From positions 1-48,364 of the IMG/VR virus record IMGVR_UViG_3300025917_000027: 48,364 nt of DNA. One strand, written 5' to 3'. The position numbers were made by a program, and so were the translations under genes. Of this stretch, positions 1 to 48,364 are shown in pieces. Position 1 is the first letter of the stretch. Each line of letters opens with the position of its first letter. Source of the DNA: a virus. The notes below the pieces were generated by a model. It had not been told where the DNA came from. It did no database searches and was given only the letters and a program-made list of their open reading frames with translations.

Positions 1-290
1 GGCGGCAGGACACGCCGACCGAACGCAACTTCACCGAGATCCGGCGCCTGGTGGACGACCGGCGCCGGATCCTGCTGGGTCGGCGCAACATCACCGACCA
101 GCGCACGGCGCTCGAGCTGCGCGCACTGGACCGCGCCGCGGAGCTGCTGGAGACCGACAGAGAGCGGGCGGAGCGTGCCGCGCTGGTGGAGCGCTGGACG
201 GCCAGCCAACCGGCGCCGCGGATCCAGCGCGCCGATCCGTTCGCGCTGATCGCCACCGCCCAGCGACCGCAGATCGAGGTGCCGTTCTGA
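1..290 (+). CDS. C-terminal part of helix-turn-helix protein (continues from 48093-48364)
   Basis: This is the 3' part of the DNA-binding protein that begins at 48093. Codons from about base 12 onward repeat the right-hand end of the window and then run to TGA at 288-290. The joined protein is about 141 aa. This part is Arg/Glu-rich and helical and ends in a short Pro/Gln-rich tail (QRPQIEVPF). The left copy lacks one C relative to the right copy (GGACAC here, GGACCAC at 48235-48241). That breaks the frame upstream of base 12, so the right copy is the sensible reading. The next gene starts in an ATGA overlap. Role unknown beyond probable DNA binding. Confidence 0.85.
   Translation, partial: RQDTPTERNFTEIRRLVDDRRRILLGRRNITDQRTALELRALDRAAELLETDRERAERAALVERWTASQPAPRIQRADPFALIATAQRPQIEVPF
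11..136 (+). repeat. terminal overlap, left copy (matches 48239-48364)
   Basis: 126 bases are identical at both ends. Upstream, the left end has GGACAC where the right copy has GGACCAC. A coding gene reads through in the right copy and only from base 12 in the left. This points to a circular contig with an assembler-style end overlap and one tip error, not a biological terminal repeat. Confidence 0.85.
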
Positions 291-463
291 TGAGATCGCG
301 CTTCAGCAAGCGAAAGCTACGCATCATGATCGAGCAGACCCGGCGCGGCTGGCGGGCGACGGACGGACGTGTCGGGGGTTCCTGTCCGTCCAGCCTGCCC
401 TACGCCGGCCTGTTGACCCTGGTGGCGATGGTCCGCCACCGCCATGAACTGAAGAATCTCTGA
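290..463 (+). CDS. small basic protein (57 aa)
   Basis: The ATG overlaps the preceding stop (ATGA at 289-292), so translation is probably coupled. The N-terminus is strongly basic (MRSRFSKRKLRIM) and the C-terminus reads MVRHRHELKNL. No family is recognised. The support is the tight overlap upstream and the start of the next gene 15 bases downstream. It could be a nucleic-acid-binding accessory protein, but that is inference from charge only. Confidence 0.6.
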   Translation: MRSRFSKRKLRIMIEQTRRGWRATDGRVGGSCPSSLPYAGLLTLVAMVRHRHELKNL

Positions 464-477
464 ATGGAGGTATTGCG

Positions 478-741
478 GTGAGCGCCTATAGGCCCCTGAC
501 CGTCAGGCAAGTCACCGTACTGCGCGGAGCGGCAGCCGGAAACGTGTACCGTGGTGTGCGGAATGATCTCTTTCTGGAGAACGGCACGATACATCGGGTC
601 AACGCGGCGGTCGATATTCTGATCAACAGGGGGTTGATCAGACGCGCGCCCGGGTTCGACGGCGCGCGCCGGTACTGGCACCCAACCGAAGCCGGCCGGC
701 AGTACCTTGAAGCACTTGACAAGCCAGTGACGGACCACTAG
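478..741 (+). CDS. small winged-helix-like protein (87 aa)
   Basis: GTG start preceded by TGGAGG at 465-470. The protein looks like a minimal winged-helix DNA-binding domain: an N-terminal helix (LTVRQVTVLRGAAAG), a helix-turn-helix segment (VNAAVDILINRGLIRR, about residues 40-55) and a wing/terminal helix of the form YWHPTEAGRQYLEAL. That last part resembles the 'T.AG...L' end seen in MarR/PadR-like domains. It probably regulates transcription, but neither DNA target nor partner can be read. It is the last gene before a gene-poor 600-base stretch. Confidence 0.75.
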   Translation: MSAYRPLTVRQVTVLRGAAAGNVYRGVRNDLFLENGTIHRVNAAVDILINRGLIRRAPGFDGARRYWHPTEAGRQYLEALDKPVTDH

Positions 742-1366
742 GGTTCAGCACATGGCGGGACGGACGGATCACGATCGCTCGGCGGGTGCGGCCCGCCGGA
801 CGGTCGCAGACAGCCAGCAGGGGTGTGCGAGCCTCCCACCGTCCACGAGGTTGGCGCCGATCCTCTTACAAACATGGCGCGCTCAGAGTTGCAAGCGGGC
901 TAACCAACTGCAACCGATTGGCAGCGTTACTGCTGGTTCCGTGGTCCAGTCGCCGGACGGCCCCCTGATCGGCGACAGAGAAGGACAGGGCGCAGGGGAA
1001 GATCTCTCCGTTTCGCGGCGGGTTGGGGTCTGCCTCCGGGTGCGACTCCCGGCACGGACACGTCAGGTCTTTCGACTCGGGCGACCTGTGGATCTGATGG
1101 CCGATCCGGTGCTGCACATGGCCATCCTCAACAAGATTCCCAGGTTCAATGGATCCGGCCGGCCGGTCGACGGCATCACAGGTCGCGCGGAATGATTGAA
1201 CGAGGGCTGGATCTGGTGGCCGATCCAGGCAGTTGCACATGGCCATCTTGCGACGAGTAGAGCGGGGCGCTACGTCATGAGACCGTGACGTTGTCCGGAC
1301 AACGTAATTACGGAGAGACCTCAGCGCCCCGCCTGCTTGACCGATACAACGAAGGGTGGACCCGAC
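742..1366 (+). other. gene-poor leader with repeated hairpins and palindromes
   Basis: No convincing gene. It holds two related hairpins at 1096-1126 and 1215-1247, each a 7-bp GRTGGCC/GGCCATC stem; the second keeps pairing through a G-U. There is also a 10-bp stem (1262-1271 with 1323-1332) enclosing the perfect 18-bp palindrome ACGTTGTCCGGACAACGT at 1288-1305, and a short T-arm-like hairpin CCGGG/CCCGG with a 7-base loop near 1040. A repeated ribosome-binding leader follows at 1347-1360. The stretch looks like structured RNA upstream of the small gene at 1367. ORFs crossing it lack ribosome sites and family resemblance. Confidence 0.5.
1347..1360 (+). promoter_or_regulatory. start-associated leader, copy 1 (CAACGAAGGGTGGA)
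   Basis: Same leader found before small genes at 46411, 46675, 47037 and 47322. It carries the GAAGGGTGGA Shine-Dalgarno region; the ATG follows at 1367. Identity over 14 bases far exceeds what a ribosome site needs. Confidence 0.75.
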
Positions 1367-1534
1367 ATGGACAAGACGACTGTCGCCGCACTGACCGGAT
1401 ATTTCAACGAGGGCGACGGCAAGCGTCCGCTGAACATCTGGCGTGACGAACTGCAAGCGCTGACCCCGGCCGAGAAGCGCGAACTCGCCGAGCTGGCGTG
1501 CGCCGCGTCCGGCTGGACGCTTCGCGAGCGCTGA
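1367..1534 (+). CDS. small hypothetical protein (55 aa)
   Basis: ATG chosen because the conserved leader CAACGAAGGGTGGA ends 6 bases upstream; a TTG at 1337 would extend it but lies upstream of the leader. The protein starts MDKTTVAALTGYF and ends ASGWTLRER. Its middle is helical and charged, with NIWRDELQALTPAEKRELAE. No family is recognised. The shared leader groups it with the small genes at 46.4-47.5 kb, with which it would be continuous on the circular map. Confidence 0.75.
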   Translation: MDKTTVAALTGYFNEGDGKRPLNIWRDELQALTPAEKRELAELACAASGWTLRER

Positions 1535-1554
1535 CCGATTCAAACTCCATAGAC

Positions 1555-1630
1555 GTGAGCGCGGGAAGCGCGGCCGATGCACCCCCCACCGGACGCCGGC
1601 CTCCGGATCGCACCGGCTTCCCGCGCTCAC
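1555..1630 (+). other. long stem-loop (15-bp perfect inverted repeat)
   Basis: GTGAGCGCGGGAAGC at 1555-1569 pairs perfectly with 1616-1630, enclosing 46 bases that hold further CCGG-type complementarity. It begins 20 bases after the stop of the 55-aa gene. No T-run follows, so it may be an mRNA 3'-end stabiliser or part of the RNA region that continues to 1860 rather than a classical terminator. Confidence 0.6.
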
Positions 1631-1633
1631 CCC

Positions 1634-1719
1634 GGATACTCTGGTGAACGATCGCAACCGACATCGACTCCACCCCGTTTGTCAACGCGATCGCGAGAGT
1701 TCGATTCTCTCGGTGTCCA
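1634..1719 (+). ncRNA. tRNA-like RNA A (acceptor and T-arm, no canonical D-arm)
   Basis: A textbook T-arm lies at 1694-1712 (CGAGAG, loop TTCGATT, CTCTCG). The bases that follow (1712-1718) pair over seven positions with 1634-1640 as an acceptor stem, two of them G-U. Directly before the T-arm a 7-bp stem CGATCGC/GCGATCG (1649-1655 with 1687-1693) closes a 31-base domain. There is no D-arm with the GG pair and no 7-base anticodon loop, so it is not a normal tRNA. The fold was made by eye. Confidence 0.45.
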
Positions 1720-1761
1720 CGGAAATATCAACAATGGGGTCGCGCCCGGAGTTGAGGCATC

Positions 1762-1857
1762 CGATCGTTGGTGTACGGGAGCATCCGAAACCGACTGACC
1801 TCCGGCGGGAGGCGCATAGGGAGTAGGGGGACCGGGGTTCGAGTCCCCGGACGATCG
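1762..1857 (+). ncRNA. tRNA-like RNA B (normal acceptor, D- and T-arms, aberrant anticodon region)
   Basis: Acceptor CGATCGT (1762-1768) pairs with ACGATCG (1851-1857). T8 is 1769. The D-stem GTGT (1771-1774) pairs with GCAT (1781-1784) around an A14..GGG-A21 loop. The T-arm is CCGGGG, loop TTCGAGT, CCCCGG (1832-1850). Between position 26 and the T-arm lie about 47 bases where a normal tRNA has about 22, and no 5-bp/7-base anticodon arm with T33 can be formed; the clearest element there is CCTCC-GGCG-GGAGG (1799-1812). It reads as a tRNA with a replaced or intron-disrupted anticodon domain. Confidence 0.5.
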
Positions 1858-1927
1858 CGCAGAACATCCGAAACGCAATCGCACGTGCCAACGCGGCAAT
1901 CGCGACAGCAGAAAGCGAGCAACGTCA

Positions 1928-2761
1928 GTGACCTACCCGCAGCAGCAACCGTACGGCATTCCGCCTGCTCAGTTCATCCCGCCTCCGGCGCCGGTTCCCG
2001 GTCCGGAGCGACCGAGTTATCCACAACCTGTGCAGAACGGCGCGCCGGCCGGCGCCGACCCGTTCGCCGATCCGCGCAACTTCGCCGGCCTGGCGCCGAA
2101 GATTCGCGACCTTCAGGGCCGGACGGTCATCATGGTGCCGACGCGCATCGATGAGACCAGCCTCGACCCAAGCAACAAGCCGCGCCCGACCGCCTACTTC
2201 GATCTGGTGGTCTGCGACGGCGGGCCGATCGAGTTCGGCAGCGACCAACAGAAGGGCACGCCGAACACCCACCGCTGCGACACGCCGGCGTACTTCCGCA
2301 ACACGATGGCCGGCAACTCGAACATCGTGAACGCGCTCCGGGACCAGGTCGGCCGGGGCATCGTGCTCGGTACGGTCATCCGGTCCGATGTCGGCATGAA
2401 GCCGTTCAACCTGGTGAAGGTGGACGACCCTGCCAAGCGCCAGCAGGCCCAAAACATCTGGTTCGCGATCCAGTCCGGCCAGTTCACTTCTCCGGCGCCG
2501 GTCCCGCTGTTCTCCGGCGCGGCACAGATGTACGCCCCGCCGATCCAGCCCGCCGGGTACCAGTGGCCGGCCGGGTACACCGGTCCCGCCCAACCGCAGG
2601 CGCCCGCTCCGGCGTCGCAGGCGCCCGCTGGACCGCCGGCCGGCTGGCCGGCCGAGGTCTGGGCCGGCCTGAGCGACGAACAGCGCGCACAGGTACTGGC
2701 CAGCCTGCCGCCGACCACGGCCGCCGCGCCGCCGGACCGCCCTCTGGCGCCGCCCTGGTAG
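1928..2761 (+). CDS. conserved phage protein with Pro-rich tails, possible ssDNA-binding protein
   Basis: GTG start, 277 aa. The first 50 residues and the last 90 are Pro/Gln/Ala-rich and disordered-looking. The core (about residues 50-180) is compact, with beta-type segments such as GRTVIMVPTRID and AYFDLVVCDGG, a helix NIVNALRDQVGRG, and PFNLVKVDDPAKRQQAQNIW. A central OB-like core with a flexible acidic/Pro-rich tail is typical of phage single-strand DNA-binding or replication accessory proteins, but I do not recognise a named family. It is the last gene of the rightward arm, 90 bases before a strong hairpin. Confidence 0.85.
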   Translation: MTYPQQQPYGIPPAQFIPPPAPVPGPERPSYPQPVQNGAPAGADPFADPRNFAGLAPKIRDLQGRTVIMVPTRIDETSLDPSNKPRPTAYFDLVVCDGGPIEFGSDQQKGTPNTHRCDTPAYFRNTMAGNSNIVNALRDQVGRGIVLGTVIRSDVGMKPFNLVKVDDPAKRQQAQNIWFAIQSGQFTSPAPVPLFSGAAQMYAPPIQPAGYQWPAGYTGPAQPQAPAPASQAPAGPPAGWPAEVWAGLSDEQRAQVLASLPPTTAAAPPDRPLAPPW

Positions 2762-2850
2762 CCTGACAGCTCAACCAGCGATCAACGCTCGCAAGAGGTG
2801 AAGTCACCCGCGGCGGCCGGTACAGGATGCGCGCCACTCCGAACGATCAC

Positions 2851-2891
2851 GGCAGGGCCCCCACGCTCCGGTCAGGCGTGGGGGCCCTGCC
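2851..2891 (+). terminator. strong hairpin ending the rightward arm
   Basis: A perfect 16-bp stem (2851-2866 with 2876-2891) and a 9-base loop lie 90 bases past the last + strand gene. No T-run follows. Together with the next hairpin it separates two converging operons. Confidence 0.75.
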
Positions 2892-2949
2892 CGTTGCTGT
2901 GTGCGTGGCCGAACCTGGTAACCTCGAACCGGATTCCAGAACTCGTGAA

Positions 2950-2981
2950 CCGCCCCTCTCCCGTTGGTCCGGAGAGGGCGG
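2950..2981 (-). terminator. terminator hairpin closing the leftward structural operon
   Basis: CCGCCC-C-TCTCC pairs with GGAGAGGGCGG with one bulged C and a short loop, and TTTCG follows on the + strand. It lies just past the last - strand gene (stop at 3005) and probably works in both directions. Confidence 0.65.
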
Positions 2982-3004
2982 TTTCGTCGTATCCGGCGCC
3001 GGCT

Positions 3005-3202
3005 TCAGTGCTCGGCGCTCAGGGCGGCCATCCTGTCGATGTGCGCGTTCGCCTCCGTCAGGACGTCTGCGGCGTTGGGTCTGGTCAACATTTGAGCGCC
3101 GCCGCAGTCGGGACCGGCGCACAACATCACCAGCACCGAGTGCTTGCCGACCACCCTCGTACCGGTCACGTAGATCACCCGCAGATGCTCCTCACGCGTC
3201 AT
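3005..3202 (-). CDS. small hypothetical protein (65 aa)
   Basis: ATG at 3202, overlapping the end of the holin-like gene by 11 bases. It carries one Cys pair (LCAGPDCGG) in a beta-rich middle and a helical C-terminus (LTEANAHIDRMAALSAEH). No family recognised. It is the last gene of the leftward operon, immediately before the terminator hairpin. Confidence 0.65.
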   Translation of the reverse strand: MTREEHLRVIYVTGTRVVGKHSVLVMLCAGPDCGGAQMLTRPNAADVLTEANAHIDRMAALSAEH

Positions 3203-3785
3203 GCGCCGGAACCTGAACCGGCGGGACCCCTGAGGGGATGCTCGACGGGTCGAGCTTGGCGCGGTGAAGGTATGCCGCGATGGGCGCCAGGAACGCCGTC
3301 AGCGCGCCGCTGGCGGCCACCGCGCCTACCTGCCTCCAGTCGACCACGCCACCGCCGAGCTTGTCCGTGAGCGCCTTACTGACCGCCTGCCCTGCGGCGT
3401 CGAGCGCGCCGGCCGCGCCGGCCGCCACCGCAGTCTGAAGGAACGTGCGCCAGGCGCGGTTCAACGCGTCGAGCTCGAGCCAGCGACCGGCCAGACTGAG
3501 CACGCCTGCCGTGGTGGTCGGCACCGGAGCACCGCTGGCGCGCGCGTGCGCCTGACGCACCCGCCGGTACGCCAGCCAGAAGTGCGGGAAGATCCAGAGT
3601 GCCAGAACGGCGAGTACCCCCATGGTGACCGGCTCCGGAACGTACTGCGAGATGAGATCAGTCCAGGGTGGTGTGTCGTCACTCGTGTCGACAAATCCGT
3701 AGATCTCCATGCCGAGTGCGGCCGCGCTGATCGCCAGAAATACCGAGGTCCACACCTTCCATTTTGTCGATAACGCTGGTTTCAT
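3192..3785 (-). CDS. holin-like membrane protein (197 aa)
   Basis: The first half has two hydrophobic segments (about residues 10-28 and 52-70, VTMGVLAVLALWIFPHFWLA). The second half reads RAWRTFLQTAVAAGAAGA ... QVGAVAASGALTAFLAPIAAYLHRAKLDPS, the two-segment pattern seen in r1t-type phage holins. Three other small membrane proteins and an M15 lysin lie just upstream in the operon, so a role in timing inner-membrane permeabilisation is likely. It overlaps the upstream gene by ATGA. The N-terminal half is longer than usual for a simple holin. Confidence 0.8.
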   Translation of the reverse strand: MKPALSTKWKVWTSVFLAISAAALGMEIYGFVDTSDDTPPWTDLISQYVPEPVTMGVLAVLALWIFPHFWLAYRRVRQAHARASGAPVPTTTAGVLSLAGRWLELDALNRAWRTFLQTAVAAGAAGALDAAGQAVSKALTDKLGGGVVDWRQVGAVAASGALTAFLAPIAAYLHRAKLDPSSIPSGVPPVQVPAHDA

Positions 3786-4183
3786 TCCCGCCTGGCCTCT
3801 CTGTCGTCATTGTTCTGTGGATCGTACGGAGTCCGTTCCAGCAATTGGCGGATACTTTCGATCGTCCCGGCCGGACTGTAGGCCAACCGTTTGATCGAGC
3901 GCATCAGCCACGCGAGCATTTCCACCTCGGCGCGCAGTTGGCGCAGCTCCGCATGCAGCGCGTCCATCTGCTCGTGGGCGACGGCGGCCGAGCGCCGGGC
4001 GGCCGCCGCATCGTCGGCGGTCTCCTGCGCCCACTTCAGCATGGAGGTACTGAGCACGGTGGCCACGTCGGCGCGGCGGGTGCCACGATTCGCGGCAATA
4101 TTGATCAACTTCGCCGCGCTACCACCGCCCAGAACTGCAATTGCAAGTGTCATGAGCAGGTTGACAATGCTGAAATCAGGCAC
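3782..4183 (-). CDS. membrane-anchored coiled-coil protein (133 aa), lysis cassette
   Basis: GTG at 4183, overlapping the stop of the previous gene (4176). One N-terminal transmembrane segment (IVNLLMTLAIAVLGGGSAAKLI, about residues 6-27) is followed by a long helical region with coiled-coil character (MDALHAELRQLRAEVEMLAWL, about 72-92). This build fits a second holin/antiholin or a spanin-like partner. Actinophages usually lack classical spanins, so this is only a class assignment from topology and position. Confidence 0.7.
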   Translation of the reverse strand: MPDFSIVNLLMTLAIAVLGGGSAAKLINIAANRGTRRADVATVLSTSMLKWAQETADDAAAARRSAAVAHEQMDALHAELRQLRAEVEMLAWLMRSIKRLAYSPAGTIESIRQLLERTPYDPQNNDDREARRE

Positions 4184-4611
4184 CTGGTCCCACGATTCTT
4201 CGGAGGTCTGTCTGAATGATCCATGATCGGGCCACGTTTGCCATAGCCCAGCTCAGGGAAAATCCAACCCCGAAGAATCCACGACCGCCGGATACCTGTG
4301 CGATGGTCGATGCGGCGACGCACAGTGCCGCCGCGGTGTTCAGCAGTGACAGTTGCTCGATGCGCAGGCTGAAGCGCCGGCCGCCCGCCGATCGCCGCCA
4401 TGCCCAGCAGTCCGCCCAGCGCCAGCCCACCCGCCCAGAAGTGCACCAGCCACGGCGAGATCAGCGCCACCACGGAGGAAGGGGGAGGCGCACCGATCAG
4501 GTACGCTGCGCCGAGCACCGCCGACAGCAGGATCAACAGGATCTCATGCGGCTGTTGCCGACCGGCCACGATGGGCTCCGCGGGAAACGGGCGTGGCGGC
4601 CGGTCGATCAT
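4176..4611 (-). pseudogene. polytopic membrane protein gene split by a frameshift
   Basis: The first frame (from ATG at 4611, ATGA overlap with the gene before) encodes two hydrophobic segments ending at about GLLGMAAIGGR. The same kind of protein then continues in the next frame as RRFSLRIEQLSLLNTAAAL, with two more hydrophobic segments, to a stop at 4176 that overlaps the next GTG. Removing one G from the GGG near 4390 (- strand GGCGGGCGG) would join both halves into about 144 aa. Either a sequencing/assembly indel, a real frameshift mutation or recoding. The hydrophobicity of both halves and the clean gene junctions at each end argue for one ancestral gene. Confidence 0.65.
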
Positions 4612-5000
4612 CGACCCACGAGTGCCTTGATACCGATGATCAGCCCGATCATGGTCGTGATGGCCCCGAGTACCACGCCGACCACGGCGATCACCTTTGC
4701 TACCGGAGACCAGGCGGATTCGGACCGGTCGCGACGGATCACCCGTTCGGTCTCCAGCGTCGCGGCCGCCTCCATCCTGGCCTTCTCCACCGCTTCGGCG
4801 GTGGAGACCCGGGTTTTCGCGTCGGCTATGCCCTGATCGGCGAGGCGCTGTACGGCCAGCACCAGATCATGCACCTCGGTAATCAGACGCTTAATCTGAC
4901 CGTTGATATCCGTGAAATGCTTGTCGTGACCGTCCAGCCGCGCGGCGATCTCTCCGGCGAGGTGACCACGGTCATACGCGGCTTCGGGGAGTTCCGGCAT
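4608..5000 (-). CDS. coiled-coil protein with C-terminal membrane anchor (130 aa)
   Basis: The first 90 residues are helical with coiled-coil character (INGQIKRLITEVHDLVLAVQ, then TRVSTAEAVEKARMEAAA). A hydrophobic C-terminal segment (AKVIAVVGVVLGAITTMIG, about 103-122) is followed by a short basic end. This matches the Lys/holin-associated 'haemolysin XhlA-like' plan. It lies directly after the lysin gene and overlaps the next gene by ATGA. Probably part of the lysis module; exact role inferred. Confidence 0.7.
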   Translation of the reverse strand: MPELPEAAYDRGHLAGEIAARLDGHDKHFTDINGQIKRLITEVHDLVLAVQRLADQGIADAKTRVSTAEAVEKARMEAAATLETERVIRRDRSESAWSPVAKVIAVVGVVLGAITTMIGLIIGIKALVGR

Positions 5001-5011
5001 GGCCGATCGGC

Positions 5012-5884
5012 TCAGCTTGGACTGGCCGTACCGGACAGCGTGCCGGACACGGACAGGACCAGCGGTCCGACCGTGGGCGCCTGGAGGTGCGTGGCCACCT
5101 CGGCGGCCAGCCGCGCGTAGTCGAGCTGACCGAGCGCGCGTGCCACCTCGGCAGCGATCACCGGCTTCAGCGCCTCGACCACCGCGGTCGGTACCCTGTC
5201 CAGCGCGGCCCGGATGCCGGCCGCGGTGTTGCCCATCTTCACCAGGTGAAAGAACAGGTCCCGCTCCGTCGCGTCGGTCGACTTCTCGTTGAGCGGTCGA
5301 CTCACCAGCGCGCCCGTGGTGACAACCTTCGCCAGATCATCCAGATTCGTAATCATGCCAGCCACCATCCCATGAAGCCAGAGTTCCAGCGGTTCGCCGC
5401 GGAGAATACTCAGCATCGCCGCAAACGTGGACCATTCCTGTGTATACGCACGCTGAATGCTGAAATGAATGTGCCAGAGATGCGAGTCGTCGGGTGTCCG
5501 CGTATACCATCCGACGAAATCGTATCCCTCGGCCGTCGCGTCCGGATCAGCCTGTCCCAGCACCTCGCGCCAGCCGGTCAGCCGTGGATCGCGTCGGTTG
5601 AACGCATCGCGGATCCGAACCATGTACTTCATGATCGTTGAATAATCGCCGCGCTGTGCGTCATGGAACGTCCAGTCGTTCGCCGCGCCGGCCCAGCCGG
5701 CGCCCAGCTTGTCGACCGCCGACCGGATCGAGTAGTCGTTGGTCAGACCCTCGGCGATCAGGTTCTCACGTGAGTTGTGATAGCCGGGCTTGTCGCCCGC
5801 AATACCGCTGTTCTCGGTACCGGGTTCCAGCGCCAGCAGTTCGGCGACAAACCGCTGATGCTCGGTGGTGGCGCGCACCGCCAT
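5012..5884 (-). CDS. endolysin, M15-type D-Ala-D-Ala carboxypeptidase-like
   Basis: 290 aa. Residues 1-145 resemble the actinophage M15 lysin domain: KPGYHNSRENLI, then AANDWTFHDAQRGDY (D70, H74), and the zinc-binding end DDSHLWHIHFS with H138 and H140. The enzyme should cleave peptide cross-links of peptidoglycan. The C-terminal half is helical (LEPLELW-like linker, then repeated amphipathic helices) and may bind the cell wall or oligomerise. No signal peptide, so export would rely on the holin-like genes that follow. GGGGGAG ribosome site before ATG at 5884. A tail-associated lysin is an alternative. Confidence 0.8.
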   Translation of the reverse strand: MAVRATTEHQRFVAELLALEPGTENSGIAGDKPGYHNSRENLIAEGLTNDYSIRSAVDKLGAGWAGAANDWTFHDAQRGDYSTIMKYMVRIRDAFNRRDPRLTGWREVLGQADPDATAEGYDFVGWYTRTPDDSHLWHIHFSIQRAYTQEWSTFAAMLSILRGEPLELWLHGMVAGMITNLDDLAKVVTTGALVSRPLNEKSTDATERDLFFHLVKMGNTAAGIRAALDRVPTAVVEALKPVIAAEVARALGQLDYARLAAEVATHLQAPTVGPLVLSVSGTLSGTASPS

Positions 5885-5896
5885 GGCGCTCTCCCC

Positions 5897-6628
5897 CTAC
5901 CGGATCCGGGCCAACGGCAGCATGTCCGCCATCCGCACCGCGCCGAGGGGCCCGGGGTGCACGAAGTCGGTACCCGACTTGCAGCCGTCCATGGCGTAGG
6001 CCGGGTTCAGCGAGCCATCCCCCACCCGCAGCATGGCGTCGAAGTCCACGGTGTCCGCTCCGAAGTTGTCCCGGATCCAGCGGTTCCAGCGGTTCCGTTG
6101 AGGCTCGAACGCGGCCCAGGCCGGCCGGGTGTGGCACGACGGATTGACCGTACCCATGATCAGCGCCACGCCGTACGCGAACGCCGCGCTCCGGAGCTGG
6201 ACCACCGCCGCGGTGAACGTCGCGTCGCTGATCCGCCCCAGGTCGTTCCAGCCGAGCTCCAGAATGACCGTGGTCGGCCGGGGCGTACCCTTCAGCACCT
6301 CGGAGACGAACCACGTGGTGGCCGGCGGTCCGGCACAGTCGGTCGCCGCCAGGCAGCCACCGCCGTGCGCGTACTTGACCACCTGCGAGCCGCAGTACAT
6401 GCCGCAGATCCTGGCGAAGCTGCGTACCACGTACCCATCCCGCCACCAGGCGTACGGGTTGCCGGCCACCTCGTAGTGGCCATCAGTGATCGAGTCGCCG
6501 GCCATGGCCACCACCACGCCGGCCGGCATCGGCTCCGCGCGCGCGGGCGTGCCGGCGCCGGACACCAGGGCGGATGACAGCGCGAGGCAGGAGAGCGCGA
6601 TCACCGTTGCCTTGACAATTTGTTTCAT
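5897..6628 (-). CDS. secreted SGNH/GDSL hydrolase
   Basis: 243 aa. The N-terminus is a Sec signal peptide (MKQIVKATVIALSCLALSS, probable cleavage after ARA at about residue 31). The SGNH blocks are visible: AGDSITDG (nucleophile S46), GWND (N128) and DFVHPG (D221, H224). Such enzymes are esterases acting on acyl groups of lipids or polysaccharides. Here it would act outside the membrane, for example on cell-wall O-acetyl groups or envelope lipids, assisting lysis. It lies between the last tail gene and the M15 lysin. Several Cys residues (C75, C79, C92, C98) could form disulphides, fitting secretion. Confidence 0.85.
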   Translation of the reverse strand: MKQIVKATVIALSCLALSSALVSGAGTPARAEPMPAGVVVAMAGDSITDGHYEVAGNPYAWWRDGYVVRSFARICGMYCGSQVVKYAHGGGCLAATDCAGPPATTWFVSEVLKGTPRPTTVILELGWNDLGRISDATFTAAVVQLRSAAFAYGVALIMGTVNPSCHTRPAWAAFEPQRNRWNRWIRDNFGADTVDFDAMLRVGDGSLNPAYAMDGCKSGTDFVHPGPLGAVRMADMLPLARIR

Positions 6629-6642
6629 CGGATACCCATCCC

Positions 6643-6906
6643 CTAATCGGTGATTTCATACAGCCTGACCGCGCTCAGATCCACCTCCCACCAGTCTTGA
6701 ATGGGCTCACTCTCGGTCGTACCAGCCCGCCGCGCGCCGTGCAGCAGGAGTGCGCCCCGCTCCGGCGTATGTGCGAGTGCGCGGCCGGTCGTGGTGGGCA
6801 AAGCGGCGCCGAACCTGTCGTTCGCCAGCGGAACGGTACGGATGATGGCGCCCCTGTCAACCGCGTCCCGCAACGCCTCGGCGGTGGTGATCTCAATCTC
6901 GCTCAC
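6643..6906 (-). CDS. small hypothetical tail-cassette protein (87 aa)
   Basis: GTG at 6906 overlaps the stop of the preceding gene (GTGA). No membrane segment. Contains ITTAEALRDAVDRGAII at the N-terminus and ends WWEVDLSAVRLYEITD. No family recognised. Position between the tail tip genes and the lysis genes suggests a minor virion or chaperone role, which is inference. Confidence 0.7.
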   Translation of the reverse strand: MSEIEITTAEALRDAVDRGAIIRTVPLANDRFGAALPTTTGRALAHTPERGALLLHGARRAGTTESEPIQDWWEVDLSAVRLYEITD

Positions 6907-7427
6907 AGGTCAACTCCCGTGTCCGACACCGCATCGCCGTAGGCGATAACGAGAACGCTCATGGATGCCAACAGGTTGCACGTGCCACCACCGTTCACCC
7001 GCAGCGCACTGAGCAGAACGGACAGCACGGCGTCGGCCGGTCCGGTGAGTATACCGAACGGTGCCACCGTGCCGCCCCGGTCGACCGAGGCGCCGGAGAC
7101 CTTACTGATATCGGTGTGCAGGGTCGTTGACGAGGTGGTGGCGGCCGTCCCGTCCGTGGTGTAGTGCAGGCTGGCGCCGACGTCATCATTCGCCACGGTT
7201 GAGAAGATGTGGATCGGAGGCGCCATGATCAGATACCTACGACCGTTCCGAATCGGAATGTTGTCCAGGCGCATGACTCCGGCCTCGGCGGTGAACCCGG
7301 ATGAGTTCGACCCCCGGTTGCCGTAGGCGATGACGTCACGATCCTGGATCGTGTCCAGCATTTCTTCCATCTGCTGCCCGCGCGGATACGAACCCGGACC
7401 GAGACTCGGCCTGTTGGTCCAGCTCAC
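6903..7427 (-). CDS. minor tail protein (174 aa)
   Basis: GTG at 7427 chosen because it forms a GTGA overlap with the stop of the large tail protein; an upstream GTG at 7451 is possible. The protein is beta-rich with a region RNGRRYLIMAPPIHIF and Thr/Ser-rich strands (TTDGTAATTSSTTLHT), as in small host-facing tail-tip or fibre proteins of actinophages that follow the Tal-like gene. No enzymatic motif seen. Confidence 0.7.
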   Translation of the reverse strand: MSWTNRPSLGPGSYPRGQQMEEMLDTIQDRDVIAYGNRGSNSSGFTAEAGVMRLDNIPIRNGRRYLIMAPPIHIFSTVANDDVGASLHYTTDGTAATTSSTTLHTDISKVSGASVDRGGTVAPFGILTGPADAVLSVLLSALRVNGGGTCNLLASMSVLVIAYGDAVSDTGVDL

Positions 7428-10261
7428 AGTGCGGTCACCCCCAGTCTCCACCCCTTGACCGGCTTGGCAGCCGCCAGACTCTTGACGATGCCGTTGACCG
7501 ACCGGGTGACGGTCAGGGTCTGCAACGGCCGGAGCGCGAACACCGAACCCAGACTGATCGCGGACACTCCGCCGGTTATCACGATTGCACCCGGGAGTGC
7601 GTCCACCGGAGAGGTCTGGATATCACGGTCCAGTGCGATGCCCTGGTCATCACCGAGTGCCGTGGGATTGTCGAACACCTCTGTTTTCGGCCCGCTGGCA
7701 TTGGTCCAATCATCCTGTTTCCAACTGAAATAGAATGTGACATTGTTCTCCCTGCGCACCCGCAGGTAGGGGTATGCGATGTTCTGGGCAGAGCCGTTCA
7801 ACTGCGCGACGGAGTTGTCAAGCTCCATGCTCAGTCCCGACCAGCCCATGATCCGCGCCGACGTGTCGGCGTTGGCCACGCCACCCGTGAAGCCGACCGT
7901 AGGTGCCGTGTCACCCGTCACGTAGTACCGCGCAAAGACTTGCGCATTGTCGCTTGCGGTGAAGATGGGCAGGCGCGTATAGCCGGTCGGCGTGTTGGGC
8001 ACCCCGGCGCCCGCGTTCCGAATGGCCGCGAACAACAGGAGAAGCTGACCGACGTCAGGCGTCATGCCGGCTGGCATGCCTGGCACCACAGACGCATTGT
8101 TGCCATGTGCCACCGTGCCTGACGCAATGACGGTCGGCGTATCCAGGCTGACGGCGGTGACGGTCAGCGCCTCGCCGTCGATCTGAATGTGGTACGGAGT
8201 GATGAACCTGTTCCACTCCGGACCGCTCGACGTCGCCACTTTGAGACTGGTCGCGCTGGAGTTGACCCCTGCGACCAGCGTTGAACCGCTGGTTTCCATC
8301 TGCCACACTTCCCATGGCCAGCCGGGGACCACGTTGAATGTCAGGTCACGCTGATACTGCGAAAGCACCTCGGTATAGCCGCGAATCTGCAACGCGGCGA
8401 GGTCCGGGGGGAGGTCCGGCCGGGCGGTCAGCAGACCGTCCAGCGTGATAGCTGAACCGACGTCCAGCGCAACCGCCGATGCACTCAACACCGCATCGGT
8501 AGCCCACGGCTGGCGTTGCAGTTGGACCGTTAGGGACGGCACCCGCAACCGCTGATCGGCGGTACCCAGGCCGAGTAACCAGCGCGCGAGGAGAATGAAC
8601 TCGCTGTCGTCGTACAGGCTGAGGGTGCGCCCTCCCCGGTCGTACACTCCGACCCCGTTCGGAGGTGCCTGGATCGACAGCGCGCCGGTCTCCAGTCTCG
8701 CCGTGGCGCCGGCCCCGAGCGTCGCACCGCCACCGCCGACACCGGTCACCGTCACGGTGTTCTCGATCGACTGGTTGTCAAAGGTCGGTTCAAACGGATC
8801 GCTGATATGGCCGAGCGAATAGTTCAGTGCGAGTACCGGCGCCTGATCGTACAGCCGCTCCCTGGCGATGTAGGTCAGGCCGTCGAGCACGTCACGCGTC
8901 TCGAACAGGATTCCGCCGTCTGCCTCGGCCACCTCGTGCAACACGTCGAGCACGGTGCCCCGGCGCTGCGCACCGAGCGCTACATCGATCGGATTACTGA
9001 AATCTACGCTGCCGTCCATGCAGATCAGGTTGAGCGGTATTCCTTCTTCCGCACAGACCCTGGTCATGCGCTGTGCGGCATTCTCACCAAGCCAACCGAA
9101 CGCGGCGTCAGTGTCCAGAAAATCGAAGCTCTCCGGCCATACCGCCAGGTGGCCGAATCCGGTACCCGAGACACTGGTGATCAGCTCAATGACAGCCGGC
9201 TGATCCGGAAAGGCGCCGGTCAGTGAGGCGAAGGTACTGACCGTCACACTTCCCGAGCTCTGCCCCGGAAGCGGCGGGTGGTCCATCCTGGCCCGGCTGA
9301 CCGAGACAAACGTGTCGGCGCCGATCGGTTGGGCGATCAATGACCAGGCTGCCCATTTGCCAACGAACTCATTATTCAGGATTCCGATATTCGTCGGCGT
9401 GTCAATGAGCACCAGCGTGCCCGAACTGTTGTACCCCTTGACCGACACCGTGCCGGCGCTGCTCAGCGACACCTCTCCGCGTCGGATCGGACCGGTATCG
9501 GAATGCCAGCGCGCGATGATCTGTGTGCTGGCGGGCAGGTCCGAGATCTTCATCACCCACGCGAACGACCATCCAATGGTCGAAGCTGACCACGTGGTGG
9601 CGAACCGGGGCACCTTGGCACGGATCATCACGCCATCATTTGGCAGGGGCAGGGGTGCGCTCCCCGGCAGATCGGAGTCTGCGGCGAACACCACCGGGCC
9701 GGTCGGCAGGATGGCGGTACCGGTCGGAAACGCCGAGGTGATGAGCGTGGAACCGGCCGGATCCTCCATCGGCCAGTACGCCAGCGGCGCCGGAGCGGTG
9801 GTACCACCGCGGAGTGTGGAACGGTGAATGGGTGACAGGATCGTCGCCGCACCCTGTGTCAAGAATGTCTTCGCCAGCCCGGCGCGTACCTTCATGATCA
9901 TAAACCGACCGGTCTCATCCACACCGGGAGTCCAGGAGTAGATTCGCCCGGTATACCTGATCACCGAGTCCACCAGTATTTGATACTCGGTATTCATTCC
10001 AAGCTGACCGTAGTAGGGCGAGCGCGGGTTGTCGTTTGTGTACTGTCCGGCCACACGGGACACCGCGGCATCGGCCCAGTTCTTCAGATCAAATGCGATG
10101 ACGGCAGGATCGGTCTGCGAACGCTCATCGGTCGCGCCGTATCCGGTAACGCTGATGGCGTTGCCCAGCTCCAGACCCATCACATCCGACGTGATGGTGG
10201 TCAGCACCCCTGCGATGCGCAGCTTGACGACGATCGCCAGCGGGGTCTGGGGGAATGCCAC
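7424..10261 (-). CDS. large minor tail / tail-tip protein with LamG-like domain (945 aa)
   Basis: GTG at 10261. The N-terminal ~160 residues resemble tail hub starts (IVVKLRIAGVLTTITSDVMG, YTGRIYSWTPGVDETGRF). Residues about 170-390 look like a concanavalin/LamG-type sandwich inserted in many actinophage tail proteins, beginning PLAYWPMEDPAGSTLI and containing WSLIAQPIGADTFVSVSRA. The hub part returns with GWLGENAAQRMTRVCAEEG and AEADGGILFETRDVLDGL. The C-terminus is beta-rich. It is directly downstream of the tape measure gene, where Dit/Tal functions are expected, and no separate Dit gene is visible. Probably forms the tail tip and contacts the host surface. Confidence 0.8.
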   Translation of the reverse strand: MAFPQTPLAIVVKLRIAGVLTTITSDVMGLELGNAISVTGYGATDERSQTDPAVIAFDLKNWADAAVSRVAGQYTNDNPRSPYYGQLGMNTEYQILVDSVIRYTGRIYSWTPGVDETGRFMIMKVRAGLAKTFLTQGAATILSPIHRSTLRGGTTAPAPLAYWPMEDPAGSTLITSAFPTGTAILPTGPVVFAADSDLPGSAPLPLPNDGVMIRAKVPRFATTWSASTIGWSFAWVMKISDLPASTQIIARWHSDTGPIRRGEVSLSSAGTVSVKGYNSSGTLVLIDTPTNIGILNNEFVGKWAAWSLIAQPIGADTFVSVSRARMDHPPLPGQSSGSVTVSTFASLTGAFPDQPAVIELITSVSGTGFGHLAVWPESFDFLDTDAAFGWLGENAAQRMTRVCAEEGIPLNLICMDGSVDFSNPIDVALGAQRRGTVLDVLHEVAEADGGILFETRDVLDGLTYIARERLYDQAPVLALNYSLGHISDPFEPTFDNQSIENTVTVTGVGGGGATLGAGATARLETGALSIQAPPNGVGVYDRGGRTLSLYDDSEFILLARWLLGLGTADQRLRVPSLTVQLQRQPWATDAVLSASAVALDVGSAITLDGLLTARPDLPPDLAALQIRGYTEVLSQYQRDLTFNVVPGWPWEVWQMETSGSTLVAGVNSSATSLKVATSSGPEWNRFITPYHIQIDGEALTVTAVSLDTPTVIASGTVAHGNNASVVPGMPAGMTPDVGQLLLLFAAIRNAGAGVPNTPTGYTRLPIFTASDNAQVFARYYVTGDTAPTVGFTGGVANADTSARIMGWSGLSMELDNSVAQLNGSAQNIAYPYLRVRRENNVTFYFSWKQDDWTNASGPKTEVFDNPTALGDDQGIALDRDIQTSPVDALPGAIVITGGVSAISLGSVFALRPLQTLTVTRSVNGIVKSLAAAKPVKGWRLGVTAL

Positions 10262-10271
10262 GCGCCCTCCC

Positions 10272-12146
10272 CTACGCTCTGGCGAAGAATCGTTCGGCGG
10301 ATCCGTTGGTCACGTGCCGGATCCGTAGGCGCAGGCTGCGAATAATCTCATCCATGAGGCGATCTCCGGTCCGGGGTACGGCGGCCGCCTCAAAGCGCCC
10401 TTCTGCCCCGCCCTGCCCGCCGCCGGCCGCCATGCCCGCCAGGATCCGTTGCGTGTCAGCGCCAGAGCGCACCCTGCTGCCCTGGGGCAGATCCACCAGC
10501 TCCGCGGCGCGCTCGCCCACCAGCGTCAGGCCACCGCCGATGCCACCGCTGGCCATTGCCCTGATGTTGGTCCGACTCGTGAACGCGCGTGCCGCCGGCC
10601 CGGTGTAACTGGCCTGTACGCGAACGTCCACCTTTTTGCCGGCCAACCGGTCAAGTTCATTGTCGACTTTCAGGAAAAACTTGTCGAACTCGCTTGCGGC
10701 ATCTTTGAGTTTCGGTCCCAGACCGGGTATCCAACCGAATGCGGCGGCAGCACCGTGCACGATGATGCCGAGTCCGTTCCGGATCGTGTCAACAATGAAC
10801 TTGATCGTGGTGAAGGTCATGGCGCGCCAGAGGTTGAACGCATCCACCAGGTGGGAGATGACCGTAACCACGACATTGAATGCGACCGCCAGGCTGCCCA
10901 GACCATACTTGATCAGAAAGCCGATCACCGGAATCACATTGTTGGCGATGAAGTGACCCAGCTTTTCCAGGCCCTCTTTGTTGTCACGTAATGTCTTGGC
11001 CATGCTGTGGAGCGCATCGCGTGCCACCGGTATGATCTCATGGCCCATCTTCTGGAGGGCCTTCATCAGGTGCTCAGGCACCGTACTGTTCTTGAACGTC
11101 TCGCCGAGCATCCTGCCGAAGTTCTGGATGCCGCCCAGCATCTTCGGTATCACATCGGCGCTGAAGCTGACCAGTCGTTTCAGCGCCGGCATCGCCGGTT
11201 CGGTGAACTTTGCCAGCGACTGGCTGGCATTGTCCTTGAAGGTCGACCAGATGCCGGACAGGGTGGCGCTCTGTTTGACCATCATGCCGTTGAGCCGCTT
11301 GAAGGTGGCGCCGGCCCCCTGCTCAATCGCAGAGAACAGCATTTCCGGCTTGATCCTGCCGGCGCTGATCTCATCACGTAGCTTAGCCACCGTCATGCCG
11401 AGCTTGGAGGAGAGCGCATCGAGCGCGGGTATGCCAGCGTCGGTAAGCTGGTTGATATCTTCCAGCGATACCTTGCCGGCCTGGCTCATCTGCTGAAGTG
11501 CGTACACCGCGCGTGCGATGCCCTCGGCGCCGGTCCCCATGCCCGACGTCGCGTCGCCGAGCCTGGTCATGATCGGAATGATCCGGTCAGCATTCACGCC
11601 GACCGCCAGCAGGCGCGAGGCTGCGTCCTTCAGGGTGGGCATCTCGAACGGTGTCGCCGCAGAGAACGCCTGCAACTTCGCCAGGAATGACTGAGCCTTG
11701 CTCACCGAACCGAGTAGCAGCTCAAAACTCACCATGGCGGTTTCGTTGGCTGCCGCCATTTTGATACCGAACAGGCCGGCCGCGCCGGTCGCCGCGACAA
11801 ATGCCAATCCGGCGGTGATGGCCAGATCCTTCAGGCGCAGGACAACGGCACCGATGCTCCTGCCGATCGTCTCGAAACCACGATTCAGGACTGAGCTACC
11901 ACGGACCGACGAACGTGCCAGTTCGTCACCGGTCCTGTCGGCCTGCACTCCGACAGCCTTAAGGCCGGCGGCCGCTCTCCTCGCGGCAGCCTCAACGCTG
12001 TGCGACATCTGACCGGCCTCGGTGCCGATCCGGCGGAAGCCGGCCACGGCATCGTCAGCAAATCGCTTCGTGTCGGCGCGAATCTCGGCGAAGATCAGCT
12101 TCGCTTTGTTGCGGGCGGTGACCAGAATCTCAACCTCGTTGGCCAT
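10272..12146 (-). CDS. tail tape measure protein (624 aa)
   Basis: The N-terminus is helical and Ala-rich (VEILVTARNKAKLIFAEIR). Residues about 125-310 match the 'tape measure domain' (MVSFELLLGSVSKAQSFLAK, ATPFEMPTLKDAASRLLAVG, MGTGAEGIARAVYALQQMSQ, KVSLEDINQLTDAGIPAL). A hydrophobic stretch follows at about 405-470 (VIPVIGFLIKYGLGSLAVAF), then a C-terminal ASGGIGGGLTLVGERAAELV motif typical of the family. It sets tail length and is ejected with the DNA. At 624 aa it is short, implying a short non-contractile tail. It follows the frameshifted gpG/gpGT pair, the canonical order. Confidence 0.92.
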   Translation of the reverse strand: MANEVEILVTARNKAKLIFAEIRADTKRFADDAVAGFRRIGTEAGQMSHSVEAAARRAAAGLKAVGVQADRTGDELARSSVRGSSVLNRGFETIGRSIGAVVLRLKDLAITAGLAFVAATGAAGLFGIKMAAANETAMVSFELLLGSVSKAQSFLAKLQAFSAATPFEMPTLKDAASRLLAVGVNADRIIPIMTRLGDATSGMGTGAEGIARAVYALQQMSQAGKVSLEDINQLTDAGIPALDALSSKLGMTVAKLRDEISAGRIKPEMLFSAIEQGAGATFKRLNGMMVKQSATLSGIWSTFKDNASQSLAKFTEPAMPALKRLVSFSADVIPKMLGGIQNFGRMLGETFKNSTVPEHLMKALQKMGHEIIPVARDALHSMAKTLRDNKEGLEKLGHFIANNVIPVIGFLIKYGLGSLAVAFNVVVTVISHLVDAFNLWRAMTFTTIKFIVDTIRNGLGIIVHGAAAAFGWIPGLGPKLKDAASEFDKFFLKVDNELDRLAGKKVDVRVQASYTGPAARAFTSRTNIRAMASGGIGGGLTLVGERAAELVDLPQGSRVRSGADTQRILAGMAAGGGQGGAEGRFEAAAVPRTGDRLMDEIIRSLRLRIRHVTNGSAERFFARA

Positions 12147-12151
12147 CTACG

Positions 12152-12711
12152 TCACCACCCCTCACCGAAGCCATCCGGCAACGCATCCCGCTCCGGATGC
12201 GCCAGTTGTTCAATGCGCAGCAGACGCAGCAGATCTGCGCTCTCCCGTTCCAGTTGAGAGGGAAGGCACCCGAACCGTTCACACAGTCCGAGCACCGTCT
12301 CTGCCCATGTCAGCTCGACAGGCTTTCGGACAACACTTCCATCGGAATCGATGCCGCCAGGGACGCACTGCCATCTGGTGATGGCTGTTGCAAAGGGGGC
12401 GCCACCGAGATGGTGGCCATGAGCGCATTCATGATGTGCATGATCATCTCAAACGGGAGATCAGCTACAGCCGCCACGCTCGGCGTGATCGGATCCCCGT
12501 CGTCATCGTCGAGATTCCAGGAGTGGATGGCGCCGGCCAGTGCCCGGAATACCGGCGCCAGATCCTCGTCACTGGGCATGTTCTCGCCGAAGTCGGCCAG
12601 CGAGGCAATCTGACGCATCTGACCGATCTTCACCCCCCTGGTGTAGATCTCCAGTCCGGCCAGTTCCGGATCATCGAACACCAACCGTTTGGTCGGCACC
12701 TTGAACCCCAC
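12152..12711 (-). CDS. tail assembly chaperone gpGT, made by -1 frameshift
   Basis: The gpG frame (12711 to stop 12310) contains a canonical X_XXY_YYZ slippery heptamer CCCTTTG, read at 12397-12391 in the right phase (C CCT TTG). Slipping back one base opens a frame that runs without stop to TGA at 12152-12154, two codons before the tape measure gene. The extension contains WAETVLGLCERFGCLPSQLE and SADLLRLLRIEQLAHPER, typical of the gpT half of actinophage chaperones. gpG and gpGT coat the tape measure protein during tail assembly. The fusion is about 187 aa. Start ATG at 12711. Confidence 0.85.
12310..12711 (-). CDS. tail assembly chaperone gpG (133 aa)
   Basis: Unshifted product. Begins MGFKVPTKRLVFDDPELAG and carries LEIYTRGVKIGQMRQIASLA, a typical beginning for gpG-like proteins in which tape-measure-binding helices follow. 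The last ~28 codons after the slippery heptamer are read differently in gpGT. Downstream of the tail tube genes and upstream of the tape measure gene, as expected. Confidence 0.88.
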   Translation of the reverse strand: MGFKVPTKRLVFDDPELAGLEIYTRGVKIGQMRQIASLADFGENMPSDEDLAPVFRALAGAIHSWNLDDDDGDPITPSVAAVADLPFEMIMHIMNALMATISVAPPLQQPSPDGSASLAASIPMEVLSESLSS

Positions 12712-12713
12712 GG

Positions 12714-13037
12714 TCAGCCCTTTCCGGTGATCAGCTTATTGGCCACCGCGCCGTTCGGAGGCGCGAGCAGGATCGCCCGCGCGGCTGCTGCGCTCACCTG
12801 CTCGCGCAGGACGGCCAGTTGCTCGGCGATGGTCTCCTGAACCGCCAACTCGTACCGTAGGCGCGTCTCGGTGCCAGGCAGGCCCACCATGCGGTCGAGC
12901 AGCGTGTTCAGCCGTAGACCGATGATGCTCGAGGGGTCCACCCTGGCACCCTGTTTCGTCAGTTCGGCGATCAGCGCGTCGTTCTGCATTGACAGCGCGC
13001 TGACCTGCTCAGCCAGATCTGCTCTGGGGTCACCCAT
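12714..13037 (-). CDS. hypothetical tail-region protein, helical (107 aa)
   Basis: ATG at 13037 with AGGAGAG ribosome site. Almost entirely helical: DPRADLAEQVSALSMQNDAL then ELAVQETIAEQLAVLREQVS, with coiled-coil periodicity. It sits between the short tail tube gene and gpG. No family recognised; a tail assembly or structural helper is likely from position. Confidence 0.7.
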   Translation of the reverse strand: MGDPRADLAEQVSALSMQNDALIAELTKQGARVDPSSIIGLRLNTLLDRMVGLPGTETRLRYELAVQETIAEQLAVLREQVSAAAARAILLAPPNGAVANKLITGKG

Positions 13038-13050
13038 CCTGATCTCTCTC

Positions 13051-13461
13051 CTATGTCCAGGTCGGTACGGTGCCGTCCGCCAGCACGCCCGGCGCCGTAC
13101 CGGTCAGCTCCCCCGAGTTGGCCCGGTTGAGCTGGTAGTCGGTATACAGCACCTCGTTTGTCAGCGTGTCGCCGGAGACCACGATCGTGGTCGTACGCGC
13201 AACGCTGGTGCTCGGCACCGTTGACCAGACGGCATGTGCGCTCACCGATGCCGCGTCGTTGAACACAAAGGCCGGCGTGACGCTGAAGTCTGCCAGCAGC
13301 AGCAACCGCTCCATGGCGCTTTTGTTCAGGCCGGTGACATCCTGCACGCCACGCGGTGTACTGAACTGAAGCGACGTCACGTCATTGATGATGGCGCGCA
13401 GCGTGCCGCCCGCATCATCCACGCTGAACGTCGTCCACCCGAGACCGGTCTCTTTTGCCAT
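13051..13461 (-). CDS. tail tube-like protein, short paralogue (136 aa)
   Basis: Shares with the gene at 14435-15193 the segment VTGLNKSAMERL (there VTGIDKSAFERL), followed in both by an aromatic/Asn-Asp strand and an A-H-x-V-x-S/F strand (SAHAVWSTVPSTS here, GAHTVFSLLPTTD there). This is the fold signature of actinophage major tail/tube proteins, with FSVDDAGGTLRAIINDVTSL as the first strands. Which paralogue is the major tube subunit cannot be told; this one is the right size for a bare tube domain and is placed next to the chaperones. Confidence 0.75.
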   Translation of the reverse strand: MAKETGLGWTTFSVDDAGGTLRAIINDVTSLQFSTPRGVQDVTGLNKSAMERLLLLADFSVTPAFVFNDAASVSAHAVWSTVPSTSVARTTTIVVSGDTLTNEVLYTDYQLNRANSGELTGTAPGVLADGTVPTWT

Positions 13462-13464
13462 GCT

Positions 13465-13671
13465 CTACCCTCTTTCAACTTCCACGGTGGTCAGCGCTCC
13501 AAATACGCCGATCACCTTTTCGTCGCCGTAATGCTCGACATACAACTTGACCGGCTCACCGGACGTGACGTCGATCACCACCCGATGAACATTGTTCAGC
13601 TCTCCGATGCCGAGCGCCGTCAGCGCCTCCAGCATCGGCGCCGAACCAAATGACGCGATCGCCTTACCCAT
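13465..13671 (-). CDS. small hypothetical protein (68 aa)
   Basis: Compact alpha/beta protein: FGSAPMLEALTALGIGE then VHRVVIDVTSGEPVKLYVEH and VIGVFGALTTVEVERG. It resembles small beta proteins found between tail tube genes in actinophages. Spaced 3 bases from its neighbours on both sides, so clearly within the operon. Function unknown. Confidence 0.7.
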   Translation of the reverse strand: MGKAIASFGSAPMLEALTALGIGELNNVHRVVIDVTSGEPVKLYVEHYGDEKVIGVFGALTTVEVERG

Positions 13672-13674
13672 TAC

Positions 13675-14142
13675 CTATCCCTGTCCCAATCTCGTGGCCA
13701 GCCGATCCTGATGGTTGGCGAAGTCATCCACCCAGTCCGCGGCGCGCTTGTGGCGCACGGCGGTCGTGCCGCGTGGGTTGCCGCGCCAGTCACCATCCCG
13801 TACAACGTAGATCTCCTCACGCTCCAACCGTTTCGGGTGCTCGGTGAAGCACGTCTGTCCGGCCGGAAAGACGAACGTCACCATACCCTCTGCGTCCGGC
13901 TCGCTGGCGGTGAAGGCCCGACCGGAGTGCATACGGATGTAGTACGCCTGCCGCGCGCCGAACTCGGTACGCACGTTGATAATCGTGCGCCAACCCCTGC
14001 GCCAGGCCAGACACTCCACCTCGGCACAGGTGGCCGGCCGCCAGTGCGTCGAGCGCGGCGCCGCAATACCGTACGTCTTCATGGCACCGGCAGGCAGGGA
14101 AGGCGCGATGCGCTGACCCTGCGGCGTCCAAATGGTCTGCAT
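13675..14142 (-). CDS. conserved actinophage protein (155 aa)
   Basis: Recognisable as a protein widespread in actinophage tail operons: TCAEVECLAWRRGWRTIINV, ARQAYYIRMHSGRAFTASEP, FVFPAGQTCFTEHPKRLERE, and a C-terminal DWVDDFANHQDRLATRLGQ. Function is not established to my knowledge. Conserved Cys/His (CAEVEC, CFTEH) could bind metal, but this is inference. Confidence 0.8.
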   Translation of the reverse strand: MQTIWTPQGQRIAPSLPAGAMKTYGIAAPRSTHWRPATCAEVECLAWRRGWRTIINVRTEFGARQAYYIRMHSGRAFTASEPDAEGMVTFVFPAGQTCFTEHPKRLEREEIYVVRDGDWRGNPRGTTAVRHKRAADWVDDFANHQDRLATRLGQG

Positions 14143-14145
14143 GAC

Positions 14146-14253
14146 TCACGTCCTACCAGAGCAGGAGACCAGCTCGGTTCCGGCTGACACCAGTACGCAG
14201 GCCGGGAAAAGGATCCACCGGAACCACCACGGCATATCGCGGAAAAATGTCAT
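14146..14253 (-). CDS. 35-aa membrane peptide
   Basis: The ATG at 14253 overlaps the stop of the zinc-ribbon gene (ATGA). The peptide is MTFFRDMPWWFRWILFPACV followed by LVSAGTELVSCSGRT. The 'PWW.RWI.FP' start is a common small membrane-protein pattern in high-GC Gram-positive genomes and their phages. A single membrane segment at about residues 8-24. Confidence 0.6.
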   Translation of the reverse strand: MTFFRDMPWWFRWILFPACVLVSAGTELVSCSGRT

Positions 14254-14435
14254 GGCCCCTGATTCCAATCCCGGATGCCTTGCACCAGTTCGGCCGGCGG
14301 ACCATGGTCGCCTCCAGCCCAGTCGCACCGCGGACAGAACAGAATGGCCCAGTCCCCCTCGAGCCGACTGGCGACATAGACCCAACCGCGCGCCGTTTGA
14401 CACCATCGACAACGGATCGGCTGGTCGAACAACAT
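14250..14435 (-). CDS. small zinc-ribbon protein (61 aa)
   Basis: Two CxxC knuckles (IRCRWCQTA and LFCPRCDWAGG) separated by 21 residues give a minimal zinc ribbon. The ATG overlaps the stop of the tail protein gene upstream (TGATG), so it is probably co-translated. It is the first of several small zinc-ribbon proteins in this genome. Role unknown. Confidence 0.75.
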   Translation of the reverse strand: MLFDQPIRCRWCQTARGWVYVASRLEGDWAILFCPRCDWAGGDHGPPAELVQGIRDWNQGP

Positions 14436-15193
14436 CAGAACACCACCGCCACCGGGTTGCGGGTGGCGGTCACGGCGAACATGCAGCTCGAGAACGTGCC
14501 GGTGGTCACCACCCGCAGGTAGCGCTCAACGTTGATTGCGGCGGTGGCGATGCGCTCGCTGGCCGGCGCCGCGGTCACCACCGTGAAGCCGCCGCCGACC
14601 ACATCGGCGAACGGATCGCCGACCGCATTGTCGCTCGACTCCTGGATCTTGATTGTGATGTTGGTACCGACGAACGCGCTCACGTGAAGGTACGCCTGCA
14701 ATCCGAACGCACCCGGTGAAGCCGTGCCAAGATCCAGCGATGCCCCGTTGGTCGCCGTGGTGTCGGTACGGTCTCCGGCGGTCAGTTGCTGTCCCCACTC
14801 CAACCCGAACCCGTTGGACTCGGCCGTCACCGTGAAGGTCAGGCTGCCGTCATCGGGCCGGTTGCCGGCGTACTCAACCTGTTTGGCAACGCAGCATGCG
14901 GCCGGGCTGCCGATGGTCGCACCGCGGCCGTAGGTGAACACCACGTCGGTCGTGGGGAGTAGGGAGAACACGGTATGCGCACCGACAGGAGCGGTGATCT
15001 GGTCGTTGAAATACGACAGGAACTGAAAGCCGCCGGTACGCTTACCCCCCAGCCGCTCGAACGCTGACTTGTCAATGCCCGTCACCTCCAGTACCGCCGG
15101 CCCGCCAGCGATGCGCTGGAGCGCGCCGATGTCGCCGCTCACGTTCCGGCCGGCCGCCCAGAGGCGGTCACCCAGTCCGGTCTGTTTGGTCAT
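14435..15193 (-). CDS. major tail tube protein candidate (252 aa)
   Basis: Larger tail tube paralogue: PAVLEVTGIDKSAFERLGGK and GAHTVFSLLPTTDVVFTYGR match the shorter protein at 13051-13461. It adds a C-terminal ~110 residues rich in Thr/Ala strands (GAFGLQAYLHVSAFVGTNIT, RIATAAINVERYLRVVTTG), like an extra beta domain displayed on the tail surface. Probably the major tail protein, with the C-terminal domain decorating the tube. Confidence 0.75.
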   Translation of the reverse strand: MTKQTGLGDRLWAAGRNVSGDIGALQRIAGGPAVLEVTGIDKSAFERLGGKRTGGFQFLSYFNDQITAPVGAHTVFSLLPTTDVVFTYGRGATIGSPAACCVAKQVEYAGNRPDDGSLTFTVTAESNGFGLEWGQQLTAGDRTDTTATNGASLDLGTASPGAFGLQAYLHVSAFVGTNITIKIQESSDNAVGDPFADVVGGGFTVVTAAPASERIATAAINVERYLRVVTTGTFSSCMFAVTATRNPVAVVF

Positions 15194-15438
15194 CCACCAC
15201 CCTCCAGAATCTCCGTCGCGATGCGCTGCAATTCTTCGTCGCTGATGTCATGACACGCGGCCGGCCGGGATCCGGTCGCTCCGGTGGTGAGTGCGTCGTG
15301 CAGTTGCTTGACCATGGCGGACCGGCACGCTACCGGATCCGCCTTCGGCGCATCTGTCGACGGACGCGTGAGTAGGTACACCGCGACGGCCACCGCCGCA
15401 ATGACAGCCAGCACCAGGACGGCTCGAAATGCTTTCAT
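15190..15438 (-). CDS. small exported/membrane-anchored protein (82 aa)
   Basis: ATG at 15438 chosen for its ATGA overlap with the stop of the upstream gene (15435). One N-terminal hydrophobic segment (VLVLAVIAAVAVAVYLLT) is followed by a short external domain with two Cys (VACRSAMVKQLHDAL ... RPAACHDISDEELQRIATEI). This family is common in the tail operons of actinophages. A disulphide between the two Cys is plausible. Function unknown. Confidence 0.75.
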   Translation of the reverse strand: MKAFRAVLVLAVIAAVAVAVYLLTRPSTDAPKADPVACRSAMVKQLHDALTTGATGSRPAACHDISDEELQRIATEILEGGG

Positions 15439-15896
15439 GGCGATTGACTCCACAGATCATTGATAACGACCGGAAACGTGATGGTGCATACCCGGTAAAC
15501 CCTGCTGTCCTGGTTGAGGTATCCAGCTCGCCAGGAAAGCCCGTCCGAGTACGCACCGAGAAGATCCACGTTTCGCACGTTGCCGCCGAGCTCGAAATCT
15601 CCCGAGTAGGCGGTCAGTAGTGCGTGAACGGCGTTGGTCAACCGTGGATCGATCGAATCCTCCGGCTGGCTCAGGAACGAGCAGTACAGCCGGACATTCC
15701 AGATGATGATGCCGCTGGTGCGGTTGAGACCGGAGATCTCGGGGATCGGCCGACCGGCGTCACACCACACTGCGGCGGTCAGGCCGGCCGCGGTCGGCGC
15801 CGACTTCGGTTCATGACCGTTGACAGCCTCGAAGTGCCCGGACGCGAGTGCGTGCGACACGATGGCGTCGGTGATGACCTGGGGATCGAAACTCAT
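15435..15896 (-). CDS. tail terminator-like head-tail joining protein (153 aa)
   Basis: Begins SFDPQVITDAIVSHALASG HF, then AAVWCDAGRPIPEISGLNR and IIIWNVRLYCSFLSQ, a pattern of tail terminator/minor tail proteins lying between gp10-like and tail tube genes. It is expected to cap the tail tube and connect it to the head. Position fits, between the HK97 gp10-like gene and the tube gene; identity of the family is judged from pattern and order. Confidence 0.7.
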   Translation of the reverse strand: MSFDPQVITDAIVSHALASGHFEAVNGHEPKSAPTAAGLTAAVWCDAGRPIPEISGLNRTSGIIIWNVRLYCSFLSQPEDSIDPRLTNAVHALLTAYSGDFELGGNVRNVDLLGAYSDGLSWRAGYLNQDSRVYRVCTITFPVVINDLWSQSP

Positions 15897-16288
15897 CCGT
15901 TCATCCGCCCCAGGTACTTCTGGCGCAGCAGTTGCCGGGCGACCGGGAGTGCGCGGCGCCGGAGTCGTTGCGTCATCTTACGGAAGGTGGCATATCCCTT
16001 GAACCGGGTGATCTTGTTTCTCGAGCTGACACCCTCCAGCCATGGGCCGTAGATCACCCGGTCATCGTTGACCCGGCTCGCGCCGGATCCCGCGCTGTCG
16101 TGCCGGATGTGCGATTCGTAGTAGCCGGTCGGGTGCTTCAGCACCTTGATCAGTTGAAGCCCGATGAGATCCTGACCCTCCTGCGCAACGGTGCGGTGGA
16201 GATCATCGACGTAGGCGGACAGCGCGCTGTCCGCCCGGCCGTCGAAGACCGGACCGGTTCGGCGGATCATGATATCGAAATCGATCAT
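15893..16288 (-). CDS. HK97 gp10-like head-tail joining protein (131 aa)
   Basis: Starts MIDFDIMIRRTGPVFDGRAD, with a helical N-terminus and then VLKHPTGYYESHIRHD and RVIYGPWLEGVSSRNK, the recurrent motif of gp10-like tail completion proteins ('VYGPWLEG..SRN'). The C-terminus is basic (MTQRLRRRALPVARQLLRQK). It is overlapped by ATGA with the gene after it and abuts the connector gene, as expected for the head-tail joining module. Confidence 0.8.
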   Translation of the reverse strand: MIDFDIMIRRTGPVFDGRADSALSAYVDDLHRTVAQEGQDLIGLQLIKVLKHPTGYYESHIRHDSAGSGASRVNDDRVIYGPWLEGVSSRNKITRFKGYATFRKMTQRLRRRALPVARQLLRQKYLGRMNG

Positions 16289-17340
16289 CAGATCACCCCG
16301 AGTCGCGCCCGGCGGCCGTTTGCCGCTTCAGCTTCTTCGCGTACGTCACCCAGCGACCGGCCGATGATCTCGCGTACGTTGTCGCCCGATCCGGCGGTCC
16401 GCGCGTACCCCGCGCCTTCCTGTAGCAGGATTGTCAGCGACTCGGCGATGGTCAGCGTCGTGACCGGTCCGGGGTAGACCATCTTCGTGACCGGAGCCGC
16501 GTTGAGGTGCGTCGCCGCGGTGGTGCCGAGCACCCCCCGGTCCACGGTGAGCCGTCGCGGCGCGTAGATGGTGCTGCCGGCGTGGGCAGCCAGCACCGAA
16601 CCGTCGTAGGCGCGCTTGACGGCCAGCGTGTTTCCGGCAACGTCGATGATCAGCATTCGCTCCGAGTCGATCAGTACGGTTTCGCCCACGGCGAACGCCG
16701 TACCGTCGCTGACCGAAACGCTGACCTCGGCCACCGAGGCACCCAGTGCCGCCTGAATCGTCTGGCCGGTGGTCAACTGCGACTTGGCCCGGACGATCAT
16801 GCGCTCGGAGTCGATCTTGATCAGGCTACCGACACCGATAACGGTCGAGTTGGTCACGTCGGCGGTGATCGTGGTCGTGGTGGACACCGCGGCGGCCAGT
16901 GCGCCGGCAACGTCACTGACGACCGGACAGCCGATGTACGTACCGGTGATGGCGATCGAGCGCTGGTGGGTACCGCCGACTGACCATGCCGAGGTACTGG
17001 AGAGGTTCAGCTCGACGTGATCGTACGGCGGTTCATCCACGTCATCGGAGCGGCGCAGGAAATACGCCCCGACCGGCAGCGTGGTCGAACCGGTGACCAC
17101 GGTCGTGATGTCCGCCAGTTCGTTGGACTCAAGCCAGAGCCGCCAGGGGAGCGCGCGCTGATAGTTCGGCCAGTCGAAATACCGGGTAGCGACCTGGGGA
17201 TAGAACCGGCGGTGGAGGCGACCCTCGACACCGCGGGAAGAATGCTCGATCACGCGGTACACCTGCGCATCGGTGCGCGCGGTTGCCGCGATGTCCAGGG
17301 CGGACTTGACGTCCTCCCCGGTGCAATACCAGATCCCCAT
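16288..17340 (-). CDS. head-tail connector with two tandem beta repeats (350 aa)
   Basis: Residues 1-75 resemble gp6-like connector helices (EDVKSALDIAATARTDAQVY, SSRGVEGRLHRRFYPQ, FDWPN), and the last ~50 (TTLTIAESLTILLQEGAGYA) match its C-terminal part. Between them lie two related beta units with the same core: LIKIDSERMIV (about 173-183) and TVLIDSERMLI (about 221-231), the second extended by NTLAVKRAYDGSVLAAH and a partial third LTVDRGVLGTTAATHL. The inserts probably protrude from the neck. Start ATG at 17340 with GAAGGATC just upstream. Confidence 0.75.
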   Translation of the reverse strand: MGIWYCTGEDVKSALDIAATARTDAQVYRVIEHSSRGVEGRLHRRFYPQVATRYFDWPNYQRALPWRLWLESNELADITTVVTGSTTLPVGAYFLRRSDDVDEPPYDHVELNLSSTSAWSVGGTHQRSIAITGTYIGCPVVSDVAGALAAAVSTTTTITADVTNSTVIGVGSLIKIDSERMIVRAKSQLTTGQTIQAALGASVAEVSVSVSDGTAFAVGETVLIDSERMLIIDVAGNTLAVKRAYDGSVLAAHAGSTIYAPRRLTVDRGVLGTTAATHLNAAPVTKMVYPGPVTTLTIAESLTILLQEGAGYARTAGSGDNVREIIGRSLGDVREEAEAANGRRARLGVI

Positions 17341-17411
17341 GATCCTTCGACTCGCTTTCTGTCCTAGCCTTAGTGGGTATACATACCTTTGGGGCAGGAT
17401 AGGGGGTTTTG

Positions 17412-17600
17412 CTATTCGATTGTCGGCACATATTGCCAGCCGTCGTACGGGCAGTACAGCACATCTTGTGGTCCCGGCAACAGTGGCTCACCGTCGTTCG
17501 GGCAGACCAACGGCGGTACGCCCTCCTCGCCCGCGCTCGGCGGTGGCGGTGGCACGCCGAGCGGGGCACGGATGAACCGCCATAAGCCGTACCAGCTCAT
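17412..17600 (-). CDS. small zinc-ribbon protein (62 aa)
   Basis: ATG at 17600 forms an ATGA overlap with the stop of the 885-aa gene. After a Pro-rich linker comes a zinc-ribbon-like tail: VCPNDGEPLLPGP then LYCPYDGWQYVP. The same CPNDGEPL...C.(Y/F)DGW motif ends the preceding 885-aa protein, so one is likely a copy of the other's tail. Function unknown. Confidence 0.75.
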   Translation of the reverse strand: MSWYGLWRFIRAPLGVPPPPPSAGEEGVPPLVCPNDGEPLLPGPQDVLYCPYDGWQYVPTIE

Positions 17601-20254
17601 CCCCACTCCGTCCCGTCGTCCACCCAGCCATCGAACGCACAGCGCAACCGACCATCGCCGCCCACGCTCAGCGGCTCACCGTCGTTCGGGCAGGCAAGCG
17701 GCCGGGCCGGCGCCGGCTCGACCAGCACCCGCGGCGCCCGGAACTGTGGATCATGAAGGTGGATGTCAAATGGATCTTCAACCTCCGCGCGTTGCAACGA
17801 ATGATCGAGTTCGTCGACAATCGCGAGTAGCTGGTACCAGCCACCCGGAGGCTGAACCGGCGCAACCGGGGCGGCCGGCGCCTCGGCGAGCACCACCACC
17901 GCGCCGAGCGTGGTACTGACCAGGATGGCGCCCGGCGCCACGGTCACGTCAAGATTCGCCGAAATGACCGGCGCCGGCAAGCTGGTGACCGTCAGCACCG
18001 CGCCGGGCGACACGACGACGCTGACCGACAGTCCGGCGCTCGGCAGCGTGGTGACCGCCTGAACCGCCGTTGCGCCCACCCGTGCGCCCGCAGACACGCT
18101 CGGCGCCGGCAGCGTGGTACTGGCCAGGATGGCGCCCGGCGTGACCGTCGAGCCGGTGCTCAGCGTGGCGGCCGGCAGGGTCGTGCTGGCGAGCACCGCG
18201 GCCGGCGCCACGGTGGCACCACCGGAAACGGTGGGTGCCGGCAGGCTGGTACTGGCCAGCACCGCGACGGCGGCAATGCTCACGTTGCCGCCCGCTGAGA
18301 CCGCCGGGGCGGGCAGCGTGGTGCTGGCCAGGATGGCGCCCGGTGTCACCGTCGCGCCGGCGCTCAGGGTTGGCGCCGGCAGGGTGGTGGCCGCCTGGAT
18401 CGCGCCCGGCGTGACGGTCGAGCCGGCACTCAGGGTCGGCGCCGGCAGGGTTGTACTGGCCAGGATCGCGCTCGGCGTAGCCGTGGCGCCAGCGGAGACT
18501 GTGGGCGCCGGCAGGGTTGTACTGGCCAGGATCGCGTTCGGAGTGACGGTGCTGGCCGCGCTGATCGTTGGAGCGGGCAGCGTTGTGCTGGCCAGGATGG
18601 CGCTCGGCACAACGGTCGAGCCGGCGCTCAGAGTCGGGGCGGGCAGGGTTGTGCTGGCCGCGATGGCACCGGACGTAGCGGTGGCGCCGGCCGAGACGGC
18701 GGGCGCCGGCAGCGTGGTGCTGGCGAGCACGGCGGCCGGCGTAACCGTGGCGTCCGGACTACCGCCGGTCGAGACAGCCGGCAGGGGAATGCTCGTGGTG
18801 GCCAGGATCTCGACCGACGCAATGGTGGCGTCGACGGGGGATGGCGCGGCGGTACCGTAGATCTCCAGCGCGATCTTGGAATGCAGGCCGGCCGACACGG
18901 TGCCGGTGATGCCGTACGACGTGGTGCCGATCGCGCCCTGATCCGCCCATTCGGCAATGAACACCGTGTAACCGCTATTGGCGGTCGCCTCGCGTTCGTT
19001 CTGACCGGTCGGTGTCCAGACATGTGAAGCGACCGAACCGGCGTCGAAGTCAAACAGCCCTTCGACCACAGCTGCGTTCGCCCGCCCGCGGGTCAGTGAC
19101 AGCGTCTTGGCGGTTGCGGTGGCGGCCGCCCGGTTGCCCACTCCGTCACAGTTGCGCCAGACCCATACCGCGATGCCATGCTGGCCGGTACCGGCCGGCG
19201 TATCGGTGACCACCGAACTTCCTGGCGCCGTGGCGGTCGCTTGCCAACTGTTCGCCCAGCAGGAACTACCGGCGGTCAGCGCGGCGTGAGGAGTGAAGGT
19301 CAGGCCCGTCGCGGTGGGGGTGAGCGTCGTGGACTGCGACTCGGTACCACCGATGATCACGATCACGTCGCCGAGTTGCCAGGAGATCGAAGGCGTCGCC
19401 TTGGTACCGGTGGTGGTCCAGTCAGTTTCAGCGTATTGGACCAGCGTCGGAGCGACATACGATGTCGGTCCGGTGTCGTGCCACGTCTGGTCACGCAGAA
19501 TCAGTTGAATGAGCAACCACGGCGGAATCTGCCATTGCCCCGGCGGATCCGGATCCAGGAACAGGGGATCGGGAAGTACCTCCACATAGACCCAGGACAG
19601 GTTCTGAGAATTGCCGGCCAGCGTGACGTTGAGCGTGTTGGTACTGCCATTGGAGTCATCCGGCAATGAGCGGCAGACCTGAATGTAGCTGAACTGGGAG
19701 GAAGGCACGGTGCCGGCGGCAAGCATGTCACATCCGGTGCCGCCGCTCCCGGTACCAGAGGCATCCCAGTCGGAACACGTCAGAAAGCCCTGACCGCTGG
19801 TGGCCTGTGCGGTGTAGTTCTGGGAGAACGACGAAACCGGTCCCGCCGAACCAGCCTTGCCGGTTGCGCCGATCGGATTCAGCGGGTCGTGCCCGGTGAT
19901 AACCTGAATCTTCAACTGGGAGGCGCGATATCCACTTGCCGCGCCGGACGTAACCGTGACCGTCATGGCCGCAGAGGTGGTTACCTGTGCCCACCACATC
20001 GCAGTCTGACCGGCGACAACCGGACTGGTGTCGGCGTGCGAGCGCCATCCCACCAGATTGTAAGTCAGGTGAGAACCGAGATTATCTGTGATCGCCGGAG
20101 CGCTCGGATTGGTTGTCGGATGGCTGTTGCTGGTCCAGCAGATCAACAGCAACGCGCCGTCGGGTGGCGTGAACGAATCGGAAGGGCACGCCGCAATGGC
20201 GCCGTCCGACTGTTGCTTGTCCGCCGGAGATGAGCCGTCAATGAGAATGGTCAC
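17597..20254 (-). CDS. long repetitive virion fibre-like protein (885 aa)
   Basis: GTG at 20254 with GGGGGTGAG upstream. The N-terminal half (about 1-490) is two related beta-sandwich-like halves (for example VDNLG-type SAPAITDNLGSHLTYNLVGW). About 14 tandem units of 22 aa follow (consensus ASTTLPAPTVSAGATVTPGAIL, each with one TTLPAP), encoded by 66-bp repeats. The C-terminus is a linker and a CPNDGEPL ... CAFDGWV zinc-ribbon-like motif. Such Ala/Thr/Pro repeats suggest an extended head or neck fibre. The gene lies among virion beta proteins between the capsid and connector genes. No catalytic motif seen. Confidence 0.75.
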   Translation of the reverse strand: MTILIDGSSPADKQQSDGAIAACPSDSFTPPDGALLLICWTSNSHPTTNPSAPAITDNLGSHLTYNLVGWRSHADTSPVVAGQTAMWWAQVTTSAAMTVTVTSGAASGYRASQLKIQVITGHDPLNPIGATGKAGSAGPVSSFSQNYTAQATSGQGFLTCSDWDASGTGSGGTGCDMLAAGTVPSSQFSYIQVCRSLPDDSNGSTNTLNVTLAGNSQNLSWVYVEVLPDPLFLDPDPPGQWQIPPWLLIQLILRDQTWHDTGPTSYVAPTLVQYAETDWTTTGTKATPSISWQLGDVIVIIGGTESQSTTLTPTATGLTFTPHAALTAGSSCWANSWQATATAPGSSVVTDTPAGTGQHGIAVWVWRNCDGVGNRAAATATAKTLSLTRGRANAAVVEGLFDFDAGSVASHVWTPTGQNEREATANSGYTVFIAEWADQGAIGTTSYGITGTVSAGLHSKIALEIYGTAAPSPVDATIASVEILATTSIPLPAVSTGGSPDATVTPAAVLASTTLPAPAVSAGATATSGAIAASTTLPAPTLSAGSTVVPSAILASTTLPAPTISAASTVTPNAILASTTLPAPTVSAGATATPSAILASTTLPAPTLSAGSTVTPGAIQAATTLPAPTLSAGATVTPGAILASTTLPAPAVSAGGNVSIAAVAVLASTSLPAPTVSGGATVAPAAVLASTTLPAATLSTGSTVTPGAILASTTLPAPSVSAGARVGATAVQAVTTLPSAGLSVSVVVSPGAVLTVTSLPAPVISANLDVTVAPGAILVSTTLGAVVVLAEAPAAPVAPVQPPGGWYQLLAIVDELDHSLQRAEVEDPFDIHLHDPQFRAPRVLVEPAPARPLACPNDGEPLSVGGDGRLRCAFDGWVDDGTEWG
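17890..18830 (-). repeat. 66-bp coding tandem repeats (about 14 units)
   Basis: In-frame units encode ASTTLPAP followed by a variable strand such as TVSAGATVTPGAIL. Units are 22 aa, two are extended by 2 aa, and end units are degenerate. On the + strand the recurring string is GGCAGGGTTGTACTGGCC and variants. The units vary mainly at third positions and at the V/L/I of the strand. Confidence 0.85.
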
Positions 20255-20279
20255 GGCTCACCCCCTCCGGATCCAGGGG

Positions 20280-20594
20280 TCAGAGCGCGATACCTGTCAG
20301 GTGCTTCGCGTTGAACCAGAAGTCGTTCGTACTGCTCTGCGTGGCTGAGTTGTACGCGATGTCACGCAACTTCGCCAGATCGGTGAACGATGATCGGATG
20401 ATCTGTAGATCGGTACCCGACGTGCCGACCGGTCCTGAGTAACCGAGCGCGGTCAGTGTCGCGTCGGGCAGGATCGTCGTGTCGTCAAGAAGCTTCTTGA
20501 ATGCGACGATGTTCGCGAAATCCACAACCAGCGCTTGCACCAACCGACCCATCGTGTTGTCAAGGTCAGCCTTTGTGATCGGATATCCAGCCAT
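20280..20594 (-). CDS. hypothetical virion-cassette protein (104 aa)
   Basis: Helical protein starting MAGYPITKADLDNTMGRL, with FANIVAFKKLLDDTTILPD, ending NDFWFNAKHLTGIAL. Separated by 25 bases from the fibre gene. No family recognised. Its place in the capsid-decoration cassette is the only functional hint. Confidence 0.75.
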   Translation of the reverse strand: MAGYPITKADLDNTMGRLVQALVVDFANIVAFKKLLDDTTILPDATLTALGYSGPVGTSGTDLQIIRSSFTDLAKLRDIAYNSATQSSTNDFWFNAKHLTGIAL

Positions 20595-20630
20595 TGCCCT
20601 CGCGTCTCCCCCGGCTGTGTTGGTTCAGGG

Positions 20631-21173
20631 TCAATTCAAGATGCCCACGTGGTGGACGTTGGTCCTGACGGTGTTGCTGGCGCTCGACGCGCTCCATGTC
20701 GCACAGACACCGATCGCGCGGGCGATGGTCGTATCGATGGCCACCGTGCGGAGTGCCGCGGTGATCGGGATCTGCGTACGGCTGGTGGCGGTCAGCGACG
20801 TACCCAGATCGAGATACCCCTCACCGACGATCGAGCCGGACGTACCGGTACCGACGACGATGCCCATCCAGCTCAACGACCATGGCCAGGCGGCCGCGCC
20901 GGAGCCGGTGGTGATGACCGAGGACTCGGCGAGCGCGATCGTGATCGCGCCGGCCACGGTGCCGATGTAGTACCCGAGCACCAGCGTCGGCGTACCGGTG
21001 GTACTGAACTCGCCACGCGACTCACAAATGATCTTCGACCCCTTGCGGAGTTTCTGTCCGGGGATGGTCGGCAGGTCGACCGGACTGACGTCCTGACGGG
21101 TCGTGAAGGTGCCGAACGCGGCGCCAACCGCCTGATGAAACGGGCCGACCGGTTCGGTCAGGTAGAGATCCAC
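20631..21173 (-). CDS. beta-rich virion protein (180 aa)
   Basis: GTG start. Gly/Thr/Ala-rich strands throughout (GTPTLVLGYYIGTVAGAITI, TIARAIGVCATWSASS), with DVSPVDLPTIPGQKLRKGSK early on. No enzyme motif. Composition resembles that of the neighbouring proteins at 21195, 22666 and 23152, suggesting a set of surface decoration proteins; not identified as a family. Confidence 0.75.
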   Translation of the reverse strand: MDLYLTEPVGPFHQAVGAAFGTFTTRQDVSPVDLPTIPGQKLRKGSKIICESRGEFSTTGTPTLVLGYYIGTVAGAITIALAESSVITTGSGAAAWPWSLSWMGIVVGTGTSGSIVGEGYLDLGTSLTATSRTQIPITAALRTVAIDTTIARAIGVCATWSASSASNTVRTNVHHVGILN

Positions 21174-21194
21174 GTCACCCGCCTCTCCTGACGA

Positions 21195-21644
21195 TCACGG
21201 CGTCATGTCGATGATGGCGATACCGCCGGCCGCCCACGTGATTGCAAACGTACCGTTGACCGTCGAGTAGTCCGCGGTGAAGTCGACCAGCAGAATGGCG
21301 TTGTTTCCGGCCAGCGCGTCGGCGTAGTACAGATAGCACCGCGCATTGCTGATCGTGGTGGACGCCACCGAAACGTCGGTCGCGTCGAGCACCAGCGTGC
21401 CACTGGTCGCCGTATTGGTCGTACCGGTGAGCAGAACACCGCCACTCGCCCAGTTGGTTCCGGTGACCTCATTCGCGTTGTACGGCGCAACCGCATACGC
21501 CGTGTCGGTCGTGAAGTTCGGCGTGATCGTATTGGTGAACAGCGCGCCCTTGTGCGTTTCCAGATCCAAATCAAGCGCAAGTTGCGTCGTGTCCAGCGCA
21601 TCCAACCACGTGGCGACAAACAGCCCGGAGGCGGTAACGGCCAT
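21195..21644 (-). CDS. beta-rich virion protein (149 aa)
   Basis: Begins AVTASGLFVATWLDALDTTQ, then LETHKGALFTNTITPNFTTD and TGTNWASGGVLLTGTT, ending in hydrophobic strands (NAILLVDFTADYSTVNGT). It looks like small structural proteins that recur next to capsid genes in actinophages. Exact role is not known; decoration or fibre base is likely. Confidence 0.78.
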   Translation of the reverse strand: MAVTASGLFVATWLDALDTTQLALDLDLETHKGALFTNTITPNFTTDTAYAVAPYNANEVTGTNWASGGVLLTGTTNTATSGTLVLDATDVSVASTTISNARCYLYYADALAGNNAILLVDFTADYSTVNGTFAITWAAGGIAIIDMTP

Positions 21645-21646
21645 AC

Positions 21647-21922
21647 CTACCCCTCGTTCTGTTCGGGCGACAGAAACGCGTCCCCGCCCACGGTGTGCCG
21701 ATCGGTCGGTCGATCGGCACGCTGAACCGCGCGGAGCGCCCGTACGTTCTCGACGGCCAGCCGCCTACGTTCACGGTTGTCGTCCGAGGGGTCGTCCCGG
21801 TACGCATCCTTGGCTGCCAGCAGTTCGGTCAGAATCGCCTGCTCAGCCTCGACCAACGCAACGTCAGCGGCGGCCTTCGCGGCCAGCAGGTCATGAAACG
21901 TTGGCGCCGGCTTGTCGCTCAT
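21647..21922 (-). CDS. small helical hypothetical protein (91 aa)
   Basis: One long helix (FHDLLAAKAAADVALVEAEQ, then ILTELLAAKDAYRDD) followed by an Arg-rich second helix (NRERRRLAVENVRALRAVQR). ATG overlaps the stop of the upstream gene. Coiled-coil oligomerisation is plausible. No family recognised. Confidence 0.7.
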   Translation of the reverse strand: MSDKPAPTFHDLLAAKAAADVALVEAEQAILTELLAAKDAYRDDPSDDNRERRRLAVENVRALRAVQRADRPTDRHTVGGDAFLSPEQNEG

Positions 21923-22146
21923 CCGGTCAGCTCCGCGATGTTCGCCCGGATCGGTTGGGCGCGGATCCGGACATCCTGCCGGTCGCCCTTCACGGCGTGC
22001 TCGGTCACCGTGTTGCCGAGCTCATCGGTGGTCGCCTTCACGCGCACGCCGTCCGCACGCCGGCCCTCGCGCACGCGCGAGCGGGTCAGCCCACCGCCGA
22101 GGTACGCGATGCTGCGCAACTTCTCAAGATCGATCGGAGTTGCCAT
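21919..22146 (-). CDS. small hypothetical protein (75 aa)
   Basis: ATG at 22146 preferred over a GTG at 22155. The sequence starts MATPIDLEKLRSIAYLGGGL and continues with charged beta segments (VRVKATTDELGNTVTEH, RQDVRIRAQPIRANI). 4-base overlap with the following gene. No family recognised. Confidence 0.7.
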   Translation of the reverse strand: MATPIDLEKLRSIAYLGGGLTRSRVREGRRADGVRVKATTDELGNTVTEHAVKGDRQDVRIRAQPIRANIAELTG

Positions 22147-22663
22147 CGTCGTCACTCTCGCCGTCGTCGTCGCTGCCGTCGTCCGGCCTGGTCGCGATCA
22201 CCCTGTCCAGCTCAGCCAGCAGGCTGGTACGGGCGCGCTCACCGCGGCGCCGGTACTCCGCGGAGCGGGCGCGCTGGGCCTTTGCCCAGTCACCATCGAC
22301 CCACTCCAGTACGTCAGCCGCCGTGCCGGTCGGCACCGGCTCCGGTTCCACCTCGGGCTCGTCATCTTCGACAACCTCGAACGCTTCGGTGTCCGTCAGC
22401 TCGATAGGCTGATCTCCGGGGCGCTCCAACTGGTCAAGCTCGCGTTCGTCAGCGTCGCTCTGCTCGCGTTCGTCGGCCCGGCGGGTGCCGTCCGGTACCC
22501 CCTCGGTCGCGTCCGTACCGCCACCACTGAACGTTGTCTTTGGCATGGCGCCCTCCCCCTCCCTCGCACCGGTCTCCCGATAGCTCTCAGAGCCGCACTG
22601 TGGGCATGCGGGTGCACCCACGGAATACTCCGCGGTGCACCCGATGCATGTCCAGGTGGCCAC
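22124..22663 (-). CDS. zinc-ribbon protein with acidic linker (179 aa)
   Basis: GTG at 22663, 2 bases after the preceding stop, is chosen because it begins just before the ribbon (ATWTCIGCTAEYSVGAPACP, CxxC...CxxC). A long acidic, disordered stretch follows (DTEAFEVVEDDEPEVEPEPV) and then a helical region (WVDGDWAKAQRARSAEYRRR) and an acidic tail. Acidic linker with terminal helix suggests a scaffolding-like or capsid-associated protein; not recognised as a family. Confidence 0.7.
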   Translation of the reverse strand: MATWTCIGCTAEYSVGAPACPQCGSESYRETGAREGEGAMPKTTFSGGGTDATEGVPDGTRRADEREQSDADERELDQLERPGDQPIELTDTEAFEVVEDDEPEVEPEPVPTGTAADVLEWVDGDWAKAQRARSAEYRRRGERARTSLLAELDRVIATRPDDGSDDDGESDDDGNSDRS

Positions 22664-22665
22664 CG

Positions 22666-23139
22666 CTACGCTGCTACCACAGTTGCGCCGTCGTCGTACG
22701 GCACGTAGGTGAGCGTCCATTTCGCCGAGCCACCGCCGGTCGGGTCAGCGCTGGTCACCATCTGAATGGCGCCGACTGCAACCACGATCCAGAGCGCTCC
22801 GGGGACCGGACCGGCGCCGGCCGTCGTGACCGACAGCGCACCGCCGAAAGTCAGCGGCAACCCCAGCTTGGTGCCGATCTCCTTGGAGGCGACCGACGTT
22901 GCGGTGGCCAGCGTGACCGTGGTCCCCGACGTCGGTACCGCGGTGATCGACCCGTTGCTTGCCGTGGCGCCGGTCGCCACGGTCAGCTCTCCGATGAGGC
23001 TGGTCAGCAGGATACGGCCGCCGGAGACGGTGAAGATGCTCGCCGCCGCGCCGACAAGACCGGTGGTGGCGGTCGCCCGGTTGACCTGAAGGCCGAGAAT
23101 CGCCTTCCGGAATGCGACCGGATCGTTGAGTACCGACAT
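22666..23139 (-). CDS. beta-rich virion protein (157 aa)
   Basis: Starts MSVLNDPVAFRKAILGLQVN and then repeats Thr/Ala/Gly strands (GATASNGSITAVPTSGTTVT). Ends in an aromatic strand (AKWTLTYVPYDDGATVVAA). No motif for an enzyme. Close in style to the proteins at 20631 and 23152. Probably a decoration protein. Confidence 0.75.
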   Translation of the reverse strand: MSVLNDPVAFRKAILGLQVNRATATTGLVGAAASIFTVSGGRILLTSLIGELTVATGATASNGSITAVPTSGTTVTLATATSVASKEIGTKLGLPLTFGGALSVTTAGAGPVPGALWIVVAVGAIQMVTSADPTGGGSAKWTLTYVPYDDGATVVAA

Positions 23140-23151
23140 GGCTCCCCCGTC

Positions 23152-23694
23152 CTAGACGTTCGCCGCGCCGGGCAGCAACAGGTTGCCCAGATTCTCCGCC
23201 GAGCGCTGCACGTTAAGATCATGCAGCACATACAGACACGCGGTGAGCTGACTGGTGCCGGTGGTGATCGCGGCATTCAGTGACACGTGCGTGAAGCCGT
23301 CCGCCAGTTGCGCCGCGCCAACGTAGATCGCGATGATCTTCTGCATGGCGCCGTAGGTCGCCCCGACCACCGTGACTTCGCTGGCCTCGGCCTGCGTAAC
23401 CACGACCCACGATTCATCGTTGTCGAGCGCGGTCTCAGCCTTGATGTGCCACTTGGTGATACCGGTCGCGCCGTTGGCGCTGTCCATGTCGTTCGACGTG
23501 CCGCCGGTACTGGCTGTCGCCTGCTGGACGTCCAGTACCAGATCCTCGGCGCCACCGACCCCGGTATACACCAGGAAGGTGATGCCGCGTGCGTTCTGAA
23601 GGCTGACCCGCTTGCCGGTCGCCGCGTTCGCCGTATCGATGTCGACCGGCGCCCATCCGGTGCCGACGTCGAACAGTCGTCCGAGTGCTCTCAT
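23152..23694 (-). CDS. beta-rich capsid-associated protein (180 aa)
   Basis: First gene after the major capsid gene. Contains GWAPVDIDTANAATGKRVSL, ITFLVYTGVGGAEDLVLDVQ, KWHIKAETALDNDESWVVVT. This position often holds a head decoration or spike protein in actinophages. No catalytic motif. Preceded by a 13-bp hairpin in the intergenic space. Confidence 0.78.
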   Translation of the reverse strand: MRALGRLFDVGTGWAPVDIDTANAATGKRVSLQNARGITFLVYTGVGGAEDLVLDVQQATASTGGTSNDMDSANGATGITKWHIKAETALDNDESWVVVTQAEASEVTVVGATYGAMQKIIAIYVGAAQLADGFTHVSLNAAITTGTSQLTACLYVLHDLNVQRSAENLGNLLLPGAANV

Positions 23695-23751
23695 GATCCG
23701 TTCCCTGTCTCTCCGCCCGGGGGTTCATTGCCGGGCCGGTTGGGACCTACC

Positions 23752-23779
23752 GGCGACCGGTCAAAATTGACCGGTCGCC
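23752..23779 (-). terminator. hairpin after the capsid gene
   Basis: Perfect 13-bp stem (23752-23764 with 23767-23779) and a 2-base loop. No T-run follows, so it is more likely an attenuator or mRNA 3'-end stabiliser that lets capsid mRNA exceed downstream mRNA. Confidence 0.6.
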
Positions 23780-23796
23780 TCGGTCCAGAGTTGGAG

Positions 23797-25293
23797 TTAC
23801 CGTGCTTCGATCCTGACAAACGGGGAGAGCGTGGCGCCGGTGTTCTTCGGAGTGATCGCGCTCTGCAACCAGGGACGACCGTCCACCCGTTCGATGATCC
23901 GGTACGCCGTGGTGTCCTGGTTGAACTTGAAATGCGGACTCGACATCGCGCTCATGACCTGTCGGTCGCCTACCAGGTAGAAACCGAAGTCCACGAACGA
24001 GATGTCGCCGGCCGCGCCGAGCTTCGGCGCCTTCTCGGTGAAGATGACCGGTCGGCCCAGAATCGACATCGGCGGACCGGCGGCACCGTTGTTCAGCCAG
24101 ATGGCCGAACCACCGGTACCCACCGAGAGCGCCATGGTGGCCAATTCCGGGAAGGTGTCGATGCTGGCGACCCATACCGCCCGGCCGACGCTGGACGGCA
24201 GCATGCGCGAGAACATCTTGACGATGTTCTCCCAGACGATCGTGCCGGCCGTCTGGCCGACTTCCTTCGTCACGCTGATCATGGCGGTGTTCTGTGCGGC
24301 CAGCGCGCCGAGCGGCATACCGACACCGCTCCCGTTCATGAACGCGTCATCTTCGTAGAAGCCCAGGGCCTCCGGGAAGATCTGATCCATGAACGCCATG
24401 AACGACTGACCGGAATCGCTCAGCAGCTCATTTGGCACTTCGGTGTACGCAGTGAGCTTTTTCGCGTCGAGCACAATCCGACCGAATGCCGCCTGAGAGG
24501 CGGTGAGCGTCGCGCCCTCCTCGGTCCAGTACCCGACGATGCCGCCGTAGACCGACGTCGCGTTGGTGGTCGAATCGATGGACGGGAACGGCACCCGCAG
24601 CGATTCCATCGGAATGATGCGGGCCCGCGGCCGGACGATCGACGTTTCCAGCGACACCCGCAGCAGTTCCGAGCGCAGCGTTTCGGGAATCAGAAAACCG
24701 CCCTCGCTCGGTACCGTCGAGCTGAACGCGTTGCGCACGCGCTTCATGCGCGACTCATCCTCGGGCGAGCGCTGGTGGTTGTTCAGGTGCCAGATCTGTT
24801 GGAAGTACTCGGCGCTGTTCTTGAACTCACCGTTGATCGAGGCGCCCATGGCCGCCTGGTTGAACAGGCCGGCGCGGTTGATCGCGGACTGCGCGGTGGC
24901 CGGCACGTCGGACACGTCGAGCCGGCGCGGACCGTTGCGTGGGCCGTTGGCGTCCTGATCCTTCGCCCACTGGGCCATGAACTGCTGGATCTGCGTCCTG
25001 ATCTGTTCACTGATATCGGTGTCCCGCGCCACGGTGGCACGCGCGTAGTTCGTGATCAGGTTCTTGAGGCTGGTCGGACTGGCGAACACCTGCTGCATGC
25101 GCGCGCTGTCGCCGATCAGATCCTCGAGCTCGGCCGGGCTGGTCGGAATGGTGATCTCGGGACCGGGCGCCGGTACGGTGCGGTTGTAGATGCGCCCCAC
25201 CTCGGTGGGATCGATGCCGGCCGCCTCGAGCAGTGCGAGCGTGTGCCGTGACCGCGCGGCCTCGCGTACCCGGCGGTTGTCCATGACCTTCAT
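23797..25293 (-). CDS. major capsid protein, HK97 fold (498 aa)
   Basis: An N-terminal helical delta-like region (about 1-165) precedes the classic family stretch VPSEGGFLIPETLRSELLRV, the E-loop/P-domain region FPSIDSTTNATSVYGGIVG YW and KKLTAYTEVPNELLSDSG, then EDDAFMNGSGVGMPLGALAA, and the C-terminal FGFYLVGDRQVMSAMSSPHF and RVDGRPWLQSAITP. It forms the icosahedral shell. The stop of the protease gene overlaps its ATG (ATGA at 25290), giving the usual protease-capsid order. The long N-terminus probably acts as the scaffolding domain removed by the protease. Confidence 0.95.
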   Translation of the reverse strand: MKVMDNRRVREAARSRHTLALLEAAGIDPTEVGRIYNRTVPAPGPEITIPTSPAELEDLIGDSARMQQVFASPTSLKNLITNYARATVARDTDISEQIRTQIQQFMAQWAKDQDANGPRNGPRRLDVSDVPATAQSAINRAGLFNQAAMGASINGEFKNSAEYFQQIWHLNNHQRSPEDESRMKRVRNAFSSTVPSEGGFLIPETLRSELLRVSLETSIVRPRARIIPMESLRVPFPSIDSTTNATSVYGGIVGYWTEEGATLTASQAAFGRIVLDAKKLTAYTEVPNELLSDSGQSFMAFMDQIFPEALGFYEDDAFMNGSGVGMPLGALAAQNTAMISVTKEVGQTAGTIVWENIVKMFSRMLPSSVGRAVWVASIDTFPELATMALSVGTGGSAIWLNNGAAGPPMSILGRPVIFTEKAPKLGAAGDISFVDFGFYLVGDRQVMSAMSSPHFKFNQDTTAYRIIERVDGRPWLQSAITPKNTGATLSPFVRIEAR

Positions 25294-26039
25294 GCGAGCG
25301 CCCCTCTCACGGCTGCGCGGAACATACTCGGATCCCAGGTCGCCGCGATTGTCGGCACGGGGTCAAGCTCGGGGGCCGGCGCGTTGCCACGTCCGGCGTA
25401 CCCGTAGATCGAAAGGTCCCAGGAATTGCTGGCGCTGGAGTTGCCGGCCACTTCATCGGCAAGGCCGGCTTCGACAGCTTCCTTCGCCGAGTACCACGTC
25501 TCGGCCTTCATCCGGTCACGCCATTGCCTCGGCGTGCCGCCGGCCCGATCGGCGTACACCGAGGCGATGTTGTCGCTGACCCGATCCAACTGATTGATCA
25601 TCTCGGCCATGTCCGCGGCGTTGCCGACGCAGATCCCCATGCCGTCATGGATCATCATCTGCGACTGGCGGGCGACGATGCGGTGATCGCCGGCCATCGC
25701 GATCACCGATCCGATGGACGCCGCAAGCGCATCGACGTAGACGGTGATCTCGGCCCGGTGCTGGCGCAGCGCTTCGTAGATCGCGAAGCCGTCGAACACC
25801 TCGCCACCTGGGGTGTTGAGGTGGAGCGCGATCCGATCCCGGTCGATCTCGTTCAGGTCGTGAACGAAATCCTTCGCAGTCGTACCGAAGTATCCGATTT
25901 CGTCGTAAATGTAGATCTCGGCGCCGTCCGAGCGGTTGGTGATCCGGTACCAATCGGTGCGCCCCTCGCGCAACTTGGCGACCGGTCGCGCCATGCGCAA
26001 CCGCGCACTGTTCACGATGCGGTAGCGCTTAGCCGCCAT
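25290..26039 (-). CDS. ClpP-like head maturation protease (249 aa)
   Basis: Matches ClpP/S49-type prohead proteases: IYIYDEIGYFGTTAKDFVHD, IALHLNTPGGEVFDGFAIYE, catalytic Ser in AASIGSVIAMAGD (S108), and His in MMIHDG (H131). It should cleave the N-terminal part of the capsid protein during prohead maturation. The C-terminal 40 residues are Pro/Asn-rich. Lies immediately upstream of the capsid gene in the operon. Confidence 0.92.
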   Translation of the reverse strand: MAAKRYRIVNSARLRMARPVAKLREGRTDWYRITNRSDGAEIYIYDEIGYFGTTAKDFVHDLNEIDRDRIALHLNTPGGEVFDGFAIYEALRQHRAEITVYVDALAASIGSVIAMAGDHRIVARQSQMMIHDGMGICVGNAADMAEMINQLDRVSDNIASVYADRAGGTPRQWRDRMKAETWYSAKEAVEAGLADEVAGNSSASNSWDLSIYGYAGRGNAPAPELDPVPTIAATWDPSMFRAAVRGALA

Positions 26040-26126
26040 GCTGGCCGCCGCTGTCCCCGGGCCTGGTCATGTCCGGGATGCTACGTGTTCACTCCGGTAA
26101 GCGTCCATCACGCCGGTAACCAGCGT

Positions 26127-26372
26127 TTACAGCTCCTCGTAGACGGTCATGATCTTACCGTTGCTGTACCCGGTCTCCACCAGCTTGCCGAACGCCGTGG
26201 GTTGGTCGCACTGACCCATGATCATGACGGTCCGGAGAATGTCGCCGGCCAGCGAATCGCCGGACGCCACGATCCGGCCGTCATCGCGGCGGGTCAGGGT
26301 GGCCAACTGCTCGCCCTCGGCGCCCTCGCCGGTCACCGTGACGAACCGGATCCGATCAGCCATGATTCTCAC
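26127..26372 (-). CDS. small hypothetical protein (81 aa)
   Basis: GTG at 26372 overlaps the stop of the giant portal gene; ATG at 26363 is an alternative start. Beta-rich: RIRFVTVTGEGAEGEQLATL, RTVMIMGQCDQPTAFGK. No family recognised. It sits between the portal fusion and the protease. Confidence 0.65.
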   Translation of the reverse strand: MRIMADRIRFVTVTGEGAEGEQLATLTRRDDGRIVASGDSLAGDILRTVMIMGQCDQPTAFGKLVETGYSNGKIMTVYEEL

Positions 26373-29300
26373 ACTCCAAGAATCGAACTGCCATCTGTTC
26401 CGCGCGCATGTCCGGCCAGTTGATCCAACTGTCCGAGGCTGTAATCGAGCCAGTCGCCACGTCCGACCAGCTCAAAGTCGGGTCGCATGGCCTGCAACCG
26501 GCGGCGAATCTCGGCTATGTCATTCTGCGACAGGTCATTGTCGATCCAGTGCGGCCCGTCCTTTCCCTCGCGCACGTAGTTCCATGTCGGCTTAGCCTCG
26601 GAGATGCCGCCGACGCCACGTGGACCGGGTGGGTTGCCGAGCACGTGATCGAGCCAGCCGGCGCCGTGGTCGATACCGACCAGCGAACCATCCTCGGCAA
26701 TGATCATATTTCCGCTGTTCCGGTCCGACTGACCGGTAAGCACATCGAGCAGACCGAGCCGGCGTCCCTCGAGCGACGTCATGTACGCCTCTTGCGTCAG
26801 TCGGGCACCTACTGTTTCGCCCAACTCAGCAATGACTTTGCCCTCGATGTACTCGACGTACACCCGGTCAACGGCGTCGCGGTACACCGCGGCCGTCTTG
26901 ATGCCGAGACGGTGCGCCATCCTGGCCACCAGTTGCTCAGCGTCCGCCTGGTGCTTGTTGTCGGCGACATCGCCCCAGGACGGCGGACGCTTGTTGACCA
27001 CCTTCCGGCCGTCCGCCAGCACGCCGAGCCTGGTGTCCGACGACTGGCCGCCCGTGAGCTTCGTCCAGTTGGTCGTGCCGGCCTTGCTGCCCTTGACGGT
27101 GTTCGCCAGCGGTCCGAGGCCATCCATATCGTTGTGGTACGGCCGGGCGGCTTTCGGCACCTCGGGTATCCGGTCAGCGCGCGCACGTGCGGCATCCCAG
27201 ATCGGTACGACGGTTCCGCGGCATCGCGGCCCGCCGAGACAATCCTTGAATCCACCGCTCGGATAGTCCTGCAACGCGTCCTGCACGGTGTCGTACTGGT
27301 GACCATCGATCTTAGCGCAGAGCGCGCAGAGCGAGGCGTCGTTGTACTCGACCGCAACGTACCGGGCGTCGAACCCCTGATCCTCCAGCGCCTGCATTGT
27401 TGCGAACCGGCCGGCGTTCTGGGCGGCGGTGAGCGCACCGCCGAGGTTGTCACGCAGATACCGGTCGGACAGTCCGGTCAGGTGCTCGGTAACGTCGGCT
27501 GCCACCTCGTCACCGGTCGCCTCTGGGGTCAGCACCTGAAGCGCCCGGCGACCGGCCGCGTTCGCGAGCGAGCTCGCCAGCAGGGCAGTCACGGCAACGG
27601 CGGTCGCCTGCAACTGCTCGGGGGGTGGCTCGACCGGCCGTGCGCCGGGGATGCCCTGCACGCTGGCATCGTCGGCCACGCCTTGAGCGCCGAGTAGCGC
27701 GAGCGCACTCATCGCGACCGTCAGCGCGTGCTCACCATCGCGCGTGGACACGGACATGGTGCCCAGCGCCGGCCTGTCCCCCCGGTCCACCGCGGCGCGC
27801 ACCTGGGTAGCCAGTTGCTCGCGCTGGTTGGCGGACACGGAATCCCAGTCGTCGAGCAGACTTTCAAGCGCAGTCTGCCAGTCGCCTTGGATCGCCGCGG
27901 CGGTCGCCGCATGATCGCTCTCGGCATTGCGCAACGGTCGCCAGGACAGCACTTCCCGCAGCTCGAGCAGTGCCGCCGCGGTGTCACCCGGAGCGCCGGC
28001 AACGCCGCGCGGACCAGCGGCGCCGCGCTCCCCCCGCTCGCCGCGGTCTCCCGGAGTGCCGGGTTCACCGCGCAGTTCGTCACGGTGGTGGGCGAGCAGG
28101 TGGGTCACCACGTCCGGTACGGCCGGCGCCGGCCCGCGCTCGCCGCGATCGCCCGGCTCACCGCGCAGTTCGTCACGGTGGTGCGCGAGCAGATGGGCCG
28201 ACACCTCGGCGACCGGGGGCACAGGACCACGCTCGCCACGCTCGCCGGCCGGGCCCGGGGCGCCGTCGCGTCCCGGCTCACCGCGCAGTTCGTCACGGTG
28301 GTGGGCGAGCAGATGGGTTGCCACCTCGGCGGCCGGCACCATCGCGCCACGCTCCCCCCGCTCGCCGCGGAGCATGGCGGCCGGCTGGCCGGCGCCGAAC
28401 GGCGCAGCGGCCGCCGGCTTCTCCGGTGGAGCGAGCGCGAGGTTGAGATCGGCGCCGGCCGCGTTCAAGAGCTCGCGCGCCTCGCCCCAGGTGATCACCG
28501 TGTCCACGCCGAGGTAGATCTTCTGGATCATCTCGGCAAGCTCGCGTGGGTTGGCACCTTCGGTCTTGCCGTAGCCGGCCGGCAGCATGGTTGCCATCTC
28601 CGGCATGCCGCACATGGCGCACGCCACGTCCGCCGGAATGCCCCGATCGAGCAACGCGGTCAGCGCGTTGACCTGCGCTGTCAGTTCGGCTGCCTTCGCC
28701 TGGCGATCGGCGGGTACAGGATCGCGGTAATCGAACTCCAGCCCGCGGGCGGTCAGCCCGAACTTCGGCAGGAAGTCATTGTTCAGGAATTGCTTCCACC
28801 GTTCACACCGCGGCTTGACCAGCCAGCGACCGAACACCACTTCAGCCGCTTCGGCGTTGGCCCGGTTCACATCGTCCACAGAGCCGAGCAACGGCTTCGG
28901 AAAGCCGAAGGCCATCCGGATTGTCTCATCGCTCAGATGGCGCAGCTCCGCGAACTGCATATCCCGCATGCTGAACTTCCGGTCGACCCACTTACCACGC
29001 TCCAGGATGGCCACCCGATGCGCCTGCGACACACCCTGGTGCTGCTCACGCCAGCGTGACGTGAATTGCTTGAACTCCTGATCGCTGAGTCGGGTCTCAA
29101 ACTGGATCACACCGCCCGGCTCCGCGCTGTTCAGGAAGAAATTGCGGTTCCACTCCGCGGTGTACCGCGCGGCGTCGATGTCCACCATCAGCGACTGGAC
29201 CGGGCCCATGCCGCGGTACGGGTCGAGCGGATTGGGCATCCGGAGCATGGCCACCTGGTCACGCTCCAACGGAATCCTCGCCCCGTCCGGCGCGGTGTAG

Positions 29301-29764
29301 GTGTACCCGACGATGAACTCCTCGGGATCCGGCACCGGCTCGATCCGGTCAGGACGCACAAACCAGATCTCTTGCGGAAAGCCGAACGCGTTGTTCAGAA
29401 AGATCGGCCAGCCCTCACCGGTGAGGTCCACATGTTGCTGAACCGACTCGACCAGCTCCTGCCGCGTGTAGAACGGATTCGGTTTGTTCCATGTATCCAG
29501 CGCGGCATGCCGGACGACCTTCTCGCGGTCGTCCATGGTGCCGGACGGCCCGGGCTTCCAGAGGTCCCACTCGACGCCGGCCGTCGCGTTGGCGCACCGC
29601 GAGACAATCTGGAACAGCACACCGAGCGCGCCGTATGCCCGCATCTGCGTCTCGGCAGTGTTGCGCCCGATGACGTGGCCGAAAACTCCCCGGGCGCCGG
29701 ACACGAACGGCACGGGGGTGGCGTTCCTGATCGCGCTGGCCAGACCACCCACAAAGCTCCGCAT
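26369..29764 (-). CDS. portal - collagen-like - MuF - kinase-like fusion protein (1131 aa)
   Basis: ATG at 29764 preferred to an upstream start (29818) inside the terminator hairpin. About residues 30-390 are an HK97-type portal (GWPIFLNN...GFPQEIWFVRPDRI; GMGPVQSLMVDID; FGFPKPLLGSVDDVNRANAE). About 465-595 are collagen-like triplets (GERGERG, GEPGRDGAPGPAGERGERG) broken by three copies of a THLLAHHRDELRGEPG unit. About 770-856 are a MuF-type minor head domain with a Cys cluster (CALCAKIDG, C813/C816, then C842/C848). About 912-1037 resemble a PI3/4-kinase or HipA-like lobe: VVNKRP (K925), SDRNSGN (D1014, N1018), GIDHG (D1032). The portal ring is the DNA gate; the C-terminal domains may be packaged or injected. 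Confidence 0.85.
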   Translation of the reverse strand: MRSFVGGLASAIRNATPVPFVSGARGVFGHVIGRNTAETQMRAYGALGVLFQIVSRCANATAGVEWDLWKPGPSGTMDDREKVVRHAALDTWNKPNPFYTRQELVESVQQHVDLTGEGWPIFLNNAFGFPQEIWFVRPDRIEPVPDPEEFIVGYTYTAPDGARIPLERDQVAMLRMPNPLDPYRGMGPVQSLMVDIDAARYTAEWNRNFFLNSAEPGGVIQFETRLSDQEFKQFTSRWREQHQGVSQAHRVAILERGKWVDRKFSMRDMQFAELRHLSDETIRMAFGFPKPLLGSVDDVNRANAEAAEVVFGRWLVKPRCERWKQFLNNDFLPKFGLTARGLEFDYRDPVPADRQAKAAELTAQVNALTALLDRGIPADVACAMCGMPEMATMLPAGYGKTEGANPRELAEMIQKIYLGVDTVITWGEARELLNAAGADLNLALAPPEKPAAAAPFGAGQPAAMLRGERGERGAMVPAAEVATHLLAHHRDELRGEPGRDGAPGPAGERGERGPVPPVAEVSAHLLAHHRDELRGEPGDRGERGPAPAVPDVVTHLLAHHRDELRGEPGTPGDRGERGERGAAGPRGVAGAPGDTAAALLELREVLSWRPLRNAESDHAATAAAIQGDWQTALESLLDDWDSVSANQREQLATQVRAAVDRGDRPALGTMSVSTRDGEHALTVAMSALALLGAQGVADDASVQGIPGARPVEPPPEQLQATAVAVTALLASSLANAAGRRALQVLTPEATGDEVAADVTEHLTGLSDRYLRDNLGGALTAAQNAGRFATMQALEDQGFDARYVAVEYNDASLCALCAKIDGHQYDTVQDALQDYPSGGFKDCLGGPRCRGTVVPIWDAARARADRIPEVPKAARPYHNDMDGLGPLANTVKGSKAGTTNWTKLTGGQSSDTRLGVLADGRKVVNKRPPSWGDVADNKHQADAEQLVARMAHRLGIKTAAVYRDAVDRVYVEYIEGKVIAELGETVGARLTQEAYMTSLEGRRLGLLDVLTGQSDRNSGNMIIAEDGSLVGIDHGAGWLDHVLGNPPGPRGVGGISEAKPTWNYVREGKDGPHWIDNDLSQNDIAEIRRRLQAMRPDFELVGRGDWLDYSLGQLDQLAGHARGTDGSSILGV

Positions 29765-29801
29765 GCCGTGATGGTAGGCCCCGGAACAGACCCTGAACAG
29801 C

Positions 29802-29834
29802 GAAGCGCCCCGGAGCATCGCTCCGGGGCGCTTC
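29802..29834 (-). terminator. 15-bp terminator hairpin before portal gene
   Basis: GAAGCGCCCCGGAGC pairs perfectly across a 3-base loop with its complement; followed on the - strand by CTGTTC. Placed 38 bases before the portal ATG, it could end the small RNA and also limit readthrough into the portal gene. Confidence 0.75.
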
Positions 29835-29944
29835 CGTGTCGATCGCGTTGCGCTTCCCGCTACGGACTCTCACCGCGGCGCGTGGCCTGATGTACGGCTC
29901 TGGGGTGCTGGACTTCCACCAACCTCGGTACACCGCGATCGACT
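29802..29944 (-). ncRNA. promoter-driven structured small RNA upstream of the portal gene
   Basis: Promoter 29952-29979 predicts a start near 29944. The RNA opens with a 10-bp closing stem (29934-29943 with 29838-29847) around about 85 bases with inner helices: GTTGG/CCAGC around TGGAAGT, TGTAC/GTACA, and CCGC/GCGG. It ends at a 15-bp hairpin (29802-29834). It has no ORF with a ribosome site. Conserved-looking islands such as GGTGGAAGTCC and GTGAGAGTCCGTAGCGGGAAG recall, from memory only, HEARO/omega-RNA-type RNAs; no IscB or HNH gene is present in the window. Confidence 0.6.
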
Positions 29945-29979
29945 AGTGACCAGCATAGACGCTACTAGTGACACGTCAA
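29942..29979 (-). promoter_or_regulatory. leftward promoter Pa with operator
   Basis: - strand -35 TTGACG (29979-29974), 16-bp spacer, -10 TATGCT (29957-29952). The palindrome TGACACGTCA (29969-29978) overlaps the -35. ACTAGTGAC is repeated at 29942 and 29964, 22 bp apart. Same build as the promoters at 36.5, 38.7, 41.9 and 46.2 kb. Confidence 0.75.
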
Positions 29980-30286
29980 TGTGGCTGTGACCAGGGGAAA
30001 CGTCGCTCGAGCGCGCGCGATTCGCCGGGCGACCGTACGCGCGCCGCTGTCCGGTCAGGCCAAATCAGGACATACCTACGGTGCATAACAACGCGTCACT
30101 ATATCCACAGTAGACTGTCCACTCTGGAATGAGACACATGGGACACGGCCCAACGATCGACACCAAGAATCAACCGAAAGGATGAGCAATGATGTCCAGC
30201 TTTGCCGGAATCGACGCTTGATTGCCCACACGAAACGGACATATTGAGGCGACCGGAACGCAATTCGGGCAGCACTGAAAGTCGCA
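29980..30286. other. intergenic stretch without a recognised gene
   Basis: About 300 bases between Pa and the small membrane gene. A partial operator-like ACGCGTCACTA lies at 30090-30100. Two very short + strand ORFs with an AAAGGA site (starting 30182 and 30188) are visible, 21 and 10 codons long, but neither is convincing. No strong hairpin found. Confidence 0.4.
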
Positions 30287-30475
30287 TCAGTGCTTCACGC
30301 GCCACTCCAGCAGCAGCGCGGCACCACCGGCCGCCGCAAGGCCGGCCGTCGTACCCGCTCCGTGCCACACGGACGCCACGATCAGCCCGAACCCCACCAC
30401 AGTCAGGCTGACCGGTTGGAACCGGCGCCAGGCTCGCCCAGCACCGGCCGCCGTGGATCGGAGCGCTCTCCTCAT
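30287..30475 (-). CDS. small membrane protein (62 aa)
   Basis: ATGA overlap with the stop of the upstream gene. A basic N-terminus (MRRALRSTAAGAGRAWRR) precedes one or two hydrophobic segments (LTVVGFGLIVASVWHGAG and GLAAAGGAALLLEW). Small membrane proteins at this position, downstream of TerL, recur in actinophages. Function unknown. Confidence 0.7.
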   Translation of the reverse strand: MRRALRSTAAGAGRAWRRFQPVSLTVVGFGLIVASVWHGAGTTAGLAAAGGAALLLEWRVKH

Positions 30476-30762
30476 GCTCGATCCGGACGCTCTCCGTGGC
30501 TGTCCGGTGGACAGTGACGTGGCCAGGTGAACCGCCGAGCCACGTCACTCAGTGGTTCCGTAAACAGCGTCACCGCAGACAGATTTGGCGGTACCTCGAG
30601 AGGCTCCAGCTCCGGCAAATCAGGATGGCTCACCATGATCTGAAGTACCATGCGGACGAAGTCAACGTGCACCCGTTCGATATGCACATCCTCCGGCAGG
30701 TCGAGCACCTGTTCTAGCATTTCCATGTCGATGTTGATGATGCCGATCCTTCGCGTGGCCAT
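30472..30762 (-). CDS. conserved small phage protein (96 aa)
   Basis: ATG at 30762, overlapping the previous stop. The first half has the recurrent actinophage pattern INIDMEMLEQVLDLPEDVHI followed by ERVHVDFVRMVLQIMVSHPD and DLPELEPLEVPPNLSAVTLF. This is a compact alpha/beta protein of unknown role often found near early or packaging genes. Confidence 0.78.
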   Translation of the reverse strand: MATRRIGIINIDMEMLEQVLDLPEDVHIERVHVDFVRMVLQIMVSHPDLPELEPLEVPPNLSAVTLFTEPLSDVARRFTWPRHCPPDSHGERPDRA

Positions 30763-31055
30763 CACTCTGCCGTCCTTATGATCTCGACATCGGCCGGATG
30801 AACAATCACCCAGTTTTCTTCATCATCGTTCGTCGCACCGGTCAGCCGCACCCGGTAACCAACAACCCGGGTTGACCTGAGATCATCGCGGAAGACAGCC
30901 ATGCCCACCGCGCTCCTCATCAGGATAATCTCCAGCTCAGGAATCAGGGTCCTGAGCTCCTGACGCATGGCCTCGCCCTCAGATGCGGTAAGCCTGACGT
31001 CGCCGAGTCCCACGATCAGCACATCGCCCGGCCTGATGATCAGCCCGTCACCCAT
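30762..31055 (-). CDS. hypothetical protein (97 aa)
   Basis: Starts MGDGLIIRPGDVLIVGLGDV, then TASEGEAMRQELRTLIPELE and GYRVRLTGATNDDEENWVIV. The first 50 residues resemble small phage proteins with an RPGD.L.. motif. Overlaps the upstream gene by 8 bases. No function assigned. Confidence 0.72.
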   Translation of the reverse strand: MGDGLIIRPGDVLIVGLGDVRLTASEGEAMRQELRTLIPELEIILMRSAVGMAVFRDDLRSTRVVGYRVRLTGATNDDEENWVIVHPADVEIIRTAE

Positions 31056-31257
31056 TGGACTTCGCTGCCTTTCGCGTTGTCAGGCCCGTATACATCGTCC
31101 GAACACCGTAGACTACGCCGACGTTTCGCGGCATGGCATCACGCGCCACTTCCTCATTCAGATACGGACCCGAATGGAGCGCACCCGTACTCCTACCGAA
31201 CACCCAGTACAGATAATCGCCTTCCTGTTCCTTTACGTCCTTACCCATTCTTCCCAT
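31048..31257 (-). CDS. small hypothetical protein (69 aa)
   Basis: Contains EGDYLYWVFGRSTGALHSGP and NEEVARDAMPRNVGVVYGVR. Beta-rich, no membrane segment, basic end. Located 8 bases after TerL. No family recognised. Confidence 0.65.
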   Translation of the reverse strand: MGRMGKDVKEQEGDYLYWVFGRSTGALHSGPYLNEEVARDAMPRNVGVVYGVRTMYTGLTTRKAAKSNG

Positions 31258-31265
31258 CCTTCCGT

Positions 31266-32621
31266 CTACATGAACCGGATACCCGGCCGGCCGACAAGAT
31301 CAATCTGAGCCACCATGTACCGCATTGCGTCACAACCGTCGTCGTCACGCTTCAACGGCGTTTCCTTCGGAAGCTTGCCGGCGCCAACGTCCCAGATGTA
31401 ACCCGCGATCTCCTCGGCGGTACAGCAGGGTTTCTTGGCGTCGGCCTGAGCCTGATCGCGCTGGACCAACGAATCGCGCAGAATGAACAGGCGCGGCCCG
31501 CCGGGCTGGTCCGGTCTCATCCGCATGTCCACCGCCTGGATACCGGCGATCACGGACTTCTCGGCGGCATCGGTCACCAGCTCGAGATGCTTCTCCAACT
31601 GCGCCCGGCCTTCAGCGTCATGATCACAGATGATCGAAGTGGGCATGGGCTCGAGCCATGTACCCTCGGCATCCGTAACGCAGGACAGCATGTCGACGGC
31701 ATGCACATCCACCGTCCGACGGGTGTGGTAGATCTCCCGGTACATGAACAGCCGGCCGTCCGGATCCTCGGCCCACCACTGGCAGACGAAGGGATGGGTA
31801 TATCCGAAGTCGACCACCCAGTACCGCGCCCAGTCGGCCGGAATATCGAACCGGTCGATCACGTGGATCGCCGGATCGTACTGATCAAAGACGGCACCCT
31901 CGGCGCTCACCCACAACCCCCGACGAAGACGCGCATGCCGTGGTCCGGTCAGCGCGTCCAGTTTGGACATGTATTCTCGGCCGAAGTCAGTCAGGACGTA
32001 CTGAATCTGCCCATCGACAATCCTGATATCAAACAGGATCGGATTATCCTCATGGCGCGATTCGAGTTCCTTTGCCTTACCCTCATCGCACCGCATCTTC
32101 AGCCAGTGGATCGGAGTGGACGGATTGGTATCCGCCATCAGCTGTTGAAACGACACAACGCCGTTGCGGAGCCGGGTGGTCAGCGCCTCCCAGTCATCCA
32201 CGGTCAGCTCGATCGCTTCCTGGACATAGATCACGTCGTACTCACTGGACATGATCTTGGTTGGATTGTCCAGCCCGCCGACGACGATGACCGACCCGTT
32301 GCCGTACCGGTACGCGGCCGGCTCACGCGACGAACCGCCGAACCACTTCACGATGCCAGCCGACAGCGCTTCGATGGCAACCTGTTTCTCGTAGGTCACG
32401 AGCGCCGTCGTGCCGAGGCTGACCAACGTCTTACGGACGATCAGGCCACGCATACCGGGGTTGGACAACGCCATCGCGTGCAGCTTTTCCAGACAGGCGC
32501 GCGACTTGCCCGTACCGGCCGGGCCGGACACCAGCACTTCGGGACCGCGGTACGCGAACAACTCCGCGCACCGCCCGCGCGGGCGGTACCGGTGCACCAG
32601 CGGCGCGAGCGTGATGGTCAT
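31266..32621 (-). CDS. terL: terminase large subunit (451 aa)
   Basis: Walker A is GPAGTGKS (33-40). Walker B is DVIYVQE (129-135), with the catalytic Glu. RNaseH-fold nuclease residues are visible in YWVVDFGYTHPF (D271), SIICDHDAEG (D333/D335) and the C-terminal DDDGCDAMRY (D426-428, D431). It powers DNA translocation into the prohead and cuts the concatemer. The TerS candidate is upstream in the same operon. ATGA overlap with the upstream gene. Confidence 0.95.
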   Translation of the reverse strand: MTITLAPLVHRYRPRGRCAELFAYRGPEVLVSGPAGTGKSRACLEKLHAMALSNPGMRGLIVRKTLVSLGTTALVTYEKQVAIEALSAGIVKWFGGSSREPAAYRYGNGSVIVVGGLDNPTKIMSSEYDVIYVQEAIELTVDDWEALTTRLRNGVVSFQQLMADTNPSTPIHWLKMRCDEGKAKELESRHEDNPILFDIRIVDGQIQYVLTDFGREYMSKLDALTGPRHARLRRGLWVSAEGAVFDQYDPAIHVIDRFDIPADWARYWVVDFGYTHPFVCQWWAEDPDGRLFMYREIYHTRRTVDVHAVDMLSCVTDAEGTWLEPMPTSIICDHDAEGRAQLEKHLELVTDAAEKSVIAGIQAVDMRMRPDQPGGPRLFILRDSLVQRDQAQADAKKPCCTAEEIAGYIWDVGAGKLPKETPLKRDDDGCDAMRYMVAQIDLVGRPGIRFM

Positions 32622-33208
32622 GGTTGCGCGTCGACCACCAAGCGCAGCGTCAGGCCGGGCTCATCCTTGATCTCAACCGGCCAGCCGAACAAACCTTCCC
32701 TGAACCGACCCCTGGCTGTGAATAAAATATCGTTAAGGTCTTGGCGAATCAGCATTCGATCCCACACGTCGGGATGAACCTCGACGCGCACGCGCGAACG
32801 CTGCGCCGGCCGCAGGTTTGCGTACATTTGTAGCAGCGACTTACGGTCGACAGATTCGGTAGTAAAGATTTCCTCGGAGACTTTGGTCACTATAGTTTCA
32901 CCGGCAGGCGATAGACCAGCAGGTCGACACCCACAATCCCCAGGTGACAAATCGCTCTCGAAAACACCGATGCCGTTCGTGGCCAACTGGTCAAGCTGCT
33001 GGACGAAATACGGACTTGCTCCGACCACCGCAGCGAAGCTCCGCGACGCCGCGGCCGCAAGCAATATAAGACCGAGCTGATCGCGCCATCGCATATCCAG
33101 ACATCGCGTACAGAGGTCCGGATAGCTGTGCGTATGATACTTGTGATACGGAGCGGTCCGTTTGTCCACATTCCGTTCATCGGCACTGAAGTTCCCACCT
33201 ATCGTCAT
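32618..33208 (-). CDS. hypothetical protein (196 aa)
   Basis: Contains an N-terminal Cys pair (DLCTRCLDMRWRDQ), a helical middle (LGLILLAAAASRSFAAVVG) and a C-terminal beta part (RSRVRVEVHPDVWDRMLIRQ, ending LTLRLVVDAQP). The C-terminal ten residues and the segment AGLSPAGETIVTKV recur in fragments in the next 700 bases. This suggests local duplications. No function assigned. Confidence 0.7.
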   Translation of the reverse strand: MTIGGNFSADERNVDKRTAPYHKYHTHSYPDLCTRCLDMRWRDQLGLILLAAAASRSFAAVVGASPYFVQQLDQLATNGIGVFESDLSPGDCGCRPAGLSPAGETIVTKVSEEIFTTESVDRKSLLQMYANLRPAQRSRVRVEVHPDVWDRMLIRQDLNDILFTARGRFREGLFGWPVEIKDEPGLTLRLVVDAQP

Positions 33209-33375
33209 TCTGGCACCTCGGGAACTTCCGTCACTACGGTTTCAGCGACAGGCGATAGACCAGCGGAAACATCGGATTCTACCCTTGGCGTTGCCATCTG
33301 GCAGTCGTCCGGATCCTTCATGTCGAAGTAGCAACGAACAACGCGCTCAATGATCTGATCTCGCGATTCCGTCAT
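33205..33375 (-). CDS. small hypothetical protein, duplicated fragment (56 aa)
   Basis: ATG at 33375 chosen; a longer ORF from 33507 exists but runs through repeated sequence. Starts MTESRDQIIERVVRCYFDMK. Ends AGLSPVAETVVTEVPEVPE, a diverged copy of AGLSPAGETIVTKVSEEIF in the next gene. Overlaps the next ATG. Unknown function. Confidence 0.55.
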   Translation of the reverse strand: MTESRDQIIERVVRCYFDMKDPDDCQMATPRVESDVSAGLSPVAETVVTEVPEVPE

Positions 33376-33585
33376 TTCAATCGACACCCACGATTTCATA
33401 CCGCACCGTCTGGTTGCGCGTTGACCACCAAACGTATGTACCTGAGTCTCCAGCCATCCGGCCAAACGTAGTGCTCCAATCCCAAGATAACGATGCGCAA
33501 ACACCAACGATCAACTAAAGCTGGATCTCGACACAGTTTTATCTTCACGGCGCATCAACCACCAGGCGCAGCGTCAGGCCCATCG
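33376..33585 (-). pseudogene. mosaic of small gene remnants
   Basis: Bases 33380-33409 are identical to the 3' end of the TerS gene (33837-33866), encoding QTVRYEIVGVD followed by a stop. 33412-33425 and 33550-33575 resemble the LTLRLVVDAQP end of the gene at 32618. A 14-codon ORF starting at 33599 (ending LTLRLVVDAP) also survives. The stretch looks like the residue of several duplication/recombination events, not a gene. Confidence 0.6.
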
Positions 33586-33822
33586 TCATTTCGGCATCCC
33601 CAACTTCAGGCCGGTCCCCTCGACGATCAGTTTCTCAGCCGACGATCGCCGAAGGTCACGACGAGAATCGTCGGCCGGTTCCTGAATACGAACCGTTCCG
33701 ACCGGCCCAGAAATGATCAGTTGACCACGGTGGTCACGGTCCACGGTTCCGCCGGCCTGTCGCACAGTCTTGACCAGACGCCGTGCCGCAGCACTCCGCC
33801 ACCGTTCAAACCTTCCACTCAT
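33586..33822 (-). CDS. HicA-like small protein (78 aa)
   Basis: Pattern of a HicA/dsRBD-like fold: RRLVKTVRQAGGTVDRDHRG, then QLIISGPVGTVRIQEPADDS and a C-terminal helix RRDLRRSSAEKLIVEGTG. HicA proteins usually carry a catalytic His in the G-H-x motif; here the position reads RDHRGQL, so an RNase activity is doubtful. HicA-like single genes are common in actinophages near terminase and may be RNA-binding. No HicB partner is seen beside it. Confidence 0.6.
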   Translation of the reverse strand: MSGRFERWRSAAARRLVKTVRQAGGTVDRDHRGQLIISGPVGTVRIQEPADDSRRDLRRSSAEKLIVEGTGLKLGMPK

Positions 33823-34292
33823 TTCAATGCCTCCGGATCGACACCCACGATTTCATACCGCACCGTTTGGTCACCCTCGATCCGAACACTCTCCGGTTCG
33901 TCGAGTCCGAGCATCTTCGCCAACCGACCGTGCGCGTCAATGATCGAGCGCATGGCACTGAGCCTCCCCGTGTGGTCCATGACCGGTCGGGTCGGATCCG
34001 GCTCGCCCCACTCATCCAGTTCAAAGATCGGCTTGTCGCCGCGGTAGGCCGGCGCCGGGGGTAGCTCTGCGATGAGCTGCGCCTGCGAGCGCAGCCAGTT
34101 CAGTTGCTCGACCAGCTCCTCGCGCAGCTCAACCTTTTCCCGCTTCGGCACACGCTGTCGCTGCACGCCAACGATGTTGCTGATCCGGGCCGGCGACAAC
34201 TCGTACTTCTTAGCCAGAGCCACGAGACGCATGCCGCCGACGTAGTCATGCCAGATCTCCGCATCGCGTTCGCCGTTCTTCCGCCACGCCAT
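33819..34292 (-). CDS. terS: terminase small subunit candidate (157 aa)
   Basis: ATG at 34292 has GAGGGGG six bases upstream; a longer reading from 34355 lacks that. N-terminal helix-turn-helix (WHDYVGGMRLVALAKKYELS, PARISNIVG, about 12-37) for DNA recognition, a helical oligomerisation part (EELVEQLNWLRSQAQLIAEL) and the typical end DHTGRLSAMRSIIDAHGRLA KMLGLDEPESVRIEG, QTVRYEIVGVDPEALK. That end is characteristic of actinophage TerS. The 3' end is duplicated at 33380-33409. Confidence 0.8.
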   Translation of the reverse strand: MAWRKNGERDAEIWHDYVGGMRLVALAKKYELSPARISNIVGVQRQRVPKREKVELREELVEQLNWLRSQAQLIAELPPAPAYRGDKPIFELDEWGEPDPTRPVMDHTGRLSAMRSIIDAHGRLAKMLGLDEPESVRIEGDQTVRYEIVGVDPEALK

Positions 34293-34293
34293 C

Positions 34294-34635
34294 TCAGACC
34301 CCCTCGCCTTCCGACAGCGCCGGGCGTCGGTCCTGGCACCACTCGCGCACATCACTACGGCTGTACAGCTTTCCCATCGCGAACGTGGCCAGCGGCGCCG
34401 GAAAGTCCCCCGGGTACCTCGCCGCCCAGTTGCTGATCGTCGACTTGCCGACGCCGTGCTCCACGGCGAGCTCCGCGACGCCGGTCAGGTCGTCCAGCGC
34501 GACGAACGACCCCGCGGCACGCAGCTCACTGAACACCCGGTCGGCAGCCACACCCAGCCCTTCGGCGGCCAGCGCCCGGAGGATCGCGGCCCGACATGCC
34601 CTGTCAATCACGTGAACAACGTACACCATGCGCAT
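34294..34635 (-). CDS. AlpA/excisionase-like helix-turn-helix protein (113 aa)
   Basis: Start ATG 34635 follows the previous stop by two bases; a GTG/ATG further in is possible. The C-terminal half is a MerR/AlpA-like DNA-binding domain: LTGVAELAVEHGVGKSTISN WAARYPGDFPAPLATFAMGK LYSRSDVREWCQD, ending in the 'W' helix. The N-terminal half is helical (RAAILRALAAEGLGVAADRV). It probably regulates a promoter or acts in excision/packaging; no target visible. Confidence 0.75.
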   Translation of the reverse strand: MRMVYVVHVIDRACRAAILRALAAEGLGVAADRVFSELRAAGSFVALDDLTGVAELAVEHGVGKSTISNWAARYPGDFPAPLATFAMGKLYSRSDVREWCQDRRPALSEGEGV

Positions 34636-34637
34636 GG

Positions 34638-34799
34638 TCAGGAGAACAGCCCGGCGACCGACAGCCACACCCTGACCGCCATCCACACCAGCAGTCCGAG
34701 CACGATGGCGAACGAAGGAACACTGAGCACGACCACAGCCACGAAGAATACCTTCGCCCCCGGCTCCATGTGCCGGAACGGAATGGACTTCATCGTCAT
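34638..34799 (-). CDS. 53-aa membrane protein
   Basis: ATG at 34799 overlaps the stop of the upstream gene (ATGA). The protein reads MTMKSIPFRHMEPGAKVFFV, then a long hydrophobic stretch (AVVVLSVPSFAIVLGLLVWM, about 20-40) and AVRVWLSVAGLFS. One or two membrane segments. Function unknown. Confidence 0.72.
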   Translation of the reverse strand: MTMKSIPFRHMEPGAKVFFVAVVVLSVPSFAIVLGLLVWMAVRVWLSVAGLFS

Positions 34800-35197
34800 G
34801 TCACTTCACCCCTCGCCATCTCAACCAGCTCCCGATAGCCGAGTCTCCGAAAGTCGATCCGCGCTCCGTCGAACCGACCGTTGCACCAGCACGCGTACCC
34901 CCTGCCGATCCAGCGCAGGCAGACCGTGTGCACCAGCTCACCATTAAGCAGATTTTCGGCCAGCGAATACGTGAACTGGTACGGCTGATCCCGAGCATCG
35001 AGCAGCGCGGCGACGCGCGCGGCGTTGGCCGGAATCTGTTCCGGCGTGGCGTCAACAGTCCGCACGCCGGCCGCCAACTGCTCAGGAGTCGGCACCAGGA
35101 CGCGTCGCCGCAGCGGCTGGAGTTCCTTCGGCTGCTCGCGCATCTCCTCGTACCGGCGTCGTGCCGCCTGATCAACCCAGAACGACTTAGCCGACAT
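34796..35197 (-). CDS. hypothetical protein (133 aa)
   Basis: N-terminal charged helix (MSAKSFWVDQAARRRYEEM), Pro-rich linker, then a compact domain with VHTVCLRWIGRGYACWCNGR and RIDFRRLGYRELVEMARGEV. Three Cys (LRW...CWCN) might bind metal. Overlaps RusA by 11 bases and the membrane gene by ATGA. Not recognised as a family. Confidence 0.72.
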   Translation of the reverse strand: MSAKSFWVDQAARRRYEEMREQPKELQPLRRRVLVPTPEQLAAGVRTVDATPEQIPANAARVAALLDARDQPYQFTYSLAENLLNGELVHTVCLRWIGRGYACWCNGRFDGARIDFRRLGYRELVEMARGEVT

Positions 35198-35708
35198 TGG
35201 ACCGTCCCCACATCAATCGAGCATGACCGGCGTCAAGCCGCACTTCCTCCGACGTCATCGCCCATGCCAGGATCAGAACACCGGGGTTCTGCGGTCCCGG
35301 CGTCTCGTGAGTGCAGACCATCTTATCCGCAATCACGCGGACCACCTGTACATCATCGACATAGGCATGCGCATCGGTCAGCGCGTCGAGCACGTTACGC
35401 ACCAGCTTGTCGACATCGCCGGAGCCCGGCTTGACCGGCGCCCTGTCCGCAAGCATCGATGCGCTTGCCGGCAACCAGAACTGCAACCGCACGCCGACCG
35501 GCACCGCTGAAGCCATGTACGCGGGCGACGGCAGGGATGCATGCCGCCTGCGCAGGTCAGCCCTGACCGCCGAAGCGACCAGCCGGCGCCAGCGCGCCGA
35601 ACCCTTCACGTTCTCCTCGACGTACCCGTTGCCCCTGAAGGTCAACGATCCCTTGGTTTTCGGCTCGCCTGGTACCCAGACCTCCGTGATCACATCCACA
35701 GCAACCAT
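35187..35708 (-). CDS. RusA-like Holliday junction resolvase (173 aa)
   Basis: ATG at 35708. The N-terminus has VDVITEVWVPGEPKTKGSLT FRGNG, the usual PxPK(xK..R) start of RusA proteins, and the C-terminal half carries PGSGDVDKLVRNVLDALTDA HAYVDDVQVVRVIADKM with the acidic D-x-D...D-D pattern of the metal centre. It would resolve four-way junctions during replication, recombination or before packaging. The start overlaps the end of the small membrane gene. Confidence 0.88.
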   Translation of the reverse strand: MVAVDVITEVWVPGEPKTKGSLTFRGNGYVEENVKGSARWRRLVASAVRADLRRRHASLPSPAYMASAVPVGVRLQFWLPASASMLADRAPVKPGSGDVDKLVRNVLDALTDAHAYVDDVQVVRVIADKMVCTHETPGPQNPGVLILAWAMTSEEVRLDAGHARLMWGRSNVG

Positions 35709-35917
35709 CCCATCAATGCGACAACCGCGATCAGGACCGGTGGGGCGAACGTCCAGAGCACACATCCCCGTTTCGATGTTCCGCCACCGCCACCACCGCC
35801 GGACTGAATCGGCCGGCGCCGGCCGCCGTCGTCCATCGACGAACGGCGCGGCCGGGGCCTACCACGCCCCAATTCATACTCGATCCGTTCGCGTCGCTCG
35901 CGTTCACTCTCCGGCAC
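35690..35917 (-). CDS. small membrane protein with Gly-rich linker (75 aa)
   Basis: Arg/Glu-rich N-terminus (PESERERRERIEYELGRGR), a Gly-run (SGGGGGGGTSKRG) and a C-terminal membrane segment (APPVLIAVVALMGWLLWM). Overlaps the RusA gene by 19 bases. Unknown function. Confidence 0.65.
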   Translation of the reverse strand: MPESERERRERIEYELGRGRPRPRRSSMDDGGRRRPIQSGGGGGGGTSKRGCVLWTFAPPVLIAVVALMGWLLWM

Positions 35918-35931
35918 CGTCAGCGCCCCCT

Positions 35932-36204
35932 TCAGGCAGGATCCGGCGGCTTGTTCAGCCAGTTGATCGCATGCTCGGCGCGTTGCGCCGCGCTCGTCAG
36001 GCGCGCGGTCAGCGCGCGCAGTTCATCGGCCACCTCAACGGTGTTCCAGCCCAATCCGACCAGCTCGAGCACGGCACTGCCGGATTCGACGTCGAGCACC
36101 GCGCGGCTCGTCATCAATGCGGCATGGCTGAACAGCGCGCCGGCCCCAGCCAGCGCCTGCGTGGCCAGATCGAGATATCCGTCACCCTGTGACCCCTGTG
36201 ACAT
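35932..36204 (-). CDS. helical hypothetical protein, paralogue pair (90 aa)
   Basis: Starts MSQGSQGDGYLDLATQALAG; the neighbouring gene (36209) starts MSDGYLPSAHAAVVGA. Both are about 90 aa, wholly helical (VADELRALTARLTSAAQRAE here). They look like products of one duplication. No function assigned. Confidence 0.7.
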   Translation of the reverse strand: MSQGSQGDGYLDLATQALAGAGALFSHAALMTSRAVLDVESGSAVLELVGLGWNTVEVADELRALTARLTSAAQRAEHAINWLNKPPDPA

Positions 36205-36208
36205 GACG

Positions 36209-36487
36209 TCACGCGCCCGGCGGGCCGGCCATCAAAAGCCCGGCCAGATCATTGCAGTACTGGATGGCCAGACGGGCCGAGTTGAATGCCTCGACCAACT
36301 GTGTCTCCACCTGATTGACCGCTCCGGCGGCGTTGCCGGTCATCGGAACCTCACCGGCCGTCCTGAGCAAGGCCAGCGCCTCGGTACACATTTCGGAGGC
36401 AGCCTGAAGCGGCCCGGTCAACTGTTCCATCTTTTCCCGAGCGCCGACCACCGCGGCATGCGCTGACGGAAGATATCCATCACTCAT
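36209..36487 (-). CDS. helical hypothetical protein, first gene of operon b (92 aa)
   Basis: Predicted leaderless: the ATG lies six bases after the -10 box of promoter Pb. Helical, with ATEMCTEALALLRTAGEV-like stretches (actual: ASEMCTEALALLRTAGEV) and NQVETQLVEAFNSARLAIQY. Resembles its neighbour at 35932. It is the first gene of the long leftward operon that leads to TerL. Confidence 0.75.
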   Translation of the reverse strand: MSDGYLPSAHAAVVGAREKMEQLTGPLQAASEMCTEALALLRTAGEVPMTGNAAGAVNQVETQLVEAFNSARLAIQYCNDLAGLLMAGPPGA

Positions 36488-36493
36488 GCAGCA

Positions 36494-36522
36494 AGCCTAG
36501 TGACGAGACAGTGACACGTCAA
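36494..36522 (-). promoter_or_regulatory. leftward promoter Pb with operator
   Basis: - strand -35 TTGACG (36522-36517), 17-bp spacer, -10 TAGGCT (36499-36494). The TGACACGTCA palindrome overlaps the -35, and GTCACTGTCTCGTCACTAG follows it. The ATG at 36487 is at the predicted start site, so the transcript should be leaderless. Confidence 0.75.
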
Positions 36523-38192
36523 GTACGAGATCTCAGATAGAGCGACATCCGGCTGTCGATCCGCGCCGTGGCCATGGCCACCGAGATCAGCCCGGACACC
36601 TCGCCGGACAGCATGCCCTCATGGATCATGATGCCGTACCGGGCGGCGAGGCTGCGTTGAGCCTGTGATGGCCCGCGCGCCCGCCAGGATCGCTCACGGC
36701 GGGCCGTCAGTTGCTCGGCGGGTGTCACGTCACCCTCGGCCCATGCCATGGCGTAGGAGAGGTCTGAGACGTCTCGCATGACCCAACGCGACTGACCAAC
36801 CACGTACCGATGCATGGCCACCACGTCATAGCCGCCGGTCGGCGCCGGCACGATCGCCACGTAGCGCTCACCGGCCGGCAAAAACCACGTCCCACCACGG
36901 GTGCGCAGCCACGCCGAGTGCGAACCGTGGAAAAGATCAACATCCTCGGAGACCAGCGGGCCGTTGACCCAGGACGGATCATCGATGCCCAGCCCGGCGC
37001 CGAGGGTGAGCTCGCCTTCATCCAGCTCCGCATCGTCGTCGGCCGACTCGGCATCGTCGCCAGGCTCGTCTGGATCCTGCTCACCGAACAGATCGACCTG
37101 GGAGGTGAGCGCGTGCCGCTGCGAGGCGCCGACGATGTCCAGTACCAGCGCGTCGAGCTTGCCTGGATACGGCCGGAGCCCACGACCGACCATTTGCACG
37201 TACAGTCCGGCGTGCGTCGTAGGTCGGGCCACCACAACGGCCGAAATGAGTGGTAGGTCCGTCCCCTCGGTCAGCACCATGCAATTGCACATGACCTGCG
37301 TTTCGCCTGCGGTCAGCTTGTCGAGCTCACGGCGCCGCTCCGCTGTCGGCTGCTCACCATGCACCAGTCCGGTGGAAAAACCAGCGTCACGGAAAGCATC
37401 GCAAAAAGCTGTGGCGCTTGAAACCGTGGGCGCAAAGAGCAGCCCGGGGCGCAATAACGCGTTGCCCAGACCGGCGTGCTCGGCATAAGCTTTCGCCGCA
37501 GCTTCCGGCGCCATCGATTGTTCGAGCGCTTCGCCAAGAGCGCCCTCGGAATAGTCACCTCGGGAACGTCGCACCTTGTCCAGATGTAAATCGTCCACCT
37601 TGACGCGCTTGCCGTACGGCCGGACAAGGTAACCCCCCGAAATCATCTCGGCGATCGAGCGCGTATACACAACGTCCTGCCAGACCGAACCGAGTGCCGT
37701 CCCGTCACCCCGGCTCATGGTGGCGGTAAAGCCGACTGCCACCGCGCCCTCCTGCCCGCCGAGACACCCGAAGTGGGTCAGCACCTCGATATAGGTCCGG
37801 GCGGTCGCGTGATGGCATTCGTCCACCACGACCAGCCCGACGTTCAGCAACTGGCGTCGGCGCCGCTCAGACGCCAGGGTCGCCACGCTGGCCACCACGA
37901 TGGGCGCCAGCGTGTGATTGCGTTCCGCCTTGACGATGCCGACCTTCAGGTCCGGCGCGACGGTACGCAGCTTCGCCGTGGCCTGTTCCACGAGTTCGGT
38001 CCGGTGCGCGAGCACCACGGCGCGACGACCGGGATTGGCGGCCAGCCAGCGCGCCACCAGATGCGCGAACACCACGGTCTTCCCGGCGCCGGTCGGCAGG
38101 ACGACGGCCGGCCGGCGCATACCGCCACGCCAGGCAGCCTCGACCGCCTCGACGGCGTCGCGCTGGTAGTCCCGCAGCGCCAGGATCGTCAT
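36519..38192 (-). CDS. SF2 DNA helicase, DEAH/RecG-Rad25-like (557 aa)
   Basis: ATG at 38192 overlaps the stop of the short membrane gene. Motifs: Q-like LRDYQRDAVEAVEAAW, motif I PTGAGKT (33-39), motif II VVVDECHHAT (DECH, 124-127), motif III FTAT, motif IV-V HGEQPTAERRRELDK and VLTEGTDLPLISAVV, motif VI QMVGRGLRP (333-341). An ATP-dependent duplex-unwinding enzyme for phage replication or recombination. The last ~190 residues are a phage-specific tail containing an acidic stretch (DEPGDDAESADDDAELDEGE) and a 'WLRTRGGTWFLPAGERYVAI' domain. Confidence 0.92.
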   Translation of the reverse strand: MTILALRDYQRDAVEAVEAAWRGGMRRPAVVLPTGAGKTVVFAHLVARWLAANPGRRAVVLAHRTELVEQATAKLRTVAPDLKVGIVKAERNHTLAPIVVASVATLASERRRRQLLNVGLVVVDECHHATARTYIEVLTHFGCLGGQEGAVAVGFTATMSRGDGTALGSVWQDVVYTRSIAEMISGGYLVRPYGKRVKVDDLHLDKVRRSRGDYSEGALGEALEQSMAPEAAAKAYAEHAGLGNALLRPGLLFAPTVSSATAFCDAFRDAGFSTGLVHGEQPTAERRRELDKLTAGETQVMCNCMVLTEGTDLPLISAVVVARPTTHAGLYVQMVGRGLRPYPGKLDALVLDIVGASQRHALTSQVDLFGEQDPDEPGDDAESADDDAELDEGELTLGAGLGIDDPSWVNGPLVSEDVDLFHGSHSAWLRTRGGTWFLPAGERYVAIVPAPTGGYDVVAMHRYVVGQSRWVMRDVSDLSYAMAWAEGDVTPAEQLTARRERSWRARGPSQAQRSLAARYGIMIHEGMLSGEVSGLISVAMATARIDSRMSLYLRSRT

Positions 38193-38281
38193 GAACGCCA
38201 CCGCCGAACTGCCCAGCAAGTCAGCTCAGCCAGACCAACCAGCGTTCCAATAGTCACGATCGTCAAATACCACCACGTCAC
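38189..38281 (-). CDS. 30-aa membrane peptide
   Basis: GTG at 38281 overlaps the upstream stop (GTGA) and its stop overlaps the helicase ATG (ATGA), so it is wedged exactly between two genes. Product MTWWYLTIVTIGTLVGLAEL TCWAVRRWRS: one membrane segment then basic residues. Confidence 0.65.
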   Translation of the reverse strand: MTWWYLTIVTIGTLVGLAELTCWAVRRWRS

Positions 38282-38655
38282 GGAGCCGCCTCCGGATTCA
38301 TATCATCGTGACGATAGAGACAGCCCACAGTTCGACAGTCCCACCTGTCAAAACCATGTGTCACGCTCACCGGTTGCCAAACTTCCCCGCCGCACCTTGG
38401 GCAGAATAGCTGTTCGCCGTTCACCTTCCTTGCCAACACGCGAGCAAGAATGCGTTCGATCTCCAAGGCAATTTCCGACCCCACGGCACTCGGACCGCTG
38501 ACTCCGTCGCGCACCTTCTCGGTCCAACCGAGAAGCTCCATGATCGCGGCACGGGCACGGAAACCAAGATCTAATGCCTCATTGGTGGTCAGCGGCACCG
38601 GCCGGTCCTGAGATACCTCGGCAATCAGCCGTTCGTGCAACACGTCGTCAGCCAC
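38278..38655 (-). CDS. hypothetical protein with zinc ribbon, leaderless (about 125 aa)
   Basis: Promoter Pc places the start of transcription at about 38656, so the GTG at 38655 (ADDVLHERLIAEVSQ) is preferred over the ATG at 38661, which would lie upstream of the start. C-terminal zinc ribbon: LFCPRCGGEVWQPV then CRTVGCLYRHDDM. N-terminal half helical. Unknown function. Confidence 0.72.
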   Translation of the reverse strand: MADDVLHERLIAEVSQDRPVPLTTNEALDLGFRARAAIMELLGWTEKVRDGVSGPSAVGSEIALEIERILARVLARKVNGEQLFCPRCGGEVWQPVSVTHGFDRWDCRTVGCLYRHDDMNPEAAP

Positions 38656-38662
38656 GCTCATC

Positions 38663-38691
38663 AGTCTAGTGACGCGTCAGTAGTGCGTCAA
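38663..38691 (-). promoter_or_regulatory. leftward promoter Pc with operator
   Basis: - strand -35 TTGACG (38691-38686), 17-bp spacer containing CTGACGCGTCACTAG, -10 TAGACT (38668-38663). It lies in the 3' end of the 68-aa gene, so it is internal to the primase-side transcript. Downstream start codon is at +1. Confidence 0.75.
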
Positions 38692-38872
38692 GCGAGCGCC
38701 AACCACAGCAAGACCACGGTAGGACCCGGCCGGCCGCGGCGAGATCGCGCCTGCCCCAGCACGGGCACCAGTGGCTGCCGCAGGAGCGCCCTCCCCGCTC
38801 GGCGCAGCGGCAGGGGTAGGGCTGGCCCAGGGCGGTACCGGCGATCAGCCAAACGCCAGTCGGAATGACCAC
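38666..38872 (-). CDS. small Cys-rich protein (68 aa)
   Basis: GTG at 38872 with AAGGAG nine bases upstream. The protein has the Cys pattern PYPCRCAERGGRSCGSHWCP CWGRRDLA (C.C ... C ... C.C), seen in small actinophage and actinobacterial proteins. It probably binds zinc. The gene overlaps promoter Pc at its 3' end. Function unknown. Confidence 0.75.
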   Translation of the reverse strand: MVIPTGVWLIAGTALGQPYPCRCAERGGRSCGSHWCPCWGRRDLAAAGRVLPWSCCGWRSLDALLTRH

Positions 38873-38879
38873 GACAGCG

Positions 38880-39238
38880 GACTCCTTCCTATCATCTCTC
38901 TCTCACTGACGTCCGGCGGTCAAGACCGCCCGGACGTCACAGTGGTCAGAGAGGGAACGTCACACCTATGTCACACTGGACGTCACGCCCCTGGCCTGCG
39001 GTTTCGTCAAGATTGTGACGGTCACTATAGATCAAATCACGCCTACGTCACGTGTGACGTCACAAGATCACGTCACACCCACTATGTCCGGACAATTCGA
39101 CGGCCGTATTTCAGTAAGGAATTGTGCAATTACAGTATGCGATTATTTAGGTCTGAATCCCGCTTTCTTGGTGCATCAAGCGTGACGTGATCTTGGCGAC
39201 GTCACAATCTTGACGAACACACGTCACACCCCAAATCG
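38880..39238. other. iteron-like candidate replication origin
   Basis: Intergenic stretch before the primase gene. ACGTCAC occurs at 38934, 38957, 38980 (exact 23-bp spacing), 39045, 39057, 39070, 39199 and 39221, and in reverse at 39054 and 39182, including the palindrome GTGACGTCAC at 39054-39063. A 14-bp hairpin lies at 38907-38939. An AT-rich segment at about 39090-39165 holds GAATTGTGCAATTAC. The repeats extend into the primase gene (40372, 40393). Together with helicase and primase on both sides this looks like an origin, but an operator array is possible. Confidence 0.55.
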
Positions 39239-41503
39239 TTATAACTGAACCTCGGTATCCGGTCTCCAGAGCCGCCAACCGTCCGGCGGATCGATCGAGC
39301 AGTTGGGGGTGAGCGCGCCGGCCGCACTCTGATCCGGTACCACTATGATCTTGAAACGCTCCTGGCTGTTCATCCTGGCCACCAACCCAAGGTTCACTAG
39401 GTGTCCCCACGCCAGCGACCACGCCTTGCGCTTCGCGTCCGGATTCAGGTCGGCCAGCAGGGGAAGGCTCCTGAACAGCGTGCCGATGTCGGCCCTGGTG
39501 CCGCCGTCACCCACCCCGAAGACGTCGCGCATGAGCGCGTACAGCGCCCGCGCGCGCGCCTCACGCCTCGAGACGCCATCGAGCTCGCCCGGCACCAAAC
39601 CGGTACCGACATCGAGTACCAGGCTGCTTCGATCCGCGCCGGTCAGCGGGTCAACCTCGCCCGGTACCGGTCGCAGCGCCAGGCGCATCACGCCGGCCTG
39701 GTCCTGGTCCTTTTGCTTGTCAACGTGCAGCTCAAAGGCCAGCCGTGCGATCCGGTGACAGCGCAACTCGGTATCCTGTGCGGCGTCGAGCGCCGACGCA
39801 CCGCGGGCATCGCTGCCGGACCGCCCGATATGATGTACTGAAAGTACACAAGCGCCCGTTGCGCGCCTTAACATATCAATTGCTTCGACATACATCCCCA
39901 TGTCTGTATTACTATTCTCGTCGAGTCCGAGCGAGATCCTGGCCTGCGTATCCAGCACGATCAGGGCCGGCGCCAGCCGGCGGCACGCCTCGACCAGTAC
40001 CGTCCACTCCGGCCCGCGCGCCTGAACCGGCCGCGGCAGGAACAGCACGTCCTTCAGTGGGCCGTACGCGCGCTCGAACGCGTCGGTGCGCAGCTGCATG
40101 CCGGCGGCGCCCTCGGCGACCAGGTAGACCACCAGACCCTGCCGGACGGCCCGGCCCTGCCACGGCTCACCCCGCCCGACCCGTGCCGCGAGATCCAGCG
40201 CGACGAACGACTTGTATGACCCGCTTTTTCCGATCAGCCACGCCGTTGAATCCGTGTTCAGCAGGCCGGCCACGAGCGGCGCCGGCCGGGGAAGCGCACG
40301 CAACTGCTCGGCGGTCATCATCTGATCCAGCAGGGCCATCACCGGGTCCGTCACGGACGTCGTCACACCGGACGTCACGCCCCTGACCTGCGACGTCACG
40401 CTTGATGCACCTATTGCCCCAGGCGACCGTACGGGTAGCGGCGCCGGTCCTGGATCAACGAACGGATCGGCACCAGCGCGACCAGCAGCCAACCGGAGCG
40501 AGGTAGGCGCAACGGTAGAGTCCCCAACAAAAGGGAGCGCTTCTCCGGCGAGTTCACTGGCCGGCAGCACCGCCGCGCCATCCCCCACCTGACGCGCCGC
40601 GTGCGCCCACACGGCATCTGCTTCCGCCTGGCTGAATCCGTGAACACCGTTTCCGTCAGCGCCCTGCGCGCCGGCCACGTAGAACATGTACGCCTGTCCA
40701 GCACTCATGTCGGCCCACGGCGCGTTGCTCAGTTCGATCAGCCGGCAGGCCACCCGGAACGCCGTTTCGTTGCGCGTACCCTCCTGCGCCGCGTGCAGCT
40801 CCGCGCCCAGACTGCGAGCCGCCGCAGCGGCGTACGCTGGCCCACGTTGGCCAACCGCGCCGGCCGGCAACAGACCAGCCGCTTGAACGCCGGCCGGCGC
40901 GTCCCAGACCGGCGGCCGGATCAGCTCGAGCAACCAGCCCGGCGCCGGCATGATGTCGGACGCGTCAGCCACCCGGTACGGACCCTTGCCGCTTCTGCTC
41001 GGCGGTGCGACCACCTGACCGCCGGTCCCCCGCACGTCGAGCCCGCGCGGCAGTGCGCCCCGGCGGTTGGTCGGTTCGAAGTCATCCGGCATAGCGAAGT
41101 AGTAATGATCACCACCGCTTCCGGTCACCACCGAGTACGTTTCAAACGGACCCATACCGCCGTGCATGCCGATCAGCTCGATCAGCGATTCGATACCGCC
41201 GTTGTCCGGATCCACGTCCAGCACCCAGAAGCGGGAAGGCGCGCCGGTCGCGATACCGACATTGGCATGCGGATAGGTTGACCAGACACCCCGGATGGCG
41301 GTCGGATCACGTAACGGATTGGCCTGCCACATCGCGAACCGGGGGTGTTTCCCGCCCTGTTTGCGATCGTGGTCCGGATCGTTGGTCGGATTGCCGCACG
41401 AACAGCGTCCGTCCGCCACGTCGTGCAACGGAACGACGGCCCAACCACGGGCGGCATAACTCAGGGCATAGTCAAGAGCGGCTGATACGTTATCATCGAC
41501 CAT
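39239..41503 (-). CDS. primase-polymerase with AAA helicase domain (754 aa)
   Basis: ATG at 41503 chosen for the leader GAAGGATGGGTG before it; an ATG at 41515 is upstream of that leader. Residues 1-190 are a bifunctional primase-polymerase domain: FWVLDVDPDNGG (D96, D98), VVTGSGGDHYYF (H133), GLDVRGTGGQVVAPPS (D156). Residues about 390-600 are a RepA/AAA_25-type ATPase: Walker A GKSGSYKS (425-432), Walker B LIVLDT (514-519), then SVHHIGRSGSDARGASALDA. The linker (about 335-385) encodes ACGTCAC iterons. Replicates or primes phage DNA. Confidence 0.9.
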   Translation of the reverse strand: MVDDNVSAALDYALSYAARGWAVVPLHDVADGRCSCGNPTNDPDHDRKQGGKHPRFAMWQANPLRDPTAIRGVWSTYPHANVGIATGAPSRFWVLDVDPDNGGIESLIELIGMHGGMGPFETYSVVTGSGGDHYYFAMPDDFEPTNRRGALPRGLDVRGTGGQVVAPPSRSGKGPYRVADASDIMPAPGWLLELIRPPVWDAPAGVQAAGLLPAGAVGQRGPAYAAAAARSLGAELHAAQEGTRNETAFRVACRLIELSNAPWADMSAGQAYMFYVAGAQGADGNGVHGFSQAEADAVWAHAARQVGDGAAVLPASELAGEALPFVGDSTVAPTSLRLAAGRAGADPFVDPGPAPLPVRSPGAIGASSVTSQVRGVTSGVTTSVTDPVMALLDQMMTAEQLRALPRPAPLVAGLLNTDSTAWLIGKSGSYKSFVALDLAARVGRGEPWQGRAVRQGLVVYLVAEGAAGMQLRTDAFERAYGPLKDVLFLPRPVQARGPEWTVLVEACRRLAPALIVLDTQARISLGLDENSNTDMGMYVEAIDMLRRATGACVLSVHHIGRSGSDARGASALDAAQDTELRCHRIARLAFELHVDKQKDQDQAGVMRLALRPVPGEVDPLTGADRSSLVLDVGTGLVPGELDGVSRREARARALYALMRDVFGVGDGGTRADIGTLFRSLPLLADLNPDAKRKAWSLAWGHLVNLGLVARMNSQERFKIIVVPDQSAAGALTPNCSIDPPDGWRLWRPDTEVQL

Positions 41504-41540
41504 AAGGACACCCATCCTTCGGCACAGCGCAGCCCACGCA

Positions 41541-41579
41541 GTCAGACCCTCGTCCGCTCCGGCGGTGCGGGGGTCTGAC
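41541..41579 (-). terminator. terminator hairpin after the regulator gene
   Basis: GTCAGACCC (41541-41549) pairs with GGGTCTGAC (41571-41579), with an inner CCGC/GCGG. It lies 3 bases past the regulator stop and before the primase leader, so regulator and primase are probably separable units. No T-run. Confidence 0.65.
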
Positions 41580-41581
41580 CA

Positions 41582-41827
41582 TCATGCGCCCTCGGCGACC
41601 GGTCGCGTCAGGCCGGCGCGTACCGCCTCGGCGATACCGGCGCTGGCCAGTCGTTCACGCTCGTAGCCGGTCTGCACGTGCGTCAGACCGGCGCGGATCA
41701 GGTCGCGCAACACCTCCGACAGGCTCTTGCTGTACTCGGCGGCCAGCGCCCGGACCGCCTCATCCACCCACGGTTCCTCCATGACGATCAACTGCGCGGT
41801 GTACTTGGCCGGCGTGGTCGTTGCCAT
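41582..41827 (-). CDS. ribbon-helix-helix regulator (81 aa)
   Basis: ATG at 41827 (second of two adjacent ATGs) with AGGGG upstream. Ribbon-helix-helix pattern: strand YTAQLIVMEEP (about 9-19), helix WVDEAVRALAAEYSK, turn, helix SLSEVLRDLIRAGL (about 34-48), then an extra helical C-terminus. Homodimers of this fold bind short inverted or direct repeats in the major groove. Its own promoter holds the TGACGCGTCA operator, repeated at four other promoters, so it is the leading candidate for autoregulation and control of the genome. Family call is firm; the target is inference. Confidence 0.85.
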   Translation of the reverse strand: MATTTPAKYTAQLIVMEEPWVDEAVRALAAEYSKSLSEVLRDLIRAGLTHVQTGYERERLASAGIAEAVRAGLTRPVAEGA

Positions 41828-41877
41828 CATCTGTCCCCTATGTCTGTTACGCCAGATATCCCACTCCCGTCCCACCA

Positions 41878-41914
41878 AGACTACTTGACGCGTCACTAGG
41901 TGGTCAAGTACGCT
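41878..41914. promoter_or_regulatory. divergent overlapping promoters Pd with shared operator
   Basis: Rightward: TTGACG 41885-41890, 18-bp spacer, TACGCT 41909-41914, start codon at 41922. Leftward: TTGACC on the - strand (41907-41902), 18-bp spacer, TAGTCT (41883-41878), for the regulator. The palindrome TGACGCGTCA (41886-41895) lies under both, and the ends ACTTGAC/GTCAAGT are inverted. A single bound repressor would shut both. Confidence 0.78.
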
Positions 41915-41921
41915 CGGCGCC

Positions 41922-42167
41922 ATGACGGAGGAGTCGAAAGATCTGCTGATCCGAACGCTGGTCGCCAATCCGCGGCTGCTCATCAGGGCGGCCAACGGTC
42001 TGGTCGACGCCGGCGTGACCATTGACCCGCCGCGGTCGCACCGCTGGCGCGGCGTCCACCGCCGTCACCACCGGTTCGCAACGGACCCGGTGCCGTGGGT
42101 GTTGACCGCTCTGTACGTGATCGCCTTCACGGTCGCGCTCGTCGTTGCCGGGCTGGCCGCGCGATGA
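41922..42167 (+). CDS. small membrane protein, leaderless (81 aa)
   Basis: Its ATG lies seven bases after the -10 of the rightward Pd promoter, so the mRNA should begin with the start codon. A basic middle (PRSHRWRGVHRRHHRF) precedes a C-terminal membrane segment (WVLTALYVIAFTVALVVAGL). First gene of the rightward early arm. Function unknown. Confidence 0.75.
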   Translation: MTEESKDLLIRTLVANPRLLIRAANGLVDAGVTIDPPRSHRWRGVHRRHHRFATDPVPWVLTALYVIAFTVALVVAGLAAR

Positions 42168-42571
42168 GCGCCGATCGCCACCTCGCCACCGGCTACGTGC
42201 ACGACTGTCCCGGATGCGGTCAGTCCGCCATCCCGAACCATCTCCTGTCCTGTGCGCCGTGCTGGTTCCTGCTGCCGCTTGCGATCCGGCGTCGGATCAA
42301 CCGCGCGTACCACGGCGGGCCGGCCACCGTCGTTGACCATCCGGCCGCAGTCGCCGCGGCGCTGGAGTGGTACAAGACCAACAGCAGCCCCCCTCCTCGG
42401 ACGGCGATGATGGTCGCCCTCGAACGGCTCTATACAGTTCAAGCAATGATGCTGGCGGACATGATGCGAGGCATCTATCCAAGCCAAGATTACTTCGCTG
42501 AAGCGACAGATCGGTACAAGGCCCAGATCTTCGATGACCAGGCGAGCGCAGAACGGGAGCGAACGTCATGA
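42164..42571 (+). CDS. zinc-finger protein (135 aa)
   Basis: ATG at 42164, ATGA overlap with the previous stop. N-terminal CxxC...CxxC zinc binding (YVHDCPGCGQSAIPNHLLSC APCWFLLPLAIRRRI), the pattern of a small actinobacterial/phage family with 'C.GCWY..P..LR'. A helical tail of 60 residues follows. Unknown role; possibly a regulator or anti-host protein. Confidence 0.75.
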   Translation: MSADRHLATGYVHDCPGCGQSAIPNHLLSCAPCWFLLPLAIRRRINRAYHGGPATVVDHPAAVAAALEWYKTNSSPPPRTAMMVALERLYTVQAMMLADMMRGIYPSQDYFAEATDRYKAQIFDDQASAERERTS

Positions 42572-42825
42572 TCGTCGTACCGATGCGCTGGCGCGACATC
42601 GAACCCGGCATGACGGTGTGCGGCCGCGACGGCAGGCCAGTTTCAATCGAGGCGCGCACCGAGGGAGAACCCGGCCGGATTCTCGTATACGCCCGATTCG
42701 GTGGAGTGCGGCCGGAATGGATCGAGGTTAAGCCGGACAACTACGTACCCGCCTGCATACCGACATTCAATGAAGCCGTCGCCGAACTGAGCAAGCATTT
42801 CACCCTGACGTTTCTGGAGTGGTGA
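42568..42825 (+). CDS. hypothetical protein (85 aa)
   Basis: Overlaps the upstream stop. RDIEPGMTVCGRDGRPVSIE and RILVYARFGGVRPEWIEVKP suggest a small beta-barrel, as in short phage proteins that begin 'L.PGD.V.G.DG.P'. Ends in a helix (NEAVAELSKHFTLTFLEW). No family assignment. Confidence 0.72.
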   Translation: MIVVPMRWRDIEPGMTVCGRDGRPVSIEARTEGEPGRILVYARFGGVRPEWIEVKPDNYVPACIPTFNEAVAELSKHFTLTFLEW

Positions 42826-42827
42826 AC

Positions 42828-43172
42828 ATGAAGGTCACGACCGTCGTTACCCTGTTCCTGGCTGGACTGATCGCGCTGGCACTCGACGCCGGCCGCCGAC
42901 GCCGGCCTGATCGTGGCGTCATCGCTGAGCCGATCGGAGCAACGGAGGACTGGTCACCGAAACGCGAGCTGCGCCGGGTGGGCATCTCGCGCCTTCCCGC
43001 CTCGCGGGCCGAACTCGTAGCCCGCATCCTCGCCGCGTACCGGCGCCACGTAAGCGCCCGCCTGGATCGCGTGGAGTCCGACCTGCGCCGCGGGCTGGAC
43101 GCCGCGTACCGTCGCGCCTGCGAGCGTCTGGCGGTCGACGCCACGCTCTATGCCACCCTGACCGTGGTGTAA
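42828..43172 (+). CDS. membrane-anchored helical protein (114 aa)
   Basis: ATG at 42828 with GGAG eight bases upstream; a GTG at 42819 inside the previous gene is less likely. N-terminal membrane anchor (TTVVTLFLAGLIALALDAG) followed by Arg-rich helices (RAELVARILAAYRRHVSARL, LDAAYRRACERLAVDATL). No family recognised. Confidence 0.7.
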   Translation: MKVTTVVTLFLAGLIALALDAGRRRRPDRGVIAEPIGATEDWSPKRELRRVGISRLPASRAELVARILAAYRRHVSARLDRVESDLRRGLDAAYRRACERLAVDATLYATLTVV

Positions 43173-43177
43173 AACGA

Positions 43178-45814
43178 ATGAGCCGTACGGTCGTATGGTT
43201 TTCCGCCGGAGCGGCAAGCGCGGTTGCCGCCAAACTGACACTCGCCGAAACTGATCATCAAAACACTGAAATTGTTTATATCGATACCGGCAGCGAACAC
43301 CCGGACAATGTGCGCTTTCTCGCTGACTGTCAGAAATGGTTCGATCATGAAATCACGATCAAACGATCAGAGCGATATTGCGATACATGGCAAGTTTGGG
43401 AAGAAAGACGCTTTTTGATAGGACCTACCGGCGCACTGTGCACGACGGAACTTAAGAAAAAGGTACGGTTCGCATTTCAAGAGGCGGACGATGTTCAGGT
43501 CTTCGGTTTCACCGCCGACCCGCGTGAGGTCAAGCGTGCCGAGCGATTCCGAGAGCAGAATCCAGAGGTCACCCTCGAAACGCCCCTAATCGAGCGAGGT
43601 CTCACGAAAGCCGACTGTCTCGGATTTGTCGACCGCGCCGGTATCAAACTGCCGGCAATGTATCTACTCGGATATCAGAACAATAACTGTATTGGTTGCG
43701 TCAAGGGCGGCATGGGTTACTGGAATAAAATCCGGCGAGACTTTCCGGACGTGTTTGCTCGAATGGCAAAACTTGAACAGAGTCTAGGTCACACAATTTT
43801 GCGAGAAAACGGTCAGCCGCTACCACTCATCGCGCTGAACCCAACCCGAGGCAGGTACTCTGATGAACCAGAAATCGAGTGTTCGGCATTATGTGAAGCC
43901 GCGATTGTAGTTGAAGCCGATCAACCGAAAGGGCGAAGGATGGGAACCGAAAGTACCGATGAAATCGCCGCGCGCCACTCCGAGAACGAGGTACGCAACC
44001 AGCGCCTGATCATTACCGCCTGGCAGGCGTTCACGCCGCCGGAGTCCGGTGAGTCGACCACGCCGATCGTGGCGAAGATGCTCGGTGTCGCGTTCCTGGA
44101 ACTGGCAAAAGTGTTCCACGAGACTGCCGACGCGCACGAACGTTCCACGCGGCGCGGCTCAAAGGGCATGAGTACGTCGTACCGCCAGGCTGCCGCGTTC
44201 GTGGCCGGCGTCGGCCAGTCACTGGAACGCGATGCGCGCACCGCCGAGCTCACCACGGCACTGCCGGAGACCGTCACCGTCAAAATGCCCTACGGCGTTG
44301 ATCGCGAGGTTCCGCGCGACGAAGCGGTGGGCGAAATCCTGTTCGGCGAGGGTATCAACAAACTGATGACCGATGCCGTGAACAAGATCGAGTCCATGAT
44401 ATTTGAGCCGAAGTCTGATCTACCGAACACGTTGCAACCCGGCGCGCTTGTCGATCGAGCGGTTGGGGGTGAGTCCGATCCCAGGTTGGAGAAGATCACA
44501 CTCACCGAACGGGTCGGCGGCAACAGGACGATCGGCGAACAGGTGGCGCTGGTCACCTATCCCGGTCAGTCGCCGATCGGCGTATCGATGGAGGATTTCG
44601 AGGCGCTACTCAGAACTGAGCCGTGGAAGACTCACGCGAACGTGAGCCGGAATGCTGACGGCATTTTCAGTGCGGAACTGCCGAGCGATGTGATCGACAT
44701 CATGGGCCTGAATCCGGAGCCGGCCATCACCGTACACGAAGTGCCGACGTTCGCCGAACCACTGACAGTCATCGAGCTCGACCGCCGTACCAAGGTGCAC
44801 GGGAGGATCAGCGCCTACATCCGAGGGGACACCAACGCCATGCCGCCACTGGATATCCAGCAGACTGCCGACCCCTTCACCGATCCGACGCCGGTCGAGC
44901 GGCTGAACGGCTACGCCGGCCGGCGCCTGAGCGTCGATGAGCTGATGGCGGCACCCCCCGAGCTTCCCTCGCCCGATCATCGCTCGGTGTCCCAGCTCGA
45001 GGAATATTCCGACTGTGGGCTGCGCTACCGGCTGGCCAGGCGTACCCGAGGCATCGTCCAGACGCCGGCCTGGTGGAACGTCGGCGGTAACGCGCTGCAC
45101 GCCGCGATCGAGGAGCTGGAGCGCGCACAGGCGGTTGCACAGCCGGCGCCCCGGCCGATCGTTGAGCAGTGGAAGCATCACCTGGGCGCGGCCATCACCG
45201 CGACCTTCGCGGATCACCCGGACGCCGGCCCGCTGGATCGCTGGCGCGCGGCGCGCGGTGGCGCCGAGGGGTACACGTGGTGGCTGGTGGAGGGTGAGCG
45301 CATGCTCGACGCCTACGTGACGATGCGCGCCGAGATGGATCGCCTCGACCCCGGCCGCCGGGTGCTGCACGTTCCCAACACCGATCTGTTCGCGCTGGAA
45401 TGGCCGTTCCAGTTCCAATACGGACAGCACCCGACGCAGGTGATCGACGGTCGGATCGATCAGGTGTGGACGCGTGGGGACGGCTCGATCGAGATTGTGG
45501 ACATGAAGTTCGGCAGCAGTGTGCCGACCGACACGTTCCAGCTTGGCGTGTACGCACATGCGCTGATGCGACAGTGGCCGGCGCCGGACGTACAAACCGG
45601 CTCGACCGTCATCACCGGTCGGTACTGGCTCGGTCGCAAGGGTGAGTTCACCGAACCGGTCAACCTGCTGGAGCGCCACCCCTGGGGAGAGATTGTCTAC
45701 CGGTTCACGACGATGGATCGTGCGGAGCGCGCGAACATCCACGTGCCCCGGCCGTCGAGTTTCTGTAGGTCGTGCGCCGTGCGTGGCGCCTGCCCGATCG
45801 GCGGCCGGTCGTGA
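43178..45814 (+). CDS. PAPS-reductase-like / Cas4-like nuclease fusion (878 aa)
   Basis: Residues 1-250 match phage PAPS-reductase-type proteins (adenine nucleotide alpha hydrolase fold): WFSAGAASAVAAKL, IVYIDTGSEHPDNVRFLADC, GALCTTELKKKVR, GLTKADCLG, NNNCIGCVKGGMGYWNKIRR. The last ~290 residues are a RecB/Cas4-type PD-(D/E)xK nuclease: RSVSQLEEYSDCGLRYRLAR, NALHAAIEEL, VIDGRIDQV, IEIVDMKFG, FQLGVYAHAL, and a terminal Cys set SSFCRSCAVRGACPIG that could hold an Fe-S cluster. A middle part (about 255-590) is unrecognised. The first part is visibly less GC-rich. The reading frame is open throughout; M255 (43940) may mark the old second start. Confidence 0.85.
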   Translation: MSRTVVWFSAGAASAVAAKLTLAETDHQNTEIVYIDTGSEHPDNVRFLADCQKWFDHEITIKRSERYCDTWQVWEERRFLIGPTGALCTTELKKKVRFAFQEADDVQVFGFTADPREVKRAERFREQNPEVTLETPLIERGLTKADCLGFVDRAGIKLPAMYLLGYQNNNCIGCVKGGMGYWNKIRRDFPDVFARMAKLEQSLGHTILRENGQPLPLIALNPTRGRYSDEPEIECSALCEAAIVVEADQPKGRRMGTESTDEIAARHSENEVRNQRLIITAWQAFTPPESGESTTPIVAKMLGVAFLELAKVFHETADAHERSTRRGSKGMSTSYRQAAAFVAGVGQSLERDARTAELTTALPETVTVKMPYGVDREVPRDEAVGEILFGEGINKLMTDAVNKIESMIFEPKSDLPNTLQPGALVDRAVGGESDPRLEKITLTERVGGNRTIGEQVALVTYPGQSPIGVSMEDFEALLRTEPWKTHANVSRNADGIFSAELPSDVIDIMGLNPEPAITVHEVPTFAEPLTVIELDRRTKVHGRISAYIRGDTNAMPPLDIQQTADPFTDPTPVERLNGYAGRRLSVDELMAAPPELPSPDHRSVSQLEEYSDCGLRYRLARRTRGIVQTPAWWNVGGNALHAAIEELERAQAVAQPAPRPIVEQWKHHLGAAITATFADHPDAGPLDRWRAARGGAEGYTWWLVEGERMLDAYVTMRAEMDRLDPGRRVLHVPNTDLFALEWPFQFQYGQHPTQVIDGRIDQVWTRGDGSIEIVDMKFGSSVPTDTFQLGVYAHALMRQWPAPDVQTGSTVITGRYWLGRKGEFTEPVNLLERHPWGEIVYRFTTMDRAERANIHVPRPSSFCRSCAVRGACPIGGRS

Positions 45815-46185
45815 CGGAGATCATCACCGATGCCATGATAGATGCATTCCTGGCTGGCTACGTCGATCACGGAATACAGAACATGTGCCGGCGCGATTCG
45901 GCGCGGCTCCGCAAGAGCATTCGCGCCGGCCTGCTGGCGGCACTCGCCGTTTCACCGATACCGATGATGCAACCGCGGTGCAACGCGACCCATCCGCCGA
46001 TCGGAACCACCTGGTTAACCTTTGACCGCTGTCCGGACCGTCCGGACGGTCATCGCTGCAAGCTGGTGGTCGGCGCCGGATATCACAATCGCCGGAGCAA
46101 CCGTGGTGAGCGCATGCATGTCTGTTCGTGCGGCACGAAATGGGTCTCCACTCTCGGTACGGAGGCTGCCAGCGCCGACGTGTGA
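45811..46185 (+). CDS. zinc-binding hypothetical protein (124 aa)
   Basis: GTG at 45811 overlaps the stop of the fusion gene (GTGA). N-terminal helical part (DAMIDAFLAGYVDHG) and a Cys/His-rich C-terminal part (RCNATHPPIGTTWLTFDRCP, HRCKLVVGAGYH, MHVCSCGTKW). Could fold around zinc. No family recognised. Confidence 0.7.
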   Translation: MTEIITDAMIDAFLAGYVDHGIQNMCRRDSARLRKSIRAGLLAALAVSPIPMMQPRCNATHPPIGTTWLTFDRCPDRPDGHRCKLVVGAGYHNRRSNRGERMHVCSCGTKWVSTLGTEAASADV

Positions 46186-46218
46186 CTCATATCACAGCTT
46201 CACCCATGGCACAGCCTA

Positions 46219-46246
46219 TTGACGCGTCACTGGGCTGTGCTATGAT
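46219..46246 (+). promoter_or_regulatory. rightward promoter Pe with operator
   Basis: -35 TTGACG (46219-46224), 16-bp spacer, -10 TATGAT (46241-46246), the closest to consensus of the five. The palindrome TGACGCGTCA at 46220-46229 overlaps the -35. Unlike Pb-Pd it has a long leader (about 175 bases) before the first gene. Confidence 0.8.
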
Positions 46247-46427
46247 TTTCATGTAAGCGAAAAACGAAGAACCTGAAAACTGAAAAGTGACGACCCAGGG
46301 CCACCGAGAACAGGGCCCAACGCGGAGCAAGCCGCCAGGGGAGAACGATCGAGCGAGCAGCACCCACCGACGTGCGAGGCATCGGCGCTCACGGGATCGC
46401 AGACAGCGATCAACGAAGGGTGGAGAC
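46247..46427 (+). other. 5' leader of the small-gene operon
   Basis: About 175 transcribed bases before the ATG at 46428. The beginning is A-rich (GCGAAAAACGAAGAACCTGAAAAC-like stretch, split by T), then GC-rich with inner repeats of GAGC/GATCG. It ends in the leader CAACGAAGGGTGGAGAC (46411-46427). A regulatory fold is plausible; no known riboswitch recognised. Confidence 0.5.
46411..46427 (+). promoter_or_regulatory. start-associated leader, copy 2
   Basis: CAACGAAGGGTGGAGAC immediately before the ATG at 46428; identical over 17 bases to copies at 46675, 47037 and 47322. Confidence 0.85.
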
Positions 46428-46604
46428 ATGAACGAGCGCACGCAGTTGACGGTAGACGAGCAGATTCGGATCGAATCGCTGAAACTGGCCATCATGAACA
46501 ACCCGGGCCAGAGCATCACGAGCCAGATCGAGATGGCCGACGCAATTCGTGATTGGATCCTTCTGGGCGACCTGCCTCCGGCCCCGGATGGCGTGATCTA
46601 CTGA
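46428..46604 (+). CDS. small acidic helical protein (58 aa)
   Basis: Leader ends directly at the ATG. Product begins MNERTQLTVDEQIRIESLKL and contains SITSQIEMADAIRDWILLGD. Two or three helices, acidic. First of a row of small genes sharing leader and tRNA-like spacers; the function of the set is unknown. Confidence 0.8.
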   Translation: MNERTQLTVDEQIRIESLKLAIMNNPGQSITSQIEMADAIRDWILLGDLPPAPDGVIY

Positions 46605-46613
46605 TCAGCAAGC

Positions 46614-46656
46614 GCTCCGCGTGGAGATCATGACCGGTTCGAGTCCGGCGCGGAGC
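46614..46656 (+). ncRNA. tRNA-like minihelix E1
   Basis: GCTCCGCG (46614-46621) pairs with CGCGGAGC (46649-46656) and stacks directly on a T-arm CCGG-TTCGAGT-CCGG (46634-46648), giving a 12-bp acceptor/T-arm minihelix as in tRNA. A 12-base connector (TGGAGATCATGA) replaces the D and anticodon arms. Repeated at 46976 and 47267. It lies between two genes and is followed by leader copy 3. Confidence 0.75.
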
Positions 46657-46674
46657 ACGTAGCAATATCGAGAT

Positions 46675-46691
46675 CAACGAAGGGTGGAGAC
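46675..46691 (+). promoter_or_regulatory. start-associated leader, copy 3
   Basis: CAACGAAGGGTGGAGAC directly before the ATG at 46692. Confidence 0.85.
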
Positions 46692-46958
46692 ATGAACGAC
46701 GGTATGTACAAGGATCTCGCCGAGCGCGACGCCGCGATCGAGACCATCAAGACCGAGTGCCGTGGCCTGATCGCCGAGCTCAGCCGGGAATACCCCGGCC
46801 GCATTATGGCCATGCCGAACTGGATCAACGGCATCTGGGGCGACTACTGGTACATCGAGTTCGACGGCGAGAGCGCCGGGGACCTGTTCTACGACGGCTT
46901 CGGCCCGGTGCCGAAGGGCGACAAGCTCTGTGAGCTGATCGGCCGGCTTCCCGAGTGA
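46692..46958 (+). CDS. small hypothetical protein (88 aa)
   Basis: N-terminal helix (MNDGMYKDLAERDAAIETIK), then a Tyr/Trp/Asp-rich alpha/beta part (WINGIWGDYWYIEFDGESAG DLFYDGFG). Ends LCELIGRLPE. No family recognised. Flanked by tRNA-like elements on both sides. Confidence 0.8.
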   Translation: MNDGMYKDLAERDAAIETIKTECRGLIAELSREYPGRIMAMPNWINGIWGDYWYIEFDGESAGDLFYDGFGPVPKGDKLCELIGRLPE

Positions 46959-46975
46959 TCTACTGATCAGTAAGC

Positions 46976-47018
46976 GCTCCGTGTGGAGATCATGACCGGT
47001 TCGAGTCCGGCGCGGAGC
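46976..47018 (+). ncRNA. tRNA-like minihelix E2
   Basis: Copy of E1. The stem reads GCTCCGTG (46976-46983) with CGCGGAGC (47011-47018): the C-to-T change turns a C-G pair into U-G, keeping the helix. T-arm CCGG-TTCGAGT-CCGG unchanged. Confidence 0.75.
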
Positions 47019-47036
47019 ACATAGGAATACCGAGAT

Positions 47037-47053
47037 CAACGAAGGGTGGAGAC
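47037..47053 (+). promoter_or_regulatory. start-associated leader, copy 4
   Basis: CAACGAAGGGTGGAGAC; here four extra bases (AGAG) precede the ATG at 47058. Confidence 0.82.
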
Positions 47054-47057
47054 AGAG

Positions 47058-47258
47058 ATGGCGATCGCGAGCATCTGGACGCTGGAGACCACGTACCGGT
47101 TGCAGATCAAGGACCGGGACGGCGTCTGGAACGATTATTCGCAGGCCGAGTACGAAACGGCGACCGAGGTGCACTGGACGGCCCAGCAGATCTACGGCGG
47201 GCTGGCGCCGGATCAGTACCGGCTGGTCGAGATCAGCCGGAAGATCATCGAGAACTGA
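47058..47258 (+). CDS. small hypothetical protein (66 aa)
   Basis: ATG at 47058 preferred over one inside the leader (47046, which would begin METE). Product MAIASIWTLETTYRLQIKDR DGVWNDYSQ then IYGGLAPDQYRLVEISRKI. Compact beta-alpha-beta type. Unknown function. Confidence 0.75.
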   Translation: MAIASIWTLETTYRLQIKDRDGVWNDYSQAEYETATEVHWTAQQIYGGLAPDQYRLVEISRKIIEN

Positions 47259-47266
47259 CGGTAAGC

Positions 47267-47309
47267 GCTCCGCGTGGAGATCATGACCGGTTCGAATCCG
47301 GCTCGGAGC
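47267..47309 (+). ncRNA. tRNA-like minihelix E3
   Basis: Third copy: GCTCCGCG (47267-47274) with CTCGGAGC (47302-47309), one C-U mismatch. T-loop TTCGAAT differs from E1/E2 only at a position where tRNAs also vary (A/G). Followed by leader copy 5. Confidence 0.72.
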
Positions 47310-47321
47310 ACGTAGCAATAT

Positions 47322-47338
47322 CAACGAAGGGTGGAGAC
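47322..47338 (+). promoter_or_regulatory. start-associated leader, copy 5
   Basis: CAACGAAGGGTGGAGAC, one base before the ATG at 47340. Confidence 0.84.
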
Positions 47339-47339
47339 A

Positions 47340-47507
47340 ATGATTGCGCTTGAGATCCATATCTGTGACCAGCGACGCAGTTACCTCGCCCGGTTTTCCA
47401 CCGAGGCGCAGGCGGTGGCATTCGTGAGCGCGCGCTTCTCGACTCACACGCGGGACAGCGACTGTTCGAGGGAACCAAGCCGGCGCCCACAATCGAAGGA
47501 GTGGTGA
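47340..47507 (+). CDS. small hypothetical protein (55 aa)
   Basis: ATG one base after leader copy 5, which identifies the gene despite its size. Product MIALEIHICDQRRSYLARFS TEAQAVAFVSARFSTHTRDS then a basic Ser/Arg tail. Beta-alpha start suggests a small nucleic-acid-binding fold; no family recognised. Confidence 0.7.
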   Translation: MIALEIHICDQRRSYLARFSTEAQAVAFVSARFSTHTRDSDCSREPSRRPQSKEW

Positions 47508-47511
47508 GCGA

Positions 47512-47721
47512 ATGAGAGCGCGAGAGGTTGTCGGACGGACGATCGTGGAAGTCCGGCAGCATCGGACCAAAACTCGATTCAGCGGAGACGATCGGGAGCT
47601 TGAATACGATTGGGAGGTGGACGGATTCAAGCTGGACAACGGAAAGTGGATAATGCTGTCCGCCATAGAAACGGATCACACTCCGATCGTGACAGCCCAC
47701 GTGCACAGGCCGACGTCATGA
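47512..47721 (+). CDS. small hypothetical protein (69 aa)
   Basis: ATG at 47512 with AAGGAG 12 bases upstream, overlapping the end of the previous gene's context. Beta-rich: VVGRTIVEVRQHRTKTRFSG, YDWEVDGFKLDNGKWIMLSA, ETDHTPIVTAHVHRP. Resembles small actinophage proteins built around one barrel. Unknown function. Confidence 0.75.
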   Translation: MRAREVVGRTIVEVRQHRTKTRFSGDDRELEYDWEVDGFKLDNGKWIMLSAIETDHTPIVTAHVHRPTS

Positions 47722-47924
47722 CCGGGCCGACGCGAAACGACGTGGAGCCGGTAGACCTAACCGAAGAGGAGCGCCGGCTCTTGCACACCTACGCCGAGGG
47801 GCCCCGAATCTGGGATGCCACTTCGGTTGGTACGCGAGTTGGAGGTAGAGCCCATTCCACAGATGGCAGGCGTGCTGCTGGAACTGCTGTACCCCGAGTG
47901 CGTACACGGGCTGTCGCTGAGTAA
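47718..47924 (+). CDS. small hypothetical protein, possibly frameshifted (68 aa)
   Basis: ATG overlaps the preceding stop (ATGA). The first half (MTGPTRNDVEPVDLTEEERR LLHTYAEGPRIWD) looks genuine, the second half is a basic low-quality sequence. In the +1 frame an ORF (47815-47991) begins MPLRLVRELEVEPIPQMAGV and looks protein-like to its end. A one-base change in the GGG near 47812 would join them into one protein. Confidence 0.5.
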   Translation: MTGPTRNDVEPVDLTEEERRLLHTYAEGPRIWDATSVGTRVGGRAHSTDGRRAAGTAVPRVRTRAVAE

Positions 47925-47991
47925 CTGTTTCGGCCCCCAACACTACTACTACGACGAAGAAGAACAGGCGCGAGGTATGCGCAACGGCTGA
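47815..47991 (+). CDS. overlapping small ORF (58 aa) or displaced C-terminus of 47718 gene
   Basis: Opens at an ATG inside the previous gene. Sequence LVRELEVEPIPQMAGVLLEL then LYPECVHGLSLSNCFGPQHY and an acidic tail with YYYDEEE. It has no clear ribosome site, which favours the idea of a displaced C-terminal half rather than an independent gene. Confidence 0.5.
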   Translation: MPLRLVRELEVEPIPQMAGVLLELLYPECVHGLSLSNCFGPQHYYYDEEEQARGMRNG

Positions 47992-48022
47992 CATCACCTC
48001 GGCGACTGACTGATCGACGGTG

Positions 48023-48043
48023 GCGCCCGGATGAACCGGGCGC
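48023..48043 (+). terminator. short hairpin before helix-turn-helix gene
   Basis: GCGCCCGG-ATGAA-CCGGGCGC, 8-bp stem with a 5-base loop, 49 bases before the ATG at 48093. Could be an attenuator. Confidence 0.5.
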
Positions 48044-48071
48044 TCGCCGCGGACATTCAGTCCGAGCACTG

Positions 48072-48092
48072 ACCGAAGGATGGGTGGAGAAC
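48072..48092 (+). promoter_or_regulatory. variant start-associated leader
   Basis: CCGAAGGATGGGTGGAGAAC before the ATG at 48093: a variant of the leader with AT inserted. The first half also occurs before the primase start (CCGAAGGATGGGTG, - strand, 41520-41507). Confidence 0.7.
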
Positions 48093-48364
48093 ATGAAGTC
48101 GAGAGTGAGCATCGGCGCCGACGTCAAGAGCGCGCTGAAGGTGCTGGCGCTGGTCGGTCCGGAGTACGGCGTCAAGGCGCTGACCCTGGCGCTCGAGGTC
48201 ACCGAACAGACCGTGCGCAACTGGTTGGGCGGCAGGACCACGCCGACCGAACGCAACTTCACCGAGATCCGGCGCCTGGTGGACGACCGGCGCCGGATCC
48301 TGCTGGGTCGGCGCAACATCACCGACCAGCGCACGGCGCTCGAGCTGCGCGCACTGGACCGCGC
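48093..48364 (+). CDS. helix-turn-helix DNA-binding protein, N-terminal part
   Basis: ATG at 48093 follows a variant leader. The protein begins MKSRVSIGADVKSALKVLAL, then a helix-turn-helix (GVKALTLALEVTEQTVRNWL, about residues 26-45) of the type seen in XRE-like or initiator proteins, and GGRTTPTERNF. It continues at bases 12-290 of the window across the circular junction. Could be a repressor, early activator or replication initiator; no operator in this stretch points to it specifically. Confidence 0.85.
   Translation, partial: MKSRVSIGADVKSALKVLALVGPEYGVKALTLALEVTEQTVRNWLGGRTTPTERNFTEIRRLVDDRRRILLGRRNITDQRTALELRALDR
48239..48364 (+). repeat. terminal overlap, right copy (matches 11-136)
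   Basis: See the left copy. Unique genome length would be about 48.2 kb. Confidence 0.85.

Follow-up and report, generated by a model that had tools for sequence, protein, structure and literature searches.

Introduction

Effectors carried on proteins of phage heads are already known as a class. In the MuF polymorphic toxins a MuF domain is encoded near the portal and terminase genes, it carries a variable C-terminal enzyme, and a small gene follows downstream (Jamet et al., 2017, PMC5576092; Zhang et al., 2012, PMC3482391). Temperate phages are the typical carriers of MuF toxins, and the MuF protein of SPP1 is present in only one or two copies (PMC5576092). The word "kinase" is absent from the main text of Jamet et al. 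(2017), and no MuF-kinase was noticed in the available part of Zhang et al. (2012). A second group is formed by the polyvalent proteins and the head-fused PBECR, 2H, NUDIX, ART and zeta-kinase enzymes, which, in the parts of the two sources available (PMC5512222, PMC9503650), are likewise fused to MuF or portal proteins and are proposed to be injected. The protein kinases in the available part of Iyer et al. (2017, PMC5512222) are devoid of a C-terminal subdomain and occur primarily in phages of Verrucomicrobia-Chlamydia and of Bacteroidetes, and the zeta toxin is another kind of kinase than the one reported below. Kinase-type domains that are distant in sequence have also been deposited, in the records consulted without comment, among the head genes of the halovirus HRTV-2 and its relatives (gp16) and on the portal protein A0A6J5S481.

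Here, a viral gene is described that differs from the MuF polymorphic toxins in two respects: the MuF domain is fused to the portal itself, and the effector is a kinase resembling the PI3/4-kinases and HipA. This kinase type, its small partner gene, its movement between scaffolds and a portal with a collagen-like stalk were absent from the literature searched, which was a partial set, so that earlier notice elsewhere is possible. In particular, no cognate partner with a WSNGY motif was noticed for the polyvalent and head-fused enzymes in the available parts of PMC5512222 and PMC9503650.

Results

One open reading frame unites a portal, a collagen-like stalk, a MuF domain and a kinase-like domain

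The window analysed here is the whole stretch of 48,364 bases of the IMG/VR record IMGVR_UViG_3300025917_000027. From the letters alone, an original prediction had proposed that a single frame of 1131 codons joins a portal, collagen-like triplets, a MuF region and a kinase-like lobe. It was verified that this frame, which runs from 29764 down to 26369, is open, and only so on the minus strand, the plus strand being interrupted by stop codons. The longest open reading frame is somewhat larger (26369..29818, 1149 amino acids, protein P0001). Residue numbers refer to P0001, and 18 has to be subtracted to obtain those of the 1131-residue protein. The proteins of relatives open with MRS.LG.L, and therefore the second methionine codon, the ATG at 29764, is most likely the start. 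The gene order is terminase, fusion gene, small partner gene, capsid protease and major capsid protein (Table 1). No integrase was matched in the record with PF00589 or PF00239, contrary to the temperate habit of phages with MuF toxins; the record may be partial. Rfam yielded no hit at the gathering threshold and none that was convincing below it.

Table 1. Features of the fusion gene and of its neighbourhood in the window.
Feature	Position	Strand	Remarks
Terminase large subunit	31266..32621	-	phrog_2 3.2e-35
Fusion gene (portal, collagen-like stalk, MuF, kinase)	26369..29764	-	1131 codons, open frame; start by comparison with relatives
HK97-type portal domain	28664..29635	-	P0001 62-385; PF04860 1.7e-52
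Collagen-like stalk	27980..28366	-	P0001 485-613; 24 Gly-x-y triplets in four blocks, HLLAHHRDEL repeats between
MuF domain, CxxC...C...C	27158..27436	-	P0001 795-887; phrog_595 2e-9
Kinase domain	26372..27151	-	P0001 890-1149, 260 aa; 52-sequence alignment, AlphaFold2
WSNGY-family partner	26127..26372	-	78 aa (ATG 26363) or 81 aa (GTG 26372); family HMM
Capsid maturation protease (ClpP-like)	25290..26039	-	phrog_2976 5e-80
Major capsid protein	23797..25293	-	phrog_10 2.6e-45

The portal assignment proved to be sound. The domain scored 179 bits with PF04860 (cut-off 39.1), and it also matched phrog_2662 (2.6e-64) and the HK97-family portal structure 6te8 (1.4e-24). The collagen triplets and the three-copy repeat were recovered as well: HLLAHHRDELRGEPG occurs three times in the stalk, between the Gly-x-y blocks, and the underlying DNA is likewise present in three copies. 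The longest run comprises 10 triplets, whereas among 20,000 shuffled versions of the linker only 5 attained as many as 7 consecutive triplets. The collagen model PF01391 gave a value of 3e-4 and 20.8 bits, which is under its cut-off of 27.2. Judged by its long Gly-x-y runs the stalk is collagen-like, and it may trimerise. Identification of the MuF region by phrog_595 was accompanied by tblastn matches to annotated MuF proteins of Arthrobacter phages (6e-12). Its identity to the MuF domains of relatives is 37-52%, and the four cysteines noted at the outset (C831, C834, C860 and C866) are common to these relatives. The curated Pfam MuF model PF04233 had no match in the record, indicating that the MuF domain of the fusion is divergent.

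Portal and MuF were found in a single open reading frame in eleven related viral contigs, two of them near-identical, and in separate genes in seven, so that the join is not a frame error. An artefact in a wider sense, i.e., a frame error or a chimeric assembly that united a portal gene, a collagen piece of a tail fibre and a kinase gene, might be suspected because the sequence is one IMG/VR record and because Gly-x-y runs of this kind occurred in none of the other loci compared for them. Next to the eleven relatives, the intact frame of 1131 codons, many MuF-kinase fusions and two further triple fusions argue against this explanation and make it extremely improbable. In the phage locus L088, portal (9.5e-60), MuF (2.5e-20) and kinase (PF00454 1.1e-6, over the cut-off) are combined; in L076 the same three parts are present with weaker scores; and a third phage, L064, combines portal and kinase.

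The relatives that share the N-terminus have variable extra domains, and some stop after the MuF domain. An ADP-ribosyltransferase (7.7e-15) precedes MuF in one of them (L023), a ClpP protease (5e-27) lies C-terminal to MuF in another (L024), and L065 and L074 carry the kinase. To judge from the sequences, this variety of putative effectors is as expected of MuF proteins.

The C-terminal domain has the fold of atypical kinases

The motifs VVNKRP, SDRNSGN and GIDHG had led to the guess of a PI3/4-kinase- or HipA-like enzyme. With PF00454 the domain of the fusion itself scored weakly (E about 0.01 (0.0095), 13.8-16.3 bits versus a cut-off of 27.1), while the cut-off was passed by its relatives in Micromonospora phage pMLP1 (29.7 bits) and in L088 (29.2 bits). 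AlphaFold2 with an alignment of 52 sequences produced a model with a pLDDT of 90.1 and a pTM of 0.90, and all three motifs are located within this one kinase fold. A model based on 3 sequences (pLDDT 52) was set aside; its structure matches had already indicated CtkA. The top match of the structure comparison was CtkA of H. pylori (Z 14.3, 217 residues, rmsd 4.0), followed by actin-fragmin kinase (Z 13.4), PI4KII-alpha (Z 13.4) and HipA (Z 11.1), and Foldseek matched the model to PRPK, RIO2 and VPS34 (1e-7 to 1e-6). The guess was thus borne out at the level of the fold. Among the families that had been named for comparison, PF00454 stayed below its cut-off, and FAM20 gave just a weak profile match, to C. 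elegans H03A11.1 (6.6e-6), which we take to be Fam20; FAM20 was absent among the best folds listed and is less likely to be the nearest family. No match of the fusion kinase to the HipA family was obtained in a comparison that could miss weak matches. CtkA and HipA/HipT are the closest solved folds over the entire domain, yet the identity is 12-14%. PI4KII-alpha, VPS34 and the other PI3/4-kinases of PF00454 share the fold and DRxxN...IDxG with the fusion, the domain of which lies under the Pfam cut-off. This fold group spans protein kinases as well as lipid kinases, and the substrate may therefore be a protein or a lipid.

The residues of catalytic type are K943, E961, D1025, D1032, R1033, N1037 and D1050. 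Lys943, the helix-C Glu961 and Asp1025 are invariant in the 52-sequence alignment, and they were not required by the DNA pattern with which sequences had been collected. D1032, R1033, N1037 and D1050 are invariant too, and most members had been picked by a pattern demanding them (DR.xxN and IDHG), so that the independent evidence for catalysis consists of the lysine, the glutamate and one aspartate. The kinase fold, the lysine, the helix-C glutamate, DRxxN and IDxG, which define the PI3/4-kinase and HipA-CtkA group, are all present. As a part of the best joint explanation, the domain is probably a catalytically complete atypical kinase of this group.

The kinase occurs on unrelated head proteins

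Viral contigs were scanned with the DNA pattern DR[NH]xxN...IDHG, which resulted in 92 stretches, and 81 open reading frames were examined; the DNA patterns used favour high-GC genomes. All 81 matched the kinase profile; a first round, in which the profile was built from three sequences, had by itself recognized 71. The kinase is mostly C-terminal in long proteins and resides on several unrelated head-protein scaffolds; it ends at most 10 residues from the end of the protein in 55 of the 81 and at most 50 residues from it in 73. A scan of 49 kinase-bearing proteins yielded matches to PF00454 (40), PF06152 (6), PF04233 (6), VG15 (5) and the portal model (3), and PHROGs added head morphogenesis, minor head and head maturation families. 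The kinase itself corresponds to phrog_3162, which is listed with function unknown. Some of the large phage proteins with the kinase include topoisomerase IB and NUDIX domains.

Isolated viruses are among the carriers. In pMLP1, a kinase with 42% identity lies behind another MuF family (PF06152 1.7e-75). Gp82 of Microbacterium phage Pumpernickel (2235 aa) has a C-terminal kinase, and its gene is the second after the portal gene. HRTV-2 gp16 is annotated as "phosphatidylinositol kinase" and is encoded among head-completion genes. The viral structure matches comprised A0A6J5S481, annotated as "Phage portal protein, HK97" (1201 aa), as well as proteins of haloviruses and of phages of Gordonia and Mycobacterium. 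Searching the viral contigs with the single kinase domain gave no match, and searching them with the kinase alignment retrieved only pMLP1 and L052/L053. No kinase relative was found in genome contigs by the pattern scans, which used few patterns and have little weight. NUDIX proteins of Streptomyces and Verrucosispora plasmids were dismissed as degenerate relatives at most, the matched stretch being devoid of DRxxN.

In the kinase tree the scaffold types are scattered, with at least 14 changes. The kinases of pMLP1 (PF06152) and L092 (phrog_1522) are sisters with a support of 100/99, and a single clade for the five phrog_1522-borne kinases was rejected by the AU test (p 2.4e-51). The kinase of the fusion is closest to these two and not to those of L065 and L074, which are carried by the same portal lineage; a clade of the fusion, L065 and L074 was weakly rejected (p 0.026).

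This distribution bears on the alternative that the kinase is a structural or assembly factor, which would not be delivered and would phosphorylate the portal, the protease or the terminase in the producing cell or the procapsid, thereby timing packaging or maturation. The tie to portal or MuF and the adjoining protease and capsid genes would fit such a role. It is made improbable by the absence of the kinase from all 49 close portal relatives (L002-L050), by its presence on unrelated scaffolds and by the ADP-ribosyltransferase that another relative carries on its MuF protein.

A small partner gene accompanies the kinase

Many of the kinase relatives are followed by open reading frames of 60-90 amino acids with a terminal W-S-N-G-Y motif. 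This partner had escaped the original prediction, as had the fact that the kinase is widespread on other head proteins. At the fusion gene, the GTG start candidate of the partner overlaps the stop codon of the kinase and the ATG is situated 5 bases past it; the motif reads GYSNGK. A profile of 24 partner sequences was run on the small open reading frames of all loci with a threshold of E < 0.01. All 44 members found are in kinase loci, 40 of them at most 150 nt downstream of the kinase, and not one was detected in the 49 portal loci that lack a kinase. As the sequences used to build the profile had been picked downstream of kinases, this association is partly by construction. When the partner of the fusion was left out of the model it was recognized with an E value of 2.3e-5, and with the two nearest relatives also left out with 4.2e-4. 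Some partners are encoded directly upstream of the kinase, e.g., Pumpernickel gp81, a protein outside the model.

A reverse scan made use of a DNA pattern for WSNGYV, which is independent of the kinase. Among the 13 new partner loci a kinase was present in 10, two are cut by the contig end, and one is without a kinase; two near-duplicate pairs reduce the loci with a kinase to 8 distinct ones. Pfam, PHROGs and the PDB contained no convincing relative of the partner. It was not found by tblastn of the phage collection either, being too short and divergent for such a search. A HipS-like antitoxin found no support, since neither HipS nor HipA chains of the PDB were matched by the partner profile, which may overlook faint similarity.

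Discussion

The fusion, the kinase fold, the conserved residues, the coupling to the partner and the scaffold switching were computed directly. They are probably best explained by a virion-packaged kinase effector on the portal that has its own immunity or inhibitor protein. The activity of the enzyme, its packaging into virions and its delivery are what we infer, as are its substrate and the part played by the partner. Enzymes fused to MuF or portal proteins are interpreted as virion-delivered effectors in the parts of the literature available (PMC5576092, PMC5512222, PMC9503650), and for this reason the kinase is proposed to be carried in the head and delivered.

The portal domain would form the ring, from which the collagen-like stalk, MuF and the kinase would extend. 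Fusion to the portal would fix the number of kinase copies at twelve and locate them at the DNA exit, and twelve copies would be compatible with four collagen trimers. Packaged in the head, the kinase would enter the next host cell together with the DNA and phosphorylate a target there. The partner would be a cognate inhibitor or immunity protein that shields the producing cell, or it would silence the kinase during assembly, and by recombination both genes would be moved together, as a cassette, onto different head proteins. In view of the one or two MuF copies of SPP1, twelve kinase copies may fit poorly without cleavage. The fusion protein may be cleaved, and the ClpP-like capsid protease is a possible candidate for its processing.

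It is equally conceivable that the partner acts as a chaperone in packaging or is a substrate. The chief rival explanation is a kinase that is injected and non-toxic, serving counter-defence or host takeover; its target would be a defence protein or a host regulator, and the partner would be a chaperone for head loading or silencing. The kinase of T7 modifies host proteins. Such a role would agree with the topoisomerase IB and NUDIX enzymes on kinase-carrying phage proteins, with the kinase-partner pair of the isolated phage Pumpernickel and with the argument, in the available part of PMC9503650, that head-fused enzymes oppose host immunity. The coupled downstream order and the joint travel of the two genes have the usual toxin-immunity form instead, although a chaperone would look alike, and we regard the counter-defence role as rather unlikely. 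The immunity genes of polymorphic toxins are usually coupled to the toxin gene and located downstream of it. Returning to the effector with its own immunity protein, a broader proposal is put forward tentatively, as falling a little short of probable: kinase and WSNGY partner could constitute a hitherto undescribed toxin-immunity cassette, widespread in phages and haloviruses, which has often switched between head-protein families and is delivered here by the portal on stalks, with phosphorylation early in infection.

The results bear on the question which enzymes enter with the DNA and act prior to gene expression, and they draw attention to a class of kinases that, together with its cognate partner, is distributed across many phages. 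They suggest a function for phrog_3162 and define the WSNGY partner family, and with Pumpernickel gp81/gp82, phage pMLP1 and HRTV-2 gp16, isolated viruses are at hand for direct tests. If the broader proposal is true, phosphorylation would be among the earliest events of infection, and it would start from the portal ring on collagen-like stalks.

Terminase-portal interval and a two-domain frame in the window

Within the roughly 1.4 kb separating the portal gene from the terminase gene no recognisable gene was found. The minus strand of the non-coding stretch in this interval (29795-29970) contains a strong GC hairpin, its predicted fold lies 4.2 s.d. below shuffled sequences, and a comparison with Rfam yielded no family for it. 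Elsewhere in the window, one frame reads as a fusion of a PAPS-reductase-like domain (phrog_424) with an exonuclease-like domain (phrog_1870).

Kinase, partner and motifs at other loci

A protein built on a topoisomerase IB core (L082) and one that has a peptidoglycan-binding domain (L067) also end in the kinase, and a degenerate kinase-like stretch occurs in plasmid NUDIX proteins, with a zeta-toxin family gene near the first of them (L055). At L161 the WSNGY partner directly follows a 1063-aa ORF in which no kinase was detectable; either the kinase there has diverged, or the ORF encodes a different effector.

Features and coordinates (L-numbers, other loci compared)
Feature	Coordinates	Strand	Remark
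Non-coding stretch	window:29795-29970	-	just upstream of portal start
878-aa frame	window:43178-45814	+	phrog_424 2e-52, phrog_1870 5e-22
MuF + ClpP-like head protease, one ORF	L024:6378-7886		
Kinase-tailed proteins	L082:4660-8436; L067:3013-6837		
NUDIX proteins, about 1120 aa	L055:3371-6724; L056:3188-6598		Streptomyces and Verrucosispora plasmids
WSNGY partner locus	L161:3070-3733		

In phage proteins of four loci (L018, L023, L052, L079), His/Gly-rich motifs (HPGHSDQSVHG, HPRDRRGRFTKS, HPHPGQKFLHGW and HLPGKHNQQSHG) recur close to effector domains, where they might serve as a packaging or processing signal.
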